Assembly: GCA_017550285.1 (NCBI GenBank)
Contig: JAFZPP010000023.1
Coordinates: 1 to 64,000, forward strand
Direction of reading: 5' to 3'
Length of the DNA stretch: 64,000 nt
DNA from: Oscillospiraceae bacterium
GTDB lineage: Bacteria; Bacillota; Clostridia; Oscillospirales; Ruminococcaceae
Part shown: positions 1 through 64,000 of the stretch, piece after piece
Numbering within the stretch: the stretch's first letter is position 1
Layout of the letters: every line of letters starts with the position of its first letter
Translations under genes and position numbers: made by a program
The notes under the pieces: model-generated
Told to the model about the DNA's origin: nothing
The model's input: the letters and a program-made list of their open reading frames with translations, nothing else
Databases searched by the model: none

Positions 1-1
1 C

Positions 2-1435
2 GGCGGTACATGGTATGCTTATGAGAGCAATTACAAGCATCTGCTTGCAAGCGTGAAGGAGCCGATCTCCGAGCTGCCGGATGAGCCGGTCGAGGATGTT
101 CCGGAAAGCGAAAGATATTACACCGAAAAGCATGATACCGTAGAGAAGCACGTTGAATTTGAGATCAATACCGCAGAGATTTCTGCTGACGAGCTGGAAG
201 CAATGGGTTACACGATTTCCGAAGACAGAAGAACAGCTTCCAAAGATGTCACGCTCGCAAAAATCACTTACACATTTGACAAGCTGCCCACGACACTCGA
301 TGATCTCAAAAAGTTCAGCCTGAAATCAAAGGTTGAGGGCGATTATGACTACGGCATGTTCGCACCGATGGCTGCAACGATCATTGCGCTCCATACCTAT
401 GGCACAAACAAGGACGAAGCCTACAAAATGCTTGAGTATGTATACGGTCCGAATCAGACATTCAGCAACTTTGACAAGCAGTTTGTCCAGACGCAGTTCA
501 GTACTGCTGCAAACAAGGTGCTTCAGGACTGCTATTTCGGCGGTGCTGCACCCGAAAACGGTTATACGCCGACACAACCGATCACGATCACGCTGGAAGA
601 AGGTCCGTATTTCATCAAGGCATCCAACGGAAAACCGGAAAGACATATGTCGCTGATCTACTTTGCAGGCGCAGATACCGAACGCTATATGGATGTGTTC
701 AAATCCTCCGGCGGAACATGGTATGCTTACGAGAGCAATTACAAGCATCTTCTTGCCAGTATCAAGACAGCGACCGGAACAGCACCCGCAACAACCGCAA
801 CTACAACTGCCACGGTGACTACCACAACATCCACCTCGCAGCAGCAGACAACCACCACGACAACATCCACCACGCCGCAGCCGACGACTACCGCGACAAC
901 ATCCACCACGCCGCAGCCGACGACTACCGCGACAACATCCACCACGCCGCAGCCGACGACTACCGCGACAACATCCACCACACCGCAGCCGACGACTACC
1001 GCGACAACATCCACCACGCCGCAGCCGACGACTACCGCGACAACATCCACCACGCCGCAGCCGACGACTACCACGACAGTATCCACGACAGGTTCGACCG
1101 TGTCAACCGGACAGACGACGACCTCTGCGACCGGAACAACCGAACCGGCAGTCGTGACCGGTGACGCAGACGGCGACGGCAAGGTCAGCGTGGAGGATGC
1201 GCAGCTTGCCCTGCTCGCGTATGTGCAGTCCATGGCTGGAATGGAGACCGGTCTGACGGAACAGCAGATCAAAGCCGCGGATATCAACGGGGATAAAACC
1301 GTATCCGTTGAGGACGCGCAGCTGATCCTGATCTATTATGTCAGCAATACCCTGTCCGGTCAGAATGTCACATGGGACGAACTGCTCGGCAAAAAGGCAC
1401 AGCCGCTGCCGTTCCTGCTGAAGCTGAAATCATGA
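2..1435 (+). CDS. Dockerin-bearing secreted protein with repeated DUF6935-like domains (5' partial)
   Basis: The frame is open to the left edge, so the N-terminus is missing; an internal GTG at 53 could be mistaken for a start but has coding sequence before it. The first residues (GGTWYAYESNYKHLLAS) recur near 715-765, so at least two copies of a roughly 225-residue domain are present. The complete copy contains CYFGGAAPENGYTP, which I recall from the DUF6935 family; its function is unknown to me. A Thr/Pro/Gln linker of six 12-residue repeats follows, then a type I dockerin with two calcium loops (GDADGDGKVSVEDAQ and ADINGDKTVSVEDAQ). The dockerin implies secretion and attachment to a cohesin scaffold. 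The role of the N-terminal domains is not known. Confidence 0.85.
   Translation, partial: GGTWYAYESNYKHLLASVKEPISELPDEPVEDVPESERYYTEKHDTVEKHVEFEINTAEISADELEAMGYTISEDRRTASKDVTLAKITYTFDKLPTTLDDLKKFSLKSKVEGDYDYGMFAPMAATIIALHTYGTNKDEAYKMLEYVYGPNQTFSNFDKQFVQTQFSTAANKVLQDCYFGGAAPENGYTPTQPITITLEEGPYFIKASNGKPERHMSLIYFAGADTERYMDVFKSSGGTWYAYESNYKHLLASIKTATGTAPATTATTTATVTTTTSTSQQQTTTTTTSTTPQPTTTATTSTTPQPTTTATTSTTPQPTTTATTSTTPQPTTTATTSTTPQPTTTATTSTTPQPTTTTTVSTTGSTVSTGQTTTSATGTTEPAVVTGDADGDGKVSVEDAQLALLAYVQSMAGMETGLTEQQIKAADINGDKTVSVEDAQLILIYYVSNTLSGQNVTWDELLGKKAQPLPFLLKLKS
860..1075 (+). repeat. Six tandem 36-bp repeats encoding a Thr/Pro linker
   Basis: Six head-to-tail copies of a 36-bp unit, in frame and nearly identical, encode a 12-residue TTSTTPQPTTTA-type motif between the last structural domain and the dockerin. 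Near-identity at the DNA level points to recent expansion by slippage or unequal crossing over. It is a flexible, probably glycosylated linker, not a CRISPR array, because there are no spacers. Confidence 0.95.
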
Positions 1436-1499
1436 TCACGGATGACACGACAGAAGATGCGGCATAAGACAGAATCCGGATAAACAGCATAGCATAATG

Positions 1500-1540
1500 A
1501 AAACCACCGCTTGATTGTATGAACGTCAGGCGGTGGTTTT
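1500..1540 (+). terminator. Rho-independent terminator after the dockerin gene
   Basis: AAACCACCGC and GCGGTGGTTT form a 10-bp stem with a 19-nt loop, followed by T residues, 65 bp after the stop codon. Confidence 0.8.
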
Positions 1541-1856
1541 ATGCATCATTTGGCAAGATGTATACTGGTTTTCCATATTCTGAAGCCTTGCTCGACGATC
1601 CGGGAGGTGTGTGATATTCACGAAAACAGCGGGGCATTCAATTCAAAAGGAAAAACGGCAAACCCGGAGTATCCGTATACTTTCGATTTCGCGGGAATAG
1701 CAAGCACAGAAAGTGGTGCATTCTTTCCACTTTCGGAGATTTTTCGGTGCGTACCCCCTCAAAAATCTCTGTTCAGGGAACCTGCCGTCCTGAACAATCT
1801 CACTTCATTTTCCAGACTCAGCCTGAAACCGCATTTTTCTGAGCGGAGGAAGAAAA
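1541..1856. other. Non-coding stretch with two inverted repeats, possible decayed oriT
   Basis: No convincing gene here. Two perfect 8-bp inverted repeats lie side by side: GAAAGTGG/CCACTTTC at 1709-1734 and AGATTTTT/AAAAATCT at 1737-1768, the second enclosing GTACCCCCTC. Their position just before a small ORF and an integrase fits a transfer-origin-like region of an old mobile element, but no nick site was identified. Confidence 0.3.
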
Positions 1857-2000
1857 ATGAGAAAGTACAAGCAGGTCGAAGAGAAGCGGGTCACATTTGA
1901 AATGCAAGAGTGGGCAGAGGTCAAACTCCGTGCCGCAACCGAGGATTCAGATAAAGCGGGCAAGCAAGCCCTCAATCCGCATCTTGACTTTAAATTGTGA
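1857..2000 (+). CDS. Small 47-residue ORF, possible remnant of a mobilization accessory protein
   Basis: An ATG at 1857 is preceded by a good ribosome binding site (GCGGAGGA, 1843-1850). It encodes 47 residues beginning MRKYKQVEEKRVTFEM. The charged start is reminiscent of short MobC-like relaxosome proteins, but the protein is far shorter than that family, so it would be a truncated remnant. It lies between inverted repeats and a broken integrase. The function is unproven and the similarity is only an impression. Confidence 0.4.
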   Translation: MRKYKQVEEKRVTFEMQEWAEVKLRAATEDSDKAGKQALNPHLDFKL

Positions 2001-2095
2001 AAGTGCTGTAATGATGGTGATATATTCGCTGTCGGAAACGGAGGTATTATGAAGCAGACAGTATGCGCCATCGCAATCAGAAAGGCGGCGGTCAG

Positions 2096-3229
2096 ATGAA
2101 CATTCAGGAGCGCAGAAACAAGGACGGAAAGATCACCTCATATCGCATCAGGGTGTTCGATCATCGGGATACGCAGACTTACAGGCAGACTTACAGGCAG
2201 ATTTTCAGGACACTATCAATCAAGTATGATACCAGCAAGTCCGAAGCATGGAACCGAAAGAATGCTGAAAAGCAGGGCGCGATCTTTGAAAAGCAGATCG
2301 AGGAGCATACGATCAGCGATTCGCATATCACCTTTGACAGCTACTGCGAATACGCAATCGGCATGAAGGAGCAGGCAGGACTCTCTCCCTCGACGATCTA
2401 CAGCTACACCGGCTGCCGAAAGCGTGTCGCGCCGTACATCGGGCATATACAACTCAAACAGCTTACCCCTGCGGCAATCAACAAGGCGTATTCGGATATG
2501 TTGAGCGCAGGTGTATCAAAGGCTACGGTCTACCAGTATCATCTGTTTATCCATTCGATGCTCGCTATGGCGTTCAAGGAGAACCTTATCCCTCGCAACT
2601 ATGCCAGTGCAGCAACTCCGCCGAAGCGCGACTCAAAGGAAGTCGATGCCCTCTCAGAAGATGACATTAATGCATTTTTCAATACACTGTATGCTGACAA
2701 GAAGCACTATATGTATCAGGTCATGTTCAGTGTGATGCTTGCGACAGGATGCCGTATCGGTGAGATTTGTGCATTGACATGGGACAATATTGATTTTGAG
2801 ATGAATCGTATCCACATCTGCCGGCACTTTGTGATGAGCGATTCCGGTTCCCGTATCCAGGACGGCTGCAAGACCAACGCAGGTGACCGCTGGCTCACAA
2901 TGGACGAAGGTATCATGGAAATGCTCCAAGAGTACCGCACCTACTATCTGAAAAAGGCGGAACAATTCGGCAGAAAGTGGGATTATGAAGCAAATTCGGT
3001 ATTCTACGCTGAAAAGCGATACGGCGGTTGTATAACCCCCGATACGGTCCGTTCTTTTCTGAACAGTTTTACTGAAAAGAACGGACTGCCGCATATACAC
3101 CCGCACATGTTCCGCCACACGGCGGTTAGCCTCCAGCTTCAGGCGGGTATCAGCATTGCCGATGCAGCCAAGCGGGCAGTGCCCGCATGCATTGATCTAA
3201 AGTTCTCCGGCAGAAACCATAGATCATAA
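2096..3229 (+). pseudogene. Tyrosine recombinase/integrase, C-terminus truncated by a repeat
   Basis: The protein has the N-terminal SAM-like arm-binding region (SPSTIYSYTGCRKRVAPYIG) and most of the catalytic domain, including the arginine in ATGCRIGEICALTW and the HxxR box in HPHMFRHTAVSLQ. The reading frame then runs into repeat copy A at 3172 and stops at 3229. The later histidine/tryptophan box and the tyrosine nucleophile of the family are therefore absent, and the last ~20 residues come from repeat DNA. It should be inactive as a recombinase. The start at 2096 (MNIQERRNKDG) matches the usual beginning of Firmicute integrative-element integrases; a start at 2063 is also open. It marks a decayed integrative element. 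Confidence 0.75.
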
Positions 3230-3275
3230 ATAATACTGCTCTCCGCTTGCTTTTTTGCTGTATAATGTGCTATAA
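3172..3275 (+). repeat. 104-bp promoter repeat, copy A (outer unit of dimer)
   Basis: Order: palindrome GCGGGCAGTGCCCGC (3172-3186), ATGC, the box TTGATCTAAAG, a CTCCGGCAG box, ~35 variable bases, CTCTCCGC, then TTGCTTTTTT and TATAATGTGCTATAA. It is nearly identical to copy B for most of its length and matches the copies at 42335, 42438 and 63269. It interrupts the integrase. Its -10 region runs directly into the palindrome of copy B. Confidence 0.9.
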
Positions 3276-3379
3276 GGCGGCAGTGCCGCCCTCCATTGAC
3301 CTAAAGTTCTCCGGCAGAAAACACAGATCATAAATAATACTGCTCTCCGCTTGCTTTTTACCGTATAATGTGCTATAAT
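3276..3379 (+). repeat. 104-bp promoter repeat, copy B (inner unit of dimer)
   Basis: Palindrome GGCGGCAGTGCCGCC (3276-3290), then CTCC, the box TTGACCTAAAG and the same promoter end as copy A. The A/B junction reads TATAAGGCGGCAGTGCCGCC, exactly as at the D/C junction on the other strand near 42424-42443. The palindrome-to--10 distance is 104 bp, as in A, C and E. Confidence 0.9.
3351..3379 (+). promoter_or_regulatory. Promoter inside repeat copy B, driving the 3464 gene and trpS
   Basis: TTGCTT (3351-3356), 17-bp spacer, TATAAT (3374-3379); a second TATAAT lies at 3364. No other promoter is evident before the 3464 gene, so the repeat probably supplies it. Confidence 0.65.
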
Positions 3380-3463
3380 AAGAAAGTACGGCTTTCCGTA
3401 CACATTTCATGCAGATGAAAGATCATCAAACCGCATCGCGGTATATGAAAGGAAAACCAGAAA

Positions 3464-4009
3464 ATGGCTAACAACAATCCGAGCTTTATGAAAAGAGTTC
3501 CTGTCAGCAAGCCCTACCTCGTCACGAGAAATCAGGCACTGCGGCTGTCTCCGTCTAATTTCACCCAGTTCATGAAAGAGAGCACCGTCTACGGCGTTGT
3601 CGTCGATATGCCCATGGCACCGACCGTCATGACATCGCTCGCCTGCTACATCAACGGTGCCGCAAACCTCTATTTCAGCAACGGCAACGATTATTCCGGT
3701 GCTGCACAGCGTTATCCGGGCGTCGTACAGGCTGCACGCATTTTCGTCACCAATGCAGCCCGCTTCATCAGCGATGAAAACCGCGTCAATACGTTCGAGC
3801 TGCCGAACAGCAGATCACACTACGCCTATATCCTCACCACGAAGGGCATCCACCGCCTTGAGATCAACCCGATCTCGAGCCAGCAGAGCCCGGGCGAGCG
3901 CGCATTCATGACGCTCTATCAGCGTGTCATGGGCGAGCTTCATTCCGCACAGCTCAAGGATAAGGCAGCCGGTCTCGACCTTTCCGAAACGCTCGTCGCA
4001 ACCCGCTGA
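3464..4009 (+). CDS. Conserved-looking hypothetical protein upstream of trpS
   Basis: 181 residues beginning MANNNPSFMKRVPVSKPYLV, with no signal peptide, no membrane segment and no motif that I recognise. The composition is that of a soluble cytoplasmic protein. It starts behind AAAGGA at a suitable distance and ends 23 bp before trpS, so the two are probably co-transcribed from the repeat-borne promoter. Codon use matches the neighbouring housekeeping genes. I cannot assign a function; the link with trpS is positional only. Confidence 0.8.
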   Translation: MANNNPSFMKRVPVSKPYLVTRNQALRLSPSNFTQFMKESTVYGVVVDMPMAPTVMTSLACYINGAANLYFSNGNDYSGAAQRYPGVVQAARIFVTNAARFISDENRVNTFELPNSRSHYAYILTTKGIHRLEINPISSQQSPGERAFMTLYQRVMGELHSAQLKDKAAGLDLSETLVATR

Positions 4010-4032
4010 TTACCCGAAAAAGGAGCATATTC

Positions 4033-5049
4033 ATGGAAGCACAGAACACACAGCCCAAGAAGCAGCGCATTTTCAGTGCAATTCAGCCGACCGGCGTCTT
4101 TACGCTCGGCAATTATATCGGCGCTGTCCGCAACTGGGATTCGTTGCAGGAAGAATACGAATGCATCTATGCGATTGCCGACCTGCATGCAATCACAGTC
4201 ATGCAGGAGCCGGCGGAGCTGCGAAAAAATACCATGCAGGCATTTGCACTGATGCTCGCCTGCGGCATGGACCCTAAGCGCAGCGTCACCTTTGTCCAGA
4301 GCCAGAATCCGCATCACGCGGAGCTGAGCTGGGTACTCTCCTGCTCGACCATGTTCGGTGAACTGAGCCGCATGACCCAGTTCAAGGATAAGAGCCAGCG
4401 CCACGCAGACAATATCAACGCAGGTCTGTTCACCTATCCGGTGCTCATGGCTGCCGATATTCTCGCATATAATGCCGATCTCGTGCCGATCGGTGCAGAT
4501 CAGAAGCAGCATCTTGAGCTCGCACGCAATATCGCACAGCGCTTCAATCAGCGCTACGGCGAGACCTTTACTGTGCCGGATGCCTACATTCCGAAGCAGG
4601 GCGCAAGACTGATGTCCTTGCAGGATCCGACCAAAAAGATGTCCAAATCCGATGAGAATGCGAATGCATGCGTCTTCATCCTTGATGACAAGGATACGAT
4701 CCTGCGCAAGTTCAAGCGCGCTGTCACCGATTCCGATACCGAGGTCTGCTACAGAGAAGGCAAGGACGGCATCAATAATCTCATGACCATTTACGGCGCT
4801 GTCACCGGCAAGACAATGGATGAGATCACAGCAGAATTTGCAGGCAAGGGCTACGGCGACTTCAAGATCGCTGTCGGCGAAGCAGTTGCCGATCACCTGG
4901 AGCCGGTCCGTTCCGAATTTGCTCGGCTGATTGCGGATAAGGCGTATCTGACCGAATGCATGACAAACGGCGCACAGCAGGCATATCACCTGACTTCCAA
5001 GCTGATTCGCAAGATTTACCGCCGTGTCGGCTTTATTGACAGACTGTAA
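4033..5049 (+). CDS. trpS: Tryptophanyl-tRNA synthetase
   Basis: Class I aminoacyl-tRNA synthetase that charges tRNA-Trp in the cytoplasm. The 338-residue length is normal for bacterial TrpS. The HIGH-type motif is at residues 24-30 (TLGNYIG) after the IQPTG signature, and KMSKS is at 202-206. The adenylate-site segment GADQKQHLELAR (154-165) is also typical. The start ATG follows AAAGGAGCATATTC. No T-box leader is seen; expression seems to come through the upstream gene. Confidence 0.97.
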   Translation: MEAQNTQPKKQRIFSAIQPTGVFTLGNYIGAVRNWDSLQEEYECIYAIADLHAITVMQEPAELRKNTMQAFALMLACGMDPKRSVTFVQSQNPHHAELSWVLSCSTMFGELSRMTQFKDKSQRHADNINAGLFTYPVLMAADILAYNADLVPIGADQKQHLELARNIAQRFNQRYGETFTVPDAYIPKQGARLMSLQDPTKKMSKSDENANACVFILDDKDTILRKFKRAVTDSDTEVCYREGKDGINNLMTIYGAVTGKTMDEITAEFAGKGYGDFKIAVGEAVADHLEPVRSEFARLIADKAYLTECMTNGAQQAYHLTSKLIRKIYRRVGFIDRL

Positions 5050-5158
5050 GCCGTAGAGAAACAGCTGTCATTCTGCCGTGTAATTCACTAAAATCAGGCA
5101 AAAAGCACTCGTCCGTTTTGGATGTATGCTGAAATTTTCAAAAAATACGCAAAAACAC

Positions 5159-5187
5159 TTGCTTTTTGTTGTAAATAGAGGTAAAAT
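5159..5187 (+). promoter_or_regulatory. Promoter immediately before mazG
   Basis: TTGCTT (5159-5164), 17-bp spacer, TAAAAT (5182-5187). The expected start of transcription falls at about 5194-5195, on or next to the chosen mazG ATG. Confidence 0.5.
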
Positions 5188-5194
5188 AAACTAT

Positions 5195-6028
5195 ATGAGA
5201 ACAAGCGAAGAAACGCTTGCAGCACTGCGGAACTGCCCCCACTACGGCATCTCGGAGCTGCTGCAAATCATGCAGGTACTGCGCAGCGAAAACGGCTGTC
5301 CGTGGGACAAAGAGCAAACGCACCAGAGCATCCGGCAGGATCTGCTCGAGGAATGCTATGAAGCCGTCGAGGCAATCGACTTGAACAGCGTTCCCATGAT
5401 GCGCGAGGAGCTCGGCGATGTACTGCTTCAGGTTGTATTTCACAGCCAGATTGAAGCAGAGCAGAACCACTTTACCTTTGACGACATCTGCGATGAGGTT
5501 TGCAGAAAGCTCGTCATCCGGCATCCGCATGTCTTCGGAACAACCGAAGTCTCCGGCAGCGAGGAGGTCCTCAAAAACTGGGACAGCATCAAGCAGGAGA
5601 CCAAGCATCAGCAGACCGCCGCGGAAACACTGGACGGCGTCTGTAAGGCACTCCCTGCCCTGATGTATGCGCAGAAGCTCGGCAAGCGTGCCGGCAGAGC
5701 AGGCATGGACTGGAAATCCGCAGAGGATGCGTTCCAGTATATCCGTAAGGAAACGGATGAGCTGGAGGCAGCCATACAGAGCGGAGACAGCAAACAGATC
5801 GAGGAAGAGCTCGGCGACCTGCTGTTCTCCTGTGTCAATACGGCACGGCATCTGCATATAGATGCGGAAACCGCGATGCGCGATGCAGCGGAGAAATTCC
5901 GGAGGCGCTTTGCGGAAACAGAAAGGCTTGTCCTCGCTGACAAAAAAGATATGACAGCACTTGATCTGGACACACTCGATGTCTACTGGGCGGAAGCAAA
6001 AAAGCATCTTGCGGAGCCCGAATCATAA
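5195..6028 (+). CDS. mazG: MazG-type nucleoside triphosphate pyrophosphohydrolase
   Basis: Hydrolyses (d)NTPs to monophosphate and pyrophosphate, a house-cleaning or stringent-response role. From the ATG at 5195 the protein has 277 residues with two MazG repeats: the first contains CPWDKEQTH (35-43), LLEECYEAVEA and EELGD (71-75), the second contains ETDELEAAI and EEELGDLL (203-210). These Glu/Asp residues bind magnesium. An earlier in-frame ATG at 5126 would add 23 residues that do not look like the family and has no ribosome binding site. A promoter sits only 7 bp upstream of 5195, so the mRNA may be leaderless, or the gene may be read from trpS. The order mazG-(hup)-S4 protein is familiar from Firmicutes. 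Confidence 0.92.
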   Translation: MRTSEETLAALRNCPHYGISELLQIMQVLRSENGCPWDKEQTHQSIRQDLLEECYEAVEAIDLNSVPMMREELGDVLLQVVFHSQIEAEQNHFTFDDICDEVCRKLVIRHPHVFGTTEVSGSEEVLKNWDSIKQETKHQQTAAETLDGVCKALPALMYAQKLGKRAGRAGMDWKSAEDAFQYIRKETDELEAAIQSGDSKQIEEELGDLLFSCVNTARHLHIDAETAMRDAAEKFRRRFAETERLVLADKKDMTALDLDTLDVYWAEAKKHLAEPES

Positions 6029-6096
6029 TTTACAAGCGCGCATCAAACCGGCGTGCTGTAAATAAAACAGAGAATGAAAATTGGAGGATCTTCACA

Positions 6097-6372
6097 ATGA
6101 CCAAAATCGAACTGATTACCGCACTGGCGCAGAAGGGTAACTGCACCAGAAAAGAGGCTGATGACGCACTCGCACTCGTCACATCCGTCATCGTTGATTC
6201 GCTGATCGCAGGTGAAAAGGTTCACCTGACCGGTCTCGGCACTTTCGAGATTCACGAGAGAAAGGCGAAGGAAACCAAGAATCCGCGTACCGGAAAGCCT
6301 ATGACAACCCCGGCAAAGAAGGCGCCTGCCTTCCGCGCATCGAAAGCACTGAAGGAAGCTGTTAACAAGTAA
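6097..6372 (+). CDS. hup: HU-family DNA-binding protein
   Basis: A 91-residue histone-like protein that bends and compacts DNA as a dimer. It matches HU throughout: MTKIELITALAQKGN at the start, the GLGTFEIHERKAKETKNPRTG arm region (split here as GLGTFEIHER and NPRTGKPM), and a basic C-terminus. Ribosome binding site GGAGG lies before the ATG. The stop codon shares one base with the ATG of the next gene. Confidence 0.96.
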   Translation: MTKIELITALAQKGNCTRKEADDALALVTSVIVDSLIAGEKVHLTGLGTFEIHERKAKETKNPRTGKPMTTPAKKAPAFRASKALKEAVNK

Positions 6373-6614
6373 TGAGACTGGATAAATATCTCAAGGTCTC
6401 CCGCCTGATGAAGCGCAGAACCGTCGCCAACGAAGCGTGTGACGCCGGCAGAGTCTCCGTCAACGGGAAGCCTGCGCGTGCCTCCTATGATGTCAAGGTC
6501 GGCGATCTGATCGAGATTGCCTTCGGACAAAGAACCATGAAGGTGCGTGTTGCCGCTGTTTCCGAGGTCGTTCGGAAGGAGGAAGCTGCGGCACTCTATA
6601 CGGTTGAACCGTGA
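6372..6614 (+). CDS. rqcP: S4-domain RNA-binding protein (RqcP/Hsp15 family)
   Basis: 80 residues forming a single S4 RNA-binding domain (MRLDKYLKVSRLMKRR, then AGRVSVNGKPA). In Firmicutes the YabO-type member, RqcP, works with RqcH on stalled 50S subunits in ribosome quality control by alanine tailing. It overlaps the hup stop by one base (TAATG), which indicates translational coupling. A terminator follows. The S4 assignment is firm; the RqcP role rests on family and context with mazG. Confidence 0.88.
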   Translation: MRLDKYLKVSRLMKRRTVANEACDAGRVSVNGKPARASYDVKVGDLIEIAFGQRTMKVRVAAVSEVVRKEEAAALYTVEP

Positions 6615-6654
6615 ATCTGCCGCGATACTTGCAGATTCGGATCAAGCTGAAAAC

Positions 6655-6686
6655 AAAGCCGGAGAGGACGCATCTCCGGCTTTTTT
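6655..6686 (+). terminator. Terminator of the mazG-hup-rqcP group
   Basis: AAAGCCGGAGA and TCTCCGGCTTT form a strong stem with a 7-nt loop followed by TTTTTT. Confidence 0.9.
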
Positions 6687-6725
6687 CTTTGCTGTACGGC
6701 ACAATGCGCGCATATCCCGCAATAC

Positions 6726-6759
6726 AAAATGCCCCCGATCAAAAAGATCAGGGGCATTT
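6726..6759 (-). terminator. Terminator of the rpsF-ssb-rpsR operon
   Basis: Long stem AAATGCCCC/GGGGCATTT extended by GATC/GATC, A/T-flanked on both sides, so it may work in both directions; it lies 15 bp past the rpsR stop. Confidence 0.85.
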
Positions 6760-6773
6760 GATATCGCTTCTGA

Positions 6774-7022
6774 TTAGTCAGCGGTGTACGGGATCAGTGC
6801 AACATATCTGGAGCGCTTGATCGCGGTCGTGAGCTCACGCTGGTGGAATGCACAGGTGCCGGTGACTCTGCGGGGCAGAATCTTTGCACGCTCAGTCATG
6901 CACTTCTTCAGACGGTTGATATCCTTGTAGTCGATGCTCTGAACCTTATCGGCGCAGAACATGCAAACCTTTCTGCGCGGTCTCTTGCCGCCGCGCTGCG
7001 GTCTCTCATGATCCATAGGCAT
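6774..7022 (-). CDS. rpsR: 30S ribosomal protein S18
   Basis: 82 residues; conserved S18 core ([10 protein letters not shown], then [39 protein letters not shown], quoted here only by its ends). S18 forms a heterodimer with S6 on the platform of the 30S subunit. The CMFC and later Cys (TGTC) positions fit a zinc-type (C+) S18. It is the last gene of the rpsF-ssb-rpsR operon, 31 bp after ssb. Confidence 0.97.
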
Positions 7023-7053
7023 GATATATTTCCCTCCTTTTCAGGAAATCAAT

Positions 7054-7605
7054 TTAGAACGGAACTTCTCCGTCGCTGAGGATTTCTTCAAATTCACCGA
7101 TCTCACCAATGGAGAGCGCATCCTGTGCCGGTGCTGCCGGACGCGGTGCGGAAGGTGCCGGTGCGTTCTGATAGCCGCCCTGCGGTGCATAACCGCCCTG
7201 CTGCTGATAGCCGCCGCCCTGCTGATAACCGCCGCCGCTGTAGCCGCCCTGCTGACCGCCGGCGTAATCGCCGCTGCCCTGTCCCTTGGACTCGCAGAAA
7301 CTGACATTATCGACAAACACATTCATGCGGTAATGCTTGACACCATTGTTATCGGTATAATTGTCGTTCCGGAGCTGACCTTCCACCAGAATCATATTTC
7401 CCTTGCTGAAATAGCGGGAAACAAATTCAGCTGTATTTCTCCATGCCACGCAATCCACAAAATCGGTTTCGCGTTCGCCTGTCTGCTTATTTGCAAACTG
7501 ACGATTGATCGCAATGGAAAAACGGCAAACCGGAACACCGGAGGTCGTCTGCCGGAACTCAGGATCACGGGTCAGACGTCCCATTAAAATAACCTTGTTC
7601 AGCAT
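7054..7605 (-). CDS. ssb: Single-stranded DNA-binding protein
   Basis: 183 residues: an OB fold over residues 1-110 (MLNKVILMGRLTRDPE, FVDCVAWRNTAEF), a Gly/Gln/Tyr-rich disordered linker (about 113-150), and a C-terminal tip ending DGEVPF, equivalent to the DDDIPF protein-interaction tail. It coats single-stranded DNA and recruits replication and repair partners. The location between rpsF and rpsR is the classic Firmicute arrangement. Confidence 0.97.
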   Translation of the reverse strand: MLNKVILMGRLTRDPEFRQTTSGVPVCRFSIAINRQFANKQTGERETDFVDCVAWRNTAEFVSRYFSKGNMILVEGQLRNDNYTDNNGVKHYRMNVFVDNVSFCESKGQGSGDYAGGQQGGYSGGGYQQGGGYQQQGGYAPQGGYQNAPAPSAPRPAAPAQDALSIGEIGEFEEILSDGEVPF

Positions 7606-7636
7606 ATACCGAACCTCCTTTGATTGCTCTGGGATA

Positions 7637-7930
7637 TTACTCCGTGACCGTGATCATGGAGCGCAGCACACCGTCCGTGATGTTCAGGACACGATCCAGC
7701 TCTGCCGGGAAGTCCGGCGTGGACGTGAAGCCTGCCACGATGTAGTATGCATCGGACTCGTAGTTGATCGGGTATGCCAGCTTACGCTTACCCCACTCAT
7801 CAACCTCGCCGAGTTCTGCATTCTTCTCGATGAGGGTCTTGATCTTCGTCCAGATGTTCTGAACTGCCTCCTCACCCTTGCTGAGGCTGATCACAACCAT
7901 CAGTTCGTAGCTTGCAGATTTCTTCGCCAT
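7637..7930 (-). CDS. rpsF: 30S ribosomal protein S6
   Basis: 97 residues with the S6 ferredoxin-like fold signature (SYELMVVISL near the start, WGKRKLAYPI in the middle). It pairs with S18 in the 30S platform. It is the first gene of its operon and sits behind a structured leader of about 95 nt that may bind the S6:S18 complex. Ribosome binding site AAAGGAGGTG is well placed. Confidence 0.97.
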   Translation of the reverse strand: MAKKSASYELMVVISLSKGEEAVQNIWTKIKTLIEKNAELGEVDEWGKRKLAYPINYESDAYYIVAGFTSTPDFPAELDRVLNITDGVLRSMITVTE

Positions 7931-8056
7931 GTTTGATACACCTCCTTTTGGATAAAGCCCGTCCGTTCAGATTTCGGGCGGACAAGGAATCGGCTTTCGC
8001 CTCGGTACGGACAAACCGTACCTTACTATTTTATCAGAAAAAAGCAGATTTGTCAA
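7931..8056 (-). promoter_or_regulatory. Promoter and structured leader of rpsF
   Basis: Consensus promoter on the minus strand: TTGACA (8051-8056), 17 bp, TAAAAT (8028-8033). The leader folds into GGTACGG/CCGTACC and a second stem GTCCG/CGGAC with flanking CCC/GGG. A hairpin at this place is expected for the S6:S18 autoregulatory leader known in Firmicutes; identity was not verified with a covariance model. Confidence 0.7.
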
Positions 8057-8140
8057 GAGCAAACCGAAAATTTTTCCGGAGAATGCGGCATCATCTGACC
8101 GGATGTGACAAAATATGATAGACTGTGTATCATTTTTATA

Positions 8141-8169
8141 TTGACAAATCCGGAATCCTCTGCTATAAT
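8141..8169 (+). promoter_or_regulatory. Consensus promoter for the cytidylate-kinase-like gene
   Basis: TTGACA (8141-8146), 17-bp spacer, TATAAT (8164-8169). Confidence 0.85.
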
Positions 8170-8232
8170 GAGTATAACATACAGTTGTGCCACTGAATAC
8201 GCCATTAGATGACCGACGAAAAGAGGGATACC

Positions 8233-8841
8233 ATGAAACCGATTCTGATTTCTATCAGCCGTGAATACGGCAGCGGCGGCAGAGAGATCGCGCAGAATAT
8301 CTCAGAGCGTCTGGAGCTGCCCGTCTTTGACCGCAAGCTCATTGACATGACCGCTGACCAGTGCGGTTATTCCACCAAGTTCATTCAGGAAAATGAGGAG
8401 CGCATGACCAATTCCTTCCTCTATAATATCGCCGTTGCAGGACCTTATTCGCCTTTTGCAGAGGCGGAAGCTCTGCCGCAGGACTATGTCTTCCTGACAC
8501 AGAGCAAAATCATCACCAAGCTCGCTAACGAGAATCCGTCTGCCGTATTTGTCGGACGCTGCGCAGATTATATCCTGCGCGACCACCCGAGCCTGTTCAG
8601 TGTCTTTATCACTGCGGATATGGATTTCCGTGTCCGCCGCGCGATTGAGCACTATGACGTTCCGCCGGAGAAGGCATATGCGATCGTCAGCCGGCACGAT
8701 AAGCAGCGCCGCCGCCATTATAATTACTACACCGGCATGGAATGGGGCGCAAGTTCCAATTATCACCTGATTCTCAATACCGGCAAGCTCGGCATCGAGA
8801 CCGTCACAAGCATTCTGATCGAGCTGATCAAGCACGCATAA
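8233..8841 (+). CDS. Cytidylate kinase-like family protein
   Basis: 202 residues from the ATG at 8233, chosen because AGAGGG (8222-8227) is correctly spaced; an in-frame ATG at 8209 has no such site. A P-loop-like start ISREYGSGGREIA (8-20) and the later VFVGRCADYILRD segment are typical of the cytidylate-kinase-like (Cmk-2 type) family seen widely in Clostridia. Members are presumed nucleotide kinases, but the substrate is not established. The gene is monocistronic with its own promoter and terminator. Confidence 0.85.
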   Translation: MKPILISISREYGSGGREIAQNISERLELPVFDRKLIDMTADQCGYSTKFIQENEERMTNSFLYNIAVAGPYSPFAEAEALPQDYVFLTQSKIITKLANENPSAVFVGRCADYILRDHPSLFSVFITADMDFRVRRAIEHYDVPPEKAYAIVSRHDKQRRRHYNYYTGMEWGASSNYHLILNTGKLGIETVTSILIELIKHA

Positions 8842-8847
8842 TACCGT

Positions 8848-8879
8848 ATCCCCGATTCACAGATCGGGGATGCTTTTTT
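8848..8879 (+). terminator. Terminator after the kinase-like gene
   Basis: ATCCCCGAT/ATCGGGGAT stem, 6-nt loop, then TTTTTT. Confidence 0.9.
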
Positions 8880-8911
8880 GATTTGTATACGCTGAAACTG
8901 AGGTAACGTCT

Positions 8912-9814
8912 ATGCTGAAACATATGCGCGGCAGTCTGCTGCTGCTGACCGCCGCAATCATCTGGGGCACCGCCTTTGTCGCGCAGCGCAAAGGCATGCG
9001 CTATGTCGAACCGTTTACCTATAATGCAATCCGCACGCTGATCGGCGGTCTGGTGCTGATTCCGGTCATACTCGGCGTCCGTCTGCTGCGGAAGAAATCC
9101 GCTGCCGTATCCCCTGCCGTCAGCCGGAAAGCGACGCTGCGCGGCGGCATCTGCTGCGGCATCACACTGTTCACCGCAAGCTCCTTGCAGCAATGCGGTA
9201 TCGCGCTGACAACCGCCGGAAAAGCCGGATTCATTACGGCGCTGTATATTGTGATTGTGCCGCTGCTCTCGGTTTTTCTGCATCAGAAGCCGCCGAAAGT
9301 GATCTGGATTTGTGTTGCAGGCGCAGTTGCCGGCTTCTGGATGCTCTGCATCCGCAGCGGGTTCACAATCAACCGAGGCGATCTGCTGACGCTTGGCTGT
9401 GCGCTGTGCTTTGCGGTGCATATTATGGTTATTGATCATTTCTGCACGCAGCAGGCAGACTGCATCGTCTTGGCATGCATCCAGTTTTTCACTGCCGGCA
9501 GCCTCATGACGGCGGTGATGCTGTGCTTTGAGCATCCCGACCTGCAAAACATCCTCGCGGCAAAGGGCACAATCCTCTATGCAGGCATTATGTCCAGCGG
9601 CGTTGCATACACCTTCCAGATTCTCGGGCAGCGCGAAACGCCCCCGACCCTTGCCACTTTGCTGATGAGTCTGGAATCAGTCTTTGCAGCGCTCTCAGGC
9701 TGGCTTTTGCTCCATGAGCATCTCTCCGCCGCTGAATTCAGCGGATGCGTGCTGGTCTTTGCTTCCGTGATAACCGCGCAGCTCGTCGTGAATAAGACGT
9801 CTCCGAAAGATTGA
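8912..9814 (+). CDS. DMT-superfamily (EamA) transporter
   Basis: 300 residues, almost entirely hydrophobic, with about ten membrane segments in two repeated five-helix halves. The first half begins SLLLLTAAIIWGTAFVAQRKGM and the second holds the typical ASGVAYTFQILGQ-type segment (MSSGVAYTFQILGQ, about 232-245). EamA proteins export or import amino acids and other metabolites in the cytoplasmic membrane; the substrate cannot be told from sequence. It is flanked by two terminators, so it is transcribed alone. Confidence 0.9.
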   Translation: MLKHMRGSLLLLTAAIIWGTAFVAQRKGMRYVEPFTYNAIRTLIGGLVLIPVILGVRLLRKKSAAVSPAVSRKATLRGGICCGITLFTASSLQQCGIALTTAGKAGFITALYIVIVPLLSVFLHQKPPKVIWICVAGAVAGFWMLCIRSGFTINRGDLLTLGCALCFAVHIMVIDHFCTQQADCIVLACIQFFTAGSLMTAVMLCFEHPDLQNILAAKGTILYAGIMSSGVAYTFQILGQRETPPTLATLLMSLESVFAALSGWLLLHEHLSAAEFSGCVLVFASVITAQLVVNKTSPKD

Positions 9815-9818
9815 AAAC

Positions 9819-9846
9819 AGGGCTCTACAGTAAACTGTAGAGCCCT
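9819..9846. terminator. Bidirectional terminator between the transporter and yebC
   Basis: AGGGCTCTACAG/CTGTAGAGCCCT, a perfect 12-bp stem with a TAAA loop, between convergent genes. Confidence 0.8.
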
Positions 9847-9871
9847 CATGATTCATCTCTCGGATATAACT

Positions 9872-10609
9872 TTACGCATCCTCAGGCATATCCCAGTTAT
9901 GCCACACGTTCTGGACGTCGTCGTCGTCCTCAAGGTGCTCGAGCAGCAGACCCATTTTACGGAGCGACTCCTCCTCGGTCAGCGTGACATAGGTGCTCGG
10001 GACCTCCTCCGCTTCCGCAGAAGCAACGAGATACCCCTTTGCCGTCAGACCCTCGCGCAGATCGCCGACCGCTGCCGGATCACAGACAATCTCAATGCTG
10101 TCCTCGGAATAGGTCATATCGTCTCCGCCGAGCTCCATGACGTCCTCCATGACAGCGTCCTCATCCAGCTCGCCTTCATGCTCGATTACGACAATACCCT
10201 TCGTCGAGAACAGATACGAAACGCAGCCGGTCGTGCCGAGGTTGCCGCCGAACTTATCAAAATAGTGGCGGATATTGCCTGCGGTACGGTTCTTGTTGTC
10301 GGTCAGACACTCAACGATAACCGCAACGCCGTTCGGACCGTAGCCCTCGTAGGTCAGGGATTCGTAGTTGTTCTTGTCGCTGTCGCCGGCTGCCTTCTTG
10401 ATCAGGCGGTCGATGTTGTCATTCGGAACATTGTTCGCCTTTGCCTTTGCGATCAGGTCGCGCAGCTTGCTGTTATTGTTCGGATCAGGGCCGCCCTCTT
10501 TGATGACAACCATCATCTCTCTGCCGATCTTGGTAAAGATTTTCGCCTTTACCGCGTCGGTCGCTTCCTTTTTCCGCTTGATATTATTCCACTTGGAATG
10601 TCCGGACAT
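9872..10609 (-). CDS. yebC: YebC/PmpR-type translation or transcription factor
   Basis: 245 residues with the family start MSGHSKWNNIKRKKEATDA and the central EGYGPNGVAVIVE motif. YebC proteins were long described as DNA-binding regulators; recent work links them to translation of proline stretches. It is the last gene of the rplU-prp-rpmA-obg-mrnC-yebC cluster, 12 bp after mrnC. Confidence 0.95.
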   Translation of the reverse strand: MSGHSKWNNIKRKKEATDAVKAKIFTKIGREMMVVIKEGGPDPNNNSKLRDLIAKAKANNVPNDNIDRLIKKAAGDSDKNNYESLTYEGYGPNGVAVIVECLTDNKNRTAGNIRHYFDKFGGNLGTTGCVSYLFSTKGIVVIEHEGELDEDAVMEDVMELGGDDMTYSEDSIEIVCDPAAVGDLREGLTAKGYLVASAEAEEVPSTYVTLTEEESLRKMGLLLEHLEDDDDVQNVWHNWDMPEDA

Positions 10610-10621
10610 GAAAAACGCCTC

Positions 10622-11065
10622 CTATTCTGAAATTTCATGCTCCTGCGTGTGTTCCTGCCAGATCACCGCAAACAGCTCGCGCAGCCTTGTGATCTCGCCG
10701 CAGAGATATAAATATCCGAACAGGCATTCAAAGCCTGTTGCCTTACGATAATCCGCCGGTGTGGCATGCTTCGGCACGCTGATCCCGCTTGCGTTCCTGC
10801 CGCGGCGAAGGATATCCGCTTCCTCGTCCGTCAGCATCTCAGCGATTCTTGCCGCCGCATCCGCCTGATAGGCAGCGCGGACATGTGCAACCGCCTGCGC
10901 ATGCAGCTCACGCGCCGGACGGTTCGCTTCGCGCAGCAGCGTCTCACGAACCATAACCTCATAGACGCTGTCTCCGAGAAACGCGAGCGTCAGCGGACTG
11001 TACTGCTTCGCCTCATCGGGCGACAGCGGTGCCTGTGCAGAGAGCATATCAATCGACATAGTCAA
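10622..11065 (-). CDS. mrnC: Mini-ribonuclease III
   Basis: 147 residues; an RNase III catalytic domain without a double-stranded RNA-binding domain. LAFLGDSVYEVMVRE carries the conserved acidic residue, and RGRNASGISVPKHA matches MrnC. In Bacillus it matures 23S rRNA ends. The start overlaps the obg stop by 17 bp; ATGs at 11065, 11059 and 11047 are all possible because no clear ribosome binding site distinguishes them. Confidence 0.9.
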   Translation of the reverse strand: MTMSIDMLSAQAPLSPDEAKQYSPLTLAFLGDSVYEVMVRETLLREANRPARELHAQAVAHVRAAYQADAAARIAEMLTDEEADILRRGRNASGISVPKHATPADYRKATGFECLFGYLYLCGEITRLRELFAVIWQEHTQEHEISE

Positions 11066-12323
11066 ACTCGAAACCGTTGATCGAAACGGTTACGCCCTCC
11101 TTTGCACCCATTTCCTCCAGCTTGTCGATGATGCCGCTGGTGCGCAGAACACGCTCGAAATATTGCAGCGATGACCAGTCATCCGGATTGATCACGCGCA
11201 TGATCGGCTCCATAAACGGCGCTTTGACCTGATAAACGCCGTCCGCGTCGATCTCAATCGTATAGCGCTCCTGCTCCTCGGGTGCTTCCTCCGGTGCTTC
11301 CTCCGGTTCAAACCGCTTGACCGGCGGCAGCGTTTCGAGCGTTTTTGCGATCTCATCCAGCAGCGGCTTCGTACCCTGCGCAGCAGCCGCAGAAATGACA
11401 TAGAACGGCAGCCCCTTCTCTGCAATATATGCATGCAGGCGCTCAATCTGCTCCTCGGATGCAAGATCGGCTTTGTTCGCAGCGACAATCTGCGGACACT
11501 TGCTCAGATCCTCCGAAAAATCACGGAGTTCCTTGTTGATCTTCTCGAAATCGTCGATCGGATCGCGGTCCTCGCTGCCGGAAACATCCAGCACATGCAC
11601 GATCAAACGGCAGCGCTCCACATGCCGCAGAAAAGCATGTCCGAGACCGGCGCCTGCTGCGGCGCCCTCGATCAGTCCGGGGATATCCGCCATGACAAAG
11701 GATCGCTCATCGTCAAATTTCACCACGCCGAGCACCGGCTCCAGCGTCGTAAAATGATAGTTTGCAATTTTCGGTTTTGCAGCAGATACGACTGAAATCA
11801 GCGTCGATTTGCCGACATTCGGGAAACCGACAAGTCCGACATCCGCGAGCAGCTTGAGCTCTAAGATGACATCGAACTTTTCACCGTCATAGCCCGGCTT
11901 TGCAAAGCGCGGAACCTGTCTTGTAGAGGTTGCAAAATGCTGATTGCCCTTGCCGCCTCTGCCGCCCTTTGCGAGAATCACCGGTTCATCGCCGGAGATA
12001 TCCGCCATCACTCTGCCGCTTTGTGCTTCACGGATGACGGTTCCGCGCGGCACCTTGATCACAAGATCGGGTGCGCTCTTGCCGGTACAGCGCTTTGCCG
12101 CGCCCGGCTGACCGTTCTCCGCAACATATTTCCGCTTATAGCGGAATGAAATCAGGGAAGAATCGTGGTCGTCCGCTACAAAAACAATATCGCCGCCCTT
12201 GCCGCCGTCCCCGCCGTCGGGTCCGCCTGCCGCAACAAATTTCTCGCGGTGGAAGCTGACGGCGCCGTCGCCGCCTCTGCCTGCTTCGATATGGATTCTC
12301 GCCTGATCGACGAACATAGACAT
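11049..12323 (-). CDS. obg: GTPase Obg/CgtA
   Basis: Essential GTPase in 50S ribosome assembly. From the ATG at 12323 (GAGGTG ribosome binding site just upstream; a GTG at 12332 overlaps that site) the protein has 424 residues. The glycine-rich Obg fold (1-~155) is followed by the G domain with P-loop GFPNVGKSTL (166-175), the ADIPGLIEGA switch II region and NKAD, and then a C-terminal OCT domain (~340-424). It lies in the classic cluster after rpmA. A small hairpin (CCCCT/AGGGG, 12344-12369) separates it from rpmA and may modulate readthrough. Confidence 0.97.
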   Translation of the reverse strand: MSMFVDQARIHIEAGRGGDGAVSFHREKFVAAGGPDGGDGGKGGDIVFVADDHDSSLISFRYKRKYVAENGQPGAAKRCTGKSAPDLVIKVPRGTVIREAQSGRVMADISGDEPVILAKGGRGGKGNQHFATSTRQVPRFAKPGYDGEKFDVILELKLLADVGLVGFPNVGKSTLISVVSAAKPKIANYHFTTLEPVLGVVKFDDERSFVMADIPGLIEGAAAGAGLGHAFLRHVERCRLIVHVLDVSGSEDRDPIDDFEKINKELRDFSEDLSKCPQIVAANKADLASEEQIERLHAYIAEKGLPFYVISAAAAQGTKPLLDEIAKTLETLPPVKRFEPEEAPEEAPEEQERYTIEIDADGVYQVKAPFMEPIMRVINPDDWSSLQYFERVLRTSGIIDKLEEMGAKEGVTVSINGFEFDYVD

Positions 12324-12426
12324 TGAAATCACCTCATAAGAAATCCCCCTGCGTTAAACACAAGGGGACCATGCGGTACATCAGACGCCCTGCACCGGTG
12401 ATCCCGGCACAGGACATCATGCATTC

Positions 12427-12714
12427 TTACTGCTGCTCGGCAGCATAGACACTGACGCGCTTGCGGTCGCGGCCGAGACGCTCGAAGCGAACCTGACCGT
12501 CGATCTTTGCGAACAGTGTGTCATCCGAACCGATGCCGACATTGTTGCCCGGGTGGATGTGTGTGCCGCGCTGACGAACAAGAATATTGCCCGCCAGAAC
12601 GTACTGACCGTCACCGCGCTTGACGCCAAGGCGCTTTGCTTCGGAATCACGGCCGTTCTTGGTAGAGCCAACGCCCTTCTTATGAGCGAAGAACTGCATG
12701 CTAATACGCAACAT
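12427..12714 (-). CDS. rpmA: 50S ribosomal protein L27 with cleavable N-terminal extension
   Basis: 95 residues from the ATG at 12714, chosen for the GGAGGTG site upstream. The N-terminus [20 protein letters not shown] carries the Firmicute extension ahead of A-H-K-K-G. Prp protease cuts after the phenylalanines so that mature L27 can reach the peptidyl-transferase centre. The prp gene is directly upstream. Confidence 0.96.
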
Positions 12715-12752
12715 TTTGATTGCACCTCCGTATTCAAAAGTGGTGGCTGCTC

Positions 12753-13091
12753 TCAGCACTGTTTCAGAGTGACGGTCAGCAAACCGTCAAAATCCTCTGA
12801 AAGCGCCTGCATATGAATCAGCAGCCCGTGCAGGAGTTCCGATTGCACAGGATCCGGCGCATCAAGCCGGAAACCGAGTGTGTTCTGCGCAGATGCGGAA
12901 GGCTGTTCCGTCACCGTGACGGCGGCGCCGAAGCACTCCGTCAGCGTATTGCAGGTCAGCTGAACCGCAGAGGAGACTGCCGCACAGAGAATCTGACCGC
13001 GCGGGTCCTCCTCCGTATATTCAGCATGTCCCTTGACCTTGCAGCTGATGAACATTCCGTTTTTCTGCGTGAACGAAGCTGTGAGCTTCAT
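12753..13091 (-). CDS. prp: Ribosomal-processing cysteine protease Prp
   Basis: 112 residues. Catalytic His22 and Cys36 sit in [20 protein letters not shown], the expected GHA...C(A)AVS pattern. It removes the N-terminal extension of L27, and possibly of other proteins. It is encoded between rplU and rpmA as in other Firmicutes and is translated from a start 10 bp after the rplU stop. Confidence 0.95.
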
Positions 13092-13100
13092 CTCCCGTGC

Positions 13101-13412
13101 TTATTTGCTGATCGTTTCGATGCGGACCTGTGTAAACGGCTGTCTGTGGCCCTTTGCACGCTTCTGACCGCACTTCGGCTTGTAGGTGAAGACGCGGATC
13201 TTCTTGCCCTTGCCGTTTGCGAGCACCTTTGCGGTGACGGATGCGCCGTCAACGGTCGGTGCGCCGATCATCAGACCGCTCTCATCGCCGACTGCTGCGA
13301 CCTGATCGAAGGTAACGGTATCGCCGACCTCAGCTGCGAGCTTCTCAACGCGAACAACGCTGCCCTCCTCAACCTTCAGCTGCTTACCGCCTGTCATAAT
13401 GACTGCATACAT
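13101..13412 (-). CDS. rplU: 50S ribosomal protein L21
   Basis: 103 residues beginning [18 protein letters not shown], the usual L21 start; the open frame extends 45 codons upstream, but that part is the transcribed leader. The core ([20 protein letters not shown]) is typical. First gene of the operon, with a promoter at 13519-13547 and a ~105-nt leader. Confidence 0.96.
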
Positions 13413-13547
13413 GGTATTCTTGGCACCTGCCTTTTCCATAAACTCGCTGCGAACGGTGCGCTGTATGAACCGTAAACGGGCATACTGCGACTTCAACCGT
13501 CCAACATGCGGTTCTACCATTATACAGGATTTTCGCAGTTTTGTCAA
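13413..13547 (-). promoter_or_regulatory. Promoter and L21-type leader of the rplU operon
   Basis: TTGACA (13542-13547), 17 bp, TATAAT (13519-13524). The ~105-nt leader can pair AACCG with CGGTT near its 5' end and contains GC-rich arms further on. An autoregulatory L21 leader is known at this position in Firmicutes; the match was not tested with a model. Confidence 0.7.
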
Positions 13548-13552
13548 TAGCT

Positions 13553-13592
13553 GACGAAAAGCCGCCGGTATAAATTGCGGCAGCTTTTCGCG
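13553..13592 (-). terminator. Terminator of the GH26 gene
   Basis: Imperfect stem CGAAAAGC...GCTTTTCG with inner CCGC/GCGG pairs, 16-56 bp past the stop codon and just upstream of the rplU promoter. Confidence 0.6.
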
Positions 13593-13608
13593 GTAAATTT
13601 AGTGATTA

Positions 13609-15525
13609 TTACAGATTCTTCTCGAATTCATCCTTTGTGATGAGCTTTGCGATATATTGCAGGATGCGTGTCGTATCCTCAGCGGTCAGCCCCTCACTGC
13701 CGTCGCAGTCCGCATTCAGCTTGCCGTCGGAAGTCAGCGTGGCTGCTGCATCCTCCGCGATAAAACGCGCAAGCAGCACCGCGTCAGAAACATCAACGAT
13801 GCGATCACAATTAACATCACCGGGAAACTTCGCCTTCGGCTGCGTACCTCCGGACGCAGCGGTCTGGGAGGTCGTCTGCGTGGTTTCGGATTTCGCCGTA
13901 CCGGATGCAGAAGTCTGCTGCGGCAGCTCCGGATCGTAGGTATCCCAGTCCGGCAGCTCATCGAGCGTGATGCAGTAATCGCTGGTATAGATTTTTTTCA
14001 GCTCGTCCGCGCCGGTCAGCTCGGTCAGATAGCGCTGATACCACGGGCAGAAATAGAGCCATGCAGCCTTGTCCTTTTCCAGATTTTCGAGCGACGGGAT
14101 TGTATCATTCTCGCTCATGACAACCATTTTCTGACCCTTGGTCTGCGCGACCATGGAATAGAATGTCGCAGCAATCGCGCTGTAATTCGGATCATTGTTA
14201 TTGATCGCGTTGTACTTATCACAGCCCTGAAAATCGACGTATTCATCGCCCGGATACCATTCCGCAGCATGTGCAGAGGTCGAGCAGGTCCAGATCCACA
14301 GCAGATTATGCAGCTTGTATTCCTTGGTCAGCTTGTCGTAGAGGTAGTGATACAGATTGACACATGCCTCCGGACCCTCAGCGCCCCACCAGAACCATGC
14401 GCCCTCTGCCTCGTGCAGCGGACGGAACAGAATCGGCACACCGGCATCACGCGCCTTGCCGAGCTGTTCTGCAAGCAGTGCGATATCGGCATTGAGCACC
14501 TCATTCTCCCATGTGCCCTCCTTGACCGCATTCGTCGCACTGAACGTGGTGAAATTGCCGCCGTTCGCTGCGGATTCAACATAGAATGCGCAGTCCTTGC
14601 TGCCCTTTTCGGTCGGGACATTCCAATGGTAGGTCACGGTCGGGATGCCGCCCTTCACCTTATACCAGTCAACAATCCGTTCCGGCGCATCATCAAAATA
14701 AGGCGCAGTCGTATTGTAGAAGAGCAGGTCAATACCGCGGATCGCAGGCTGCTTGCCCGTTGTCTTTTCGATATACTCAAACTCCGCTTCGTTATCGACA
14801 AAATAGTCAATCGGCTTGCCCTGCGATTTCAGCGCATCTTTGTTATAATTGTGCGAGCCGCAGTATTCCTGCTGACCGGAGAGAATATGCTTGCCATAGA
14901 CCGAGCGCAGATACGCATAGAGCTTGCGCGCCTCGGGGCTGGCATCCGGATCGCAGGGTGCCGCTGCCGGTTCAAAGTTTGTCAGATATGCCGGTGCATC
15001 GGAAAGCGTCAGATAGTCAAGGAAGGTATAGCCCCAGTAGCTCTTGATTGCAATGGTATTCTTGCCTTTGTTCAGATGAACATAGCCTGCCGGAAGCATC
15101 TCCCAGCCCTTGCCGGAATTGAACGGAAACAGCACCTCGCCCTGCGATTCGCCGTTGACGATAAGATACTGCGTCTTATCGGGCTTTTCCGGATTGCCGA
15201 AGCACTGAATATAGCAGATATCGAGCGCATAGTAGCCTTCCTTCTCGATATCCACCGTGACTTCAGCCGTTGCCTCCTTGCGGTCGATATAGACATAGCT
15301 GTCGCCCGACCAGCCCTTCATGTCGCAGACATTGCCGAAGCCGTCCTCATCGACCTGCTCCCATGTGATCGGCTCACGTTCCTCGCAGTCCTTGAGCGTA
15401 CCGCTCTCGAACTCGACCTTGATGCCCTTTCCGTCCGCTGCGGACACTGTGCCGCAGGGTACGGAAAGCGCGCCGACAGCGATTGCAGCCGCTGTCAGCA
15501 GTGCGGTTTTTCTGTTTGTTTTCAT
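13609..15525 (-). CDS. Secreted GH26 beta-mannanase with N-terminal CBM and C-terminal dockerin
   Basis: 638 residues from the ATG at 15525 (AAGAGG ribosome binding site). Signal peptide 1-29 (ends TVSA). A CBM35-like beta-sandwich spans about 37-177, with the EFESGTL start and a KSYWGYTFLDYL end. The GH26 catalytic domain covers about 196-524: acid/base Glu372 in FRPLHEAEGAWFWWG and nucleophile Glu472 in VVMSENDTIP. A Ser/Thr linker follows, then a type I dockerin (about 568-630) with GDVNCDRIVDVSDAV and NADCDGSEGLTAED loops. It should cut beta-1,4-mannan as a cellulosome component. Upstream in-frame codons to 15678 have no start signal. Confidence 0.93.
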   Translation of the reverse strand: MKTNRKTALLTAAAIAVGALSVPCGTVSAADGKGIKVEFESGTLKDCEEREPITWEQVDEDGFGNVCDMKGWSGDSYVYIDRKEATAEVTVDIEKEGYYALDICYIQCFGNPEKPDKTQYLIVNGESQGEVLFPFNSGKGWEMLPAGYVHLNKGKNTIAIKSYWGYTFLDYLTLSDAPAYLTNFEPAAAPCDPDASPEARKLYAYLRSVYGKHILSGQQEYCGSHNYNKDALKSQGKPIDYFVDNEAEFEYIEKTTGKQPAIRGIDLLFYNTTAPYFDDAPERIVDWYKVKGGIPTVTYHWNVPTEKGSKDCAFYVESAANGGNFTTFSATNAVKEGTWENEVLNADIALLAEQLGKARDAGVPILFRPLHEAEGAWFWWGAEGPEACVNLYHYLYDKLTKEYKLHNLLWIWTCSTSAHAAEWYPGDEYVDFQGCDKYNAINNNDPNYSAIAATFYSMVAQTKGQKMVVMSENDTIPSLENLEKDKAAWLYFCPWYQRYLTELTGADELKKIYTSDYCITLDELPDWDTYDPELPQQTSASGTAKSETTQTTSQTAASGGTQPKAKFPGDVNCDRIVDVSDAVLLARFIAEDAAATLTSDGKLNADCDGSEGLTAEDTTRILQYIAKLITKDEFEKNL

Positions 15526-15690
15526 TTTCGGTAACCTCTTTTCAAAATAAAGAAATGTATTGTTAACAGCCGGTCTCTCCGGCTTTATAACCGATTTGTT
15601 TAGAGATAGAAGATAGGAGATAGCAGTTGTGGTGTCGGCTGCGCCGACGGATTTATAAACAGTGCTTGAAGCACGCACCGCATCTTCTCA

Positions 15691-16458
15691 CTACGCTCTT
15701 TTTCGCGCAGCAAAATAATATCTGTGGATGCTGCCGCAGACGGCACCCTTTTCTCTGATCTCTGCTTCTGTTTTCACCAGCTGCGGGAAGCAGCGATCCA
15801 CCGAAAATCCGGTAAATTCCCATTCAATCACTTTGGCAAACCAGATCAGCGCCGCCGTATCAAAAAAGCGGATCGGACGATATGCCTCATCTTCTGCAAG
15901 GATTTCAAAGCCTGCTGCGCGGAACTGCGCAAGCTGCGTATCAAGATACTGCTCCGGAAACGGAACCGGTACATCCGGCAGCAGCCGCGTGACCAGTTCA
16001 CGGTCATTCTCCGCGCCGACCTGCTGCGTCAGAAAGATACCGTTCGGCTTCAGCACGCGCCAAAGCTCACTGACATCGTATGAACCGTGCCGGTTGAGCA
16101 CCAGATCAAACGATGCGTCGGCAAAGGGCATCTGCGCATCATCTGTCATTTCGCGGAAATCAATCCCGAGCGGAAGAAGGCGCACCCTGCAAAACTGCAC
16201 ATTCGGCGCCCAGCCCTCGGTTGCCGCAGTCTTTTCATGCGGATGTCCGAGCGACAGCAAAAATTCCCCGCCGCCGGTATCCATATCCAGCAGGCGCATA
16301 TCATCCCGCCGGTACTGCTGCACAATCGCCTTGAAATCCCACGGCAGCAGTGCATCGCCGTCTGCCCATTTGCCTTCGATTTCGCTGAAATCCCAGCCCT
16401 TGATCTGTGCGCGGCATTCCAATGCCTGCCAGATCGCTTTTTGTTCGTTCATATTCAT
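15691..16458 (-). CDS. Class I SAM-dependent methyltransferase
   Basis: 255 residues. Motif I is LLDMDTGGGEFLLSLG (about 56-71), an acidic residue closes the second strand, and the DLVLNRHGSYDVSELWRVLKPNG segment is the UbiE-like motif II-IV region. The N-terminal GWDFSEIEGKW is conserved in this Clostridial group. The substrate is unknown. The upstream region contains an 11-codon ORF and a hairpin that could act as an attenuator. Ribosome binding site AAAGGAG precedes the start. Confidence 0.85.
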   Translation of the reverse strand: MNMNEQKAIWQALECRAQIKGWDFSEIEGKWADGDALLPWDFKAIVQQYRRDDMRLLDMDTGGGEFLLSLGHPHEKTAATEGWAPNVQFCRVRLLPLGIDFREMTDDAQMPFADASFDLVLNRHGSYDVSELWRVLKPNGIFLTQQVGAENDRELVTRLLPDVPVPFPEQYLDTQLAQFRAAGFEILAEDEAYRPIRFFDTAALIWFAKVIEWEFTGFSVDRCFPQLVKTEAEIREKGAVCGSIHRYYFAARKRA

Positions 16459-16502
16459 GATAACTGCTCCTTTTCATATGTTTCATAATATGAAAATGCA
16501 GT

Positions 16503-16580
16503 CTGACAGCGGTGATTTCCCGATACAAGTGCTGTCAGTCCTGCATCGGGCAGTTACCTCGCGGCATCATCTCAACTCCT
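16503..16580 (-). promoter_or_regulatory. Possible leader peptide and hairpin before the methyltransferase gene
   Basis: On the minus strand AGGAG (16576-16580) is followed 6 nt later by ATGATG and an 11-codon ORF, MMPRGNCPMQD, ending at 16535. Its stop overlaps the first arm of a perfect 8-bp stem CTGACAGC/GCTGTCAG (16503-16538). This is the geometry of a translation-coupled attenuator. No clear promoter was found, so it is a hypothesis. Confidence 0.4.
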
Positions 16581-16770
16581 CAAACATAAAAAACTTAGGA
16601 TTATGCTCGTCTTGGGTACGGTGGTTCAGTGCTTGACTGCATCCGCTGCAAGAGCCTCGTCATCTTTGGCGGCGGCGGAGAGCCGCCCCGATTGAACTGA
16701 ACAGCGAACAGTCATGCACAATCAGCCGAAGAAGGGCAAAGCGAAACGGATACGGGCACTGCCCGCCCGC
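16581..16770. other. Intergenic region between rpiB and the methyltransferase
   Basis: No gene seen. It holds a GGCGGC...GCCGCC hairpin (16670-16687) and, directly after rpiB, the palindrome CGGGCACTGCCCG (16754-16766). On the minus strand this contains the same GCGGGCAGTGCCCG core as the palindrome of repeat copy A, but the rest of the repeat is absent. Confidence 0.5.
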
Positions 16771-17205
16771 TTATTTTTTTTCGAGGTCCATGATCATATC
16801 CACTCTGCGCTGATGTCTGCCGCCCTCGAATTCCGTAAACAGGAAGGTATCGAGAATCTCCTTTGCAAGACCTGCGCCGACCACACGCGCGCCCATGCAG
16901 AGCACATTTGCGTCATTGTGCAGACGGGTAAACTTTGCGCTGTAGGTCTCGGTACAAACTGCCGCACGGATGCCCTTCATCTTATTCGCTGCCATGCACA
17001 TGCCGATGCCGGTGCCGCAGAGCAGAATGCCCATATCTGCATAGCCGTCCTGAATGCGCTTGCAGACTTCTACCGCAATATCCGGATAGTCGCTCGGCGA
17101 CTCATCGGTTCCGCAGTCAATATACGGAATCTCCTGATCTCTGAGATAATCCCTGACAATTTTCCGCAGATCAGCTGCTGCGTGGTCACTTCCGATAACG
17201 ATCAT
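16771..17205 (-). CDS. rpiB: Ribose-5-phosphate isomerase B
   Basis: 144 residues of the RpiB/LacA/LacB family: MIVIGSDHAAADLRK at the start, catalytic Cys in GILLCGTGIGMCMAANK, and the CTETYSAKFTRLHNDANVLCMG segment with the conserved HNDAN. It interconverts ribulose-5-phosphate and ribose-5-phosphate in the pentose phosphate pathway. The next gene upstream (the 17225 lipoprotein) ends 20 bp before it, so the two may be co-transcribed. Confidence 0.94.
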   Translation of the reverse strand: MIVIGSDHAAADLRKIVRDYLRDQEIPYIDCGTDESPSDYPDIAVEVCKRIQDGYADMGILLCGTGIGMCMAANKMKGIRAAVCTETYSAKFTRLHNDANVLCMGARVVGAGLAKEILDTFLFTEFEGGRHQRRVDMIMDLEKK

Positions 17206-17224
17206 AATGATATCCTCCTTTTAT

Positions 17225-18352
17225 TCATGCATGTTCCAAAACGGGTTTTCCGCGATAGGATACATAGAAATGATCCTTGTCACTGTCACCGTCTGTTCCG
17301 AATGTAAAATAGAAATCATCCTTCCCGAAGGCTTCGATTTCCTCGCCGGTCACGCAGTCATATGCATGTCCGTCTGCCGTCACGGCAGCAATATAATCCA
17401 TACCGGTCTCCGTATCAAACCAGATGCCAAGCTCACATTCGCCGAAGCGTTCTGCGGTATTCTGCGTATCGAATTTGATTCTCGCATCCCTGCTGTCAAA
17501 CACATACTGCTTCCCGCCGCCGGAATAAAACGCAATGCCGTCACAGATTCCGTCATGGTCAGCGTCCATGACAAAGCCCAGCCGGTACTGCATGGAACCG
17601 ATCTTGGCAATCAGATGCTTCATATGCTCCTTGCAGTCCAGCACGGCAGGTGTTTCAAAGCCCTCGAGCTGCTCGGAAGGGTCCTCTGCGGCACGTTCAT
17701 AGGGCGAGGAAAATGTCACCGTATTGCTGACCTGCGTATATCCTCCGCTGAGCAGCGCACGCAGATACACGCTGTATTCGCCGCTGCCGTAATTCATCGG
17801 ACGGTAGGATATCTCGCCCGTCGCACTGCGCTCGAGCATCTCCTCACCGTTGAAGCAGATCACCCAGCCCAGATTCATCACATCATGCGTATCCTCCGAG
17901 CGAACGACAAGTCCCGTTTCATCAACGGTCAGCGTGAAATATTTGGTATAATCAGGCGGCTCGGTCTGTACCGGCTCCGTTGTCTGCTCGATCACCGTCT
18001 GCATCGGCGGTGTCCGCTCTTCATCCGAGGATTCTGTCTGGTTTTCTTCTATCTTCTGCTGAATTTTCTCCGAAAGCCGCCCGAGTGCATTGAGCGCAGG
18101 CTCTTTCGCGGTTTCCGTTGTAACGGTCGTTGTGCTCTGCTTTGCAGAAGAAGCCGTCGTGCGGGTTGTTGCCGCCGTGACGGATTCCGCAGCGGATTCG
18201 GTTGCTGCTGCGGTTGTCTCTGTCGTTGTTTCCGTGCCGGATGCAGTTGTCTCCGGCGTCTCTGCTGCCTGTTCCGGACGGTTCATATCACAGCCTGCAA
18301 GCAACATGCTCAGACTCAGAACCGCCGCCAGACGCCGTATCTGTTTTGTCAT
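17225..18352 (-). CDS. Putative lipoprotein with Thr-rich linker
   Basis: 375 residues. A signal peptide ends in the lipobox LLAGC (Cys20), predicting a membrane-anchored lipoprotein. A long Thr/Ala/Glu-rich linker follows (about 25-85), and then a soluble region with no domain that I recognise, which contains DADHDGICDGIAFYSGGG, a possible calcium-binding or beta-propeller-like loop. Codon use is normal for the region. Function unknown. It is in the tsaE-tsaB-lipoprotein-rpiB run of minus-strand genes. Confidence 0.8.
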   Translation of the reverse strand: MTKQIRRLAAVLSLSMLLAGCDMNRPEQAAETPETTASGTETTTETTAAATESAAESVTAATTRTTASSAKQSTTTVTTETAKEPALNALGRLSEKIQQKIEENQTESSDEERTPPMQTVIEQTTEPVQTEPPDYTKYFTLTVDETGLVVRSEDTHDVMNLGWVICFNGEEMLERSATGEISYRPMNYGSGEYSVYLRALLSGGYTQVSNTVTFSSPYERAAEDPSEQLEGFETPAVLDCKEHMKHLIAKIGSMQYRLGFVMDADHDGICDGIAFYSGGGKQYVFDSRDARIKFDTQNTAERFGECELGIWFDTETGMDYIAAVTADGHAYDCVTGEEIEAFGKDDFYFTFGTDGDSDKDHFYVSYRGKPVLEHA

Positions 18353-18367
18353 ATTGTCCTCCGTTTC

Positions 18368-19021
18368 TCAGCCGATCTTGACCGCCTGCAAATAGCTGAC
18401 CGTTAAGTCCGCAGGCGAAACCGGTGCCTGATGCATCGCCGCCATTGCAATGCCGCATGCCGACTGATTGCAAAGATGCATCGGCGCTGCGAAATAATCC
18501 GCCGGTGCAGCGTCGCGCAGCACCGTGATGCCGTCGCCGATAATCATGACCGGCGCGCCGTATCCGGCGATCTGTGCAGCAATCTCGGCGGCAGGCAGAA
18601 TCTGATCGTCGGTCAGCCGTCTGACCGCAGTGCCGTCTCCCTCAAAAAATGCACAGTAGCAGAGGTCTTTTCTTGCGGCAAGGCATGCACAGAGAACGCC
18701 GTTTCTGCCGCAGAGATTCCACGCAAGACCCTCCAGCGAGGAGATGCCGGCGCATTGCTTTCCGCCTGCAAATCCGAGTGCCTGCATCGCCGCAATACCG
18801 ATGCGCAGTCCGGTATAGGAGCCCGGACCGTTCGCCGCAGCAAAGACATCGACATCCTGCACAGTATGTCCGGTCTCCGCGAGCAGCTGCTTTGCCATCG
18901 GAAGCAGAATCTGCGAATGTGCGCGCTGTGTATACAGCATCCGGTATCCGAGCAGTACCCCGTCTGCCGCGACGGCGCAGGATGCCGTTCTGCCGGATGT
19001 ATCAACCGCCAAAATCATCAA
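18368..19021 (-). CDS. tsaB: tRNA threonylcarbamoyladenosine biosynthesis protein TsaB
   Basis: 217 residues of the actin-like ASKHA fold: MMILAVDTSGRTASCAV at the start and the hallmark NGPGSYTGLRIG. TsaB partners TsaD and TsaE to make t6A37 on ANN-decoding tRNAs. The start overlaps the end of tsaE by 20 bp, so the two are translationally coupled. Confidence 0.95.
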   Translation of the reverse strand: MMILAVDTSGRTASCAVAADGVLLGYRMLYTQRAHSQILLPMAKQLLAETGHTVQDVDVFAAANGPGSYTGLRIGIAAMQALGFAGGKQCAGISSLEGLAWNLCGRNGVLCACLAARKDLCYCAFFEGDGTAVRRLTDDQILPAAEIAAQIAGYGAPVMIIGDGITVLRDAAPADYFAAPMHLCNQSACGIAMAAMHQAPVSPADLTVSYLQAVKIG

Positions 19022-19448
19022 GCTGCTCCTCTCCTTCCACTGTGATCTGACGCGGCTGCTCGCCGCTGCCCGTAATCGTAATCTTCACAAGCGGCTGCGG
19101 CAGTTCGTCCGCAATATTTTCCGCCCATTCGATTACAAAAACCGAATCCTCCTGCGGGTAATCCCAGAAGCCGGTTGTTTCCAGCGCCTCCGGCGAAGTC
19201 ACGCGGTACATATCGAAATGATAGACCGGCATGCAGCCTGCCGCATGATATTCATTGACCAGCGCGAAGGTCGGCGAGCTGACGAGATCGGGCAGTCCGA
19301 TCCCCTCGGCGAGTCCGCGCGTAAAGGTCGTCTTTCCGGCACCCATGCCGCCGAAAAAGGCAATGCAGGTTCCGGGCTTCACGGCAGCGCCGATGCGTTT
19401 GGCAAGTGCATGCGTCTCCGCCGGTGAATGCGTAATATACGATAACAT
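19002..19448 (-). CDS. tsaE: tRNA threonylcarbamoyladenosine biosynthesis ATPase TsaE
   Basis: 148 residues; P-loop GGMGAGKTTFTRGLAEG, TSE-type switch in VSSPTFALVNEY, and HFDMYR. It supplies ATPase activity to the TsaBDE complex in the t6A pathway. It follows the 19455 gene closely and overlaps tsaB. Confidence 0.95.
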   Translation of the reverse strand: MLSYITHSPAETHALAKRIGAAVKPGTCIAFFGGMGAGKTTFTRGLAEGIGLPDLVSSPTFALVNEYHAAGCMPVYHFDMYRVTSPEALETTGFWDYPQEDSVFVIEWAENIADELPQPLVKITITGSGEQPRQITVEGEEQLDDFGG

Positions 19449-19454
19449 GTTATT

Positions 19455-20180
19455 TCAGTCCTGTTTGATAGAATAATACACAACAACGGTACAGCATTTC
19501 CGCTTCGGATCGCGCCGCACGGCAGTCTCCAGCAGTGTCCCGCAGTCCTCTGCAAGCGCTTCCTTCATCTGCTCGGCAAGCAGCAGCGCCATGCCGCAGA
19601 TTTCGCCGTCCCATTGCAAAGGATAAAAGCCGCAGTGCGAAAGCTGCACCGTCCAGATTTCCGATTCTGCGGTATCCTCCGTCACGCGAAAGCTCGCCGC
19701 AGCGGCATCCGGATTCTCACCGAACATCCGCGCCGTGCGCAGCTCATGCCGCCGCAGACGCTTTACAATCTGCTCCGTCAGCTTTGCAAGCTGCGCCTGC
19801 CATTCCTCTGCGAGCAGCTGCCGGAATGCCGCACCCGTATGCACCTGTACAAATGAATCCGGCACCTGAATGACCGCATCGGTGCGCGTTTCGGTGAAAT
19901 ACTGCTTCTGTTCGCCCTGCATCACAGTTTTCTCGGATATGACCGTCTGCGGATATTTGATTTTCAGATCGGGATAGCGTTCCCCGAGCATCCGGACCGC
20001 CGCCGCATTCATTTCGATCTGTGTCTGCGCATCCGAATGCGGCATCGGAAGCGGTTCACCGTTCCCGTCACTGCCGCGCTCGACCGTGCCGAGCGCTTTG
20101 GTCAGCAGAAAGCCGCTGTCCTTTGCGCTGATCGCCTCAGAAAACAGCTCTGCTGCCAGCATTTCAGTCGTCAGCTGCAT
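19455..20180 (-). CDS. Hypothetical protein upstream of tsaE
   Basis: 241 residues from the ATG at 20180 (a GTG at 20192 overlaps the GGAGGTG ribosome binding site). Soluble, no signal peptide and no membrane helix. I do not recognise the family. It contains the segment FVQVHTGAAFRQLLAEEWQAQLA and ends in a hydrophobic CTVVVYYSIKQD strand. It is first in a run with tsaE and tsaB behind a consensus promoter, so it is well expressed, but its role is not evident. Confidence 0.75.
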   Translation of the reverse strand: MQLTTEMLAAELFSEAISAKDSGFLLTKALGTVERGSDGNGEPLPMPHSDAQTQIEMNAAAVRMLGERYPDLKIKYPQTVISEKTVMQGEQKQYFTETRTDAVIQVPDSFVQVHTGAAFRQLLAEEWQAQLAKLTEQIVKRLRRHELRTARMFGENPDAAAASFRVTEDTAESEIWTVQLSHCGFYPLQWDGEICGMALLLAEQMKEALAEDCGTLLETAVRRDPKRKCCTVVVYYSIKQD

Positions 20181-20221
20181 ATCCGGAAACACCTCCGTCC
20201 GTCAGATTTCCATACATATTC

Positions 20222-20250
20222 ATTATACCAGTATCCGGACGGAAAGTCAA
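20222..20250 (-). promoter_or_regulatory. Promoter of the 19455-tsaE-tsaB run
   Basis: TTGACT (20245-20250), 17 bp, TATAAT (20222-20227) on the minus strand. Confidence 0.8.
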
Positions 20251-20372
20251 GAGTCTGCACTGTAAATGCGCCGCTGCGGCAGCAAACGCAGGCAGTTTTC
20301 AGAATTGTTTATTTGTTTTATCATATATAATATATCATGTGAATGTTCTTTTGCCTTTTTTCTTTGTTCCTG

Positions 20373-20401
20373 TTGAATTTTTCTGCTAACTATGCTATAA
20401 T
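20373..20401 (+). promoter_or_regulatory. Promoter of the DegV gene
   Basis: TTGAAT (20373-20378), 17 bp, TATAAT (20396-20401). Confidence 0.75.
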
Positions 20402-20452
20402 AAAAACAGTCACTCCGATTCTCAAACCTTTTTCGGAAAGGATAATAAAAAA

Positions 20453-21328
20453 ATGGCAGATTACATCATTGCGGCAGCCTCGACTGCTGATCTTCCGGAC
20501 GAATATTTCAAGGAGCATAATATCCCGCTGATCCGCTATACCTATTCCATCGGCACGGACGTCTTTGAGGATGACTGCAAAGAAACAACCCGCAGCCGCG
20601 CCTATTCGGATATGCGGTCAGGCACTGTCTATACCACCTCCATGATCAATGAGGCAACCTATGAAGAATTCTTCCGCGGTCTCATGGAAAGCGGAAAAAA
20701 CGTGCTCTATCTGGATATGTCAAAGGAAATGTCCAGCTCTTACCTTGCATCGCACCGCGCCGCAGAGCACGTCCGCAGGGATTTTCCGGATCAGGAGCTC
20801 TATCTCATGGATACGCGCTGCATTTCGGGCGGTCTCGGTCTGCTCGTCTGCGAATGTGTCGCGCGCATGGAGCAGGGCGCATCCTTTGAGGAAGTCATCC
20901 GCTGGGGCGAGGAGCACAAGCTGCATATCATGCACCGCTTCACCGTCGATGACCTGAATTATCTCAAGCGCGGCGGCAGAGTTTCCAATGCATCCGCGAT
21001 GATCGGCTCTATGCTTTCGATCAAGCCGGTGCTCTATGTTCCGGATGACGGCAAGCTGACCGTCTGTGCAAAGGTGCGCGGCAGAAAGGCTGCGCTCAAA
21101 ACACTGTTTGAAGGTATCAAGCGCGACCTGACCAAGCCGGACGGCAGGCACATCATTATCAATCATGCAGACTGCGCCGAAGATGCGGAATGGCTGCGCG
21201 ATGCGCTCCGCAAAGCATTCCCGACACTCGGCAGGATCGAGATCCTCAGCCTCGGCATCGTCATCGGTGCGCACTGCGGTCCGGGTCTGATCGCCGTCTT
21301 CTATATGGGAGACAAGCGCAAGCCATGA
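20453..21328 (+). CDS. DegV-family fatty-acid-binding protein
   Basis: 291 residues with the DegV pattern: AASTADLPDEYF at the start, SMINEATYEEFF, the DTRCISGGLGLLV segment and LKRGGRVSNASAMIGSMLSIKPVL. In some Firmicutes these proteins (FakB) present fatty acids to the FakA kinase; others have undefined ligands. It is divergent from the 19455 gene and carries its own promoter. The membrane protein at 21391 follows. Confidence 0.92.
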   Translation: MADYIIAAASTADLPDEYFKEHNIPLIRYTYSIGTDVFEDDCKETTRSRAYSDMRSGTVYTTSMINEATYEEFFRGLMESGKNVLYLDMSKEMSSSYLASHRAAEHVRRDFPDQELYLMDTRCISGGLGLLVCECVARMEQGASFEEVIRWGEEHKLHIMHRFTVDDLNYLKRGGRVSNASAMIGSMLSIKPVLYVPDDGKLTVCAKVRGRKAALKTLFEGIKRDLTKPDGRHIIINHADCAEDAEWLRDALRKAFPTLGRIEILSLGIVIGAHCGPGLIAVFYMGDKRKP

Positions 21329-21390
21329 GATTTACGGGCGTTCACGTTCGGCTGCATAAAGACACGGTGCTGCCGGACAAGGAGGGAAAA

Positions 21391-21891
21391 ATGAAGAAAA
21401 ACAAAGCATTGCGGATTTATATTCTGATTCTGTTCCTGATTCCGCTGGTGACACCGCATTTTGATTGCTTATGGTGTGTTTTTTTGTGTTATTTGATGTC
21501 GCTGCCGGTTCATTCGGTCATTCTTGGTGTAATCGCAGGAAGGAATATGGAGAAGCGCCGGTTCTTTCCGCTGATTCCGCTGCTTCTTCTGGCGGCTTCC
21601 TATCTGTTCAGCTTTACGTATTACAAGGCTGCGGAGTCGTCGCACCATAATCTATTCGGATATATAATAAATAGATGTATAGAAGCCTATACAATAATGG
21701 GAATGGGCTTTTCAGATCATATGGATGTGAACAATTTGAACGGAACAGTCCAGCCGGAGTTTGACAGGTATGGAACCTTTGGCTATCATGAACTGCCAAT
21801 TCCGCTTGTTCTTCTGTTTTCTTCGCCGCTGTTTTGCTGGATTTCCATGCGAATCACCGCGCTGCTGCACCGCGAAAAAAATGCAGACTGA
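21391..21891 (+). CDS. Hypothetical small membrane protein
   Basis: 166 residues from the ATG at 21391 (AAGGAGGGAAAA just upstream). The frame is open further upstream within degV, but that is not a likely start. Four hydrophobic segments: LRIYILILFLIPLV, CVFLCYLMSLPVHSVILG, FPLIPLLLLAASYLFSF and a C-terminal ELPIPLVLLFSSPLFCW. No family is recognised. The gene is AT-richer than its neighbours, so it may be a recent arrival. Possibly co-transcribed with degV. Confidence 0.6.
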   Translation: MKKNKALRIYILILFLIPLVTPHFDCLWCVFLCYLMSLPVHSVILGVIAGRNMEKRRFFPLIPLLLLAASYLFSFTYYKAAESSHHNLFGYIINRCIEAYTIMGMGFSDHMDVNNLNGTVQPEFDRYGTFGYHELPIPLVLLFSSPLFCWISMRITALLHREKNAD

Positions 21892-21934
21892 AAGACAGTT
21901 CTTATATTTTTATAAAATCCTGCCGGATACCCTT

Positions 21935-21963
21935 GCGCAGAACCGTGATCCGTGATATAATAA
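21935..21963 (+). promoter_or_regulatory. Promoter of the GH25 gene
   Basis: TTGCGC (21935-21940), 17 bp, TATAAT (21958-21963); the -35 is a weak match. Confidence 0.55.
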
Positions 21964-22009
21964 CGCTGTAGAATCGAAACATGTCGAATTACAGAAACGG
22001 AGTTATTTC

Positions 22010-23257
22010 ATGGCACGCAAACATATTCTGATTGCAGTCGGCAGCGTCGTCTGCGCCGGACTGCTCGCTTCCTGCGCCGTTCTCGGCGCGGTTGCATACA
22101 AGCAGCGTCATACCATTGCTTCGCTGCGCGAATCCATGGAGCGGCAGGGCGAGGACCCCGACCTGATTGACGTTCCGCCGAAAACCTACGAACCGGTCGA
22201 GGTCGATCATTTCTATGAACGCCGCGGGCATAAAATTCTGCTCAGCGATGACAAATTCGGGCAGATCTGGCTGCCGGTGCTTGCAGATGTTCCGCTTTCA
22301 ACGCATCCCGTGGAGCATATGGTTGAGACCGATCAGGGCAGAATGCTCTCCTTTGACGATGCGGGCAATCTCAATGCACTGACCGGCATCGACATCTCCT
22401 CGCATAATATCATCTCCGACTGGACGGCAGTCAAGGAGGACGGTATCGACTTTGTCATGCTGCGCGTCGGTTACCGCGGCTACGGTGTCGGAACCGGAAA
22501 GCTCTCGAAGGATACGAAATTCCGCGAGTATTACCGTGCCGCAAAGGATGCCGGTCTGCTCGTCGGCGCCTATTTCTTCTCGCAGGCAGTGACGGAGGAG
22601 GAAGCCGTCGAGGAAGCAATTCTCACCGCGCAGCAGCTTGAGGGCTGTGAGCTGGATTTCCCCGTCGCGTTTGACTGGGAGCTGATCTTCCATGACGACG
22701 ACGGCGCGCGGACAGACAATGTTCCCGTCGATGTGCTGACGGACTGCGTCCTTGCCTACTGTCAGAATATGGAATCCTTCGGCTACCGCGCAATGGTTTA
22801 TCAGAACAAGCGCACCTCGCTGTTCAAATTCGATCTGCCGCGCCTGAACGATATTCCGTTCTGGCTCGCGGAATACGGCGACGGTCCGACCTATATCTAT
22901 GATTACGACATGTGGCAGTACAGCTGCACCGGAACCGTTGAAGGCATTTCCGGCAATGTCGATCTGAACCTCTGCTTCAAGGATTTCTCAAAGGAGGGTG
23001 ATCCGCTGATTTCGCTGCCTGCACCGGACTATACACCGATGCCGCCGAAGGAGGAATCCTCAGAGGAGGAATCGTCCGAGGAGGAATCGGAGGATTCCGA
23101 GGAGTCTTCCGAGGACAGCGACGAATCATCTGAAGAAGCACCGGCAGAGGAACAGCCTGCCGAAGAATCTGAACAGGAAGAGCCGGAAGTCACCGAACCG
23201 CCGGCAGATTCCGAATCCGAACCGCAGCAGGAGGACGAACAGCCTGCTGATTCCTAA
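22010..23257 (+). CDS. GH25 lysozyme-like protein with acidic Ser/Glu tail
   Basis: 415 residues. An N-terminal hydrophobic segment (6-30) contains LLASC, which could be a lipobox at Cys22, but the hydrophobic stretch continues, so a signal anchor is equally likely. The GH25 muramidase domain spans about 123-330: GIDISSH (Asp128), the VGYRGYG segment and FDWE (Asp222, Glu224) as catalytic acidic residues. The last ~80 residues are a Ser/Glu/Pro-rich disordered tail. It should cut peptidoglycan outside the membrane; it could also be a cell-wall-associated remodelling enzyme. A terminator follows. Confidence 0.88.
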   Translation: MARKHILIAVGSVVCAGLLASCAVLGAVAYKQRHTIASLRESMERQGEDPDLIDVPPKTYEPVEVDHFYERRGHKILLSDDKFGQIWLPVLADVPLSTHPVEHMVETDQGRMLSFDDAGNLNALTGIDISSHNIISDWTAVKEDGIDFVMLRVGYRGYGVGTGKLSKDTKFREYYRAAKDAGLLVGAYFFSQAVTEEEAVEEAILTAQQLEGCELDFPVAFDWELIFHDDDGARTDNVPVDVLTDCVLAYCQNMESFGYRAMVYQNKRTSLFKFDLPRLNDIPFWLAEYGDGPTYIYDYDMWQYSCTGTVEGISGNVDLNLCFKDFSKEGDPLISLPAPDYTPMPPKEESSEEESSEEESEDSEESSEDSDESSEEAPAEEQPAEESEQEEPEVTEPPADSESEPQQEDEQPADS

Positions 23258-23266
23258 GCGCAAAGC

Positions 23267-23309
23267 AAACCGCGAAATCACAGCTTGTACTGTGGTTTCG
23301 CGGTTTTTC
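23267..23309 (+). terminator. Terminator after the GH25 gene
   Basis: AAACCGCGAAATCACAG pairs with CTGTGGTTTCGCGGTTT, followed by TTCTT; a strong 17-bp stem between convergent genes. Confidence 0.85.
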
Positions 23310-26063
23310 TTATATAAGTTCAATTTCGAGCAGCGAGATGCCCTCCTGCATATTGAGCACGAGCACGCCGGATTCCGGCAGCGCCGAGGGCAGTGCTGCG
23401 GTATAATCCGTAAAATCCGCATCGTCATTGCTGACGCCGATCTGAAATTCCAGCGTCTGTTCGCCGAGCTTTGCGGAGATGCTGCCCGTATGCAGCATCG
23501 CTCCGGCACGCAGCTTCAGCGTCTTTGCACCGGCAAACGGCACACCGGTATAAACCGCCGTCCCGAACCAGCCCTTCACCTGCAAAACATGCCGGCGCAG
23601 GCTGCGGCTGTAGCCGGTCTGTACGCCGTATGCACAGTCATACTGCTCCGCATCAAAGCGGCGTTCGCGCAGCGGCATCGGATCGCCTGCAAGCTCCGCC
23701 GATGCTTCCAGCGGCAGTGCATCCGAGGAGCCGCCTGCATAAAACCGATATACGCCGCCCTCTGTCAGCATCTGGCGGCTGTGCGGGTCATAAATTTGCA
23801 GAATATACGAAGGAATCGGGACGGAAACCGTTTTCCGCTCCCCTGCCGCAAAATGCACGCGCGCAAATCCGCAGAGCTTTTTCTTCGGACGGCACAGCGC
23901 GGAATCCGGCACCGCAAAATAAATCTGTACGACCTCATCTCCTGCGGTATCCGAACGGTTCTGCACCGTGACCTCTGCGGTCAGGCTGTCATCCTCATGC
24001 AAAACGATAGACAGGCTATCATAATGAAAGGATGCATATGAGAGACCGTATCCGAACGGATACAGCGGCTTTCCCTGAAAATAGAGATACGTTGTACCGG
24101 CAGCCGCAATATCATAATTTCCGATTGCGGGAAGATCATGCTCCGAGCGGTACCATGTCATCGGCAGGCGTCCGGCGGGGTTGTATCTGCCGGAAATCAC
24201 ATGCGCCGCAGCCGTTCCGAGATGCGCGCCCGCATGGGAGCTCCAGAGAATCGCCGGCAGGATTTCCTGTTCGCGGTTGACTGCATAAGGATAGCCCGAA
24301 ATCAGCAGCATTGCCGTCTTCGGATTCGCACGGTGCAGCACCTCTGCCATACCCGCCTGCATATTCAGTGCGAGCGTTTTGCGGTCATAGCATTCCTTCG
24401 CAACCTGCACCGGATGATTGCCCGTGCAGTAGATCACGGCATCGGCATTCGCTGCAAGCTGCGCGGCACGGTCTGCGCCGCGGCTGATGATCTGCACACG
24501 GAAGGCGCGTGCCGGTGTCACGGCAGTCTGATCGGTAAAACGGATCGTACCGTCTGCATCAGCCTCCATGCGCTGATGCCGGAACGGCGCTTCGAGCACG
24601 GTGCCGTCCGGCGTATCCAGCAGCCGGAAGGTCTCATGCGTAAACCAGTCATAAATGCGGCGGCGGTGCAGCGCCAGTCCGCCGTCATCCGAAACGCGCA
24701 GATAGCGCTGATGCGCCGGCGCATAGAAATTCTGCCAGTTTTCGCCCCAATCCTGTAGGGCAAACTGCTCGTTTTCGGTCACGGTCTCCGCGTCAAAGGC
24801 GCAGCTTCCGTCCGGATGCACGGAAAGATATCTGCCGTTTGCAGCCTGCACCGTGACAATATCCCAGAGCGAATCCGTGCAGATTTCCGCGTCTGGATAT
24901 TCCGCGCGCAGTCCCTCCAGAACCGAAACCGCATCGCGGAAGCAGCCCGTATACCAGTCCATGAGGTTTTCATCGGCAAGCGGTCCGCAGACCAGCATCC
25001 GCTTCGGCGCTTTCAGCGGCAGCAGACCGTCATTTTTCAGCAGCACAAGCTGCTCCTCCGCCGCAAGGAGATTGACCGCACGGGATTCGTCCGTGTCGAT
25101 CTGCTCCGGCGTAATGCTGTCATAGGGGCAGTCGTCGCTGAGCTGTCCGAGCCGCATCCGCGCATAGAGCACATTTTGCAGCATATGATCTATCTCTGCT
25201 TCGGTCAGCCGACCCTCTTTCAGCGCACATTCCGCTGCCCTGCGCGTAATATTCTCATCATCGGTCATGATATCGCTGCCTGCTTTGATCGCCTCGGCAT
25301 AGACATCGGAATGCGATGTGCCGTATTTGTGCATCAGCAGCGTCTGGACGAAATCGGCGCCGTCCGTGACCGTAAACCACAGTCCCCACTGATCCTTCAG
25401 AATCCGCTGCAAATCCGGATTGCAGAGCGCAGGCACGCCGTTGATCTCGTTGTATGCCGTCATGATGCTCTTTGCACCGCCGAAACGGATCGCAGGCATG
25501 AATGCGGCATAATAATATTCATATTTCAGGCGCGGCGGCAGATCGGAATTGCCGGTGACACGCTCCTCCTCATAATTGTTCGCACAGAAATGCTTGAGTG
25601 TCGGCAGCACGCGGAGATAAACCGGATGTTTCCCCGCCATGCCGTTTGTCAGTGCGGCGGTCAGCTCACCCGCTAGAAAAGGGTCCTCGCCGTAAGCCTC
25701 CTCGGTTCTGCCCCAGCGCGGATCGCGCTCCATATCGACCGTCGGTCCCCAGACGCAGAGCGCGGATTTGTGATCCTTATTGTAATACGCGCGGCACTCG
25801 GTTCCGGCAATCTCGCCGAGACGGTAAAGCAGATCACGGTCAAAGGTCGCGGCGAGCCCGACCGGCTGCGGAAATACGGTTGAATAATCCGATTCCGCTC
25901 GCCCGACAAAGCCTCTTGCGACCTCTGTCCCGATATAGAATTCCTCCAGCCCGAGCCGTTCGACAGCATGCTGATGCGTTGTCAGCAGACCGAGCTTTTC
26001 TTCCGGCGTCAGCTGTGCGGTCAGCTCCGCCGCACGTTCTCTGGTAACCTCTGTTTGTTTCAT
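23310..26063 (-). CDS. GH3 beta-glycosidase with inserted beta-trefoil-like domain
   Basis: 917 residues, no signal peptide, so cytoplasmic. The (alpha/beta)8 domain (1-~330) has KHF (157-159) and nucleophile Asp234 in FTVTDGAD. The second alpha/beta domain begins about 335, but residues ~400-528 form an insertion (VQAANGRYLSVHPDGS, YLRVSDDGGLAL) that resembles a fascin- or CBM13-type beta-trefoil. A PAGRLPMTWY and FGYGLSYASFHYDSL region leads to an Fn3-like domain (about 675-780) and a C-terminal beta-rich region. It likely removes terminal beta-glucose or beta-xylose from imported oligosaccharides; specificity is not readable. Confidence 0.88.
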   Translation of the reverse strand: MKQTEVTRERAAELTAQLTPEEKLGLLTTHQHAVERLGLEEFYIGTEVARGFVGRAESDYSTVFPQPVGLAATFDRDLLYRLGEIAGTECRAYYNKDHKSALCVWGPTVDMERDPRWGRTEEAYGEDPFLAGELTAALTNGMAGKHPVYLRVLPTLKHFCANNYEEERVTGNSDLPPRLKYEYYYAAFMPAIRFGGAKSIMTAYNEINGVPALCNPDLQRILKDQWGLWFTVTDGADFVQTLLMHKYGTSHSDVYAEAIKAGSDIMTDDENITRRAAECALKEGRLTEAEIDHMLQNVLYARMRLGQLSDDCPYDSITPEQIDTDESRAVNLLAAEEQLVLLKNDGLLPLKAPKRMLVCGPLADENLMDWYTGCFRDAVSVLEGLRAEYPDAEICTDSLWDIVTVQAANGRYLSVHPDGSCAFDAETVTENEQFALQDWGENWQNFYAPAHQRYLRVSDDGGLALHRRRIYDWFTHETFRLLDTPDGTVLEAPFRHQRMEADADGTIRFTDQTAVTPARAFRVQIISRGADRAAQLAANADAVIYCTGNHPVQVAKECYDRKTLALNMQAGMAEVLHRANPKTAMLLISGYPYAVNREQEILPAILWSSHAGAHLGTAAAHVISGRYNPAGRLPMTWYRSEHDLPAIGNYDIAAAGTTYLYFQGKPLYPFGYGLSYASFHYDSLSIVLHEDDSLTAEVTVQNRSDTAGDEVVQIYFAVPDSALCRPKKKLCGFARVHFAAGERKTVSVPIPSYILQIYDPHSRQMLTEGGVYRFYAGGSSDALPLEASAELAGDPMPLRERRFDAEQYDCAYGVQTGYSRSLRRHVLQVKGWFGTAVYTGVPFAGAKTLKLRAGAMLHTGSISAKLGEQTLEFQIGVSNDDADFTDYTAALPSALPESGVLVLNMQEGISLLEIELI

Positions 26064-26101
26064 ACGGTATCCTCATTCCAAATCATTATTTCTGTTCTTC
26101 T

Positions 26102-26131
26102 ATTATACGACAGCGCCTTTCGCCAAGTCAA
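26102..26131 (-). promoter_or_regulatory. Promoter of the GH3 gene
   Basis: TTGACT (26126-26131), 18 bp, TATAAT (26102-26107) on the minus strand. Confidence 0.65.
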
Positions 26132-26331
26132 TAAAGTTTCCGCACATCCGCTGTCCGATTATCCGCAAATCAGGCAGGGTCAAGTTATACAAAAAGAAAC
26201 CGTCAAAACTGTCAGGATGCACAAAATGCCGAAATCTGTTCCGTATCACAAAACAGTCACAATCGCATGCTATACTCCTCAGTACAATTATGGGTTTTTC
26301 TGCATTTCAGAGAGGGAAAGGTTGTGTTATT

Positions 26332-29300
26332 TTGCTCGGATTAAAGGGAATCACGAAGAATTACCTTTCGGGTGATTCGGAGGTTCATGCACTCAAGGGA
26401 ATTGACATCCAGTTCCGGCAGAACGAATTTGTCGCGGTGCTCGGTCCGTCCGGCTGCGGCAAAACAACATTGCTTAATATCATCGGCGGTCTCGACCGCT
26501 ACACAGACGGCGATCTCACCATTGCCAACAAATCCACAACGGAATATAAAGACAGAGACTGGGATCACTACCGCAATCACACAATCGGATTTGTCTTTCA
26601 GACCTACAATCTGATTCCGCATCAGACCGTGCTCTCCAATGTTGAGCTCGCACTGACGCTTTCGGGCATCTCCAAGACAGAGCGCCGCGAGCGTGCAAAG
26701 AAAATGCTCGAGCGTGTCGGTCTGGGCGACCAGATTCACAAGAAGCCGAATCAGATGTCCGGCGGTCAGATGCAGCGTGTCGCAATCGCGCGTGCGCTGA
26801 TCAACGATCCGGAGATTCTGCTCGCCGACGAGCCGACCGGCGCACTCGATACCGAAACAAGCGTACAGATCATGGACCTGCTCAAGGAGATCGCAAAGGA
26901 CCGCCTTGTCATTATGGTCACGCACAATCCGGAGCTTGCCGAGCAGTATGCAACGCGCATCATCCGGCTGCTGGACGGCAAGATTCAAAGCGATTCCAAG
27001 CCCTATGACGAAAAACAGGCAATCGCAGACCGCACCGGTTTCCTCGCAAAAAAGCAGGCTGCGGAAAAATCAGATACCAAAGAAAAGAAGAAAAAGGTCT
27101 CCATGAGCTCCGCGACGGCGTTCTCACTTTCGCTGAACAATCTGCTGACGAAAAAGGGACGCACGCTACTGACCGCATTTGCAGGCAGCATCGGCATCAT
27201 CGGCATCTCGCTGATTCTCTCGCTCTCGGACGGCTTCCAGACCTATATCAACGAGGTGCAGGAGAATACACTTTCCTCCTATCCGCTGACGATTCTTTCA
27301 CAGTCCGTTGATCTTTCGAGCATCGTTGAAAATATCACCGGTCAGGCGGAGCACAAGGAGGAGCATCCGCTCGATAAGGTCTATTCGACCGGTCAGGAGG
27401 CGGAAATGCTCAATGCCATGGTCTCCGAGGTCAAGCAGAACGATATGGTCGGCTTCAAAAAATATATCGAGGAAAATGAAGACCGGCTCGGCGCCTATAA
27501 CGTCGAATACAATTACAATATTCAGCCGCTGGTCTATCTCGCGGACACAACCGACCGCATCACGCCGGTCAATCCGAATCCGCTCGTCGATGCATACTAC
27601 CAGATGCTCGGCTATGACATGAACAATATGTCGTCGTCCTATTCGCAGCTCATGTCCATGAGCACGGACGGCATGGACATCTGGACGCTGCTCTACGGCG
27701 ATCAGCAGCTGCTCGATCAGCAGTATGATGTCCTCTGCGGTCACTGGCCGGAGAGCATGAACGAGGTCATTCTCGTTGTCGATGATTATAATGAGGTCAC
27801 GGGCATGACGCTCTACGGTCTCGGTCTGCGCGATCCGGATGAGATTTCCGATGTGTTTGCAAATCTCATGGAAGGCAAGAGCGTCGAGGTGCAGTCTGCA
27901 AGCTATGATTACAATGACCTGCTGAATATGCAGTTCCGCGTCATTCTGCAAACCGATCTCTATGAATTCGACAAAACCGAAAACTGCTGGAAGGACCGCA
28001 GCCGCAATGACGAATTCATGGCGGATAAAATCGAAGACGGCGTTCCGGTGCATATCTCCGGAATCGTCCGCAAAAAGGCAGGTACCCCGACCGGCGCGCT
28101 CATGGCAGGCACGATCTGCTATACACAGGAGCTCGTCGATCATCTGCTTGATGCAATCGCAGAAACCGAAATCGTGAAGCAGCAGCAGGAAAAGCCTGAA
28201 ATCGACGTCTTCACCGGATATGAATTCGAGGATCATGAGGATGTCACGATTGACGATGTCTACGCATACCTCGACAACATGAGCGAGGCGGAATTTGCAC
28301 AGCTGCAAGGGCTGTTCTCCAAGATGTACGGCAATTCGATCTCGCCGGACAATGTCATTGAAGCGCTCAATGACATGAACGACGATGATCTGGTCGCGGC
28401 AGTCGCACCGAGCATGCTCGACAGCATTACACTCGATGACGCAAAGGCATTCGCCGCAACGCAGCAGGGTCAGGGCGCCCTGATGATGATGCTCGCGGAG
28501 CAGGCAGGTACAGACCCGAATCCGGCACTGCTCGAAGGGCTCGATGACGATACGCTGCTCACGCTCTATCAGGGCATCATGGAATCGCAGATCACCGCCG
28601 ATGCAATCCGCGCAAAGATTGCCGGTATGAGCGAGGACGAGGTCAATGCGCTGGCGCAGTCGCTCAATCCGGCAAAGGATGTCGAAAGCATGAAGAAGGC
28701 GCTTGCGACCATGGATGAGGATATGCTGATCTCCGTGTTCAAGGATCAGATTCTGTCGCAGTCCACCGACAACACCTATGACGGCAACCTGCAAAAGCTC
28801 GGTCTGCGCGATCCAGAAAGCCCGTTTGCAATCCAGATTTACTCCGAGAGCTTTGAAGCGAAGGAGCAGTTCGAGGACTTTATTCAGGAATATAATGACA
28901 AACAGGCAAAGGAAGGCGCCGAGGATGCCGCAATCGAATATACGGATTATATCGGCATCCTGCTCTCGTCGGTGACGAAGATCATCAATATGGTTTCCTA
29001 TGTGCTGATCGGCTTTGTTTCGATCTCGCTGGTCGTCTCGTCAATCATGATCGGTATTATCACGTATATTTCCGTTCTGGAGCGCACGAAGGAGATCGGT
29101 ATTCTCCGTTCAATCGGTGCATCCAAGCGTGACGTCAGCCATGTGTTCAATGCAGAGACCTTCATCGTCGGACTGGTCGCCGGTATCATCGGCGTACTGA
29201 TTACGGTGCTGCTCGATATCCCGATCAATATGATCATCGAGAAGGCTGCCGGCGCGCCGGATGTCGCGTTCCTGCGTCCTGTTTATGCGGTGATTCTGGT

Positions 29301-29394
29301 TGCAATCTCGGTTCTGCTGACTTTGATCGCCGGCATCATCCCTGCAAGACTCGCCGCCAAGAAAGACCCCGTGATCGCACTGCGCACCGAATAA
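26332..29394 (+). CDS. ABC transporter with fused ATPase and FtsX-type permease and large extracellular domain
   Basis: 1020 residues from a TTG at 26332 (LGLKGITKNY then matches the usual ATPase start; AAAGG upstream). An ATG at 26290 is possible. ATPase 1-~230: Walker A GPSGCGKTTLLN, signature MSGGQMQRVAIARAL, Walker B ILLADEPTGALD. One membrane helix follows (FAGSIGIIGISLILSLSDGF), then a ~570-residue extracellular region, and three C-terminal helices with the ISVLERTKEIGILRSIGASK motif of FtsX/MacB permeases. Such fusions act as MacB-like mechanotransmitters or lipoprotein/peptide exporters. The extracellular part holds a string of short helical repeats (DDVYAYLDNMSEAEFAQL, FVMDDAK-like segments) that I cannot name. 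Confidence 0.88.
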   Translation: MLGLKGITKNYLSGDSEVHALKGIDIQFRQNEFVAVLGPSGCGKTTLLNIIGGLDRYTDGDLTIANKSTTEYKDRDWDHYRNHTIGFVFQTYNLIPHQTVLSNVELALTLSGISKTERRERAKKMLERVGLGDQIHKKPNQMSGGQMQRVAIARALINDPEILLADEPTGALDTETSVQIMDLLKEIAKDRLVIMVTHNPELAEQYATRIIRLLDGKIQSDSKPYDEKQAIADRTGFLAKKQAAEKSDTKEKKKKVSMSSATAFSLSLNNLLTKKGRTLLTAFAGSIGIIGISLILSLSDGFQTYINEVQENTLSSYPLTILSQSVDLSSIVENITGQAEHKEEHPLDKVYSTGQEAEMLNAMVSEVKQNDMVGFKKYIEENEDRLGAYNVEYNYNIQPLVYLADTTDRITPVNPNPLVDAYYQMLGYDMNNMSSSYSQLMSMSTDGMDIWTLLYGDQQLLDQQYDVLCGHWPESMNEVILVVDDYNEVTGMTLYGLGLRDPDEISDVFANLMEGKSVEVQSASYDYNDLLNMQFRVILQTDLYEFDKTENCWKDRSRNDEFMADKIEDGVPVHISGIVRKKAGTPTGALMAGTICYTQELVDHLLDAIAETEIVKQQQEKPEIDVFTGYEFEDHEDVTIDDVYAYLDNMSEAEFAQLQGLFSKMYGNSISPDNVIEALNDMNDDDLVAAVAPSMLDSITLDDAKAFAATQQGQGALMMMLAEQAGTDPNPALLEGLDDDTLLTLYQGIMESQITADAIRAKIAGMSEDEVNALAQSLNPAKDVESMKKALATMDEDMLISVFKDQILSQSTDNTYDGNLQKLGLRDPESPFAIQIYSESFEAKEQFEDFIQEYNDKQAKEGAEDAAIEYTDYIGILLSSVTKIINMVSYVLIGFVSISLVVSSIMIGIITYISVLERTKEIGILRSIGASKRDVSHVFNAETFIVGLVAGIIGVLITVLLDIPINMIIEKAAGAPDVAFLRPVYAVILVAISVLLTLIAGIIPARLAAKKDPVIALRTE

Positions 29395-29414
29395 CAGAAG
29401 CATCTGCGATATAC

Positions 29415-29457
29415 AAAGCCGCTTCAATCACGCTGCTGATTGAGGCGGCTTTTTTTA
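29415..29457 (+). terminator. Terminator after the ABC exporter
   Basis: AAAGCCGCTTCAATCA pairs with TGATTGAGGCGGCTTT, followed by TTTT. Confidence 0.9.
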
Positions 29458-29602
29458 TATAGATTCAGATGTTCCCACATTCGCGCGGCGAAACGTGAGA
29501 TACCATAATTTCTCATTTCAAATTCCGGATTCTAATGATCGGATCAGTCTGCATGTATAAAAAAGAGAATCGCCTCATAAAATACGGCAAAGAGGTGATG
29601 AT

Positions 29603-30082
29603 ATGAAAGCTCCGAAATTCTGGAAAAAAGCCGTATTCTGGGTCGCATTCAGCTTAGCGGCAGGCGGCGCGGCAAGCTGGCTCACAAGAGACGGCTTACA
29701 GCGCTTTGAACAGATTGCAAAGCCTGCCCTGACGCCGCCGCGCATCGTCTTCCCGATTGCGTGGACGATTCTGCTGTTTCTGATCGGCTATGGCTTCGCT
29801 CTGATCCGCGAGAAAACCATGGGTACACCGCAGGCAGAGACTGCATCGGTCATCTTCGGCGTTCAGATGACATTCTTCTTCTGCTGGATGATCTGGTTCT
29901 TCGGGCTGGGCTGGTACGGCTTTGCGGCGCTCTGGCTGCTCGGCATGATCGCGTCGATCATTCTGATGATCAGTTTCTACCGGAAGATATCGAAGACAGC
30001 CGCGTGGATGCAGGTGCCCTATCTGGTCTGGTGCTGCTTTGCACTGTACCTGAATACCGGTGTCTGGCTGCTGAACAGATAA
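29603..30082 (+). CDS. tspO: TspO/MBR-family protein
   Basis: 159 residues, five membrane helices, with the family motifs KPALTPPRIVFPIAWTILL and WFFGLGWYGFAALWLLGM, and LNTGVWLLNR at the end. TspO binds porphyrins and cholesterol-like ligands; its role in Firmicutes is poorly defined. The ribosome binding site GAGGTGATGAT is good, and it has its own terminator. Confidence 0.93.
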   Translation: MKAPKFWKKAVFWVAFSLAAGGAASWLTRDGLQRFEQIAKPALTPPRIVFPIAWTILLFLIGYGFALIREKTMGTPQAETASVIFGVQMTFFFCWMIWFFGLGWYGFAALWLLGMIASIILMISFYRKISKTAAWMQVPYLVWCCFALYLNTGVWLLNR

Positions 30083-30083
30083 A

Positions 30084-30122
30084 AAAGCCGCGCTCCGTGA
30101 CGATACAGCGGAGCGCGGCTTT
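30084..30122. terminator. Terminator between tspO and thiT
   Basis: AAAGCCGCGCTCCG/CGGAGCGCGGCTTT, 14-bp stem, between convergent genes; serves at least tspO and probably thiT. Confidence 0.85.
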
Positions 30123-30135
30123 GCCTTTGCTGAGA

Positions 30136-30708
30136 TTATGCGGCGGATTGCTCTGCGCCGGTGAGCAGCTTTCTCGTCTGCGGCACACGCAGCAGAATAA
30201 ACGACACGATGACCGTCAGCACACATTCCGGCAGCATGAATGCGCCGTTGTAGCAGACAGAATACCACCATGCACTGTCCCACTCGCACCAGATCGAAAA
30301 GACCGTTCCGCCGGAGATGATATGGCAGAGATAGCGCAGCAGAATGGCGACTGCAATGCCGCAGACAGCACCGGCAGCGCCTTTCTTGCGAAACATGCCT
30401 GCCGTACCGAGGACGGTAAAGGCGAGCAGATAGTCAAGGAAAATGCAGGCTGCAACAGCAAGCGGCGTCAGACCCCAGCTCAGCACGGAGCTCAGGTCAA
30501 GCGCAAGCTGTACGAGCGCATACACAAACGAGGTGAATACGCCCCACTTCACGCCGTAGCGCAGCGATACAATACAGATCGGCAGCATACTGAGCGGCGT
30601 CAGGCTGCCGCCGAGCGGCATCTTGACAATGGTGATCATACTGAGGACGGTCGCAAGCGCGATCATCATGGCACTGGTCACCAGACGGACTGTTTTTTCG
30701 TGTTTCAT
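30136..30708 (-). CDS. thiT: ECF transporter thiamine-specific S component ThiT
   Basis: 190 residues from the ATG at 30708 (an AGAGG site upstream; the ATG at 30720 is too close to it). Six membrane helices. The segments MPLGGSLTPLSMLPICIVSLRYG and CHIISGGTVFSIW match ThiT, which binds thiamine and works with the shared EcfA/EcfT module encoded elsewhere. A TPP riboswitch upstream supports thiamine as ligand. Transcription runs from the promoter at 30896-30924. Confidence 0.93.
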   Translation of the reverse strand: MKHEKTVRLVTSAMMIALATVLSMITIVKMPLGGSLTPLSMLPICIVSLRYGVKWGVFTSFVYALVQLALDLSSVLSWGLTPLAVAACIFLDYLLAFTVLGTAGMFRKKGAAGAVCGIAVAILLRYLCHIISGGTVFSIWCEWDSAWWYSVCYNGAFMLPECVLTVIVSFILLRVPQTRKLLTGAEQSAA

Positions 30709-30749
30709 GGTTTCAGACATCCTCTCATCAGATTTGATTCCGCCGGAGA

Positions 30750-30782
30750 AAAAGAAAAATGCCGCAGTCATTCTGCGGCATT
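30750..30782 (-). terminator. Riboswitch-controlled terminator before thiT
   Basis: ATGCCGCAG/CTGCGGCAT stem with a 5-nt loop followed by TTTTTCTTTTT on the minus strand, between the TPP aptamer and thiT. Confidence 0.85.
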
Positions 30783-30793
30783 CGGATTGCATC

Positions 30794-30884
30794 AGGTGTT
30801 CCCTTCGGCGGCATGATCCGCATCAGGTCAAAGGGTCGGCATTGTGTATGCCCTCTCAGCCTGCCGCACAGACTCCCCCTCCGG
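30794..30884 (-). ncRNA. TPP riboswitch (THI element)
   Basis: On the minus strand it carries the conserved CTGAGAGGG, then ACCCTTTGACCTGATG, CGGATCATGCCG and GAAGGGAACA. This is the full THI-box pattern, with P1 formed by GGAGGGGG and the 3' end. With thiamine pyrophosphate bound, the downstream stem should form and stop transcription of thiT. Confidence 0.96.
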
Positions 30885-30895
30885 TTCCGGTGTTA

Positions 30896-30924
30896 ATCAT
30901 AACACCTGCGGCAGCTTTTGTCAA
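30896..30924 (-). promoter_or_regulatory. Promoter of the TPP riboswitch-thiT transcript
   Basis: TTGACA (30919-30924), 17 bp, TATGAT (30896-30901). Confidence 0.8.
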
Positions 30925-30996
30925 GCATTCCGCCGCTTTTCGGAAGGATGCACAATTTTCCGCATCAAAAACCTGTGCTGCGGCATCGGATGATAC

Positions 30997-31242
30997 TTAT
31001 TCCGAGAGATAATTGCGCACAAGCACCTGCATCAGCTCATCGCGGTCGATATGCCGGATCAGGCTGCGCGCATTCTTATGTACGGTAATATAGGTCGGGT
31101 CCTCCGAGAGAATATAGCCGACGATCTGATTGATCGGATTATAGCCCTTTTCATTCAGCGCGTCATAGACCGTGCGCAGGATTTGCAGCATTTCCTTTTC
31201 GCGCTCCTCGCTCAGCGAGAATGTGATTGTTTTATCGGACAT
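30997..31242 (-). CDS. ireB: IreB-family regulatory phosphoprotein
   Basis: 81 residues from the ATG at 31242 (AAGGAGCGATTGCA before it; the frame is open for 16 further codons without a signal). [15 protein letters not shown] and [21 protein letters not shown] are diagnostic of the UPF0297/IreB family. In enterococci IreB is a substrate of the Ser/Thr kinase IreK and modulates cephalosporin tolerance. Promoter at 31308-31336. Confidence 0.93.
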
Positions 31243-31307
31243 TGCAATCGCTCCTTTCTGACAGGTATCCCACTTCAAATCTGTTCTCACATTTCATTCC
31301 GATTCTT

Positions 31308-31336
31308 ATTATACCGCATATCGCAGCTTTCTTCAA
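31308..31336 (-). promoter_or_regulatory. Promoter of ireB
   Basis: TTGAAG (31331-31336), 17 bp, TATAAT (31308-31313). The rest of 31337-31462 shows only short GC hairpins and no gene. Confidence 0.75.
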
Positions 31337-31462
31337 GCATTTCAATCAAAAACTGGCAGATTGCCGATTCTAAGGTATGTTTTTTGTCCGAATCGCACAA
31401 ATCGCGCAGCCTGCCTGCACAGCCCTTCCGCACAGGCAGACTGCGTGCGGTGCAGCACCGTT

Positions 31463-31639
31463 TTACTCGCAGCAGTTACGCTTGACGAAGGATGCGCAGT
31501 CTACGCACTCCTTGACTGTCGGGTCTGCCTCATGCGTGTCAATGTGCACCTGATCGAGCGTGCAGTAATTCTCGCTGCACATATGATGCTGACAGGCATC
31601 CACGGTACAGTGAATATTCGGATTCTTTCTGTCGTCCAT
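31463..31639 (-). CDS. DUF1540 cysteine-rich protein
   Basis: 58 residues beginning MDDRKNPNIHCTVDACQHH; eight cysteines spaced as in DUF1540 domains, some preceded by His, which suggests metal binding. Start at 31639 behind AAAGGAG. The function of the family is unknown to me; it is often found in spore-forming or clostridial genomes. Confidence 0.85.
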   Translation of the reverse strand: MDDRKNPNIHCTVDACQHHMCSENYCTLDQVHIDTHEADPTVKECVDCASFVKRNCCE

Positions 31640-31879
31640 AGTGATTCTCCTTTCGGCGCGGCTGTTTCCGCCGTGCAATATGATGATAACCCGATTCCGC
31701 ACGATTATGCATCCTATTATAAAATATACGCATCTTCTCGAATTTTACATTATAATTCAAAGAAAATCAAATTACACTGTATCAATGTGAAATAAAGAGA
31801 ATTCGGGAGAAAACTACCGGAAATCTTCTCAAAATCGCCGTATTTGCCGCCTCGCACGGAATTTGTCACATTTTGCTCC

Positions 31880-31908
31880 TTGCAAAATCCTGTCGGATAT
31901 GATAGAAT
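31880..31908 (+). promoter_or_regulatory. Promoter of the NfeD-SPFH pair
   Basis: TTGCAA (31880-31885), 17 bp, TAGAAT (31903-31908). Confidence 0.6.
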
Positions 31909-31957
31909 AAAACCATAGATCGTCAAGCAAACGCTGACGCGGAAAGGAGGATCACAT

Positions 31958-32419
31958 ATGGGATATCTGTTATTTTGGGGCGTCATATTTGTTGTCATGC
32001 TGATTGCTGAAATTGCCAGCATGCAGCTTGTCAGCATCTGGTTTGCAGTCGGCGCGGCAGGTGCATTCGTTGCAGCGATGATGGGCCTTTCGTTTGCAGC
32101 ACAGCTTGCAATTTTCGTCATTGTATCTGTTCTGCTTCTGCTCGTGACCAGACCGCTGCTCGCAAAGCTGCGCGTCAAGCAGCAGCCCCGCACAAACGCA
32201 GACCTCAATATCGGCGAAACGGCTGTCGTCATTGAGGACATTGACCCGTCGCTCGGCACCGGCAGAGCCAGACTCGGCGGCGTAGACTGGATCGCGGTCT
32301 CTGAATCGGGCGAAAATATCCCTGTGGATACCGTCGTAATGGTGACGCGCGTGGACGGCGCAAAGCTCTTTGTACGGGACGCATCCGAATACGCACAGCC
32401 CTTTGCACACGGTCAGTGA
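31958..32419 (+). CDS. NfeD-family membrane protein
   Basis: 153 residues: three membrane helices (GYLLFWGVIFVVMLIAEIA, AAGAFVAAMMGLS and AIFVIVSVLLLLVTRPLL) followed by a C-terminal OB-fold (NIGETAVVIEDIDP, GRARLGGVDWIAV). Short NfeD proteins work with SPFH/flotillin-like proteins in membrane organisation. The SPFH gene follows 45 bp later. Ribosome binding site AAAGGAGG. Confidence 0.92.
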   Translation: MGYLLFWGVIFVVMLIAEIASMQLVSIWFAVGAAGAFVAAMMGLSFAAQLAIFVIVSVLLLLVTRPLLAKLRVKQQPRTNADLNIGETAVVIEDIDPSLGTGRARLGGVDWIAVSESGENIPVDTVVMVTRVDGAKLFVRDASEYAQPFAHGQ

Positions 32420-32464
32420 ACGAAATCTCATTCAAAAATCTTGTATTCACGGAGGTAAATTATT

Positions 32465-33472
32465 ATGTTCGCAGCTATGATGTCTTTTATCGGCAGTGGT
32501 CCGCTGATCGTTGCACTGGTACTCATCGTGATTCTTCTGATCATCGTTGTTGCCAATATCCGCATCGTGCCGCAGGCAAGCGTCTACGTCATTGAGCGTC
32601 TGGGTACATTCTATCAGGAATGGCACACTGGTCCGCATTTTCTCGTACCGTTCTTTGACCGCGTTGCAAAGGTCGTTACGATCAAGGAGCAGGTCGTTGA
32701 TTTCAAGCCGCAGCCGGTTATCACGAAGGATAATGTTACGATGCAGATTGACACCGTTGTCTTCTTCCAGGTGACCGATGCAAAGCAGTACACCTACGGC
32801 GTTGAGCGCCCGATGGCTGCAATCGAAAACCTCTCCGCTACCACGCTCCGTAACATCATCGGTGAAATGGAGCTCGATGCAACGCTCACCTCGCGTGACG
32901 TCATCAACACCAAGATCACTGCAATTCTCGACCAGGCAACCGACCGCTGGGGCATCAAGGTCAACCGCGTTGAGCTGAAGAACATCCTGCCGCCGCGTGA
33001 GATTCAGGACGCCATGGAGAAGCAGATGAAGGCAGAGCGTGAGCGCCGTGAGAAAATCCTTCAGGCAGAGGGTGAAAAGAAATCCGCAATCCTCGTTGCA
33101 GAAGGTGAAAAGGAATCCAAGATTCTCCGCGCACAGGCTGATAAGGAATCCCAGATTCTTGCCGCAGAGGCACAGCAGCAGGCTCTCCTGCTCCGTGCAG
33201 AGGCAATCAAGCAGCAGAAAATGCTTGAGGCAGAAGGTGAAGCTGAGGCGCTCAGAATGCTCAATGCAGCTGCTCCGAGCTCCAAGATCATTCAGCTGAA
33301 ATCCCTCGACGCCTTCGCAAAGGCTGCCGACGGCAGAGCAACCAAAATCATCATTCCGAGCGAGATTCAGGGGCTTGCCAGCCTGACCGGCGCACTCAAG
33401 GCAATCGCTTCCGACGATGCACCGAAGGCTCCGGCACAGCCGCAGGCACCGACCATGCAGACACTGCGCTGA
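32465..33472 (+). CDS. SPFH/band 7 (stomatin-like) membrane protein
   Basis: 335 residues. N-terminal membrane helix (about 12-35), then the SPFH domain (VPQASVYVIERLGTFYQEWH, FLVPFFDRVAKVV, NIIGEMELDATLTSRD). After it comes a long charged coiled coil (about 185-270) with repeated LxAEGEKxSxIL heptads, and a Pro/Ala-rich end. Stomatin-like proteins form oligomeric membrane cages. The pair with NfeD is the standard arrangement. Good GGAGGT ribosome binding site, and a terminator after the gene. Confidence 0.94.
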   Translation: MFAAMMSFIGSGPLIVALVLIVILLIIVVANIRIVPQASVYVIERLGTFYQEWHTGPHFLVPFFDRVAKVVTIKEQVVDFKPQPVITKDNVTMQIDTVVFFQVTDAKQYTYGVERPMAAIENLSATTLRNIIGEMELDATLTSRDVINTKITAILDQATDRWGIKVNRVELKNILPPREIQDAMEKQMKAERERREKILQAEGEKKSAILVAEGEKESKILRAQADKESQILAAEAQQQALLLRAEAIKQQKMLEAEGEAEALRMLNAAAPSSKIIQLKSLDAFAKAADGRATKIIIPSEIQGLASLTGALKAIASDDAPKAPAQPQAPTMQTLR

Positions 33473-33488
33473 TTCACACTAATCCGTT

Positions 33489-33528
33489 CCGCCGCGGACC
33501 GCTCTCCGGTTCGCGGCGGCGCTTTTTT
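33489..33528 (+). terminator. Terminator after the SPFH gene
   Basis: CCGCCGCGGACCG pairs with CGGTTCGCGGCGG around CTCTC, then CGCTTTTTT. Confidence 0.85.
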
Positions 33529-33559
33529 GCATCAGAGATCAGAAATAAAGAGAGAAAGC

Positions 33560-33600
33560 AATCCGCTCAATCCAAGCTGTCACGCTGAATTGAGCGGATT
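33560..33600. terminator. Terminator of the ABC permease gene
   Basis: AATCCGCTCAA/TTGAGCGGATT, 11-bp stem, with T-rich sequence on both outer sides. Confidence 0.75.
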
Positions 33601-33621
33601 TGTTTTATCATACATCGCTGT

Positions 33622-35220
33622 TTACTCACGGTGAATACGGAAGGTTCTTGCTGCGAATTTATAGACCAGAATGCATGCAACAATGCAGTAAATCACGCAG
33701 AACGCAATGCAGGTCAAGCCGAATGCAAAGGTCGGCAGCTTCTGCTGCATCAGCAGATAACAGCAGTAATACGTCGCGGCGGTGATGAATCTATAGAGCG
33801 GGCTCTTGATCTCGCTGCCTGCCGTATACGGCTGCAACAGATAGTAGATCGTCAGGTAATGCACGGAGAAAAACATACTGATCGCAATCGGCGAAACCAG
33901 CACGACCGCGTAATTCCACGGGTTATCCGTGCCGCCGGAGATTGCCAGCAGCAGCGCCAGTCCGCAGCCGATCAGCGTACCCGGTGCTGCATTGATTTTC
34001 ATAATCTCGCGCAGACGGATGCGGAACAGCCGCAGAATCGCCTTCGGCTGCTTATAGAACGGATAGGTCAGCATCGCGTGGTCACAGTTGATAAACAGCG
34101 CCTGCGTAAAGCTCAGCCCGCGGTTCAGGAAATACATCACAAAGGTCAGAACCGGCAGCCCGCGCATAATCCATTCATTGATCGGGGCACGGGTCTTCGG
34201 AATCCGCAGCATCAGTATGATGCAGAGCACAATCACACATGCCGCGCCGATCAGAATTACCTCGGTCATCTGCCACAGTGTCTTGCGGTGGCGCTTAATG
34301 AACAGCTCGTTCAGATACTCAAAGCCTCTGCGGCGGCTCGTAATCGCGGTATCTGCCGAGATGCCTGCGCGCTGCACGGTTTTCTGCACCTGCTTATTCC
34401 GGTCAAGCTGGTCATAATTCTTCCGAATCTTTTGCAGCGTCAGTTCCTTGTAGCCGGTATAGTTCACAATCTTTTTCCAGCCAAGCAGTCCGGCGGGAAT
34501 CATTGCAAGCAGAATACCGGCGGAAACCGGCATCGGCAGCGCATACTCCTCACCGAGCGGCAGCAGGTACGCAGCACCGAGCAGAATCGCAGCCACCACA
34601 TACACGATCACTGACTTGGAAAGGATATTCCCCTTGCGGTTATCATCCGTCATACCGAAGCGCTCACGGCAGGTCAGCGACAGCGCCGCACAGAATACCT
34701 TGCAGCCCGCAGTCGTGAACGGCAGCAGCAGACAGAGCCAGAGCGGCACATGTGCAATCAGACCGAAAATCAGCGTGAACGGCAGGAAGCCGATCACCAG
34801 CCGGAACAGATAATACATGTAATTGGCGACCGTATAACGCTGTGCATCCATGCGCAGCATGCCGACCGCATACTCCGTCGTGCGGTTCACGTTGATCAGC
34901 TTGCTGTTTGTCATGCCGCCGACGATTGTCAGCAGCAGCAGAATATGCATAAACAGCTGACTGTTCGTATACCAGTCGGATTGCAGCGGAATCAGCGGCA
35001 GGGCTACCAAGCCGCCCATGTAAATCAGCCGGACGCTGAATGTCGTAAACGCCTCCCAGATCAGCACGAGGATGAAGGCAAGCGTCTTGAAGCCGTCGGC
35101 GGCATAGAGGTCATTATGCAGCACCTTTCTGAGCACCGGCAGCGAGCGGACTGCATGAATCAGCATATTCGTATGCATCGTGCAGCGCAGCATGAAGGTT
35201 TGTTTCAGCGTTTTAAGCAT
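33622..35220 (-). CDS. ABC exporter permease
   Basis: 532 residues from the ATG at 35220, preceded by GGGAGG. About twelve hydrophobic segments; a cytoplasmic region near residues 255-320 (KIRKNYDQLDRNKQVQKTV) separates the two halves. No named family is recognised beyond ABC exporter permeases of the large type. Its start codon overlaps the stop of the ATPase gene (ATGCTTAA), which shows translational coupling. Substrate unknown; peptide or drug export is possible. Confidence 0.85.
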   Translation of the reverse strand: MLKTLKQTFMLRCTMHTNMLIHAVRSLPVLRKVLHNDLYAADGFKTLAFILVLIWEAFTTFSVRLIYMGGLVALPLIPLQSDWYTNSQLFMHILLLLTIVGGMTNSKLINVNRTTEYAVGMLRMDAQRYTVANYMYYLFRLVIGFLPFTLIFGLIAHVPLWLCLLLPFTTAGCKVFCAALSLTCRERFGMTDDNRKGNILSKSVIVYVVAAILLGAAYLLPLGEEYALPMPVSAGILLAMIPAGLLGWKKIVNYTGYKELTLQKIRKNYDQLDRNKQVQKTVQRAGISADTAITSRRRGFEYLNELFIKRHRKTLWQMTEVILIGAACVIVLCIILMLRIPKTRAPINEWIMRGLPVLTFVMYFLNRGLSFTQALFINCDHAMLTYPFYKQPKAILRLFRIRLREIMKINAAPGTLIGCGLALLLAISGGTDNPWNYAVVLVSPIAISMFFSVHYLTIYYLLQPYTAGSEIKSPLYRFITAATYYCCYLLMQQKLPTFAFGLTCIAFCVIYCIVACILVYKFAARTFRIHRE

Positions 35221-35923
35221 GTGCATCCTCCCGCAGGGCTGCGATGATCTTTTCGCGGAACGCCTGACTGTCAAGATTGCTCTTTTCGACGGGTTCGAGA
35301 ACGCCGTGGTTCAGCAGGACGATCTCATCGCAGAGATCGAGCGCGAGGTCAAGAATATGCGTCGAAAAAATCGTGATCTTGCCTGTCTTCTGGCTCCGGA
35401 GAAGCTGCTTCATCTCCTCCGCAACGACGACGTCCAGCGAGGTCAGCGGCTCATCAAGCAGCAGCAGCTTCGGCTCGGCGATGATATTGACGATCATCTG
35501 CATCTTGTTTTTCATGCCGTGTGAATAATCGCGCAGCAGCTTATCGCGGTCTTCCGGCGCGATGCTGACACAGTCAAAATAGGCATCCGGCGGCTGCGGA
35601 TGCGGAATGCTGTCTGCGTTGATATCCAGAAAGAATTTGAGAAATTCTCTGCCCGTGAGAAACTCCGGAACGGTCGGCGTCGAGAGAACATAGCCGATCT
35701 CGCCGGTATCCGCGGGATGCTGCTGACCGGAATCATCGGTAAAGAAGCAGCTGCCGCTGTCCTGTTTGAGGTCGCGGTTCAGGCAGTTGAAGAGCGTCGT
35801 TTTGCCTGCACCGTTCCGCCCGAGCAGACCGTAGATTCTGCCCTCCTCAAACGTAAAGTCGATATCCCGCAGGACTTCCTTTTCGTCAAATTTTTTCGCC
35901 AGATGTGAAATGACAAATTGCAT
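35213..35923 (-). CDS. ABC transporter ATP-binding protein
   Basis: 236 residues from the ATG at 35923 (ACGGAGAA upstream; the frame is open 21 codons earlier without a signal). Walker A LLGRNGAGKTTLFN, signature YSHGMKNKMQMI (SHGM in place of LSGG, common in exporter ATPases of this kind), Walker B LLLLDEPLTSLD and the switch histidine in FSTHILD. It energises the permease encoded 3' to it. A TATAAT-type -10 lies just upstream at about 35959-35964. Confidence 0.92.
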   Translation of the reverse strand: MQFVISHLAKKFDEKEVLRDIDFTFEEGRIYGLLGRNGAGKTTLFNCLNRDLKQDSGSCFFTDDSGQQHPADTGEIGYVLSTPTVPEFLTGREFLKFFLDINADSIPHPQPPDAYFDCVSIAPEDRDKLLRDYSHGMKNKMQMIVNIIAEPKLLLLDEPLTSLDVVVAEEMKQLLRSQKTGKITIFSTHILDLALDLCDEIVLLNHGVLEPVEKSNLDSQAFREKIIAALREDAHA

Positions 35924-36051
35924 TGCGATTCTCCGTTCTGATTCTTTGATACTCATATTATAGCATAAAATACCTGAATATTCCATAAAGAGAACCTTAA
36001 TTTATCAATATGCAGACCGGAAATCTGCACTCTGGACAGAGAAAAAGCCGC

Positions 36052-36080
36052 TTGCCAAATGATATGAAAGATGCTATAAT
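36052..36080 (+). promoter_or_regulatory. Promoter of the LRR-peptidase-dockerin gene
   Basis: TTGCCA (36052-36057), 17 bp, TATAAT (36075-36080). Confidence 0.75.
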
Positions 36081-36156
36081 ATGATTATAAAAATTCCCGC
36101 AGGGCAGGCAGCAATCTCTTTGATTTGCGTTCTGTATCAGGATAAGGAGGTTCCAT

Positions 36157-38187
36157 ATGAAAAAGCTCTTCGCTGTGTGCATTTCCGTGATCTCCGTATG
36201 TTCGTTTGACATATCGGGCTATGCCGCATACACTGCCGGTTCCCCGCGCAGCATCCGTGTACAGGAAACGCAGCAGGCGAATTTTGTCATAGAAGACGGA
36301 ACAATCCTTACAAAATATACCGGCAAAGATACCGAGGTCACCGTGCCGCCGCAGATCACGAAAATCAAGGGCAACTGCTTCTCCGGCGATATTGTCAGCA
36401 TCACGCTGCCGGACGGACTGCTGGAAATTGACACGGCGGCTTTCCTCGGCTGCGCAAAGCTGGAATCCGTGAATATTCCGGATACCGTCACAACAATCGG
36501 ATTCGGTGCATTCACAGGCTGTGCAGCATTGAAAGAAGTAAAAATCCCTGCTTCGGTCACGAATCTGCAAGCGATTACGCTCTTTTTAGGGTGTACCGGT
36601 CTGCAAAAAGCGGAGATTGCATGCAAAACGGAAACGATTCCGTCCGGCTGCTTCAAGGGATGTAAAGCACTGGAGGAGGTTACGCTGCCGGATTCTGTGC
36701 AGATAATCGAAGCCGGCGCCTTTGCAGACTGTGTCTCGCTGAAAACCGTTCGCGGCAGGAACCTGCTGCGCATAGAGGAACATGCATTTCAGAACTGCAC
36801 AAAGCTGGAAACGATCTCAATTCCGTTCCGGATGCAGTTTGTGCATCCGACAGCATTCGACGGCTGCGATCATCTGAAAGAAACACATACAAAAGACGGC
36901 TCGTTTGTCATCGACAAGGTGCTGCTTGCGGCAGAGCCGCCGTATCCGGTATATCAGATTCCGGCGGGCGTTGTCACGGTCATGAACAATGCGCTGAACG
37001 GTTCGGATGTGATTGCAGTCGAATGTCCGGATTCGCTCCGGTATCTCCGCAGCAATGCGCTTTCCGGCAATTATGATCTGCTGGAGATCAGGCTGAACGA
37101 CGGCTGCAAAACAATCGGGACGGACGCAATCGCAGACTGCCCGCTGCTGGATTCTCTTACGGTTCCGTCCTCTGTTGACGGCATCGGCACACAGGAAAAA
37201 AGCCGCCTGAAAACGATTGCCGGTACGCCTGATTCTGCCGCGGAATTATATGCGGCGGAGCAGAATTATACCTTCCGCGATGCCACAATTCCGGAGCCCG
37301 AGGGCGATGATCTGACGCTCGATTACCGGAAGGACGGCTGGGCATTCGGCAATTCCGATGCAGTATTCGGCGGCGATTATTTCCTGCTGGATGCCGACCG
37401 GCAGTATCTCACGAAACACGGAATTGATACAAAGGATAACGGAAAGGAATGGAGCGGCTCCTGCGTCGGGCTTGCGATTACCGTAATCCTGATGAAGAAC
37501 GGCATCTTTACGCCGGCGGTCTTGCAGCAGGACGCAAAAACGCTTTCCGATGTCCAGCCGACAGACGCCGTCCGCTCGTTCATCAATTATTATCACTGCG
37601 TACAAAACCGCAGCGGCACCGGCAGCCATACCTCCGCCGCGCAGAAGCTCTATATGATGTCAAAGGAAATGGCACGGATTCCCCGCGGCGCATCACCCTT
37701 CCTGATTACATTCTCCACGCCGGACGGCGCACACGGTGTTGTCGGATACGGGCTGGAATCAGGCGAATGGACATTTGACGGCAAAAACTATGACCGGCGT
37801 GTTCTGATCTGGGATTCCAATTATCCCGATCGGCTGAACGACGACGCATGTCTCTATTATGAAAGTAAAAGCTATGATTACTGCATTCCGGCTTATGCGG
37901 TACATGCCGCAAAGGGCGAAACGGAAAGCACCTTCGGACTGATTACGGTGACAAATGACCTCTCTGCGCTGAATGCAGAACCGTATCCGCTCACGCTGTA
38001 TTATGAGAAGGGCGATCTCAACTGTGACGGCAAAGTATCCGCAGCCGATGCCGTTTTGCTGTGCAGATTTCTGACAACACAGGATACACTGCCTGCCGGT
38101 CTGATGCAGCTTGCCGATCTCTCCGGCGACAGTGCCGTCAGTGCAGCCGATCTGACGCTGCTGAAACAAAAGCTCCTCTCCGAATGA
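36157..38187 (+). CDS. Secreted BspA-type LRR protein with cysteine-peptidase-like domain and dockerin
   Basis: 676 residues. Signal peptide about 1-24. BspA/LRR_5 repeats cover about 45-340 (for example LPDGLLEIDTAAFLGCAKLE and VTTIGFGAFTGCAALKEV). Residues ~420-600 resemble a papain-fold or C39-like cysteine peptidase: Cys436 in WSGSCVGLA, His526 in DGAHGVVGYG and Asp553/Asn555 in IWDSNYP, in the right order for a catalytic triad. A type I dockerin closes the protein (619-676: GDLNCDGKVSAADAV and ADLSGDSAVSAADLT). This predicts a peptidase, or a pseudo-peptidase, held on the cellulosome. Substrate unknown. It faces the 38252 gene across a shared terminator. Confidence 0.85.
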   Translation: MKKLFAVCISVISVCSFDISGYAAYTAGSPRSIRVQETQQANFVIEDGTILTKYTGKDTEVTVPPQITKIKGNCFSGDIVSITLPDGLLEIDTAAFLGCAKLESVNIPDTVTTIGFGAFTGCAALKEVKIPASVTNLQAITLFLGCTGLQKAEIACKTETIPSGCFKGCKALEEVTLPDSVQIIEAGAFADCVSLKTVRGRNLLRIEEHAFQNCTKLETISIPFRMQFVHPTAFDGCDHLKETHTKDGSFVIDKVLLAAEPPYPVYQIPAGVVTVMNNALNGSDVIAVECPDSLRYLRSNALSGNYDLLEIRLNDGCKTIGTDAIADCPLLDSLTVPSSVDGIGTQEKSRLKTIAGTPDSAAELYAAEQNYTFRDATIPEPEGDDLTLDYRKDGWAFGNSDAVFGGDYFLLDADRQYLTKHGIDTKDNGKEWSGSCVGLAITVILMKNGIFTPAVLQQDAKTLSDVQPTDAVRSFINYYHCVQNRSGTGSHTSAAQKLYMMSKEMARIPRGASPFLITFSTPDGAHGVVGYGLESGEWTFDGKNYDRRVLIWDSNYPDRLNDDACLYYESKSYDYCIPAYAVHAAKGETESTFGLITVTNDLSALNAEPYPLTLYYEKGDLNCDGKVSAADAVLLCRFLTTQDTLPAGLMQLADLSGDSAVSAADLTLLKQKLLSE

Positions 38188-38192
38188 ATCGC

Positions 38193-38227
38193 AAAAAAAC
38201 GCTGACAGCCGCAAACTGTCAGCGTTT
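38193..38227. terminator. Bidirectional terminator between the two LRR-dockerin genes
   Basis: AAACGCTGACAG/CTGTCAGCGTTT, 12-bp stem, with T runs on both outer sides. Confidence 0.9.
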
Positions 38228-38251
38228 CATTTTCATGCACTGCGTAAAACA

Positions 38252-41200
38252 TTACAGCGCATCTATAATCCTTGAAATATACCGGAGAATCATCAGCACA
38301 TCATCTGAGGTGATCTCGCCGTCATGGTTGCAGTCGGCATTGCGCTTGCCCTGTGCATCAAGCAGCGCCTCGGAATCCTCTGCGCAGAAGCGTGCCAGCA
38401 GCACCGCATCGGAAACGTCGATCTGCGCGTCGCTGTTCAGATCGCCGCAGAGCACCGGCACCGACGCCGAAACAGCCGTGACAGCAGGCTCGTTCACATC
38501 AAAGCTGCGAACGCATTTCAGCGCCTTGACATCGTCCTTCACCGGACAGTACCAGACCGTCAGACTGCCCTCTGCATTTGCCGTCCCCTGCGAGAGATAC
38601 AGCAGATTTTCCTCGGTGAATGCATCCCCGAGCAGATTGTAGAAATTGTAAAGCGTATTGGGCTTCAAGCCGCGGAATGTCACCGTCTGCGGCGGATCGC
38701 CGTTCGTCCAGTGCGAGCCGGACCCCGGCGGATCGTTCGTTATGACTTCCCCAGGGACAGCGTCCTTCTGCTGATCGAGCGGCTCAAAAATGCACTGTAC
38801 GGTCTCGGCAAATTGCTGCGCCGTGCTGCCGTACCAGCCGCGGATGCACTTTCCGCCGATCTCCGCCGCTGCGGACAGCGTCAGCACCGCGTCACGGTTC
38901 TCCACAATGATTTCCGCGAGCTTCGGAGTATCCGCAAACGCACCGAAATCAATCTCTCTGACAGTCTCCGGCAGCGTAATCTCACGCATCACAGAATTCC
39001 GTGCAAAGACGCCGTCCGAAATCTGCGTCAGCTGCGCCGGTATGCTGACATATTTCAGCGGTACGCCTGCCAGTGCCGAAACGCCGAGCGTCCGGAGCTT
39101 TTCCGGCAGCCGGAGCGCGGTCAGTGCGGTGTCATTTTCAAATGCCTGCTGCCCGATCGTATGCAGCGTAGACGGCAGAGTGACGTCGCTGAGGCTGATG
39201 CAGCCGCGGAATGCCGCTGTCTGTATGCTGCGCAGGGGTGCCTCCAGCCGGACGCTTTCCAGCGCGGTACAGCCTTCAAAGCAGTGCGCCGGAACGGTAC
39301 GCAGCGCAAGCGTGATCTGCCGGATTGCCGTACAGCCTGCAAATGCGCCGGTTCCGATGTCACACAGCACGGGCGGGAGATTCGGCGATTCCAGTGCACA
39401 GGCACAGTCTGCAAATGCATAATCCCCGAGTGCACGGAGATCGGCAGGCAGCTGCGCAAGCTGCATCCTCGTACAGCCCGAGAACGCACGCGCCCCGATA
39501 CGGATAACCGAATCCGGCAGATTGATCTCCGTGAGATTCTCGCATCCGGCAAAAGCATAGGCGCCGATCTCCGCAATGCTGTCCGGCAGCGTAATGCGCC
39601 GCAGACGCTTGCAACCTTCAAAGCCTGCATCGGCGGTTCTGCCCTCTGCGCTCCATGTCACGGCATTGTCCTCTGCCTCTGCGTATTTGCCTGTGCCGAT
39701 CATCGTGACCGGCTTGCCGCAGTACACTGCCGGAATCTCAACAAATTCGATCTCCTCAGCCCGCGCCGGATTTACGCTGACCGCAACGCCGCCTGCCGGT
39801 GCGTCGGTAAACACGAGCAGTGCGCGCTGATCTGCCGTCAGCCCGTCCTCGGCTCCTGTCTTCTCATCCTCCTGCTCCTGATCCGCGGGTTCCGCCGGAT
39901 TGAGTGCCCAGTTGTTCTGTTTCTGATCGGATGCCGTCGGCAGCGGTGTTTGCACCGCGGAACGGTTCGGGCAGACGCCGAAACGGAATCCGCCCATTGC
40001 ATCGGAATAATAGATATCCGTGAGCTTTTTCGGCGGCGCAATATAATTGGAGACGGTACGTACAGGCTTATCCGGCGTCCGGAAGACAAAGCCGGTCTGT
40101 GCGCTGCATTCAAGCGAAATATCGCCCGCATAGCATTCATCGCACACCGGATGCGGCTCAGTCGGATTCAGCGTTGCTGCAAGCCCGAGCGAGAGCTCCG
40201 TGCTGCCCTTGACCCCTGCCGGCATGGTCAGGTTCGTGCGCGCAATCACGCTGATGCTGAAATTTCCGTTGACCTGTATATCATAGTCGGTATGCGGATA
40301 GAAGCCGGTCTCATCAAGCGTTGTGCTGAGCTGCATAGAGCCGGATGCTTTTCCGTCCAGCTTCATTTTCAGATACAGTCCGAAATTGAGGCGCAGTCCG
40401 GCAATATCCGGAATCATCATGCCGGTCAGCAGCGGCAGGTACATCTCGCCTCTGCCGTTGATTGACAGCATCAGTGCATAATCCAGATCAAGATAAAAAT
40501 ACGAGCTGTCGTGATGCGGCGTTTTCAGGAAGCCGAAATTGAATGCCGCACTGACTGTCGAGGAAAACTTCACATCCTCCGCGTCGCTGCTGTCCAGACC
40601 CGGTACGGAAACCAGTCCCGAACGGATCGCCGATTCCAGCTGCCGCGATGCAGAAAACGACCACTGCTCCCCGTCCGCACTGTCCGGCTCCGCCTGCGCA
40701 TATACGTGCGGAAGCTGCGCGGCAGGCAGCGGCTCCGTATCGGCATCCTGTGAACGGAAATCGCCCGATACGCGGTGCGGCTGATATTCGATTTTGATGT
40801 AATCAAACGCCTCGGTGACATCCAGATCAGGATCAGCGGTCACGGTCGTGATGCCGTCCGATGTCTCGACCGACTGCACGCGGAAAATCACAGCGCCGCC
40901 GCTGCCGTCCTCAACGGAAACCAGATCATCCGCAACGATGCCGCTGCTCAGATTCCGGATCTCATACCGCCCGTCGTCGGCTTCGGCATCATTGATGAGA
41001 TTCTGGGTCTCGGTCTGCTTCAATACGGTTACCGTCGAATTGTATACGAGGAAATTGGTATCCGGCTGATCGTCGAGATTCAGGACATGCCGCTTCGGAA
41101 AGCTGTTGATATCTGCATTGCGCAGCATTCGGATTTCATCGGTATAATTCTGATTGACATATTCCTCCGAGAGCAGCGTATTCTGCTGCCCGACCATATA

Positions 41201-41611
41201 GGCCTTGACGATAAAGCTCTCCGGCAGCTTAAAATTGAAATGCACGGCGGCTTCCGTCTGATTCGCCTGCACCTCCGCAATCGCAGAGCCGTACATCTGT
41301 GCGCCGTTGTCAGAATATACGCCGACAACGATCCGGCATGCCTGATCTGTCTGGAAATGAATCTGCGCATCCACGCCTGCAACCCGCACGGAGAAAATAT
41401 TACAGCCCTCTGCATATTGCAGCTTCGACGCATCCTGATTGACCCGCGCCGCCAGCATCGCGCCGATCTGACCGCTGCCCTCTGCACTGACAAAGCCCGC
41501 AATCCCGCTGCCGGACTGCGCGGCAGAGACCGGCATCAGAACACTCTGCATGCTGCCGGTAACCGAAAGCACGGCGGCTGTAAGATATGTAAAGAGTTTA
41601 CCCGGTTTCAT
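38252..41611 (-). CDS. Large secreted BspA-type LRR protein with dockerin
   Basis: 1119 residues. Signal peptide about 1-31 (ends PVSA). The N-terminal ~580 residues are a beta-rich region with no family that I recognise. A Glu/Asp-rich linker near 580-600 precedes BspA/LRR_5 repeats (about 625-960, e.g. DSIAEIGAYAFAGCENLTEI, IRIGARAFSGCTRMQLAQLP). A small beta domain follows, and then a type I dockerin (about 1053-1115: GDLNSDAQIDVSDAV and NADCNHDGEITSDDV). LRR proteins of this class bind proteins or surfaces. Its promoter is at 41685-41713. Confidence 0.88.
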   Translation of the reverse strand: MKPGKLFTYLTAAVLSVTGSMQSVLMPVSAAQSGSGIAGFVSAEGSGQIGAMLAARVNQDASKLQYAEGCNIFSVRVAGVDAQIHFQTDQACRIVVGVYSDNGAQMYGSAIAEVQANQTEAAVHFNFKLPESFIVKAYMVGQQNTLLSEEYVNQNYTDEIRMLRNADINSFPKRHVLNLDDQPDTNFLVYNSTVTVLKQTETQNLINDAEADDGRYEIRNLSSGIVADDLVSVEDGSGGAVIFRVQSVETSDGITTVTADPDLDVTEAFDYIKIEYQPHRVSGDFRSQDADTEPLPAAQLPHVYAQAEPDSADGEQWSFSASRQLESAIRSGLVSVPGLDSSDAEDVKFSSTVSAAFNFGFLKTPHHDSSYFYLDLDYALMLSINGRGEMYLPLLTGMMIPDIAGLRLNFGLYLKMKLDGKASGSMQLSTTLDETGFYPHTDYDIQVNGNFSISVIARTNLTMPAGVKGSTELSLGLAATLNPTEPHPVCDECYAGDISLECSAQTGFVFRTPDKPVRTVSNYIAPPKKLTDIYYSDAMGGFRFGVCPNRSAVQTPLPTASDQKQNNWALNPAEPADQEQEDEKTGAEDGLTADQRALLVFTDAPAGGVAVSVNPARAEEIEFVEIPAVYCGKPVTMIGTGKYAEAEDNAVTWSAEGRTADAGFEGCKRLRRITLPDSIAEIGAYAFAGCENLTEINLPDSVIRIGARAFSGCTRMQLAQLPADLRALGDYAFADCACALESPNLPPVLCDIGTGAFAGCTAIRQITLALRTVPAHCFEGCTALESVRLEAPLRSIQTAAFRGCISLSDVTLPSTLHTIGQQAFENDTALTALRLPEKLRTLGVSALAGVPLKYVSIPAQLTQISDGVFARNSVMREITLPETVREIDFGAFADTPKLAEIIVENRDAVLTLSAAAEIGGKCIRGWYGSTAQQFAETVQCIFEPLDQQKDAVPGEVITNDPPGSGSHWTNGDPPQTVTFRGLKPNTLYNFYNLLGDAFTEENLLYLSQGTANAEGSLTVWYCPVKDDVKALKCVRSFDVNEPAVTAVSASVPVLCGDLNSDAQIDVSDAVLLARFCAEDSEALLDAQGKRNADCNHDGEITSDDVLMILRYISRIIDAL

Positions 41612-41684
41612 AGCTGTTCCCCCTCATCGTTCTCATATCTGATTTGCTGCGGCACTGCACCGCAGACGAAACTTCACCATTTTT

Positions 41685-41713
41685 ATTATAATTCATTCAT
41701 GCGTCTTTGTCAA
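41685..41713 (-). promoter_or_regulatory. Promoter of the large LRR-dockerin gene
   Basis: TTGACA (41708-41713), 17 bp, TATAAT (41685-41690), full consensus on the minus strand. Confidence 0.88.
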
Positions 41714-41723
41714 GTATATACGA

Positions 41724-41769
41724 AAAAACAGCATACCGGTCTGATGCATCTCAAAAGCCGGTACGCTGT
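41724..41769 (-). terminator. Terminator of the DUF5662 gene
   Basis: On the minus strand ACAGCGTACCGG pairs with CCGGTATGCTGT, then TTTTTT; just upstream of the promoter for the next gene. Confidence 0.85.
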
Positions 41770-41776
41770 GCGTTTG

Positions 41777-42301
41777 TTATTTTTTCATATGCCGGATATA
41801 GGCAAAGGTTTTCTCCTCGCCCTTGTCCGCGAGCATTTTCAGCAGGAAATGCAGCTTCTTCGCAGTGTTTTTGTGCATCGGTCTGCCGCGCTTCATCCCC
41901 ATAAGGAAATAATCGAGCGGGTCGCTGTCGCGGTAATCCTTGCCGCGATAGATTTTACTTGCCGCGACGCGGTCGCAGAACATCTCGATCAGGTAGCGCG
42001 TCGGCATCTCGACCGGCTCATAAACCTTCGATTCCGGATTGACGTCATTCCAGTATTCAAAATGATGCTTATTGCGCCCCTTATGGTGCAGCCATGCAGA
42101 GGAATACCCCTTCCGTTCGCGCTCCTCCTCATTCGGGCTGCGCGTGCCCTGATAGAACAGTGCACCGGGAATAAACTCCGACGGCGTATATTTGGAAAGA
42201 TCGTGCAGCAGCCCCTGAATCGGGATGCCTGCCTTGATGCAGTGCCGCATGACCATGTGACGGTGCTGGGTAATCGTTCGGAAGTGAGCAATCGGATGCA
42301 T
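41777..42301 (-). CDS. DUF5662 family protein (HD-like)
   Basis: 174 residues; HFRTITQHRHMVMRHC and GLLHDLSKYTPSEF give the His/His-Asp pattern of DUF5662, which looks like an HD-type metal site. WLHHKGRNKHHFEYW and FCDRVAASKIYRGKDY are also typical. The enzymatic activity is unknown to me. It is driven by the promoter inside repeat copy C. Confidence 0.85.
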   Translation of the reverse strand: MHPIAHFRTITQHRHMVMRHCIKAGIPIQGLLHDLSKYTPSEFIPGALFYQGTRSPNEEERERKGYSSAWLHHKGRNKHHFEYWNDVNPESKVYEPVEMPTRYLIEMFCDRVAASKIYRGKDYRDSDPLDYFLMGMKRGRPMHKNTAKKLHFLLKMLADKGEEKTFAYIRHMKK

Positions 42302-42334
42302 GTGATTCGCCTCTGTTTTCTCTAGGATACTCCT

Positions 42335-42363
42335 ATTATAGCATATTATCTTGTAAAAAGCAA
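42335..42363 (-). promoter_or_regulatory. Promoter in repeat copy C, driving the DUF5662 gene
   Basis: TTGCTT, 17 bp, TATAAT, with the DUF5662 start codon 34 bp downstream. Confidence 0.7.
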
Positions 42364-42438
42364 GCGGAGAGTATGTGCTTTCATGATACGGCTAATCTGC
42401 CGGAGAGCTTTAGATCAAAGGAGGGCGGCACTGCCGCC
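42335..42438 (-). repeat. 104-bp promoter repeat, copy C (inner unit of dimer)
   Basis: Read on the minus strand: palindrome GGCGGCAGTGCCGCC (42424-42438), then CTCC, TTGATCTAAAG, CTCTCCGGCAG, a variable middle, CTCTCCGC, TTGCTT (42358-42363), 17 bp, TATAAT (42335-42340). It belongs to the same subtype as copies B and E. Confidence 0.92.
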
Positions 42439-42601
42439 TTATAGCATATTATCTTGCAAAAAGCAAGCGGAGAGCAGTTACTTTTCATTTACGGTTGTTG
42501 AGAAAAAGGAGGAAAGAGAAGGTAGAAAGAAGCGCGTTAAGAATGATTTTGCAAATGCGCATCCTGAGAACTTTAGATCAATGCATGCAGGCGCTGCCTG
42601 C
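42438..42601 (-). repeat. Promoter repeat, copy D (outer unit of dimer, 60 bp longer)
   Basis: Minus strand: palindrome GCAGGCAGCGCCTGC (42587-42601), ATGC, then TTGATCTAAAGTTCTC, a diverged and longer middle, CTGCTCTCCGC, TTGCTT (42461-42466), 17 bp, TATAAG (42438-42443). It shares the ATGC spacer and TTCTC variant with copy A. Confidence 0.8.
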
Positions 42602-42679
42602 CCTGCCGGAGAAAAAACTCATAGAATCTTCATGTGCAATTACTTGCAATCGCCCGCTGATCTGTGCTATAATGAAAAC

Positions 42680-42685
42680 AAACCC
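42680..42685 (+). promoter_or_regulatory. Probable -10 of the VanZ-like gene
   Basis: A TATAAT-like box (the CTATAATG at about 42667-42674) with TTGCAA about 18 bp upstream lies shortly before the start codon; exact coordinates are approximate and the -35 is weak. Confidence 0.35.
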
Positions 42686-42703
42686 AAACAAAGGACAGAT
42701 CAA

Positions 42704-43201
42704 ATGGAACAGAAAAAATCATTCGGCAGGCTCTTTATGTGCACCTGCTGCGGCGTCTATCTCGCGGTCATGCTGCTGCTGCTTTACTCCAAGGGCGTTC
42801 CCGCGCATGCATACCGCCTTCAGACCGCAAGACTGAACGGCTATCTGCCGACCGTCCTGCGCTATACCAATCTCCGCCCGCTGAAAACGATTCGTCCGTT
42901 TCTGCGTACAGCGGCACAGCTCCCGCTCTGGGATCAGATCATGAATCAGGTGACAGGCAATGTCCTGATTTTTATTCCGGCAGGTATTTTTCTGCCGTAT
43001 TATCGTGCAAAGCAGCGTCATCTCAAGCCGTTCTGCTTCACCGTGCTGCTGATCATCCTCTTTGTCGAGCTCTCGCAGGTACTGAGCTTTCTCGGCTCCT
43101 TCGATGTGGATGACATCCTGCTCAATTTCCTCGGCTGTCTGACCGGCTGGCTCATATTCAAGATGATTTACGGCTTACTGCATCTGCTGCATATCGTCTG
43201 A
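42704..43201 (+). CDS. VanZ-like family protein
   Basis: 165 residues from the ATG at 42704 (AAAGGACAGATCAA upstream; the frame is open much further 5' but through the repeat). Four membrane helices with NQVTGNVLIFIPAGIFLP and SFDVDDILLNFLGCLTGW, the VanZ-like signature. VanZ relatives affect teicoplanin sensitivity in some bacteria; most are of unknown function. Confidence 0.88.
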   Translation: MEQKKSFGRLFMCTCCGVYLAVMLLLLYSKGVPAHAYRLQTARLNGYLPTVLRYTNLRPLKTIRPFLRTAAQLPLWDQIMNQVTGNVLIFIPAGIFLPYYRAKQRHLKPFCFTVLLIILFVELSQVLSFLGSFDVDDILLNFLGCLTGWLIFKMIYGLLHLLHIV

Positions 43202-43363
43202 CTCTCAGCTGCATATGCAGGCGCCGGAGCCATGCTGACAACGATTGAATCAAGGGAAATCTTTTGGAATTCCATACTTCAAGCAATCAGGTGGCAGATA
43301 CACTGTTTTTATCTCGATGTTTCGAGAATTTTTATTTGGTCATTGGAAAAACGGAATCAAAAC

Positions 43364-43405
43364 AGCGGCTACGCGGGAAGCAGATCGCTTCCTGTCGCAG
43401 CCGCT
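43364..43405 (-). terminator. Terminator at the end of the surface-structure locus
   Basis: Stem AGCGGCT/AGCCGCT extended by inner GGAAGC/GCTTCC, followed on the minus strand by GTTTTG. The region 43202-43363 shows no gene. Confidence 0.75.
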
Positions 43406-43413
43406 TGTTTTAT

Positions 43414-44106
43414 TTACCATCTGGGTGGCTGTGTTGTAATTGTGTTCTGATGATCAGCCTGAATCGCATCGGCAAGCACCTCAATATGCAGCGTATAACC
43501 ATCTGAACTTTCAAAGACATCCTTGGAGATTTGTGCTCCTGCCAGCAATGTCGGAGAAATATCGCCCGATTTGATTGTCCCTTTGTAATAGAAGCACTGA
43601 TCTGCTTCGTTGTAACGCCAGCTATTGCTCCAGTCATTCTCCGGATTCTCCTCGTCAGTATACAGCTTCAATGTCAGCAATACAGTAGTGTTGTCAGATT
43701 TTTTGAATTGCAGCTCATCGCCCGCAAGATCAATATACCTGAAATCCGAAAATTCATCTGCTCCGCCGCACACATTCCCGTCAGCATCATACCACATCGG
43801 TACAAACCGCACACGCAGGTATTCATCGTTCTTGCCGCGGACATCAATAATCTCAACAGGCTTCTGAATGCTATAGCTGTCTAACAGCTGATTGTCGTCG
43901 CCCTTGTCCTGCTTCCAAGTATAGGTATCCTTCAGCTCATCGCTGCTTTCATTGCCTTCCTTCACCTGAATATCCGCTTTGGCAGGCTGAAACGCGTTCT
44001 TTCGCTGATTGCTGTAAAACACCACAGCAAACACAATCAGAGGAGTGATGAACAGTGCTGCGATGATACTGCTGATGATAACTGTGCGTTTCTTTTTCTT
44101 ATTCAT
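43414..44106 (-). CDS. TasA/BsaA-like secreted protein (paralogue of the 45285 gene)
   Basis: 230 residues: basic start, hydrophobic segment VIISSIIAALFITPLIVFAVVFYS, then NQRKNAF and a beta-rich extracellular part. It is clearly paralogous to the 45285 product (same KKRTxIISSIIAAxFIxPLIVFA start, LRVRFVPMW versus LRVCLVPMW, similar ADQCFYYKG versus ADHCFYYTG). The pattern of a hydrophobic segment followed by xxNxF fits SipW-processed matrix subunits. Ribosome binding site GGAGGAG. It is the last gene of the locus and ends at a terminator. Confidence 0.75.
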   Translation of the reverse strand: MNKKKKRTVIISSIIAALFITPLIVFAVVFYSNQRKNAFQPAKADIQVKEGNESSDELKDTYTWKQDKGDDNQLLDSYSIQKPVEIIDVRGKNDEYLRVRFVPMWYDADGNVCGGADEFSDFRYIDLAGDELQFKKSDNTTVLLTLKLYTDEENPENDWSNSWRYNEADQCFYYKGTIKSGDISPTLLAGAQISKDVFESSDGYTLHIEVLADAIQADHQNTITTQPPRW

Positions 44107-45184
44107 TCAGCACTCCTCCTTCCATATTACCGTTTAATCTTGTTATCTGCATATGCTTGTGTCCTGAAAAGTCATTTGCGGTTTTTCTGGCATCTAATGT
44201 AACACCTGAAAACTCAATGTTCATGTTGCTGTCAGAAGCATCATCCGCACCCACTTTACCAATCAAACTGGATGCTGCATAGCCACTGAAAGATGTATAT
44301 CCAGAAGTTGAAACATTTTTTATTTTCAGGTCTGCATTCTTTCCAACGGAGTTAAACAGTAATGGCGCATAGCTACCGGCAGCAATTGCATTGTCACCTG
44401 TGTAAATATAAGCACCATTGAGAGTAATTCCAGTATCGGAAAATTGACTTGTTACAGATGCATCACCGCCAAGCTTACCACTAATAATAAAACCTGAACC
44501 ACCATTGTACTTACCCACATTGCCAGACAGTGTAACACTACCAAGTGTCAGCGAATTTGCAGGAGCGTTTCGGAATAATCCGCAATGCATCATATAGTGC
44601 TGGCTAGATGTACTTACCGTACTACGTGGATTATTGTCCGTGTTTCCTGTTCCGCTTTCACCCGTCTCGATCTCCTTGTTGTAGAATGTCAGCGAGAAGT
44701 TCCTGTTGCTGAACGGGAAAGAATTTGCATAGTCAATCGTATAATACGAAAGGCCGGTCATGTCTAAAGTTGTTCCGGACGGAGTAAAGCTCGTTCCGAA
44801 GTAGTTATAACCTGCAATACTTGAATGTGCATACTGCTGTACACTCCAGAGCAACAGCTTTTCAGCATCTGAAGGGCTTCCACTACGAATTGTATCCAAG
44901 TTGTAGTAGTAGCGTGTATTACCGTTCATCGTTACCGTGTTTTTACCATATGTAGTTTTATTTTGATAGGTATTGCACGCAGAGCCACTCATGATAACAC
45001 CTGTGCCGCTGCCATCCGTATTGATAGAGACAATCGCATTACCGTTATCCATAATGTCAACTGACTCACTTGGATTCAAGCTATAAGCAACAATCTCATC
45101 AAACACTGATGGTCTATGACATATAACATCATTCTGCTGCTTTTTCAATATTGATTTCTTTTTCGCTATTAAACAAAACGGCAT
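44099..45184 (-). pseudogene. Truncated, frameshifted remnant of a large surface adhesin
   Basis: 361 codons of Ser/Thr/Gly-rich beta sequence (ALNPSESVDI-like start, GGDASVTSQFSDTGITLNGAY). There is no signal peptide, and the first codons overlap a terminator-like hairpin, so the 5' part is missing. Near the 3' end another frame reads QAYADNKIKR followed by TAA at 44127-44129, close to the QAYAENTISK end of the 2037-residue adhesin. That stop lies 20 nt before the 43414 start codon, the same spacing as between the intact adhesin and its neighbour. The gene therefore looks like a decayed duplicate with a frameshift. The present frame overlaps the next gene by 8 bp. Confidence 0.65.
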
Positions 45185-45222
45185 CTGCTTCGCACAGCGC
45201 TAATCTGTGAGGAGCAGATGCG
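45171..45222 (-). terminator. Second hairpin after the 45285 gene
   Basis: GCATCTGCT/AGCAGATGC, 9-bp stem, followed on the minus strand by CGTTTTGTTT; it overlaps the apparent start of the 44099 remnant. Confidence 0.6.
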
Positions 45223-45234
45223 TAAAAGGAAAGG

Positions 45235-45271
45235 GAAAAAAGGCTGCGGATAGTATAGTTCTGTCCGCAGC
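45235..45271 (-). terminator. Terminator after the 45285 gene
   Basis: GCTGCGGA and TCCGCAGC with a short inner pairing, followed by CTTTTTT on the minus strand. Confidence 0.85.
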
Positions 45272-45284
45272 TTAATGATTTCTG

Positions 45285-45950
45285 TTATGGTTGTGGGGAG
45301 TTCCAGCCTCTGTCTGCACCAGCATTCCCCGTGCTCTGAATTGCATCTGCAAGAACGTCCAGGCGGAATAGATAGTCTTCCGTCAATGCATAAGCATTTT
45401 CATTCAGCTGCACGCTTTGCAGCAACTGTGCTGTCAGTTTGGTTTCATCCAGCGGTCCGGTATAGTAGAAGCAATGGTCCGCGGGCTGATAACTCCAGCC
45501 GTTCGTCTGCCAGTTTGAATCCAGATTCAGTGTAATCGTCATTTCGTCGTCTATGTAAGTCAATGCATTGTTGGATGCATTCCAGACCGGATTTGTGAAG
45601 TTGAATACACCGCCGCAAATGATATCCTGATCTGCGCTGTCAACCCACATCGGAACAAGGCAGACGCGGAGAACTTCTCCCGGATTCTTACGGGTATCCT
45701 TGATTTTCACACGCTTTTCAGTGGAATAGGTCTCATCGTCCCAGTGAAACTCTTTTTCCAATTCCGGGTCTTCACCTGTATTCAGGATTCCGCTTCCTTC
45801 TTCATGCAGAAGAATATCCACATTGCCCGGCATAAAGCTGTTTGTCCGTTCACTGCTGTAATAAGCAATTGCGAAAACAATCAGAGGAGCGATGAACATG
45901 GCTGCAATGATGCTGCTTATGATGATTGTACGTTTCTTGTCTTTTTTCAT
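45285..45950 (-). CDS. TasA/BsaA-like secreted protein
   Basis: 221 residues with a basic start, the hydrophobic segment IIISSIIAAMFIAPLIVFAIAYYS, then SERTNSF, and a beta-rich extracellular region (LRVCLVPMWVDSADQ). The pattern resembles SipW-dependent BsaA/TasA-type fibre subunits. It follows the large adhesin by 23 bp with ribosome binding site GGAGGGG, and a terminator comes straight after. It is a paralogue of the 43414 product. Confidence 0.78.
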   Translation of the reverse strand: MKKDKKRTIIISSIIAAMFIAPLIVFAIAYYSSERTNSFMPGNVDILLHEEGSGILNTGEDPELEKEFHWDDETYSTEKRVKIKDTRKNPGEVLRVCLVPMWVDSADQDIICGGVFNFTNPVWNASNNALTYIDDEMTITLNLDSNWQTNGWSYQPADHCFYYTGPLDETKLTAQLLQSVQLNENAYALTEDYLFRLDVLADAIQSTGNAGADRGWNSPQP

Positions 45951-45973
45951 TCAACACCCCTCCTGACGTTTGA

Positions 45974-48900
45974 TTATTTGGAAATTGTGTTTTCTGCATA
46001 TGCCTGTGAACTGAGGTAAGCATATTCAGTTTCTGTGTTGGTAAAGCTTGCGGTGGTCAGAGAATCATCGTTTTTAGAATCCGCATCAGTAATCCTGAAT
46101 GCGACATAAGGTCCGGCAGCATTTTTCGAATTTGTACCCTGTGCAATAATATTGCCGGCAGTTGTTCCGAAGCAGCCGTTTGAGCCTTCCCAGAAATCAT
46201 AATCCGTCGATGACCAGCCTTTGATTTCCGTCACGCGGTAAATACCCTTCTGTTTGACATGTACAGTCCTGACGCCGCGTTCGATTGCCGTCGGGAACGA
46301 ATAGGTTTCGCTGTCAGCGTAATGAATTTCCACACGACCGGATGAATAGCTGTGATCTGCAAAGTTGTTCAGAATTCCGGGGTGAAGGTGATCATTGCAT
46401 AATTCTTCGCAGTTCAGTGTAACATAGAATGTCTCCAGCGGTGAATGCATCGCCGTGTCCTCATCCGTGAATCGCTCAACCATGAATACAAACTTCTGTT
46501 CGGAGTCGGCTGTGCTGCCGTGAACATTCTTATCAAGAAATGCAAACTTTTCGATGTTGAAATAGAAATCATTGATTTCCTTCACATTCGGGATTGTGAT
46601 AACAAATGCTTCCTCTGCCGCAGAAGCCGGGTTGGCGTTCGGATCAGATACCGGACTGCCCTTCAGCGTACAGCCGCACTGCGATGCATTTAAAATTGTA
46701 ACATATCCAAGATTGCTGATTGAAAACTCAACAGGTACATCCAAAAGAAGGTAAGGTTCAGAAACACTGAGTTCCGCAAGGAAGTAGATACCGGGCAAAA
46801 GCACATTTGTGATCTGCGGAATCACGCCGTCCGCACCGGACACAAGTGATTCATAGCCCGCCATCGGGAAATAGTCTTTGATGATTTCGCCTTTTTGGTT
46901 TTTAACGCCTTTATAAAGTGCGAATGTCGCACCCTTCATCACTTCCTGGGTTTCTCCGTCGATTTTCACAGCCTTCAGACCAAAGGGTCTGTTATGAACA
47001 TCAATAACCGCCTGATAAACGCCGGTCGGATCAGCCGTTGACGGATCTACCCAGTAATTCCCGTTGTCTCCGCCGCTGCTGTCCAGGCCGTTCAGATCTT
47101 TGGTGATATCCACCTTCAGGCCGCCGCTGCCTTCTGAATGAACAGTAAACTGAATCAGCTCTTCGGGCAGGCCGACATAACCGTTCGGTGCAGCAGTCTG
47201 CGTCAGCGTATAGATTCCTGTTTTCTTCGCGCCGTAAAGAACCATCACTTCGCCCTGCTCGTCTGAGGTATAATGCTCCTTTCCGACAACGACCGGTGCA
47301 GCATTCTCATTTTCCTGCCATGTCAGCTGGAATGTACCGCCCGGAAGCTGGGTATAGTCTCCCCACTCAAACAACCGGATGGCAATGCCGTCGTTCCGGA
47401 CATTTCTGATTGTATCCTTTCGGGCATTCTGATCATTACTATGTCCCTCCGGCTCGCCCGGATAATACTCCACGGTATACTGATTTCCCGATTGATCCGT
47501 CCATTCTGTAAGCGGTACAACATTCTGAGTCTCTGCCAGCGTAACATAACCGTTGGTTTCATCCACCGTCAGGGGAGAGCCATCCAGCGTGATCTTGACC
47601 TCACGAACCTCGTAATAATAATCTGATTCTTCATCTGTCGGATTCCTATGTCCCAAAGTCGTGCCGTTTTCGAGTTCGTCAAAGAAATAGCGCTGAGAGG
47701 ATACGGTAAGCGTATCGCTGATTTTGCCGATTTTTCTGACAGTATCCCGCTGTAATTCACCGTTTACATAAACCGCTACATAGACCGGATCATGCTCGGA
47801 TGTATAATCGGCGTCCGACCACTCCTTTGTAACTTCAATGCCCCAGCCTTTCTGGTTTGTAACACGCAGATGCGGCGAGTAGTCCTTTATTACAGTTCCG
47901 GCATTCTGCTTTGTGCCGCTTTCAACCTCGTAGGTCGGATTGCTGGGTTCATCGCCTGAACTGTCATGCATACATTCATAGCCAGCGAGCTTATAAACCT
48001 GATAGCCGATCGGGTTATCGCTTTCACGCTCCTCGACCATGAATTTCGTTCCGTTCAGCAGACCAGGCACCTTGACCTTGTATTTGGCAGGGATGTTAGA
48101 AATCTGGCCGTTCGGAGAGGTTTCATTTGCATAAAATAGCTTTTCTTCTTCCGACAGTGCCTCAAAAGCATCATTATAATACTGTGTAGTCGGCTGAAAG
48201 CCCCCGGACTGGGTGTTCCATACACATAATCTGTTGTACTCATCCACAACATAATAGGTGTGCATATTGGTAAGCGTCAGAGGTTTATCCTGCTGGCTTC
48301 CGTCCTCCAGCCAAAGCCGGAAATTAAAGGTGCTGCTGTCATCCTGAATCTCATTGCGGTCTTTATCGACCAGTTTCTTTTCAATGGTCAGTGTCTTGGA
48401 TGCGTCCGGGCTGACTACATTCGTCAGCTGCATGGTCGGTCTGTGTTCAACAGTATCAGCAGAAGTCGTAAAGTCTTTTGTCTTTTCAGTTGCACTTGGA
48501 TTTCCCGACACAGTTTCGCCGTTGCAGATTAACGTATCATAAACCTCGGAATTCAGACCGCATTCCGTGATCCTGTAACTGATCGTGTCATCAGGGAACT
48601 TTACGGACACTTCTTTTCCGGGCGTTATGAAAAATACATTTTCATATGTTTCCGAATCCACCGTATAAGTTGGCTGGAAGTCATCAACCGGCTTGAACGG
48701 ATTGAGATAGTTGATCTCAAAATCCGGATCGGACGGTGTAAGCTTGTTCCAAGTTGTCGTATTTCCTGTTTGAACCAGAACCTCTATCTGATACGGATAT
48801 TTCATCAGGCTGTAGTCGATATCGCCTGCGCCCTGGACCTGTTTGTTCAGAACAACACTGCCCTGCTTGATATAGCTGAGGTTAAAGCGCATGTGCAGGT

Positions 48901-51900
48901 TTGCAGCGCCGGCGCCTCTTTCCATGTAAAAGATTTTCATTTTGTGAGGCGAATAATCCCTGAACACATAGACTGTCTTGGTTGTATTGCCAACCTGAAT
49001 GGTTTTTGGCTGGAACAGACTGTTGATATACGCATCTGTTTCTTCCTGCGAATGCTGAATTGCCTTATAATTATTGAATTCTGTGAGCAGTGTCTGATCT
49101 GCGTTGATGTCATCCATTGTCAGATCAGGGTTATTATTTGTTTCCTGTAAATATGCGAGTGCTTCGCTATCGGTATGCTTCTGCTGGCTGTAGTTTTCTC
49201 TGAATATCTGCTCCAGAGTTGTCTTGACTCCGTTGGAACCGTTTGTCTCAACCTCACCCGTCCGGAAATTCACAGTACCTTTCATTGCAGAGTGAATACC
49301 GCCGAGATCAATCACAAGCTGATCGTCAACATATAGCCAGAAATCATCGTCACCGGTGAACTCAAAGATGATATCATGTCCCCATGCATCCGTTCCGTCC
49401 TTAGTCTGAACGAAGCCTGCTTGAAGCTCCATGCCGTAATAGTATTCCGGATCCTCAATATTATACAGTTTTTCATACTTCCGGGGATCGCTCTCATCAA
49501 GTTCATTGCCGATTGCATCATACAGATTATACGGGTTTCTGGGATTCTCCAAATCCGCAATAAACTCTCCCGTTCCAATGTTGTCAAACGGCAGGAACTG
49601 ACCGTGCTGTAATGTCGGCTTGTCGGAAGCATTTGAGGTCGCAAGTTCCTTAAAAACAGTAAAATCGGTAGAATAAGATCCGTCCTGCTGTTTCAGCGTT
49701 GCAAAATTCTGGCAGCTGTCAAACTCAAAATAACCGGAATCATCATAAATGCTTTGTATAAACAAATGATTGACGGTAGTCGGATCATCGAACAATTCTG
49801 ATAATGACCGATTAGTATTTACTGCTGTCGGGTAGCCGTTTGATTCCAGATTTGTCGATAAAAGCTCTTTCACAGCCGTATAAGCAGTATCTGCTGTCCA
49901 AATCTCGTTGTCACCGAGAACCTGATCCTGATCATTATGATTTGTTGGAGAGTTATTTTTCTTATCGTCAAAATCCTGCATTTTGATGGTTATGCCATAC
50001 AAATTATTATCAATCGTCTGAACCGGTATCAGCTCTCCCGTACTGGGGTCTGATTGATAGGGATTCATCACTGCAAAATAGAAATCCGATTTTTCATCTC
50101 TTGCGTCTTTTTTCAGGACTGATTTGACCGTGTCGTGTTCAAGATCCGCTTCCAGTGCATAATAGGAATAGGCATCTTTATCCCATGCAATAATCTTGCC
50201 GGAGTATTCATCCTTGTTCCGCGCGTTCAGATTGATACCAACAGTTTTGGGAGATATGCCGGATCCGTCCGGCCTCGGTGCGAGAACCTTGCCGGAATAG
50301 GTATTGATCAGCTCATAATAGTTCGTGTGTGTCACTCCGTCCGGATAGTAATAATCCACGAAATCCCACAGCAATGTATTGATCTGGCCGCCAACCCACA
50401 TGATTTCGTTGCCTCTTTCATAGCACGGAACCAGATTGCCCTGATGATCGATGGCATAGAAATCATACTCCTTTAGGTCTTCATTCCACACACGGGTATA
50501 GACTATAACCTGATTATATGATTCAGAATCCTGTCTGATGACATACTTTTCTACTGTTTCGGTTTCATCCTCAGGCGTCTGCACATCATCCTCAGCTACA
50601 ACAACATCTTCTTTATCAGACATGCCGATCTTGGATGCAGAATAGATGACAAAATCATCATTTGTCAAAACAGAATTCTGAACAAAGCTCAGCCAGGATC
50701 CTCTTGATGCAGCGCCGGCGCCATAGCCGGTCTTTTTTGTCTCGGCAAGCTCATATCCGTTTGCTGACAGTTTGATTTTTCCGGCGTTCGCACCGGTACC
50801 CATTGTCACAGTGATTTCAGAGGCATCGGCTTCGTCTGTCAGCTTCACTCCGTTTGCCGTAATAGAGAGATACATGCCGTTATCCGCTGATATTTTATAA
50901 ATCTCACCGGACACATTGTGGAATGTCCACTTCGTGATTTCTCTGTCGGACGGCGCATCCAGAATATACAATTCAGAGTTCTGGTACACCGGATCCTGAC
51001 GGACAAACAAGTATTCATCATTCAGAACATCTTTATGATTGACCACCTTGCCCGTTGCTGTCATGGCATATCCGAGCATGCTGTCATAAACCATCAGACC
51101 GTAGGTTTGATCGTCAAGGTGGTAGGGATCATCCGGCGGCTCAAGCGAAGATTCATAAATCATTACAAACTTAGGATTAAGTTCATTATTCTTATCTGTC
51201 CAAAAACGATAACCGTTTCCGCTGTTTGAAAACTGAAACCATTTTTGTACTCCTTTTAATTTGAGAAAAAACTGGTCACTGGTAGCCTTGTCGATTTCAA
51301 ATTCTGCGGGAGTGGTGCCGAGGCCGGCCAAATTGCCGCTCGGATTTGTAACATACATTTTCTGACCGTTCACATCGGTATAGATTCCATAAGAACCTGT
51401 CGGAAGCAACTCAAAATACCACATGCTCGCATTCGAAGGACTGGTAACTGTTATGAATGCAGAATCGCTGTTCAGACTGTTTGTAAGATACTTACTTTCT
51501 CTGCCCATGATAAACGGAATCGGCTTCCCTTCACCATCAGTACTCACCAGTTCTTCAATGGTGGTTGCATAAACAGCAGTCGGCTCATACACCTCACCGG
51601 CCTGAACGATTTCATAAACCGAAAATCCAGTAGCATAAAAGCTTATCTTTCCTGCTTCAACTGTGAAATCAAAGATCTGCTCAAAGGTATCATCATCCCT
51701 GATATGCCAGAGCTCAATAGTATCACTTTCCGGGATAACAGGATCGGTGATTTCAACGAGGATCGGATTTTCCTCACCCGGCTGATACGTATTTTCGCCG
51801 TCTGTTATTGTAATATCATAAGCAGCAACGCCCTCATGCTCATCAGAAACATCGACCGCCTGTGCCTCTGCGCCCTCCGGCATCATGCCGTCCAGTGTGA

Positions 51901-52087
51901 TAACCTTCTCGTCTGTTTGTTCATCGGGATAGAGTTCAATACTCTGGTATGTCAGATCGGTATTATCCGATGCCGCAGCGGTCAATTCGGTTGTAATCTC
52001 TACTGCATACACTGACGAAATATTTGATACTGCCATAACCGAGGCTGCTATCAGACTGACTATTCTTTTTGTAAATTTATCAAACAT
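45974..52087 (-). CDS. Giant fibro-slime/SpaA-domain surface adhesin
   Basis: 2037 residues from the ATG at 52087 (AAAGGTGG upstream; a GTG at 52099 lies inside that site). Signal peptide about 1-31 (ends SVYA). An N-terminal beta-rich region is followed by a PA14-like fibro-slime domain around 700-1110 (DIIFEFTGDDDFWLYVDDQL, LDLGGIHSA-type VIDLGGIHSAMKG, FRDYSPHKMKIFYMERG). Cna-B/SpaA-type beta domains fill the second half (IEVTKEWSDADYTSEHDPV, KAVKIDGETQEVMKGATFAL). The C-terminus ends QAYAENTISK with no LPxTG, hydrophobic helix or charged tail. It probably forms the tip or shaft of the structure built by this locus. Confidence 0.88.
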   Translation of the reverse strand: MFDKFTKRIVSLIAASVMAVSNISSVYAVEITTELTAAASDNTDLTYQSIELYPDEQTDEKVITLDGMMPEGAEAQAVDVSDEHEGVAAYDITITDGENTYQPGEENPILVEITDPVIPESDTIELWHIRDDDTFEQIFDFTVEAGKISFYATGFSVYEIVQAGEVYEPTAVYATTIEELVSTDGEGKPIPFIMGRESKYLTNSLNSDSAFITVTSPSNASMWYFELLPTGSYGIYTDVNGQKMYVTNPSGNLAGLGTTPAEFEIDKATSDQFFLKLKGVQKWFQFSNSGNGYRFWTDKNNELNPKFVMIYESSLEPPDDPYHLDDQTYGLMVYDSMLGYAMTATGKVVNHKDVLNDEYLFVRQDPVYQNSELYILDAPSDREITKWTFHNVSGEIYKISADNGMYLSITANGVKLTDEADASEITVTMGTGANAGKIKLSANGYELAETKKTGYGAGAASRGSWLSFVQNSVLTNDDFVIYSASKIGMSDKEDVVVAEDDVQTPEDETETVEKYVIRQDSESYNQVIVYTRVWNEDLKEYDFYAIDHQGNLVPCYERGNEIMWVGGQINTLLWDFVDYYYPDGVTHTNYYELINTYSGKVLAPRPDGSGISPKTVGINLNARNKDEYSGKIIAWDKDAYSYYALEADLEHDTVKSVLKKDARDEKSDFYFAVMNPYQSDPSTGELIPVQTIDNNLYGITIKMQDFDDKKNNSPTNHNDQDQVLGDNEIWTADTAYTAVKELLSTNLESNGYPTAVNTNRSLSELFDDPTTVNHLFIQSIYDDSGYFEFDSCQNFATLKQQDGSYSTDFTVFKELATSNASDKPTLQHGQFLPFDNIGTGEFIADLENPRNPYNLYDAIGNELDESDPRKYEKLYNIEDPEYYYGMELQAGFVQTKDGTDAWGHDIIFEFTGDDDFWLYVDDQLVIDLGGIHSAMKGTVNFRTGEVETNGSNGVKTTLEQIFRENYSQQKHTDSEALAYLQETNNNPDLTMDDINADQTLLTEFNNYKAIQHSQEETDAYINSLFQPKTIQVGNTTKTVYVFRDYSPHKMKIFYMERGAGAANLHMRFNLSYIKQGSVVLNKQVQGAGDIDYSLMKYPYQIEVLVQTGNTTTWNKLTPSDPDFEINYLNPFKPVDDFQPTYTVDSETYENVFFITPGKEVSVKFPDDTISYRITECGLNSEVYDTLICNGETVSGNPSATEKTKDFTTSADTVEHRPTMQLTNVVSPDASKTLTIEKKLVDKDRNEIQDDSSTFNFRLWLEDGSQQDKPLTLTNMHTYYVVDEYNRLCVWNTQSGGFQPTTQYYNDAFEALSEEEKLFYANETSPNGQISNIPAKYKVKVPGLLNGTKFMVEERESDNPIGYQVYKLAGYECMHDSSGDEPSNPTYEVESGTKQNAGTVIKDYSPHLRVTNQKGWGIEVTKEWSDADYTSEHDPVYVAVYVNGELQRDTVRKIGKISDTLTVSSQRYFFDELENGTTLGHRNPTDEESDYYYEVREVKITLDGSPLTVDETNGYVTLAETQNVVPLTEWTDQSGNQYTVEYYPGEPEGHSNDQNARKDTIRNVRNDGIAIRLFEWGDYTQLPGGTFQLTWQENENAAPVVVGKEHYTSDEQGEVMVLYGAKKTGIYTLTQTAAPNGYVGLPEELIQFTVHSEGSGGLKVDITKDLNGLDSSGGDNGNYWVDPSTADPTGVYQAVIDVHNRPFGLKAVKIDGETQEVMKGATFALYKGVKNQKGEIIKDYFPMAGYESLVSGADGVIPQITNVLLPGIYFLAELSVSEPYLLLDVPVEFSISNLGYVTILNASQCGCTLKGSPVSDPNANPASAAEEAFVITIPNVKEINDFYFNIEKFAFLDKNVHGSTADSEQKFVFMVERFTDEDTAMHSPLETFYVTLNCEELCNDHLHPGILNNFADHSYSSGRVEIHYADSETYSFPTAIERGVRTVHVKQKGIYRVTEIKGWSSTDYDFWEGSNGCFGTTAGNIIAQGTNSKNAAGPYVAFRITDADSKNDDSLTTASFTNTETEYAYLSSQAYAENTISK

Positions 52088-52132
52088 TACGCCATCCACC
52101 TTTCTTTAGATTGTGAGATGCAGCTTCATGCA

Positions 52133-52963
52133 TCAATGTGATTCAGCGGTAAAGATACTGACTGCGCCCTGTGTGATCACATTATCCTGTGCGTCTTTGA
52201 TATCTTCTACCGGCAATCCGTCGGGATAATTTGCAGCCGGAATGCCCTCCGCTGTCAGAATAATATCATACGGCTGATCGAAATATCCCAGATAATCCTT
52301 TTTATAAACAGGAATCTCTAATTGACAGAACAGTTCCGCTGTACTGTTTGTCGGATTCACAACCCGCATCATGTCAATTTCGTTTTGCTTATCTCCGCCC
52401 GTATAGTAGAAATAATAAACACGTTCCTGATCGGAGCTGTCTTCATATCCGCCAAAAACGAAATTAGAATTATTACATATTAACTCGTCGCCTTCTTTAT
52501 CAAACAAGTGAATATTTTCATCATTTGCATCCTTGCTTCCCAACTGAATTGCATTGGCAATCGCATCCAATCGCTGGGAAAATGAAGGCTGCTCACTCAG
52601 TCTACAGTTTTCCAAATCATCAATCTGAATTGTCATTGTCAGCCGGATAAACAAATCTGCCAGCCCGTTATTATATCCGGAAGGGTCTTTTTCGATTGTC
52701 ATTCCCGGCTCAGACGCCTGTGCTTTGTACTGTCCCTTGCTGTCCCAGTTCGGCTCCTGAATCGTCACAGAGCCGTTTTTGGCTTCCAGCCTGTTTGAAA
52801 CCGCATCTTCACTGTGAAAATAGGAGAAAATTCCGGAGAGCAGCAAAATATAGAGAACAAAAACCGCAGAAAGCATCGTGAGCTTCTGCCGTTTTCCGCT
52901 GCTGCGTATCATGTGAATCAGCTTTTGAAGCGCTTTTTTGATACCTGCTGCTGTCACACGCAC
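52133..52963 (-). CDS. SipW-dependent-like matrix protein
   Basis: 276 residues from a GTG at 52963, since AAAGGAGG falls just before it (an in-frame ATG at 52981 would put that site inside the gene). Basic start, hydrophobic segment LTMLSAVFVLYILLLSGIFSYF, then HSEDAVSNRLEAKNGSVTI, which mirrors TSKDEVTNRLSASADYDVSI of the BsaA-like protein at 55181. The ADLFIRLTMTI strand parallels DAFVRMWL there. It is encoded just after the second SipW, which probably processes it. Confidence 0.75.
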   Translation of the reverse strand: MRVTAAGIKKALQKLIHMIRSSGKRQKLTMLSAVFVLYILLLSGIFSYFHSEDAVSNRLEAKNGSVTIQEPNWDSKGQYKAQASEPGMTIEKDPSGYNNGLADLFIRLTMTIQIDDLENCRLSEQPSFSQRLDAIANAIQLGSKDANDENIHLFDKEGDELICNNSNFVFGGYEDSSDQERVYYFYYTGGDKQNEIDMMRVVNPTNSTAELFCQLEIPVYKKDYLGYFDQPYDIILTAEGIPAANYPDGLPVEDIKDAQDNVITQGAVSIFTAESH

Positions 52964-52987
52964 GGAAATCCCTCCTTTCATTTTCAG

Positions 52988-53467
52988 TCACGCTTTATAG
53001 AATGTTCCTGCTGTAAACATAAGCAGAACAGCTGCACAAATTACGATAATTCCTTTTACCGTATGGAAAAACGCAAGTGCTTTTCCTATATACGGCAATG
53101 CAAACACAGTTTTCCCGATGTAATTCTCTTTTGTCACCGGATCGGGATCGGGGGTTTCGTTCATATCCCCCTGCGTCACGATACCTTCTGCGGTCACGCG
53201 AATTGCTCTGTGCGTCACGCGCATATCTTTCCCGACGCGGAACGATATCACATCACCTGTGCTGATATTCTCATATTTGCTGTAGGTACTGACAAAGCAG
53301 ACACTCCCGACCGGAAGCAGCTCACCCATTGAGCCGGATTTGACGTGATACAGGCGTATACCGCATATATACAACAGCAGCAAGATCGCAGCAAGAGCAA
53401 TCACTGCCGTTGAGATGATACGATAAATAATATTATATACATTTCTAATGCTGTTTTTTTTCGCCAT
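52988..53467 (-). CDS. sipW: SipW-type signal peptidase I, second copy
   Basis: 159 residues: N-terminal membrane helix (about 17-36), serine nucleophile Ser46 in VKSGSMGELLPVG and the histidine of the ER-type (Ser/His) class at His86 in VTHRAI, then a C-terminal helix. SipW enzymes release TasA-like subunits. No clear ribosome binding site is visible before the ATG, and two hairpins precede it (53483-53517, 53575-53605). Its neighbour at 52133 is the likely substrate. Confidence 0.88.
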   Translation of the reverse strand: MAKKNSIRNVYNIIYRIISTAVIALAAILLLLYICGIRLYHVKSGSMGELLPVGSVCFVSTYSKYENISTGDVISFRVGKDMRVTHRAIRVTAEGIVTQGDMNETPDPDPVTKENYIGKTVFALPYIGKALAFFHTVKGIIVICAAVLLMFTAGTFYKA

Positions 53468-53482
53468 AATTCAAATAACAAA

Positions 53483-53605
53483 AAAGCACCCAATTCCCCC
53501 AATCAGAATCAAGTGCAAAAAAGCGATGAATGAATCAAATCTGTACAAATCAGCGCTGTCTATTCAAACAAAAAACCGGTTGAGTATGGGGGCAGTCCGG
53601 TTTCT
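53483..53605 (-). promoter_or_regulatory. Two hairpins between srtB and the second sipW
   Basis: On the minus strand AACCGG...CCGGTTTTTT (53575-53605) is followed by GCAC...GTGCTTTTTT (53483-53517). Each looks like a weak terminator. They may divide the locus into two transcription units or lower the level of the downstream genes; no promoter is evident between them. Confidence 0.5.
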
Positions 53606-53620
53606 GTATAATTGCCAAAT

Positions 53621-54385
53621 TCAGGGTTCCGCCGGTTCGATCACACCGATCAGCACGCCTCTGGCTTCCTCATACTCAAAGGTACAGGTTGAAAGCAGCA
53701 GAAAGCGCTGATCTTTCAGCTCGTCCGGCTGATATTGCTGCGTCGTATAGACCGCATCCGAAAAAATCATGTCAATATAGTCTGCTTTTTCTGATTCTGT
53801 CAAAAAAAACGTGTGATAGACCGGAGAATCGCTCCGGACAGTCAGATATCCGAAAAAATGCACCGGCTGCACGGCATGCTCCGTAATCAGCCAGCCGGTA
53901 TCATGCTGCTCGAGAAATGCCTGCCGAGAATAGGATGCGACATCTGCAAACATACGCATTTCTGAGACATTATGCCCGTAGACAATCGAAGTAAAGCCGG
54001 AGAAATCCGGCAGGCAGCGGCAGTCCAGAAACGGTACGCCGAGCGCATTTTCAGTTTTATCCACGGAATGATCAAGATAGAACTCGTTGTCCTCGCTCTG
54101 AACAACCGGAAAATCTATCCGCGTATCCGGAATCGTAATCCACGCCTTGATATCCTCCGACGCAGACTGCGCTTTATCCAGCAGATTCACATTTTTCGCA
54201 GTATGCTTCTGCATTCCGCCGACCGTAACCGCCGGTCGGATCGGTTCAAGCTGCTCCGCCAGATGCGCTGCATCCGCTTCGGTCTTCTGTACCGGAAGAA
54301 CAGCCTCCTTCCGGTAGCGCAGACCTGCATAGATTCCGCCTGCACAGACCGCAGCAAGCAGCAACGCGATCAACAGCTTTTTCAT
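53621..54385 (-). CDS. srtB: Class B sortase
   Basis: 254 residues with an N-terminal signal anchor (1-21). Catalytic His138 in IVYGHNVSE, Cys234 in LLSTCTFEYEEARG and Arg242 give the sortase triad; the helix-containing insert before the Cys is class B-like. It would cleave a sorting signal and attach the protein to the wall or to a fibre. The 5' neighbour ends in a PPYTG-TM-KRRK tail and overlaps it by 4 bp, so it is the likely substrate. Confidence 0.92.
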   Translation of the reverse strand: MKKLLIALLLAAVCAGGIYAGLRYRKEAVLPVQKTEADAAHLAEQLEPIRPAVTVGGMQKHTAKNVNLLDKAQSASEDIKAWITIPDTRIDFPVVQSEDNEFYLDHSVDKTENALGVPFLDCRCLPDFSGFTSIVYGHNVSEMRMFADVASYSRQAFLEQHDTGWLITEHAVQPVHFFGYLTVRSDSPVYHTFFLTESEKADYIDMIFSDAVYTTQQYQPDELKDQRFLLLSTCTFEYEEARGVLIGVIEPAEP

Positions 54386-55131
54386 TGCGCGTTGCGCTCC
54401 TTCCGGCGTTTATGCAGCACCAGCAGCGCTGCAATCAGCAGAAAGACAGCCGTGCCCGCCATGCAGGCAAGCCAGAATTTCCCGTCTGCTGCAAGCAGTC
54501 CGGTATAGGGCGGATCAATATCCTCGTTCACGGCGGCATAGAAAATCCAGCGGTAGGTAATCTCGCCTTCGACATGGCGGTCGCCGTTTTTGTCGCGCAG
54601 AATCGTCACACCTTTTTTGTCAACGAGTCTTGCGCCCTCATCAATCATCACATCGCCGTTCAGACCGTTCCAGACCACGCTGCATGTCAGCGTATTCGTA
54701 TCGCCGGGCTGATAGAGCCCGAGGTCAAGCGGCTCCTTTGTCAGATCAAGATTGCCGATGCCGTTGACATTGCCGCGGAACACCTCCGCACCGCCGAGCG
54801 TCATCGTGCATTCAACCTCTTTTTCGAGGTCGATCTCACCGGATTTGGCAATCGGCTCTACGTAGAAATAGATGTGATAAGCCTTGTCCTCGCGCAGATT
54901 CATGATCTGGATTTTTTTCGTATAGGTTTCGCCGAAGGTCATATTCTCCACATGGAAGAAATATTCACCCTTCGCATTCGGGCTCACGCCCTCGGAATCA
55001 AGGACGGAAAGCCGCTCCGGCAAGCCCTTGACGGCGCCGTCGGGCAGCTCGGTTTCTGCGTGCGCCGTCAGGCAGCAGCAGGATAAAAGGAGACAGCCAG
55101 AAAGAGCGGTCAAAAATCTTTTCACGCACAT
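54382..55131 (-). CDS. Secreted protein with PPYTG sorting-like signal
   Basis: 249 residues. Signal peptide about 1-25 (ends AHA). A beta-sandwich ectodomain (FHVENMTFGETYTKKIQIMN, TCSVVWNGLNGD) resembles the immunoglobulin-like domains of wall-anchored proteins. The C-terminus is PPYTG (207-211), a hydrophobic helix (LACMAGTAVFLLIAALLVL) and KRRKERN, the layout of a cell-wall sorting signal with PPYTG in place of LPxTG. ATGA overlap with srtB indicates coupled translation. If not sorted, it would be a single-pass membrane protein. Confidence 0.8.
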   Translation of the reverse strand: MCVKRFLTALSGCLLLSCCCLTAHAETELPDGAVKGLPERLSVLDSEGVSPNAKGEYFFHVENMTFGETYTKKIQIMNLREDKAYHIYFYVEPIAKSGEIDLEKEVECTMTLGGAEVFRGNVNGIGNLDLTKEPLDLGLYQPGDTNTLTCSVVWNGLNGDVMIDEGARLVDKKGVTILRDKNGDRHVEGEITYRWIFYAAVNEDIDPPYTGLLAADGKFWLACMAGTAVFLLIAALLVLHKRRKERNAQ

Positions 55132-55180
55132 CTCGCTGTCTCCTTTCCATTAGGATTTTATGGTATTATGCCGCTTGAAA

Positions 55181-56743
55181 TCAGCTCTGTGCCTTCCAAC
55201 CGACTACGCTGATTTCAGAATCCGGATTGTAAGCTGTATCTTCTGTAGTTGCACCGGTATTCACGCCGGCTGTGCCATCCCAAGGTGTAACAGGAGTTGT
55301 GAGTTCCTTACCGGTATCATCCATTGTCACCTGAACAGACTCAAGGAATACATTGAGATCGAAGTCAAACGCAAGATATGCCTTCTGCGTTGTATTCCCG
55401 GACAGCTTCACGCTGTCAACCAGCTTGGTCGTGGTATCGCCTGCTTCCACATCATTATTGTAGTAGAATGTTGTGGCAGCACCAGCGCCGAGCGCAGTCC
55501 ATTTCTCCGAATCAGTACCGATATTCGCAAGAGCAACATCAATCACGATATCATCAGCAGTATCGCCCTCAACAGAACCGGACGTGCCGTCTGCGCCAAC
55601 ATATTTCACAGTGAAGTAGCCATTCTGCTCCAGTTCGGTTGTTCCGTCTTCATCCGGCTCATGATAAGTCCACTGCAAATTGGCTGCTCCAGCACCGGTC
55701 TCGATCACCTGCTCTGTCGCAGTAAAGAGCTTGACGTCCGTCGGCGTGACCGGAAGAACCAGATTTTTGCTCGGCGCAGCAGTAGGTTCCGTCACAGCGC
55801 CGGTCGGCAGAACATAGTCAGAATGACCGTTTGCACCGGTTCCGGTGTGCAGTGCGAAATACTTATTCAGCGTTTTATCATAGTAGTATCCGCTGTACTC
55901 GTAAGTATTTGCTGTGCCGTCAGCAGTCTCACCGACATTTCTTCTGAACAGATACAGACCGGTTGTTTCCGGCGTAAATGTAGAAGCGTCGATTTCACCA
56001 TAATAATTAGAATCGGATGCACTTGCAGCAGCAAGTTTAGTTGCCCCAGTTTCACCGGTTGTAGAGTTACCGACAACCGTACCCTTAGCAAGATTTGTCA
56101 TAGTAACATCAGTGCCGTTAAGTACAGGAAGCTCAGTAGCCTGTTCAAGTGTCCAATGATACTTAGCCTCAGCAGGAGCATAAACCAGAACGCCGCCAGC
56201 CATCATAGACTGAACCTCACTGAATCCGGCAGGGCTGTTTTCACCGGAAGCAGGATTAGCAGTTTCATCACCCACACCTGCATGAGCAAGGTCATTCGGA
56301 TTAGCAATCTTATCAGTGCTGAGTGTTTTGTAGTACTTGCCGTCTTTCGAATAGGTTAAACCAAGCGCAACCTTATCGGCGTCGGTTACAGCTGCCACGC
56401 CGCTTGTAGCTGTTGCAGCTGTTGCGTCAACAGACGGGGTTGCATCTTCGTTCAGCAGTCTCATCTGACCGCCAAGCCACATTCTGACAAATGCGTCCAC
56501 GCTGCCGGTATTGACAGCAGAGACGTCCTTGTTGATTTCCTGACCCGGGATCCAATCCTCAGGCGGCTGGAAATCTTCGGCAATGCTGACATCATAATCA
56601 GCCGAAGCGCTCAGTCTGTTCGTAACCTCATCCTTGGATGTAAACCAAGCGAAGGTTGCGCCTGCAACAGCAACCGCTGCAATACTCAGCGAAGCGATCA
56701 GCACGCGCGTTTCGTTTTTCTTGCTGTTTTTCATAGTTTTCAT
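55181..56743 (-). CDS. BsaA-family SipW-dependent matrix protein
   Basis: 520 residues. Basic start, hydrophobic segment VLIASLSIAAVAVAGATFAWF, then TSKDEVTNRLSASADYDVSI and ESFQPPEDWIPG-like EDFQPPEDWIPGQEINKDV. This is the hallmark of the TasA/BsaA family, with the NTGSVDAFVRMWL strand. The central 300 residues are Thr/Ala/Gly-rich insertions. It is likely the major fibre subunit. The start overlaps the stop of sipW by 4 bp (ATGA), as in sipW-tasA operons. Confidence 0.9.
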   Translation of the reverse strand: MKTMKNSKKNETRVLIASLSIAAVAVAGATFAWFTSKDEVTNRLSASADYDVSIAEDFQPPEDWIPGQEINKDVSAVNTGSVDAFVRMWLGGQMRLLNEDATPSVDATAATATSGVAAVTDADKVALGLTYSKDGKYYKTLSTDKIANPNDLAHAGVGDETANPASGENSPAGFSEVQSMMAGGVLVYAPAEAKYHWTLEQATELPVLNGTDVTMTNLAKGTVVGNSTTGETGATKLAAASASDSNYYGEIDASTFTPETTGLYLFRRNVGETADGTANTYEYSGYYYDKTLNKYFALHTGTGANGHSDYVLPTGAVTEPTAAPSKNLVLPVTPTDVKLFTATEQVIETGAGAANLQWTYHEPDEDGTTELEQNGYFTVKYVGADGTSGSVEGDTADDIVIDVALANIGTDSEKWTALGAGAATTFYYNNDVEAGDTTTKLVDSVKLSGNTTQKAYLAFDFDLNVFLESVQVTMDDTGKELTTPVTPWDGTAGVNTGATTEDTAYNPDSEISVVGWKAQS

Positions 56744-57393
56744 AGTTCCTTCTCCTTTTCATGAATTTCCCGGACGCTTCCCGCTTCATCCGGTTCTGTC
56801 GGTTCTGATGCTGCGGCACCAGAAGATTCTTCTTGCTGCTGCGGTGAAAAATACATCTTCAAGAGCTGTAAAGACAGCCACAGCATCACAGCCACCGGCA
56901 GAACAAAATACCACCGAAGCTGTATAAAACGAATTACATACCCGAGTTTCGGGATTTTCAGCGTCACCCTTCCGATGACTCTGTCCTCATCTACGAGGAA
57001 GGAATCCTCTGTATCATTTGCATCACCCTTTGTACGGAAGCATGTGATGCCGGTATTCTGATAATCCGGCAGCTTCTGTGTCACACGGTGCGTCAGATAC
57101 GCTTCGCTGTCGCTCGAGGGATTAAACGTGATCACATCCCCGACATTGATATGATCAGCGGATTCAATCTTCACAAGCACCAGATCGCCGACGTTGTAAA
57201 CCGGCGTCATGGACGGTGTAATAACCGTGTAATACCGGTATCCGAACAGCGATTTGTCCGGCGTTTTGCTCGATGCAAACAGGAATGCTCCGACGACAAT
57301 GAATATGCAGAACAGATAGACAAGTATCTTTCTTGCAATCACGTATACTGCATATCCTCTCTTTTCCGGCGGTCCCTTGTTCTCCTTGTTCAT
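56740..57393 (-). CDS. sipW: SipW-type signal peptidase I, first copy
   Basis: 217 residues: N-terminal membrane helix (about 23-41), nucleophile Ser61 in ITPSMTPVYNVGD, His102 in YLTHRV (Ser/His ER-type class), a second helix (about 163-185), and a Glu/Pro-rich cytoplasmic tail. It processes TasA/BsaA-like proteins; the BsaA gene begins within its stop codon. It is first in the locus, behind the promoter at 57521-57549 and a ~125-nt leader. Confidence 0.93.
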   Translation of the reverse strand: MNKENKGPPEKRGYAVYVIARKILVYLFCIFIVVGAFLFASSKTPDKSLFGYRYYTVITPSMTPVYNVGDLVLVKIESADHINVGDVITFNPSSDSEAYLTHRVTQKLPDYQNTGITCFRTKGDANDTEDSFLVDEDRVIGRVTLKIPKLGYVIRFIQLRWYFVLPVAVMLWLSLQLLKMYFSPQQQEESSGAAASEPTEPDEAGSVREIHEKEKEL

Positions 57394-57549
57394 TTCTTCA
57401 TCCTCTCTGCTTCTGCTGCTTTGATGAATGCTTCATCTTCGGCTGTTGTTTTGCACGATTCTACGTCCAAAGCGCCAACCGAAAGCACGATGTTGGTTTA
57501 CTATTTTCCTAATTTTACTCATTATAGCATATATTCATCCTTTTTTCAA
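57394..57549 (-). promoter_or_regulatory. Promoter and leader of the surface-structure locus
   Basis: TTGAAA (57544-57549), 17 bp, TATAAT (57521-57526) on the minus strand. The ~125-nt leader includes the hairpin CCAAC...GTTGG and a repeated ATCGTGC. I looked for c-di-GMP-I and c-di-GMP-II riboswitch motifs and do not see them. Confidence 0.65.
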
Positions 57550-57796
57550 GAGAAATCAATCAAAAAAACCTTTTTTTTCTGCAATTTCATGATATTGCCC
57601 AAATCAGGCATCTGCATTTTCGTTAAGATGCATATGAATAAATATTAACAAAAATCATTTTTTGATGCTGACAGTCACAAATCCGGCAGAATGCATATTT
57701 TATACAGATTTCAGGGAATAAGGTTCTCCGCTATGTTTCAAATATATTACATATTGATATAATCAAAAACGTATATACAAGTTGTATTAAATTGCA
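57550..57796. other. AT-rich intergenic region upstream of the surface locus
   Basis: About 250 bp with no gene, distinctly AT-rich, with T and A tracts. It may hold binding sites for a regulator of the sipW promoter, but no clear dyad was found. Confidence 0.5.
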
Positions 57797-57840
57797 GAAA
57801 AAATGCACCTTCCGCGGCAGTTTTACCGCAGAAGATGCAC
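57797..57840 (-). terminator. Terminator of the GGDEF-EAL gene
   Basis: GTGCATCTTCTGCGG pairs with CCGCGGAAGGTGCA, followed by TTTTTT on the minus strand. Confidence 0.85.
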
Positions 57841-57854
57841 TGTTTCATATACTT

Positions 57855-59543
57855 TTATTTCACTTCATAGCGAAAACCGCAGAGCTTTTCCTCGAACGCC
57901 TCCTTGCTGAGCACACAGTCAAAGAAGAAGCCCTGTGCCAGTCCGCAGCAGCTCGCGCGCAGCATATCGACCTGCGCCTGTGTTTCAACGCCCTCCGCAA
58001 TGCAGGAAAGCCCCATTTCCTTCGCCATGGCAATCACATGCCGGAACATCACGCTCCGCGCGCTGTCATGATCGTCGTCATCCGGCAGAAGGCTGCGGTC
58101 CAGCTTCAAAACATTCCACGGTATCTCACGGATCAGATTCAGCGACGAATAGCCGACGCCGAAATCATCCACAGAGGTATAAATCCCTGCACGCTGCAAG
58201 CCGCCGACGACGCGCTTCAAATCCTTAAACTCTACGTCGGTCGTGGTCTCGGTCAGCTCAACCTCGAGATATTTGTGCGGGACTTCATAGCGATCGATGA
58301 TCTCGAGGATCGTATTCAGCAGGTCCACATCCATCATGTGACGGCGCGAGAGATTGACCGAAATCCGGACAACATCCCTGCCCTCATCAAGCCACTGCCG
58401 GAGATCGCGGCATACATGCTCCAGCATGTAAAAATCGAGGCGGCAGATATCCGTTGTGCGCTCGAGCACCGGAATGAACGCGCCCGGCATGATCATTTCG
58501 CCCTTGTGCACCCAGCGGCAGAGCGCCTCCGCACCGGCAAGCGCACCGGTTTGCAGGTCGATCTTCGGCTGATAATGCACCTGAAACTCCTCGTTTTTCA
58601 GCGCATCCGGAAAACGCTGCTGTACGCGCATAATCCGTTCCTTGTCGCTCAGCAGATTCTCGGTGAAATAGCGGATATTCTTTGTTCCGTTTCCGCTGCG
58701 CGCCGCCTGTGAGGTCGTAATGATCTTATCCATGATCTCGCCGGGATTGTGCATCTGAAAGTCCGCGGGAATCTGAAAAATACCGGCACTCGCCGAAACC
58801 ATGATGCGGCTGCCGTAGCCGGTATCATAGGGCACCGGCGCACCTTCGAGATAACCGATGACCTCATCTAGCTGCGGCTGCTCACAGAGTGCAACGAAAT
58901 TGTCACCGCCGAGCCGGCAGACCACGCCCCGACTGCCGATCAGCTTGCTCAGACCGTCATAGTAATTGTGCATGACAACATCGCCTGCGTCCTTGCCGAT
59001 CTCCTGATTGACCAGCGAAAAATGGCGCAGATTGAAGTGAATCGCAACCTTGCCGCCGAGCTGATTTTTCCCGTTGCGCTGCTTTAAATTTTGCAGGAAA
59101 AAGCGCAGGTTATAGAATCCGCTGTCATCATGAAATGCCAGCATTTCCACGACATTTTGCAGACGGACACGGCAGGCGAAGCTCAGGACGATCCTCATAA
59201 CCAGATCGACCTTCTCAAATTCCTCCGGTGTCAGCGGTTCCTCATCGTCCGTCATATAGACGGTGCAGGTCACGACGGCATTGATATTCGTCACGATACG
59301 GATTCTGTGCACTTCACTGCCGCCCATTCCGTTGTCATAACAGACGAATTGGTCACCCTTGTCCTGCATCTCAAAATTCAAGCCCTGATAGAAGCGCACA
59401 ACGCCCTTTGAGAGCCGGAACATCATACACAACTCCGCGAGCACGCTGTTCAGTTCTTCAAATTCAAAGCCCTTGAGATTTGTCATAATCGAGAGCATGT
59501 TTTCTATTTTCTGATAGAAGCTCATATTTCGCTCCGCAGTCAT
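57855..59543 (-). CDS. GGDEF-EAL protein, probable c-di-GMP phosphodiesterase
   Basis: 562 residues from the ATG at 59543 (AGGTAGGTG upstream). No membrane helix. N-terminal ~140 residues with no named domain, then a GGDEF-type domain whose active motif is RLGGDNF (213-217, degenerate Glu to Asn), then an EAL domain: EAL (about 340-342), the NLSRRH segment, ELTET, VDDFGVGYSSL and AEGVETQ all keep the metal and catalytic residues. Likely hydrolyses c-di-GMP, with the GGDEF half as a regulator. It follows the GGDEF gene by 36 bp. Confidence 0.88.
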   Translation of the reverse strand: MTAERNMSFYQKIENMLSIMTNLKGFEFEELNSVLAELCMMFRLSKGVVRFYQGLNFEMQDKGDQFVCYDNGMGGSEVHRIRIVTNINAVVTCTVYMTDDEEPLTPEEFEKVDLVMRIVLSFACRVRLQNVVEMLAFHDDSGFYNLRFFLQNLKQRNGKNQLGGKVAIHFNLRHFSLVNQEIGKDAGDVVMHNYYDGLSKLIGSRGVVCRLGGDNFVALCEQPQLDEVIGYLEGAPVPYDTGYGSRIMVSASAGIFQIPADFQMHNPGEIMDKIITTSQAARSGNGTKNIRYFTENLLSDKERIMRVQQRFPDALKNEEFQVHYQPKIDLQTGALAGAEALCRWVHKGEMIMPGAFIPVLERTTDICRLDFYMLEHVCRDLRQWLDEGRDVVRISVNLSRRHMMDVDLLNTILEIIDRYEVPHKYLEVELTETTTDVEFKDLKRVVGGLQRAGIYTSVDDFGVGYSSLNLIREIPWNVLKLDRSLLPDDDDHDSARSVMFRHVIAMAKEMGLSCIAEGVETQAQVDMLRASCCGLAQGFFFDCVLSKEAFEEKLCGFRYEVK

Positions 59544-59579
59544 CACGCTGCACCTACCTTCAAGTCATTGTATCTGTGC

Positions 59580-60983
59580 TCACTGCAATGTCTTTGCCTC
59601 TGCAACGGCATTCTGCTGCCTGTCCGCAGAAAGATTCCGGTAGCGTGAACACTTTTTCTGTTTATACATTGCGCAGTCCGCACGTTCAAATACGTCCTGC
59701 ACACAGTTATCTTCTGCGGGATCAAAAACGGAAATCCCGCATGCGACGGTCACCTGCTGCTGTCTGCCGTTCTCCTCGACCTGCCTGCCGAGCTTCTGCA
59801 TCAGCGGAATACGGTTTTCATAGTCCCTTCCTTCCAGCATCACAACGAATTCATCGCCGCCGATGCGGTAGACGGGGCTGTGCGAGAAAGTCGCGCAGAT
59901 CAGCTGACCGGCACGCCGGATATATGCATCTCCGGCAACATGTCCCTGCGTATCATTGACCTTTTTGAGTCCGTTGACATCGCAGACGACCACTGCAAAT
60001 GCAGCCGGTTCATGCGATGCGATCCGCTGATCCAGCTCGGATTCCTTCTGCGCATATGCATGCTTGTTTTTCAGACCTGTCAGCGAATCCTGCGTCGCAA
60101 GCATCATCGCGCTGCCGAGCGCCTCACGGTAGGACATCTCACGCTTGACGTCCGCATCCACATCCGCCACCGCGATAATCAGATGCAGCGGATCATCCGT
60201 CGGATGCGTCGCATAGAGCGTCACATGTTTCGGCGTGTCGCCGAACATCAGCCGGTAGTTAATCGACGCAGAACCGTTTTCACGGATTGTACCGAGCAGA
60301 TGATCCGGCTCCATGGCATCGCGCATCATTTGATAATCGTCAGGATAAATATCGCGCTTCAGATTGCGCTGCGTATCACGAAAAAAGTCCTTTCCGGTCT
60401 TGCCGACCTTCAGCGTCGCATAGTTCTCGCTGGCATTGTATTCGGAATACTCACCGGTCAGCAGATTGACGTAATAGATCACCTCATAGCGGTATGACAG
60501 TGCATCGACAATGCTCTGATACGCTTTCCGCTCCGCATTGATGCGGATTTCACGCCGCACCTGCATATCGGCATTGCGGACGCAGACAACAATCCTTTCC
60601 GGCGCTGCAAACGGCAGCACCTTGATATCGTAATACATTGCGCTGCCTTCTATGCAAAACTTTACATGTGCCGTAAAGGTTTCGTTCCGCTCTATGGATT
60701 CGGTCAGATGCTCCTTGCTGAACAGCTCGAGGAATTCCGCTTTGTCCTCCGGCGCCACGCTGGTTTCGCATTGCTTTTGAATTGCTATCATGAAATCTGC
60801 GCCCTCGCCGCGTTTCAGCAGCATCTTCCGCCAGCGGTCGGGACAGTATTGGATATAGCTGTAATCTTCTGTTCTGATGATGTAAAAGCTGTCATATTCA
60901 CAGGCGAGAACGAATCCAAGCTGTAAAAAAGCCTCATTCTCGTCTTCGTGCCTGTTTTTGCTCTCTGACTGTGCCGAATGCAT
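59580..60983 (-). CDS. GGDEF diguanylate cyclase with N-terminal sensory region
   Basis: 467 residues from the ATG at 60983 (AAGGAGGCGGG upstream). Soluble. Residues ~1-290 contain two PAS-like regions (YDSFYIIRTEDYSYIQY; YEVIYYVNLLTGEYSEYN). The GGDEF domain (about 300-455) keeps RIGGDEF (375-379) and DSLTGLKNKHA; it lacks a clear upstream RxxD inhibitory site. Likely makes c-di-GMP. Same operon as the GGDEF-EAL gene. Confidence 0.9.
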   Translation of the reverse strand: MHSAQSESKNRHEDENEAFLQLGFVLACEYDSFYIIRTEDYSYIQYCPDRWRKMLLKRGEGADFMIAIQKQCETSVAPEDKAEFLELFSKEHLTESIERNETFTAHVKFCIEGSAMYYDIKVLPFAAPERIVVCVRNADMQVRREIRINAERKAYQSIVDALSYRYEVIYYVNLLTGEYSEYNASENYATLKVGKTGKDFFRDTQRNLKRDIYPDDYQMMRDAMEPDHLLGTIRENGSASINYRLMFGDTPKHVTLYATHPTDDPLHLIIAVADVDADVKREMSYREALGSAMMLATQDSLTGLKNKHAYAQKESELDQRIASHEPAAFAVVVCDVNGLKKVNDTQGHVAGDAYIRRAGQLICATFSHSPVYRIGGDEFVVMLEGRDYENRIPLMQKLGRQVEENGRQQQVTVACGISVFDPAEDNCVQDVFERADCAMYKQKKCSRYRNLSADRQQNAVAEAKTLQ

Positions 60984-61025
60984 TCGCCCCGCCTCCTTCT
61001 GCGCAAGCGCATAAATATTAAAAGT

Positions 61026-61054
61026 ATTATACCACACTTTCCACAAAATTTCAA
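61026..61054 (-). promoter_or_regulatory. Promoter of the c-di-GMP gene pair
   Basis: TTGAAA (61049-61054), 17 bp, TATAAT (61026-61031). Confidence 0.8.
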
Positions 61055-61103
61055 GTGAAATCAGAGAACAACTGGAAGTTAAAAGAAAATTTACAATTTC
61101 GCC

Positions 61104-61152
61104 GCAAAAAAATACGCACTGTTGCGCTCTTCCGAAAGATAACAGTGCGTAT
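61104..61152 (-). terminator. Terminator of the 61166 hydrolase gene
   Basis: ATACGCACTGTT/AACAGTGCGTAT, 12-bp stem, 17-nt loop, then TTTTTT on the minus strand. Confidence 0.85.
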
Positions 61153-61165
61153 ATGTCATATTCTG

Positions 61166-62224
61166 TTACTGCGGATGCTCCGCCGCTGCAATTTCATGCA
61201 GCACCTCCGAAAACATTTCTGTTTTGAAAAGGAGGAGTCTGTGCGAGGTATCCTCCAGCAGATAGAGCTTCTTGCGCGGCGCCTCCACCGTATCGAAGTA
61301 TTCCTGCGCAAGCTCGAAATTCACCTGATAGTCCGCGGCGCCGTTGATATTATAATACGGCATTTTGTATTCATTTTTCCCGAGCAGCGAGAAATGCTGG
61401 AATTCCTCCGAAAGGAAGAAATCATGATACACCTTGCTGTCGGCGCTGAAATAGTCTTTCCATTCCGACAGCGAATAAAACGGATTGTTCAGCATTGCGT
61501 CAAACGAACTGAAATCCATGCTGCTGCCGAGATTGCTGTAACCGTATTTGCTCAGCAGTGCATTCTTTGCCTCATAGTGGCTGTCGCCGCTGAGCTTTGC
61601 CAGCAGCTCTTTGCCCTCCGGATCGCTGCCGACCCATTTCTTTGCTTCTTCCGCAAACATCTCTTCGTTTTTCTGCCAGTCCACGAGCTGTCCGACGCCG
61701 ATGAAGCAGTCATAATACTCCGGATATGTCTGCGCCAGATTCGCACCGAAATAAGAGCCCCACGAATACCCGAGCAGTGTGATTTTGTCTGCGCCGAGAT
61801 GATCGCGGATATATTCTGTCATTTCTCTGCCGTCCTGCATCATCAGGTCAAAGGTGATCTGCGTGCCGTTCTGATCTGCGGAATAGCTCTTGCCGCAGTT
61901 GCGCTGATCCCATGTCACGACCGTATAGACATCCGTCCACTTTTGTGTAAGAACGCCGCCGAAGATACTGGTTGCATCGCCGGGACCGCCCTCCAGAAAG
62001 AGCAGCACCGGATTTTCCTTTTTCTGCCCGTAAATATTGATCCACTGCTTTGTGCCGTTGATATCGACATAGAGGCTTTCATTGATACCGCCTGCCGGAA
62101 CCTTGCTCCTGCTGCTGCGCTTGACAGCACGGATAATCAGCAGCCCGACAATCAGAACTGCGATCAGTCCGAGCGAGATCAGCAGCTGAGTCAGACAGCC
62201 GTGCTTTTTGTTTCCCTGTCTCAT
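61166..62224 (-). CDS. Membrane-anchored alpha/beta hydrolase (proline iminopeptidase-like)
   Basis: 352 residues. N-terminal membrane anchor (about 11-31). The alpha/beta-hydrolase core has the oxyanion motif FLEGGPGD, WDQRNCGKS and the nucleophile elbow LGYSWGSYFG. HGGPG-type motifs and WDQRGxGxS point to the prolyl iminopeptidase/S33 group. Substrate unknown. It starts 28 bp after the 62252 gene and may be co-transcribed with it. Confidence 0.85.
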   Translation of the reverse strand: MRQGNKKHGCLTQLLISLGLIAVLIVGLLIIRAVKRSSRSKVPAGGINESLYVDINGTKQWINIYGQKKENPVLLFLEGGPGDATSIFGGVLTQKWTDVYTVVTWDQRNCGKSYSADQNGTQITFDLMMQDGREMTEYIRDHLGADKITLLGYSWGSYFGANLAQTYPEYYDCFIGVGQLVDWQKNEEMFAEEAKKWVGSDPEGKELLAKLSGDSHYEAKNALLSKYGYSNLGSSMDFSSFDAMLNNPFYSLSEWKDYFSADSKVYHDFFLSEEFQHFSLLGKNEYKMPYYNINGAADYQVNFELAQEYFDTVEAPRKKLYLLEDTSHRLLLFKTEMFSEVLHEIAAAEHPQ

Positions 62225-62251
62225 GCAGATTCTCCTTGTGTGAATGAAATT

Positions 62252-63223
62252 TCAGTGTGCTGTACTGTCAAAGAAGTCTTGTATGATTTTGCAGCATGCT
62301 TCGGGCTTTTCAAGGTACATCAGGTGAACGCTGTCAAGCAGTTCCGTTTTGCAGCTGCCGAGCCTGTCCGTATACCGCGCAAGATTGGCTTTTGCTTCAT
62401 CCGGAAACACTTTGCCGCACTGAATATACAGCTTCGGCACATCATTCGGCGAGAGTGCATCCAATGCCGCCCTGATGTTTTCCGGTTCGCGCTTTGCTTC
62501 GGCAATCAGCGCGCCGGAATCAGTTGTCATCGAAAACAGCGCTTTTGCAAGTTTCTTTTCTTCTTTTGTACCGTCAAACGTCGAAGGGCAAATATCCGTC
62601 AAGCCGGTTTTTGCAGAGAAATACATCGCATACTGTCTGAGCACAGCCGGCGTCACACTGTCATCCGCATTTTCGGGCAGCAGCCATGTGCTGTCCAGCA
62701 GAATGACGCTTTCAATCTCATCGGGATATTTGCTGACCCAGTATGAAGCATACACACCCGCCAGCGAATGCGCCATGAGCGTATACGGAGCCTGTATACC
62801 GGCATTTTTCAGCGCGGTCCGGCAGTCCGCAACAATCGTCTGCGTATCCATACCGCCTTTGCTGTCATCGCTTGCGCCGTAGCCTGCACGGTCAAGAAAA
62901 ATGAGCTGATTGTCTTTTTCCAGCTCTGCCGTCATTTTGCGCATAGATACGCTTGTATCCCCGCACCCGAAGCCGGAAAGCGATACGATCCGGCGGCTGC
63001 CGTTTTCGCTGCCGCATGTCAGCAGATTGAGCGAATGATCGCCGACCGAAACCGGCTGATAATATCCCTTTTCTGTCAGCATGCTCCGATAATGCTTTAC
63101 CATGAGCGGATGAAAGAGCAGACATCCGGCGGCAGCAAGACCGATCAGGACAATACCCGCGATGCGCTCACGGCGCTTTCTCTTCGCTTTCTTTTCTTCT
63201 TCGGTAACATTGCGTTCCGACAT
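62252..63223 (-). CDS. Membrane-anchored alpha/beta hydrolase
   Basis: 323 residues from the ATG at 63223 (GGAGGTGCAGT upstream). A membrane helix (about 21-38) precedes the hydrolase domain with FLDRAGYGASDD and the nucleophile elbow MAHSLAGVYAS. A catalytic acid and histidine near the end (SVHLMYLEKPE) complete the triad. Activity unknown. Expression comes from the promoter inside repeat copy E. Confidence 0.85.
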   Translation of the reverse strand: MSERNVTEEEKKAKRKRRERIAGIVLIGLAAAGCLLFHPLMVKHYRSMLTEKGYYQPVSVGDHSLNLLTCGSENGSRRIVSLSGFGCGDTSVSMRKMTAELEKDNQLIFLDRAGYGASDDSKGGMDTQTIVADCRTALKNAGIQAPYTLMAHSLAGVYASYWVSKYPDEIESVILLDSTWLLPENADDSVTPAVLRQYAMYFSAKTGLTDICPSTFDGTKEEKKLAKALFSMTTDSGALIAEAKREPENIRAALDALSPNDVPKLYIQCGKVFPDEAKANLARYTDRLGSCKTELLDSVHLMYLEKPEACCKIIQDFFDSTAH

Positions 63224-63268
63224 ACTGCACCTCCGGACATACAAGTGATCGCCTCATCGAACACATAA

Positions 63269-63297
63269 ATTATAGCACATTACGATGCAAAAAGCAA
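63269..63297 (-). promoter_or_regulatory. Promoter in repeat copy E, driving the hydrolase pair
   Basis: TTGCTT, 17 bp, TATAAT; the start codon at 63223 lies 46 bp downstream. Confidence 0.7.
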
Positions 63298-63372
63298 GCT
63301 GAGAGCATCATGTTTTATGTTACAGCTTACCTGCCGGAGAGCTTTAGATCAATGGAGCCGCGCACAGCGCGG
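63269..63372 (-). repeat. 104-bp promoter repeat, copy E (single unit)
   Basis: Minus strand: palindrome CCGCGCTGTGCGCGG (63358-63372), CTCCA, TTGATCTAAAG, CTCTCCGGCAG, a variable middle, CTCTCAGC, TTGCTT (63292-63297), 17 bp, TATAAT (63269-63274). Exactly 104 bp from palindrome to -10. The palindrome abuts the stop codon of the gene at 63373. Confidence 0.92.
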
Positions 63373-63999
63373 TCAGATGCCCCAGAACCGATACATCTGG
63401 AAGAAAACCATTGCCGCGACTGTCACCGCATTGCCTGCAATATTCAGAAGATACTGATAATTCTTCGTGCGCTTCTGCTTTCCCGCAAGCATTGTCACCG
63501 CAGAGGTCAGCGCCGCAAGGATACAGAGCGCAAGGCAGATCATCTGCGCGATGCCGACAGTCACCAACAGCGGTTTCGGCAGACCGTACAGTTTCGAGGC
63601 AACCGTCGGCAGAATCAGCACGATCAGGAACGACACGATCTTTGCGATCTGCGCAGCCGAGATCACTTTGACACCGGTATAGGTCTCCGGACGGTTGTGC
63701 TTTTTTCGGATGCGCTTGATTCTCAGCAGAAAGACCGATGCAACCGCCGACACGACGAATGCCGCAAACAGCCCGATTTTCAGCTCAAAATGCGTTTCTT
63801 CAACCAGATCCATGCTGTCCAGATGATAGCAGGCTCTGCCGTCAGGGAGCATTTTCTCCTCTGCGACCATGCCGTCTGCCAGAATCACATTGTCGCTGAT
63901 CCGGTCAAAATGTTCAACGTCGGCGCTGTCAACCGCTTTCATATAGGGCATATAGCGCAGCAAACCGGCATGGTTTTGGCGCGACCACAGATAGCTGCC
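63373..63999 (-). CDS. Membrane protein, 5' part beyond the window
   Basis: The frame is open to the right edge, so only the C-terminal part is seen. About 208 residues: a soluble stretch (MKAVDSADVEHFDRISDNVI), then four hydrophobic segments (LKIGLFAAFVVSAVASVFLL; AAQIAKIVSFLIVLILPTVA; VTVGIAQMICLALCILAAL; NIAGNAVTVAAMVFFQMY). A serine-hydrolase-with-membrane-tail architecture is possible but not shown by what is visible. The stop codon is followed at once by the palindrome of repeat copy E. Confidence 0.65.
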   Translation of the reverse strand, partial: GSYLWSRQNHAGLLRYMPYMKAVDSADVEHFDRISDNVILADGMVAEEKMLPDGRACYHLDSMDLVEETHFELKIGLFAAFVVSAVASVFLLRIKRIRKKHNRPETYTGVKVISAAQIAKIVSFLIVLILPTVASKLYGLPKPLLVTVGIAQMICLALCILAALTSAVTMLAGKQKRTKNYQYLLNIAGNAVTVAAMVFFQMYRFWGI

Positions 64000-64000
64000 C

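Follow-up and report, generated by a model that had tools for sequence, protein, structure and literature searches.

The 104-bp repeat described here, five copies of which lie in the analysed stretch of 64,000 nt (hereafter the window), is probably a small mobile promoter cassette that inserts into existing promoters and is moved in trans by a recombinase. The exact targeting of existing promoters is well supported by the junctions compared below; that the mobiliser is the tyrosine recombinase of integrative elements using the same promoter core is probable but unproven. In the proposed mechanism, a cassette running from a hairpin to a complete promoter would enter a resident promoter immediately behind its TATAA and in a single orientation, leaving the old promoter at the left, a new promoter at the right and the −10 core on both sides. 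Because the core would stand on both sides, the gene behind would retain a promoter and head-to-tail stacking of cassettes would be possible. The tyrosine recombinase of the element, or a close relative, would move the cassettes in trans and site-specifically at the promoter core, the hairpin may aid recognition or single-strand folding, and the new promoter would be active and drive the gene behind it.

The repeat family and the anatomy of its units

All five copies claimed by the earlier note were found where it had placed them, and their boxes, palindrome and 17/18-nt promoter spacer match its description. Cassette A (3172..3275, forward strand, 104 bp) is of the T1 type and comprises the hairpin GCGGGCAGTGCCCGC (3172-3186), the box TTGATCTAAAG (3192-3202), a −35 element TTGCTT (3247-3252) and a TATAA (3271-3275), which is joined exactly to the hairpin of cassette B. 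Cassette B (3276..3378, forward strand), a T1 unit of 103 bp up to TATAA, carries the hairpin GGCGGCAGTGCCGCC and the box TTGACCTAAAG, followed by TTGCTT at 3351-3356, a 17-nt spacer and the −10 TATAAT at 3374-3379. The start codon of the next gene (3464) lies 85 nt beyond cassette B; this gene (3464..4009, forward strand) encodes a 181-aa protein with no Pfam or NCBIfam match and is followed by trpS (TIGR00233; 4033-5049). On the reverse strand, cassette C (42336..42438; T1, 103 bp; −10 TATAAT at 42340-42335, hairpin at 42424-42438) ends 34 nt before the start of a DUF5662 gene (PF18907; 41777..42301, reverse strand). Upstream of C on the same strand is cassette D (42439..42601; T2/T1 type), a longer relative of the usual unit, 163 bp in length with a pyrimidine-rich middle, the TATAA of which (TTATA on the plus strand, 42439-42443) abuts the hairpin of C. 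A gene of the VanZ-like family (PF04892; 42704-43201, forward strand) is divergent from these two cassettes. Cassette E (63270..63372, reverse strand; T1, 103 bp; −10 TATAAT at 63274-63269, hairpin at 63358-63372) stands before an alpha/beta hydrolase gene (PF00561; 62252..63223, reverse strand), has no core on its left and is preceded by a stop codon. The usual unit thus described measures 102-103 bp up to TATAA, with one additional T in A. The window also contains 36-bp tandem repeats (753-1112), in seven register copies within reading frame 2-1435. A known RNA family was rejected as an identity for the repeat, as the sole Rfam match in the window is a TPP riboswitch (30783-30889, reverse strand), which scores above gathering.

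The window comes from a draft genome (3.4 Mb, 50 contigs) that is 96.35% complete. At least 56 repeat places were located in it by BLAST (E ≤ 0.001; 40 of 99 first-look candidates scored). The box pattern TTGATCTAAAGNTCTCCGGCAG has 51 sites genome-wide with up to three mismatches (reversed control: 0), and the hairpin-box core has 56 sites with up to two mismatches. The earlier note had set the absence of further copies as the outcome that would count against it; many were found, the 56 core sites standing against 0 in the control, and the copies are a real, large family, far above chance. Of 30 genomes of the genus, 12 contain the hairpin-box core, as against 0 of 31 from outside it, and the cassette family was found in one genus among the genomes searched. 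Exact cores occur in 57 named stretches from metagenome-assembled genomes labelled Ruminococcus sp., Oscillospiraceae, Clostridiales or Clostridia bacterium, with record titles mentioning goat omasum and pig.

Across 19 T1 seed copies, the common parts are the box TTGATCTAAAG, NTCTCCGGCAG, a variable middle, CTCTCCGC and the promoter TTGCTT-17/18-TGNTATAA. The 15-nt hairpin of these copies is kept by symmetry rather than by sequence, since 113 of 114 arm pairs are complementary even though the arms comprise three quite different sequences and one with a mismatch. Units of types T2 and T5 share the hairpin and the promoter end of T1 and differ in between, T2 having a pyrimidine-rich middle and T5 reading hairpin, CTCCCATG, then TTGAAATTT...TATAAT; middles and hairpins are shuffled between loci. 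The 104-bp repeat is one type in a wider class of promoter cassettes composed of a GC hairpin, a variable middle and a promoter. The two ends of a T1 unit are the hairpin and the promoter core, and no end-to-end inverted repeat was seen by eye in aligned T1 copies running from GCGGGC... to ...TGCTATAA.

The promoter end of the cassettes consists of TTGCTT or TTGAAA, 17-18 nt and the extended −10 TGNTATAA. Native TATAAT promoters were collected upstream of genes in five stretches of the source genome where no cassette box lies upstream (n = 28, at least one of which resembles a cassette end by eye). TTG was found at a spacing of 16-18 in 21 of these (2 at a shifted control spacing) and TGN before TATAAT in 18, so that the layout of the cassette promoter is that of the host. 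The commonest native −35 element is TTGACA (7/21), against TTGCTT in the cassette; a generic promoter scan gave no promoter call at the cassette ends, TTGCTT being a poor −35. In units placed behind another promoter, the hairpin falls at the start point expected for that promoter. The suggestion that the palindrome insulates the cassette from upstream genes found no support, and a terminator role was rejected, as the hairpin is followed by no T tract and coincides with no terminator-like site.

Partial units (32 head-only and 11 tail-only) outnumber the 36 full units of the source genome, and some head-only units are stacked as 31-bp repeats after CTAAAG. At five loci (L012, L018, L028, L030 and L100) one head adjoins another, the next hairpin coming at once after a box of the (T)GATC(T/G)AAAG type or a variant of it, so that a CTAAAG/hairpin junction exists as a second kind beside CTATAA/hairpin. 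At another locus (L112, 586-1212; genome G000, contig C6), two inverted hairpin-box heads enclose about 550 bp of a different dispersed repeat (GGCGGCTTAACGCTCCCAATC...) in a MITE-like arrangement. From the 32 head-only units and such inverted pairs, the hairpin-box head also exists outside promoters. Another dispersed repeat, a 55-60 bp sequence (L084, 1-57; genome G012), recurs with 90-100% identity at many sites in many genomes of the genus.

Junctions, the empty site and orientation towards genes

Wherever a promoter precedes a unit, the boundary of the unit is exactly the TATAA of that promoter. A scan of 373 RTGNTATAA cores in the loci examined gave 40 junctions with a GC hairpin, every one of them at offset 0; these loci were repeat-enriched and offset 0 was tested first. 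At random positions, with three offsets permitted, a hairpin was met in 124 of 12000. The join RTGNTATAAGCGGGYAGNDCCCGC (up to two mismatches) was found in 22 of 30 genus genomes as compared with 1 of 90 others, the single outside match lacking TATAA, and its reversed control gave 0 in every one of the 120 genomes searched. In a larger locus set, a second core lies within 330 bp at 64 of 69 junctions, delimiting units of 95-97 bp (35/64), 102-103 bp (20/64) or other lengths (9). The variable base N of TGNTATAA is identical on both sides of the unit in 53 of 64. When 31 tandem-like units were set aside, agreement was 26/33, where 20.4 would be expected from within-genome shuffling of right sides (p 0.0024); this test is conservative, as nine rows from loci without a genome assignment stay mostly unshuffled. 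Agreement at the R base was weaker (25/33, expected 19.0). A core on the left is absent (within two mismatches) from 19 of the 36 full units of the source genome, some of which lie after terminators and some after another head at CTAAAG, so that a plain core-by-core model would need later deletions or another route.

A clean empty site was found at one locus, L011, by comparison with genome G012, the closest congener at the loci compared (85% identity in the L011 flank). In G012 the native promoter is uninterrupted, ...TTATGCTATAA running directly into TAGGTATAAGG, and at the same point the source genome carries one 103-bp T1 unit between ...ATATGTTATAA and TAGATATAATA, in the order native promoter to TATAA, unit, native start region. 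The old −35 element in the source genome reads TCGCAT versus TTGCAA in G012, a single case that is as would be expected if the cassette promoter had taken over.

Occupancy differs between the two genomes at five of five loci, a figure that gives no rate, as each locus was picked for a cassette in one of the two genomes. Besides L011, these include the DUF5662 locus, where D stands before C in the source genome and before an integrative element's left end in G012, the right end of that element lying before DUF5662 on another contig. Elsewhere in the genus this locus has T1 units (G004 and G010), T5-like units (G001 and G026) or no cassette (G003 and others). The hydrolase promoter carries E in the source genome and a different cassette with the same left boundary in G012, and two further promoters carry T1+T5 and T5+T5 in the source genome versus T1+T1 and T1 in G012.

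The earlier note had also stated that in every copy the promoter is directed at a gene behind it, which is true in the window. With genes called by a custom codon-usage caller trained on the window, 32 of the 36 full units of the source genome face a gene in the same direction; one, the degenerate unit L036, faces a gene of opposite direction, and three have no gene in the stretch examined. In two of these three (L004 and L030), the next feature is an integrative element's left end. A cruder ORF caller gave 25 same, 10 opposite and 2 without a gene (n = 37). All 11 tail-only units face a gene. The 32 head-only units, which lack the promoter end, are not gene-directed, 18 of them facing a gene in the same direction and 10 one in the opposite direction, with no gene for the other 4; they count against the reading as promoter-targeting cassettes, and to these the earlier statement does not extend. 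Terminal cassettes chosen by the promoter pattern beside a hairpin lie before a start codon in 27 of 27 cases, at a distance of 33-163 nt (median 46). Orientation, empty site and differing occupancy together support the reading of the repeat as a promoter cassette.

Integrative elements and the candidate mobiliser

Upstream of cassette A lies a truncated tyrosine recombinase gene (PF00589; 2096..3229, forward strand) of an integrative element, and the 3′ end of the gene overlaps the cassette. Its product scores 80.9 bits against the XerA/integron-integrase model, the cut-off of which is 220. The recombinase frame meets cassette A within AAGCG(A/G)GCAG, a sequence that intact recombinase genes share with the start of a cassette after TATAA; this suggests that the fusion arose by deletion between these shared letters.

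Of the 30 genus genomes, 12 contain relatives of this recombinase (at least 66% identity), and the promoter-hairpin junction is present in each of these 12. The eight genomes without the junction have no recombinase relative at E ≤ 1e-30, and ten genomes, which are drafts, have the junction without a close relative. The chance of all 12 recombinase genomes falling among the 22 with junctions is 0.0075, calculated by hand in a way that ignores phylogeny and incompleteness.

Right ends could be read for 15 recombinase genes or remnants, at which a TTGAAA-like box is followed by TGNTATA. The end reads TGNTATAA in 14 of 15, the exception (L193) lacking TATAA. Eight right ends lead into a hairpin cassette or head (only a head in L192, and an imperfect hairpin in L196) and six into a gene start; these six were judged by eye, with DUF5662 alone checked. 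GTTGACC repeats precede the right-end box in most elements and are absent from L194, where the gene is cut short. At the left ends, the core lies exactly 124 bp before GTTGACCAAAAGTTG in six of six elements, which are related to each other; it sits in a recognisable cassette promoter in four and in a diverged one in a fifth (L219). The likeness of the box TTGATCTAAAG to the arm-like TTGACCAAAAG of the element is too weak by shuffling to support an arm-type site: 7, 48 and 54 of 1000 shuffles equalled it at three left ends, and at the one right end tested, where the likeness is absent, 1000 of 1000 shuffles did as well.

Complete elements were found in the source genome (contig C13, about 8.6 kb), in G003 (C18, about 9.4 kb) and in G021 (C43, about 12 kb). 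Each encodes the recombinase together with a small HTH-like protein, which falls below the Pfam cut-off in the two elements scanned. The element of the source genome encodes the PF00589 recombinase and a relaxase (PF03432), and that of G003 a Mob_Pre protein (PF01076) and a protein of 1591 aa that contains DEAD/Helicase_C and UvrD domains. Proteins of 1591-1592 aa occur in both the G003 (L216, 11469-16241) and the G021 (L219) elements, and in G003 the protein adjoins a small protein without a Pfam match, with which it may possibly form a defence module. More distant recombinases of the same genus (36-38% identity) have a tRNA-Met gene in two of three loci checked.

A phage origin was rejected: no exact junction was found in viral contigs searched with one palindrome type, and the best segments of 59 viral recombinase relatives are 20-36% identical. 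In plasmid and phage records, every match found was below 60% identity.

The core and its orientation are common to the cassettes and the integrative elements, and the two kinds of element adjoin one another at eight of 15 right ends and at a minimum of four of the six left ends. These observations speak against a rival reading, which we regard as unlikely yet worth weighing, in which another enzyme moves promoter-targeting cassettes, be it a transposase with a short target duplication NTATAA or a different recombinase, and the integrative elements share the target merely as a common conserved intergenic sequence. Such an enzyme would fit the absence of a close recombinase relative from 10 of the 22 junction-bearing genomes and the finding that, outside the core, the cassettes do not resemble the element ends. 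The two-sided agreement at N would likewise be explained by a duplication of NTATAA. On the cassette as a possible substrate of the element's recombinase, the observations are the shared core, the agreement at N (26/33 against 20.4) and the absence of a left core from 19/36 full units of the source genome.

The spread of a common promoter region by ordinary homologous recombination or slippage, with no dedicated mobility, appears improbable. The near identity of many tandem neighbours (31/64 units are tandem-like) and the shuffling of middles and hairpins between loci are features that it would produce, but one locus carries a 103-bp unit that is cleanly missing from the orthologous promoter, and the boundary is identical in 22 genomes, two observations that are difficult to reconcile with it. 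REP-like elements moved by a RAYT-type Y1 transposase share with this family short GC hairpins in intergenic arrays, a mosaic with other repeats and the abundance of head-only copies (32); such an origin is most improbable and was rejected, as full units end in a promoter core with no second hairpin and Y1 transposase (PF01797) genes number 0 in the source draft genome (96.35% complete) and occur in 3 of 30 genus genomes, of which G001 and G023 have junctions and G015 does not. The regulon of a binding protein is hard to square with the copying of whole units, tandem stacking and the empty site, and was likewise set aside.

Cassettes mobilised by the integrative-element recombinase are the reading that we prefer. 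At its widest, and put forward here tentatively as a possibility, it would describe a tyrosine-recombinase system of the genus with the sigma-A extended −10 as its attachment site, the promoter being restored on insertion, and with elements of 8.6-12 kb accompanied by swarms of 95-104 bp cassettes mobilised in trans.

Relation to known systems and significance

Mobile promoters, as reportedly described by Matus-Garcia et al. in 2012 and in related work, are short promoter-bearing sequences copied to many genes. That work is cited in PMC9208149. The cassettes are likewise short promoter-bearing sequences before many genes, with a similar promoter region found before different genes, and differ in having a defined unit, an exact −10 target, stacking and a candidate mobiliser. 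Integron gene cassettes are small non-autonomous units that form head-to-tail arrays and have a hairpin beside the recombination point. The promoter cassettes resemble them in each of these respects, but contain no gene, carry a promoter and are scattered over the chromosome. MITEs are non-autonomous intergenic elements of about 100 bp with terminal inverted repeats. The cassettes agree with them in size, autonomy and location, whereas a T1 unit has no terminal inverted repeats; some head-only relatives (L112) occur in inverted pairs, unlike T1 units. The earlier proposal of a MITE-like element is accordingly retained as to its non-autonomous nature, for which the clean empty site, the differing occupancy at five loci and the orientation speak, and abandoned as to a MITE in the strict sense.

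Integrative mobilizable elements have a recombinase, a relaxase and fixed ends, one of which restores the gene entered, for example a tRNA gene. By gene content, the elements found here have an integrase, a relaxase and fixed ends on both sides, and they resemble integrative mobilizable elements in these features and in restoring their target; streptococcal ICEs are a further comparison (PMC4701971). The restored target differs, being here the promoter −10 at different genes.

TnGBS and elements of the ISLre2/ISKra4 group have Mutator-like DDE transposases and insert, mostly in one orientation, at sigma-A promoters (PMC3942029). The cassettes too are found inserted, oriented, at promoters of different genes. 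These elements have a DDE transposase and inverted repeats, and TnGBS inserts 15-17 bp upstream of the −35 element (PMC3942029). The cassette junction, in contrast, is located within the promoter, immediately behind TATAA, and a tyrosine recombinase is encoded by the elements found at the cassette core. The cassettes do not occupy the TnGBS-type position, and promoter targeting as such is already known for DDE elements at 15-17 bp upstream of −35 (PMC3942029). Open-access literature, covered in part and by titles and abstract starts, yielded no paper on these repeats and no tyrosine recombinase with a promoter −10 as its target, nor insertion at the −10 with restoration linked to such an enzyme.

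The usual targets of integrases are tRNA or housekeeping genes, the end of which is restored. With a promoter −10 as the target, restored at each insertion, an element could, if the proposed reading is true, enter very many places harmlessly. It would also provide a physical mechanism for promoter propagation, and the promoters of the whole genome would then amount to an open, exchangeable cassette array. As occupancy differs at the five loci compared between two close genomes, regulation in gut bacteria could change rapidly in this way. In these Ruminococcus-like bacteria of the gut, the gene behind an insertion appears, from the sequences compared, to be left with a rebuilt switch and not a broken one.
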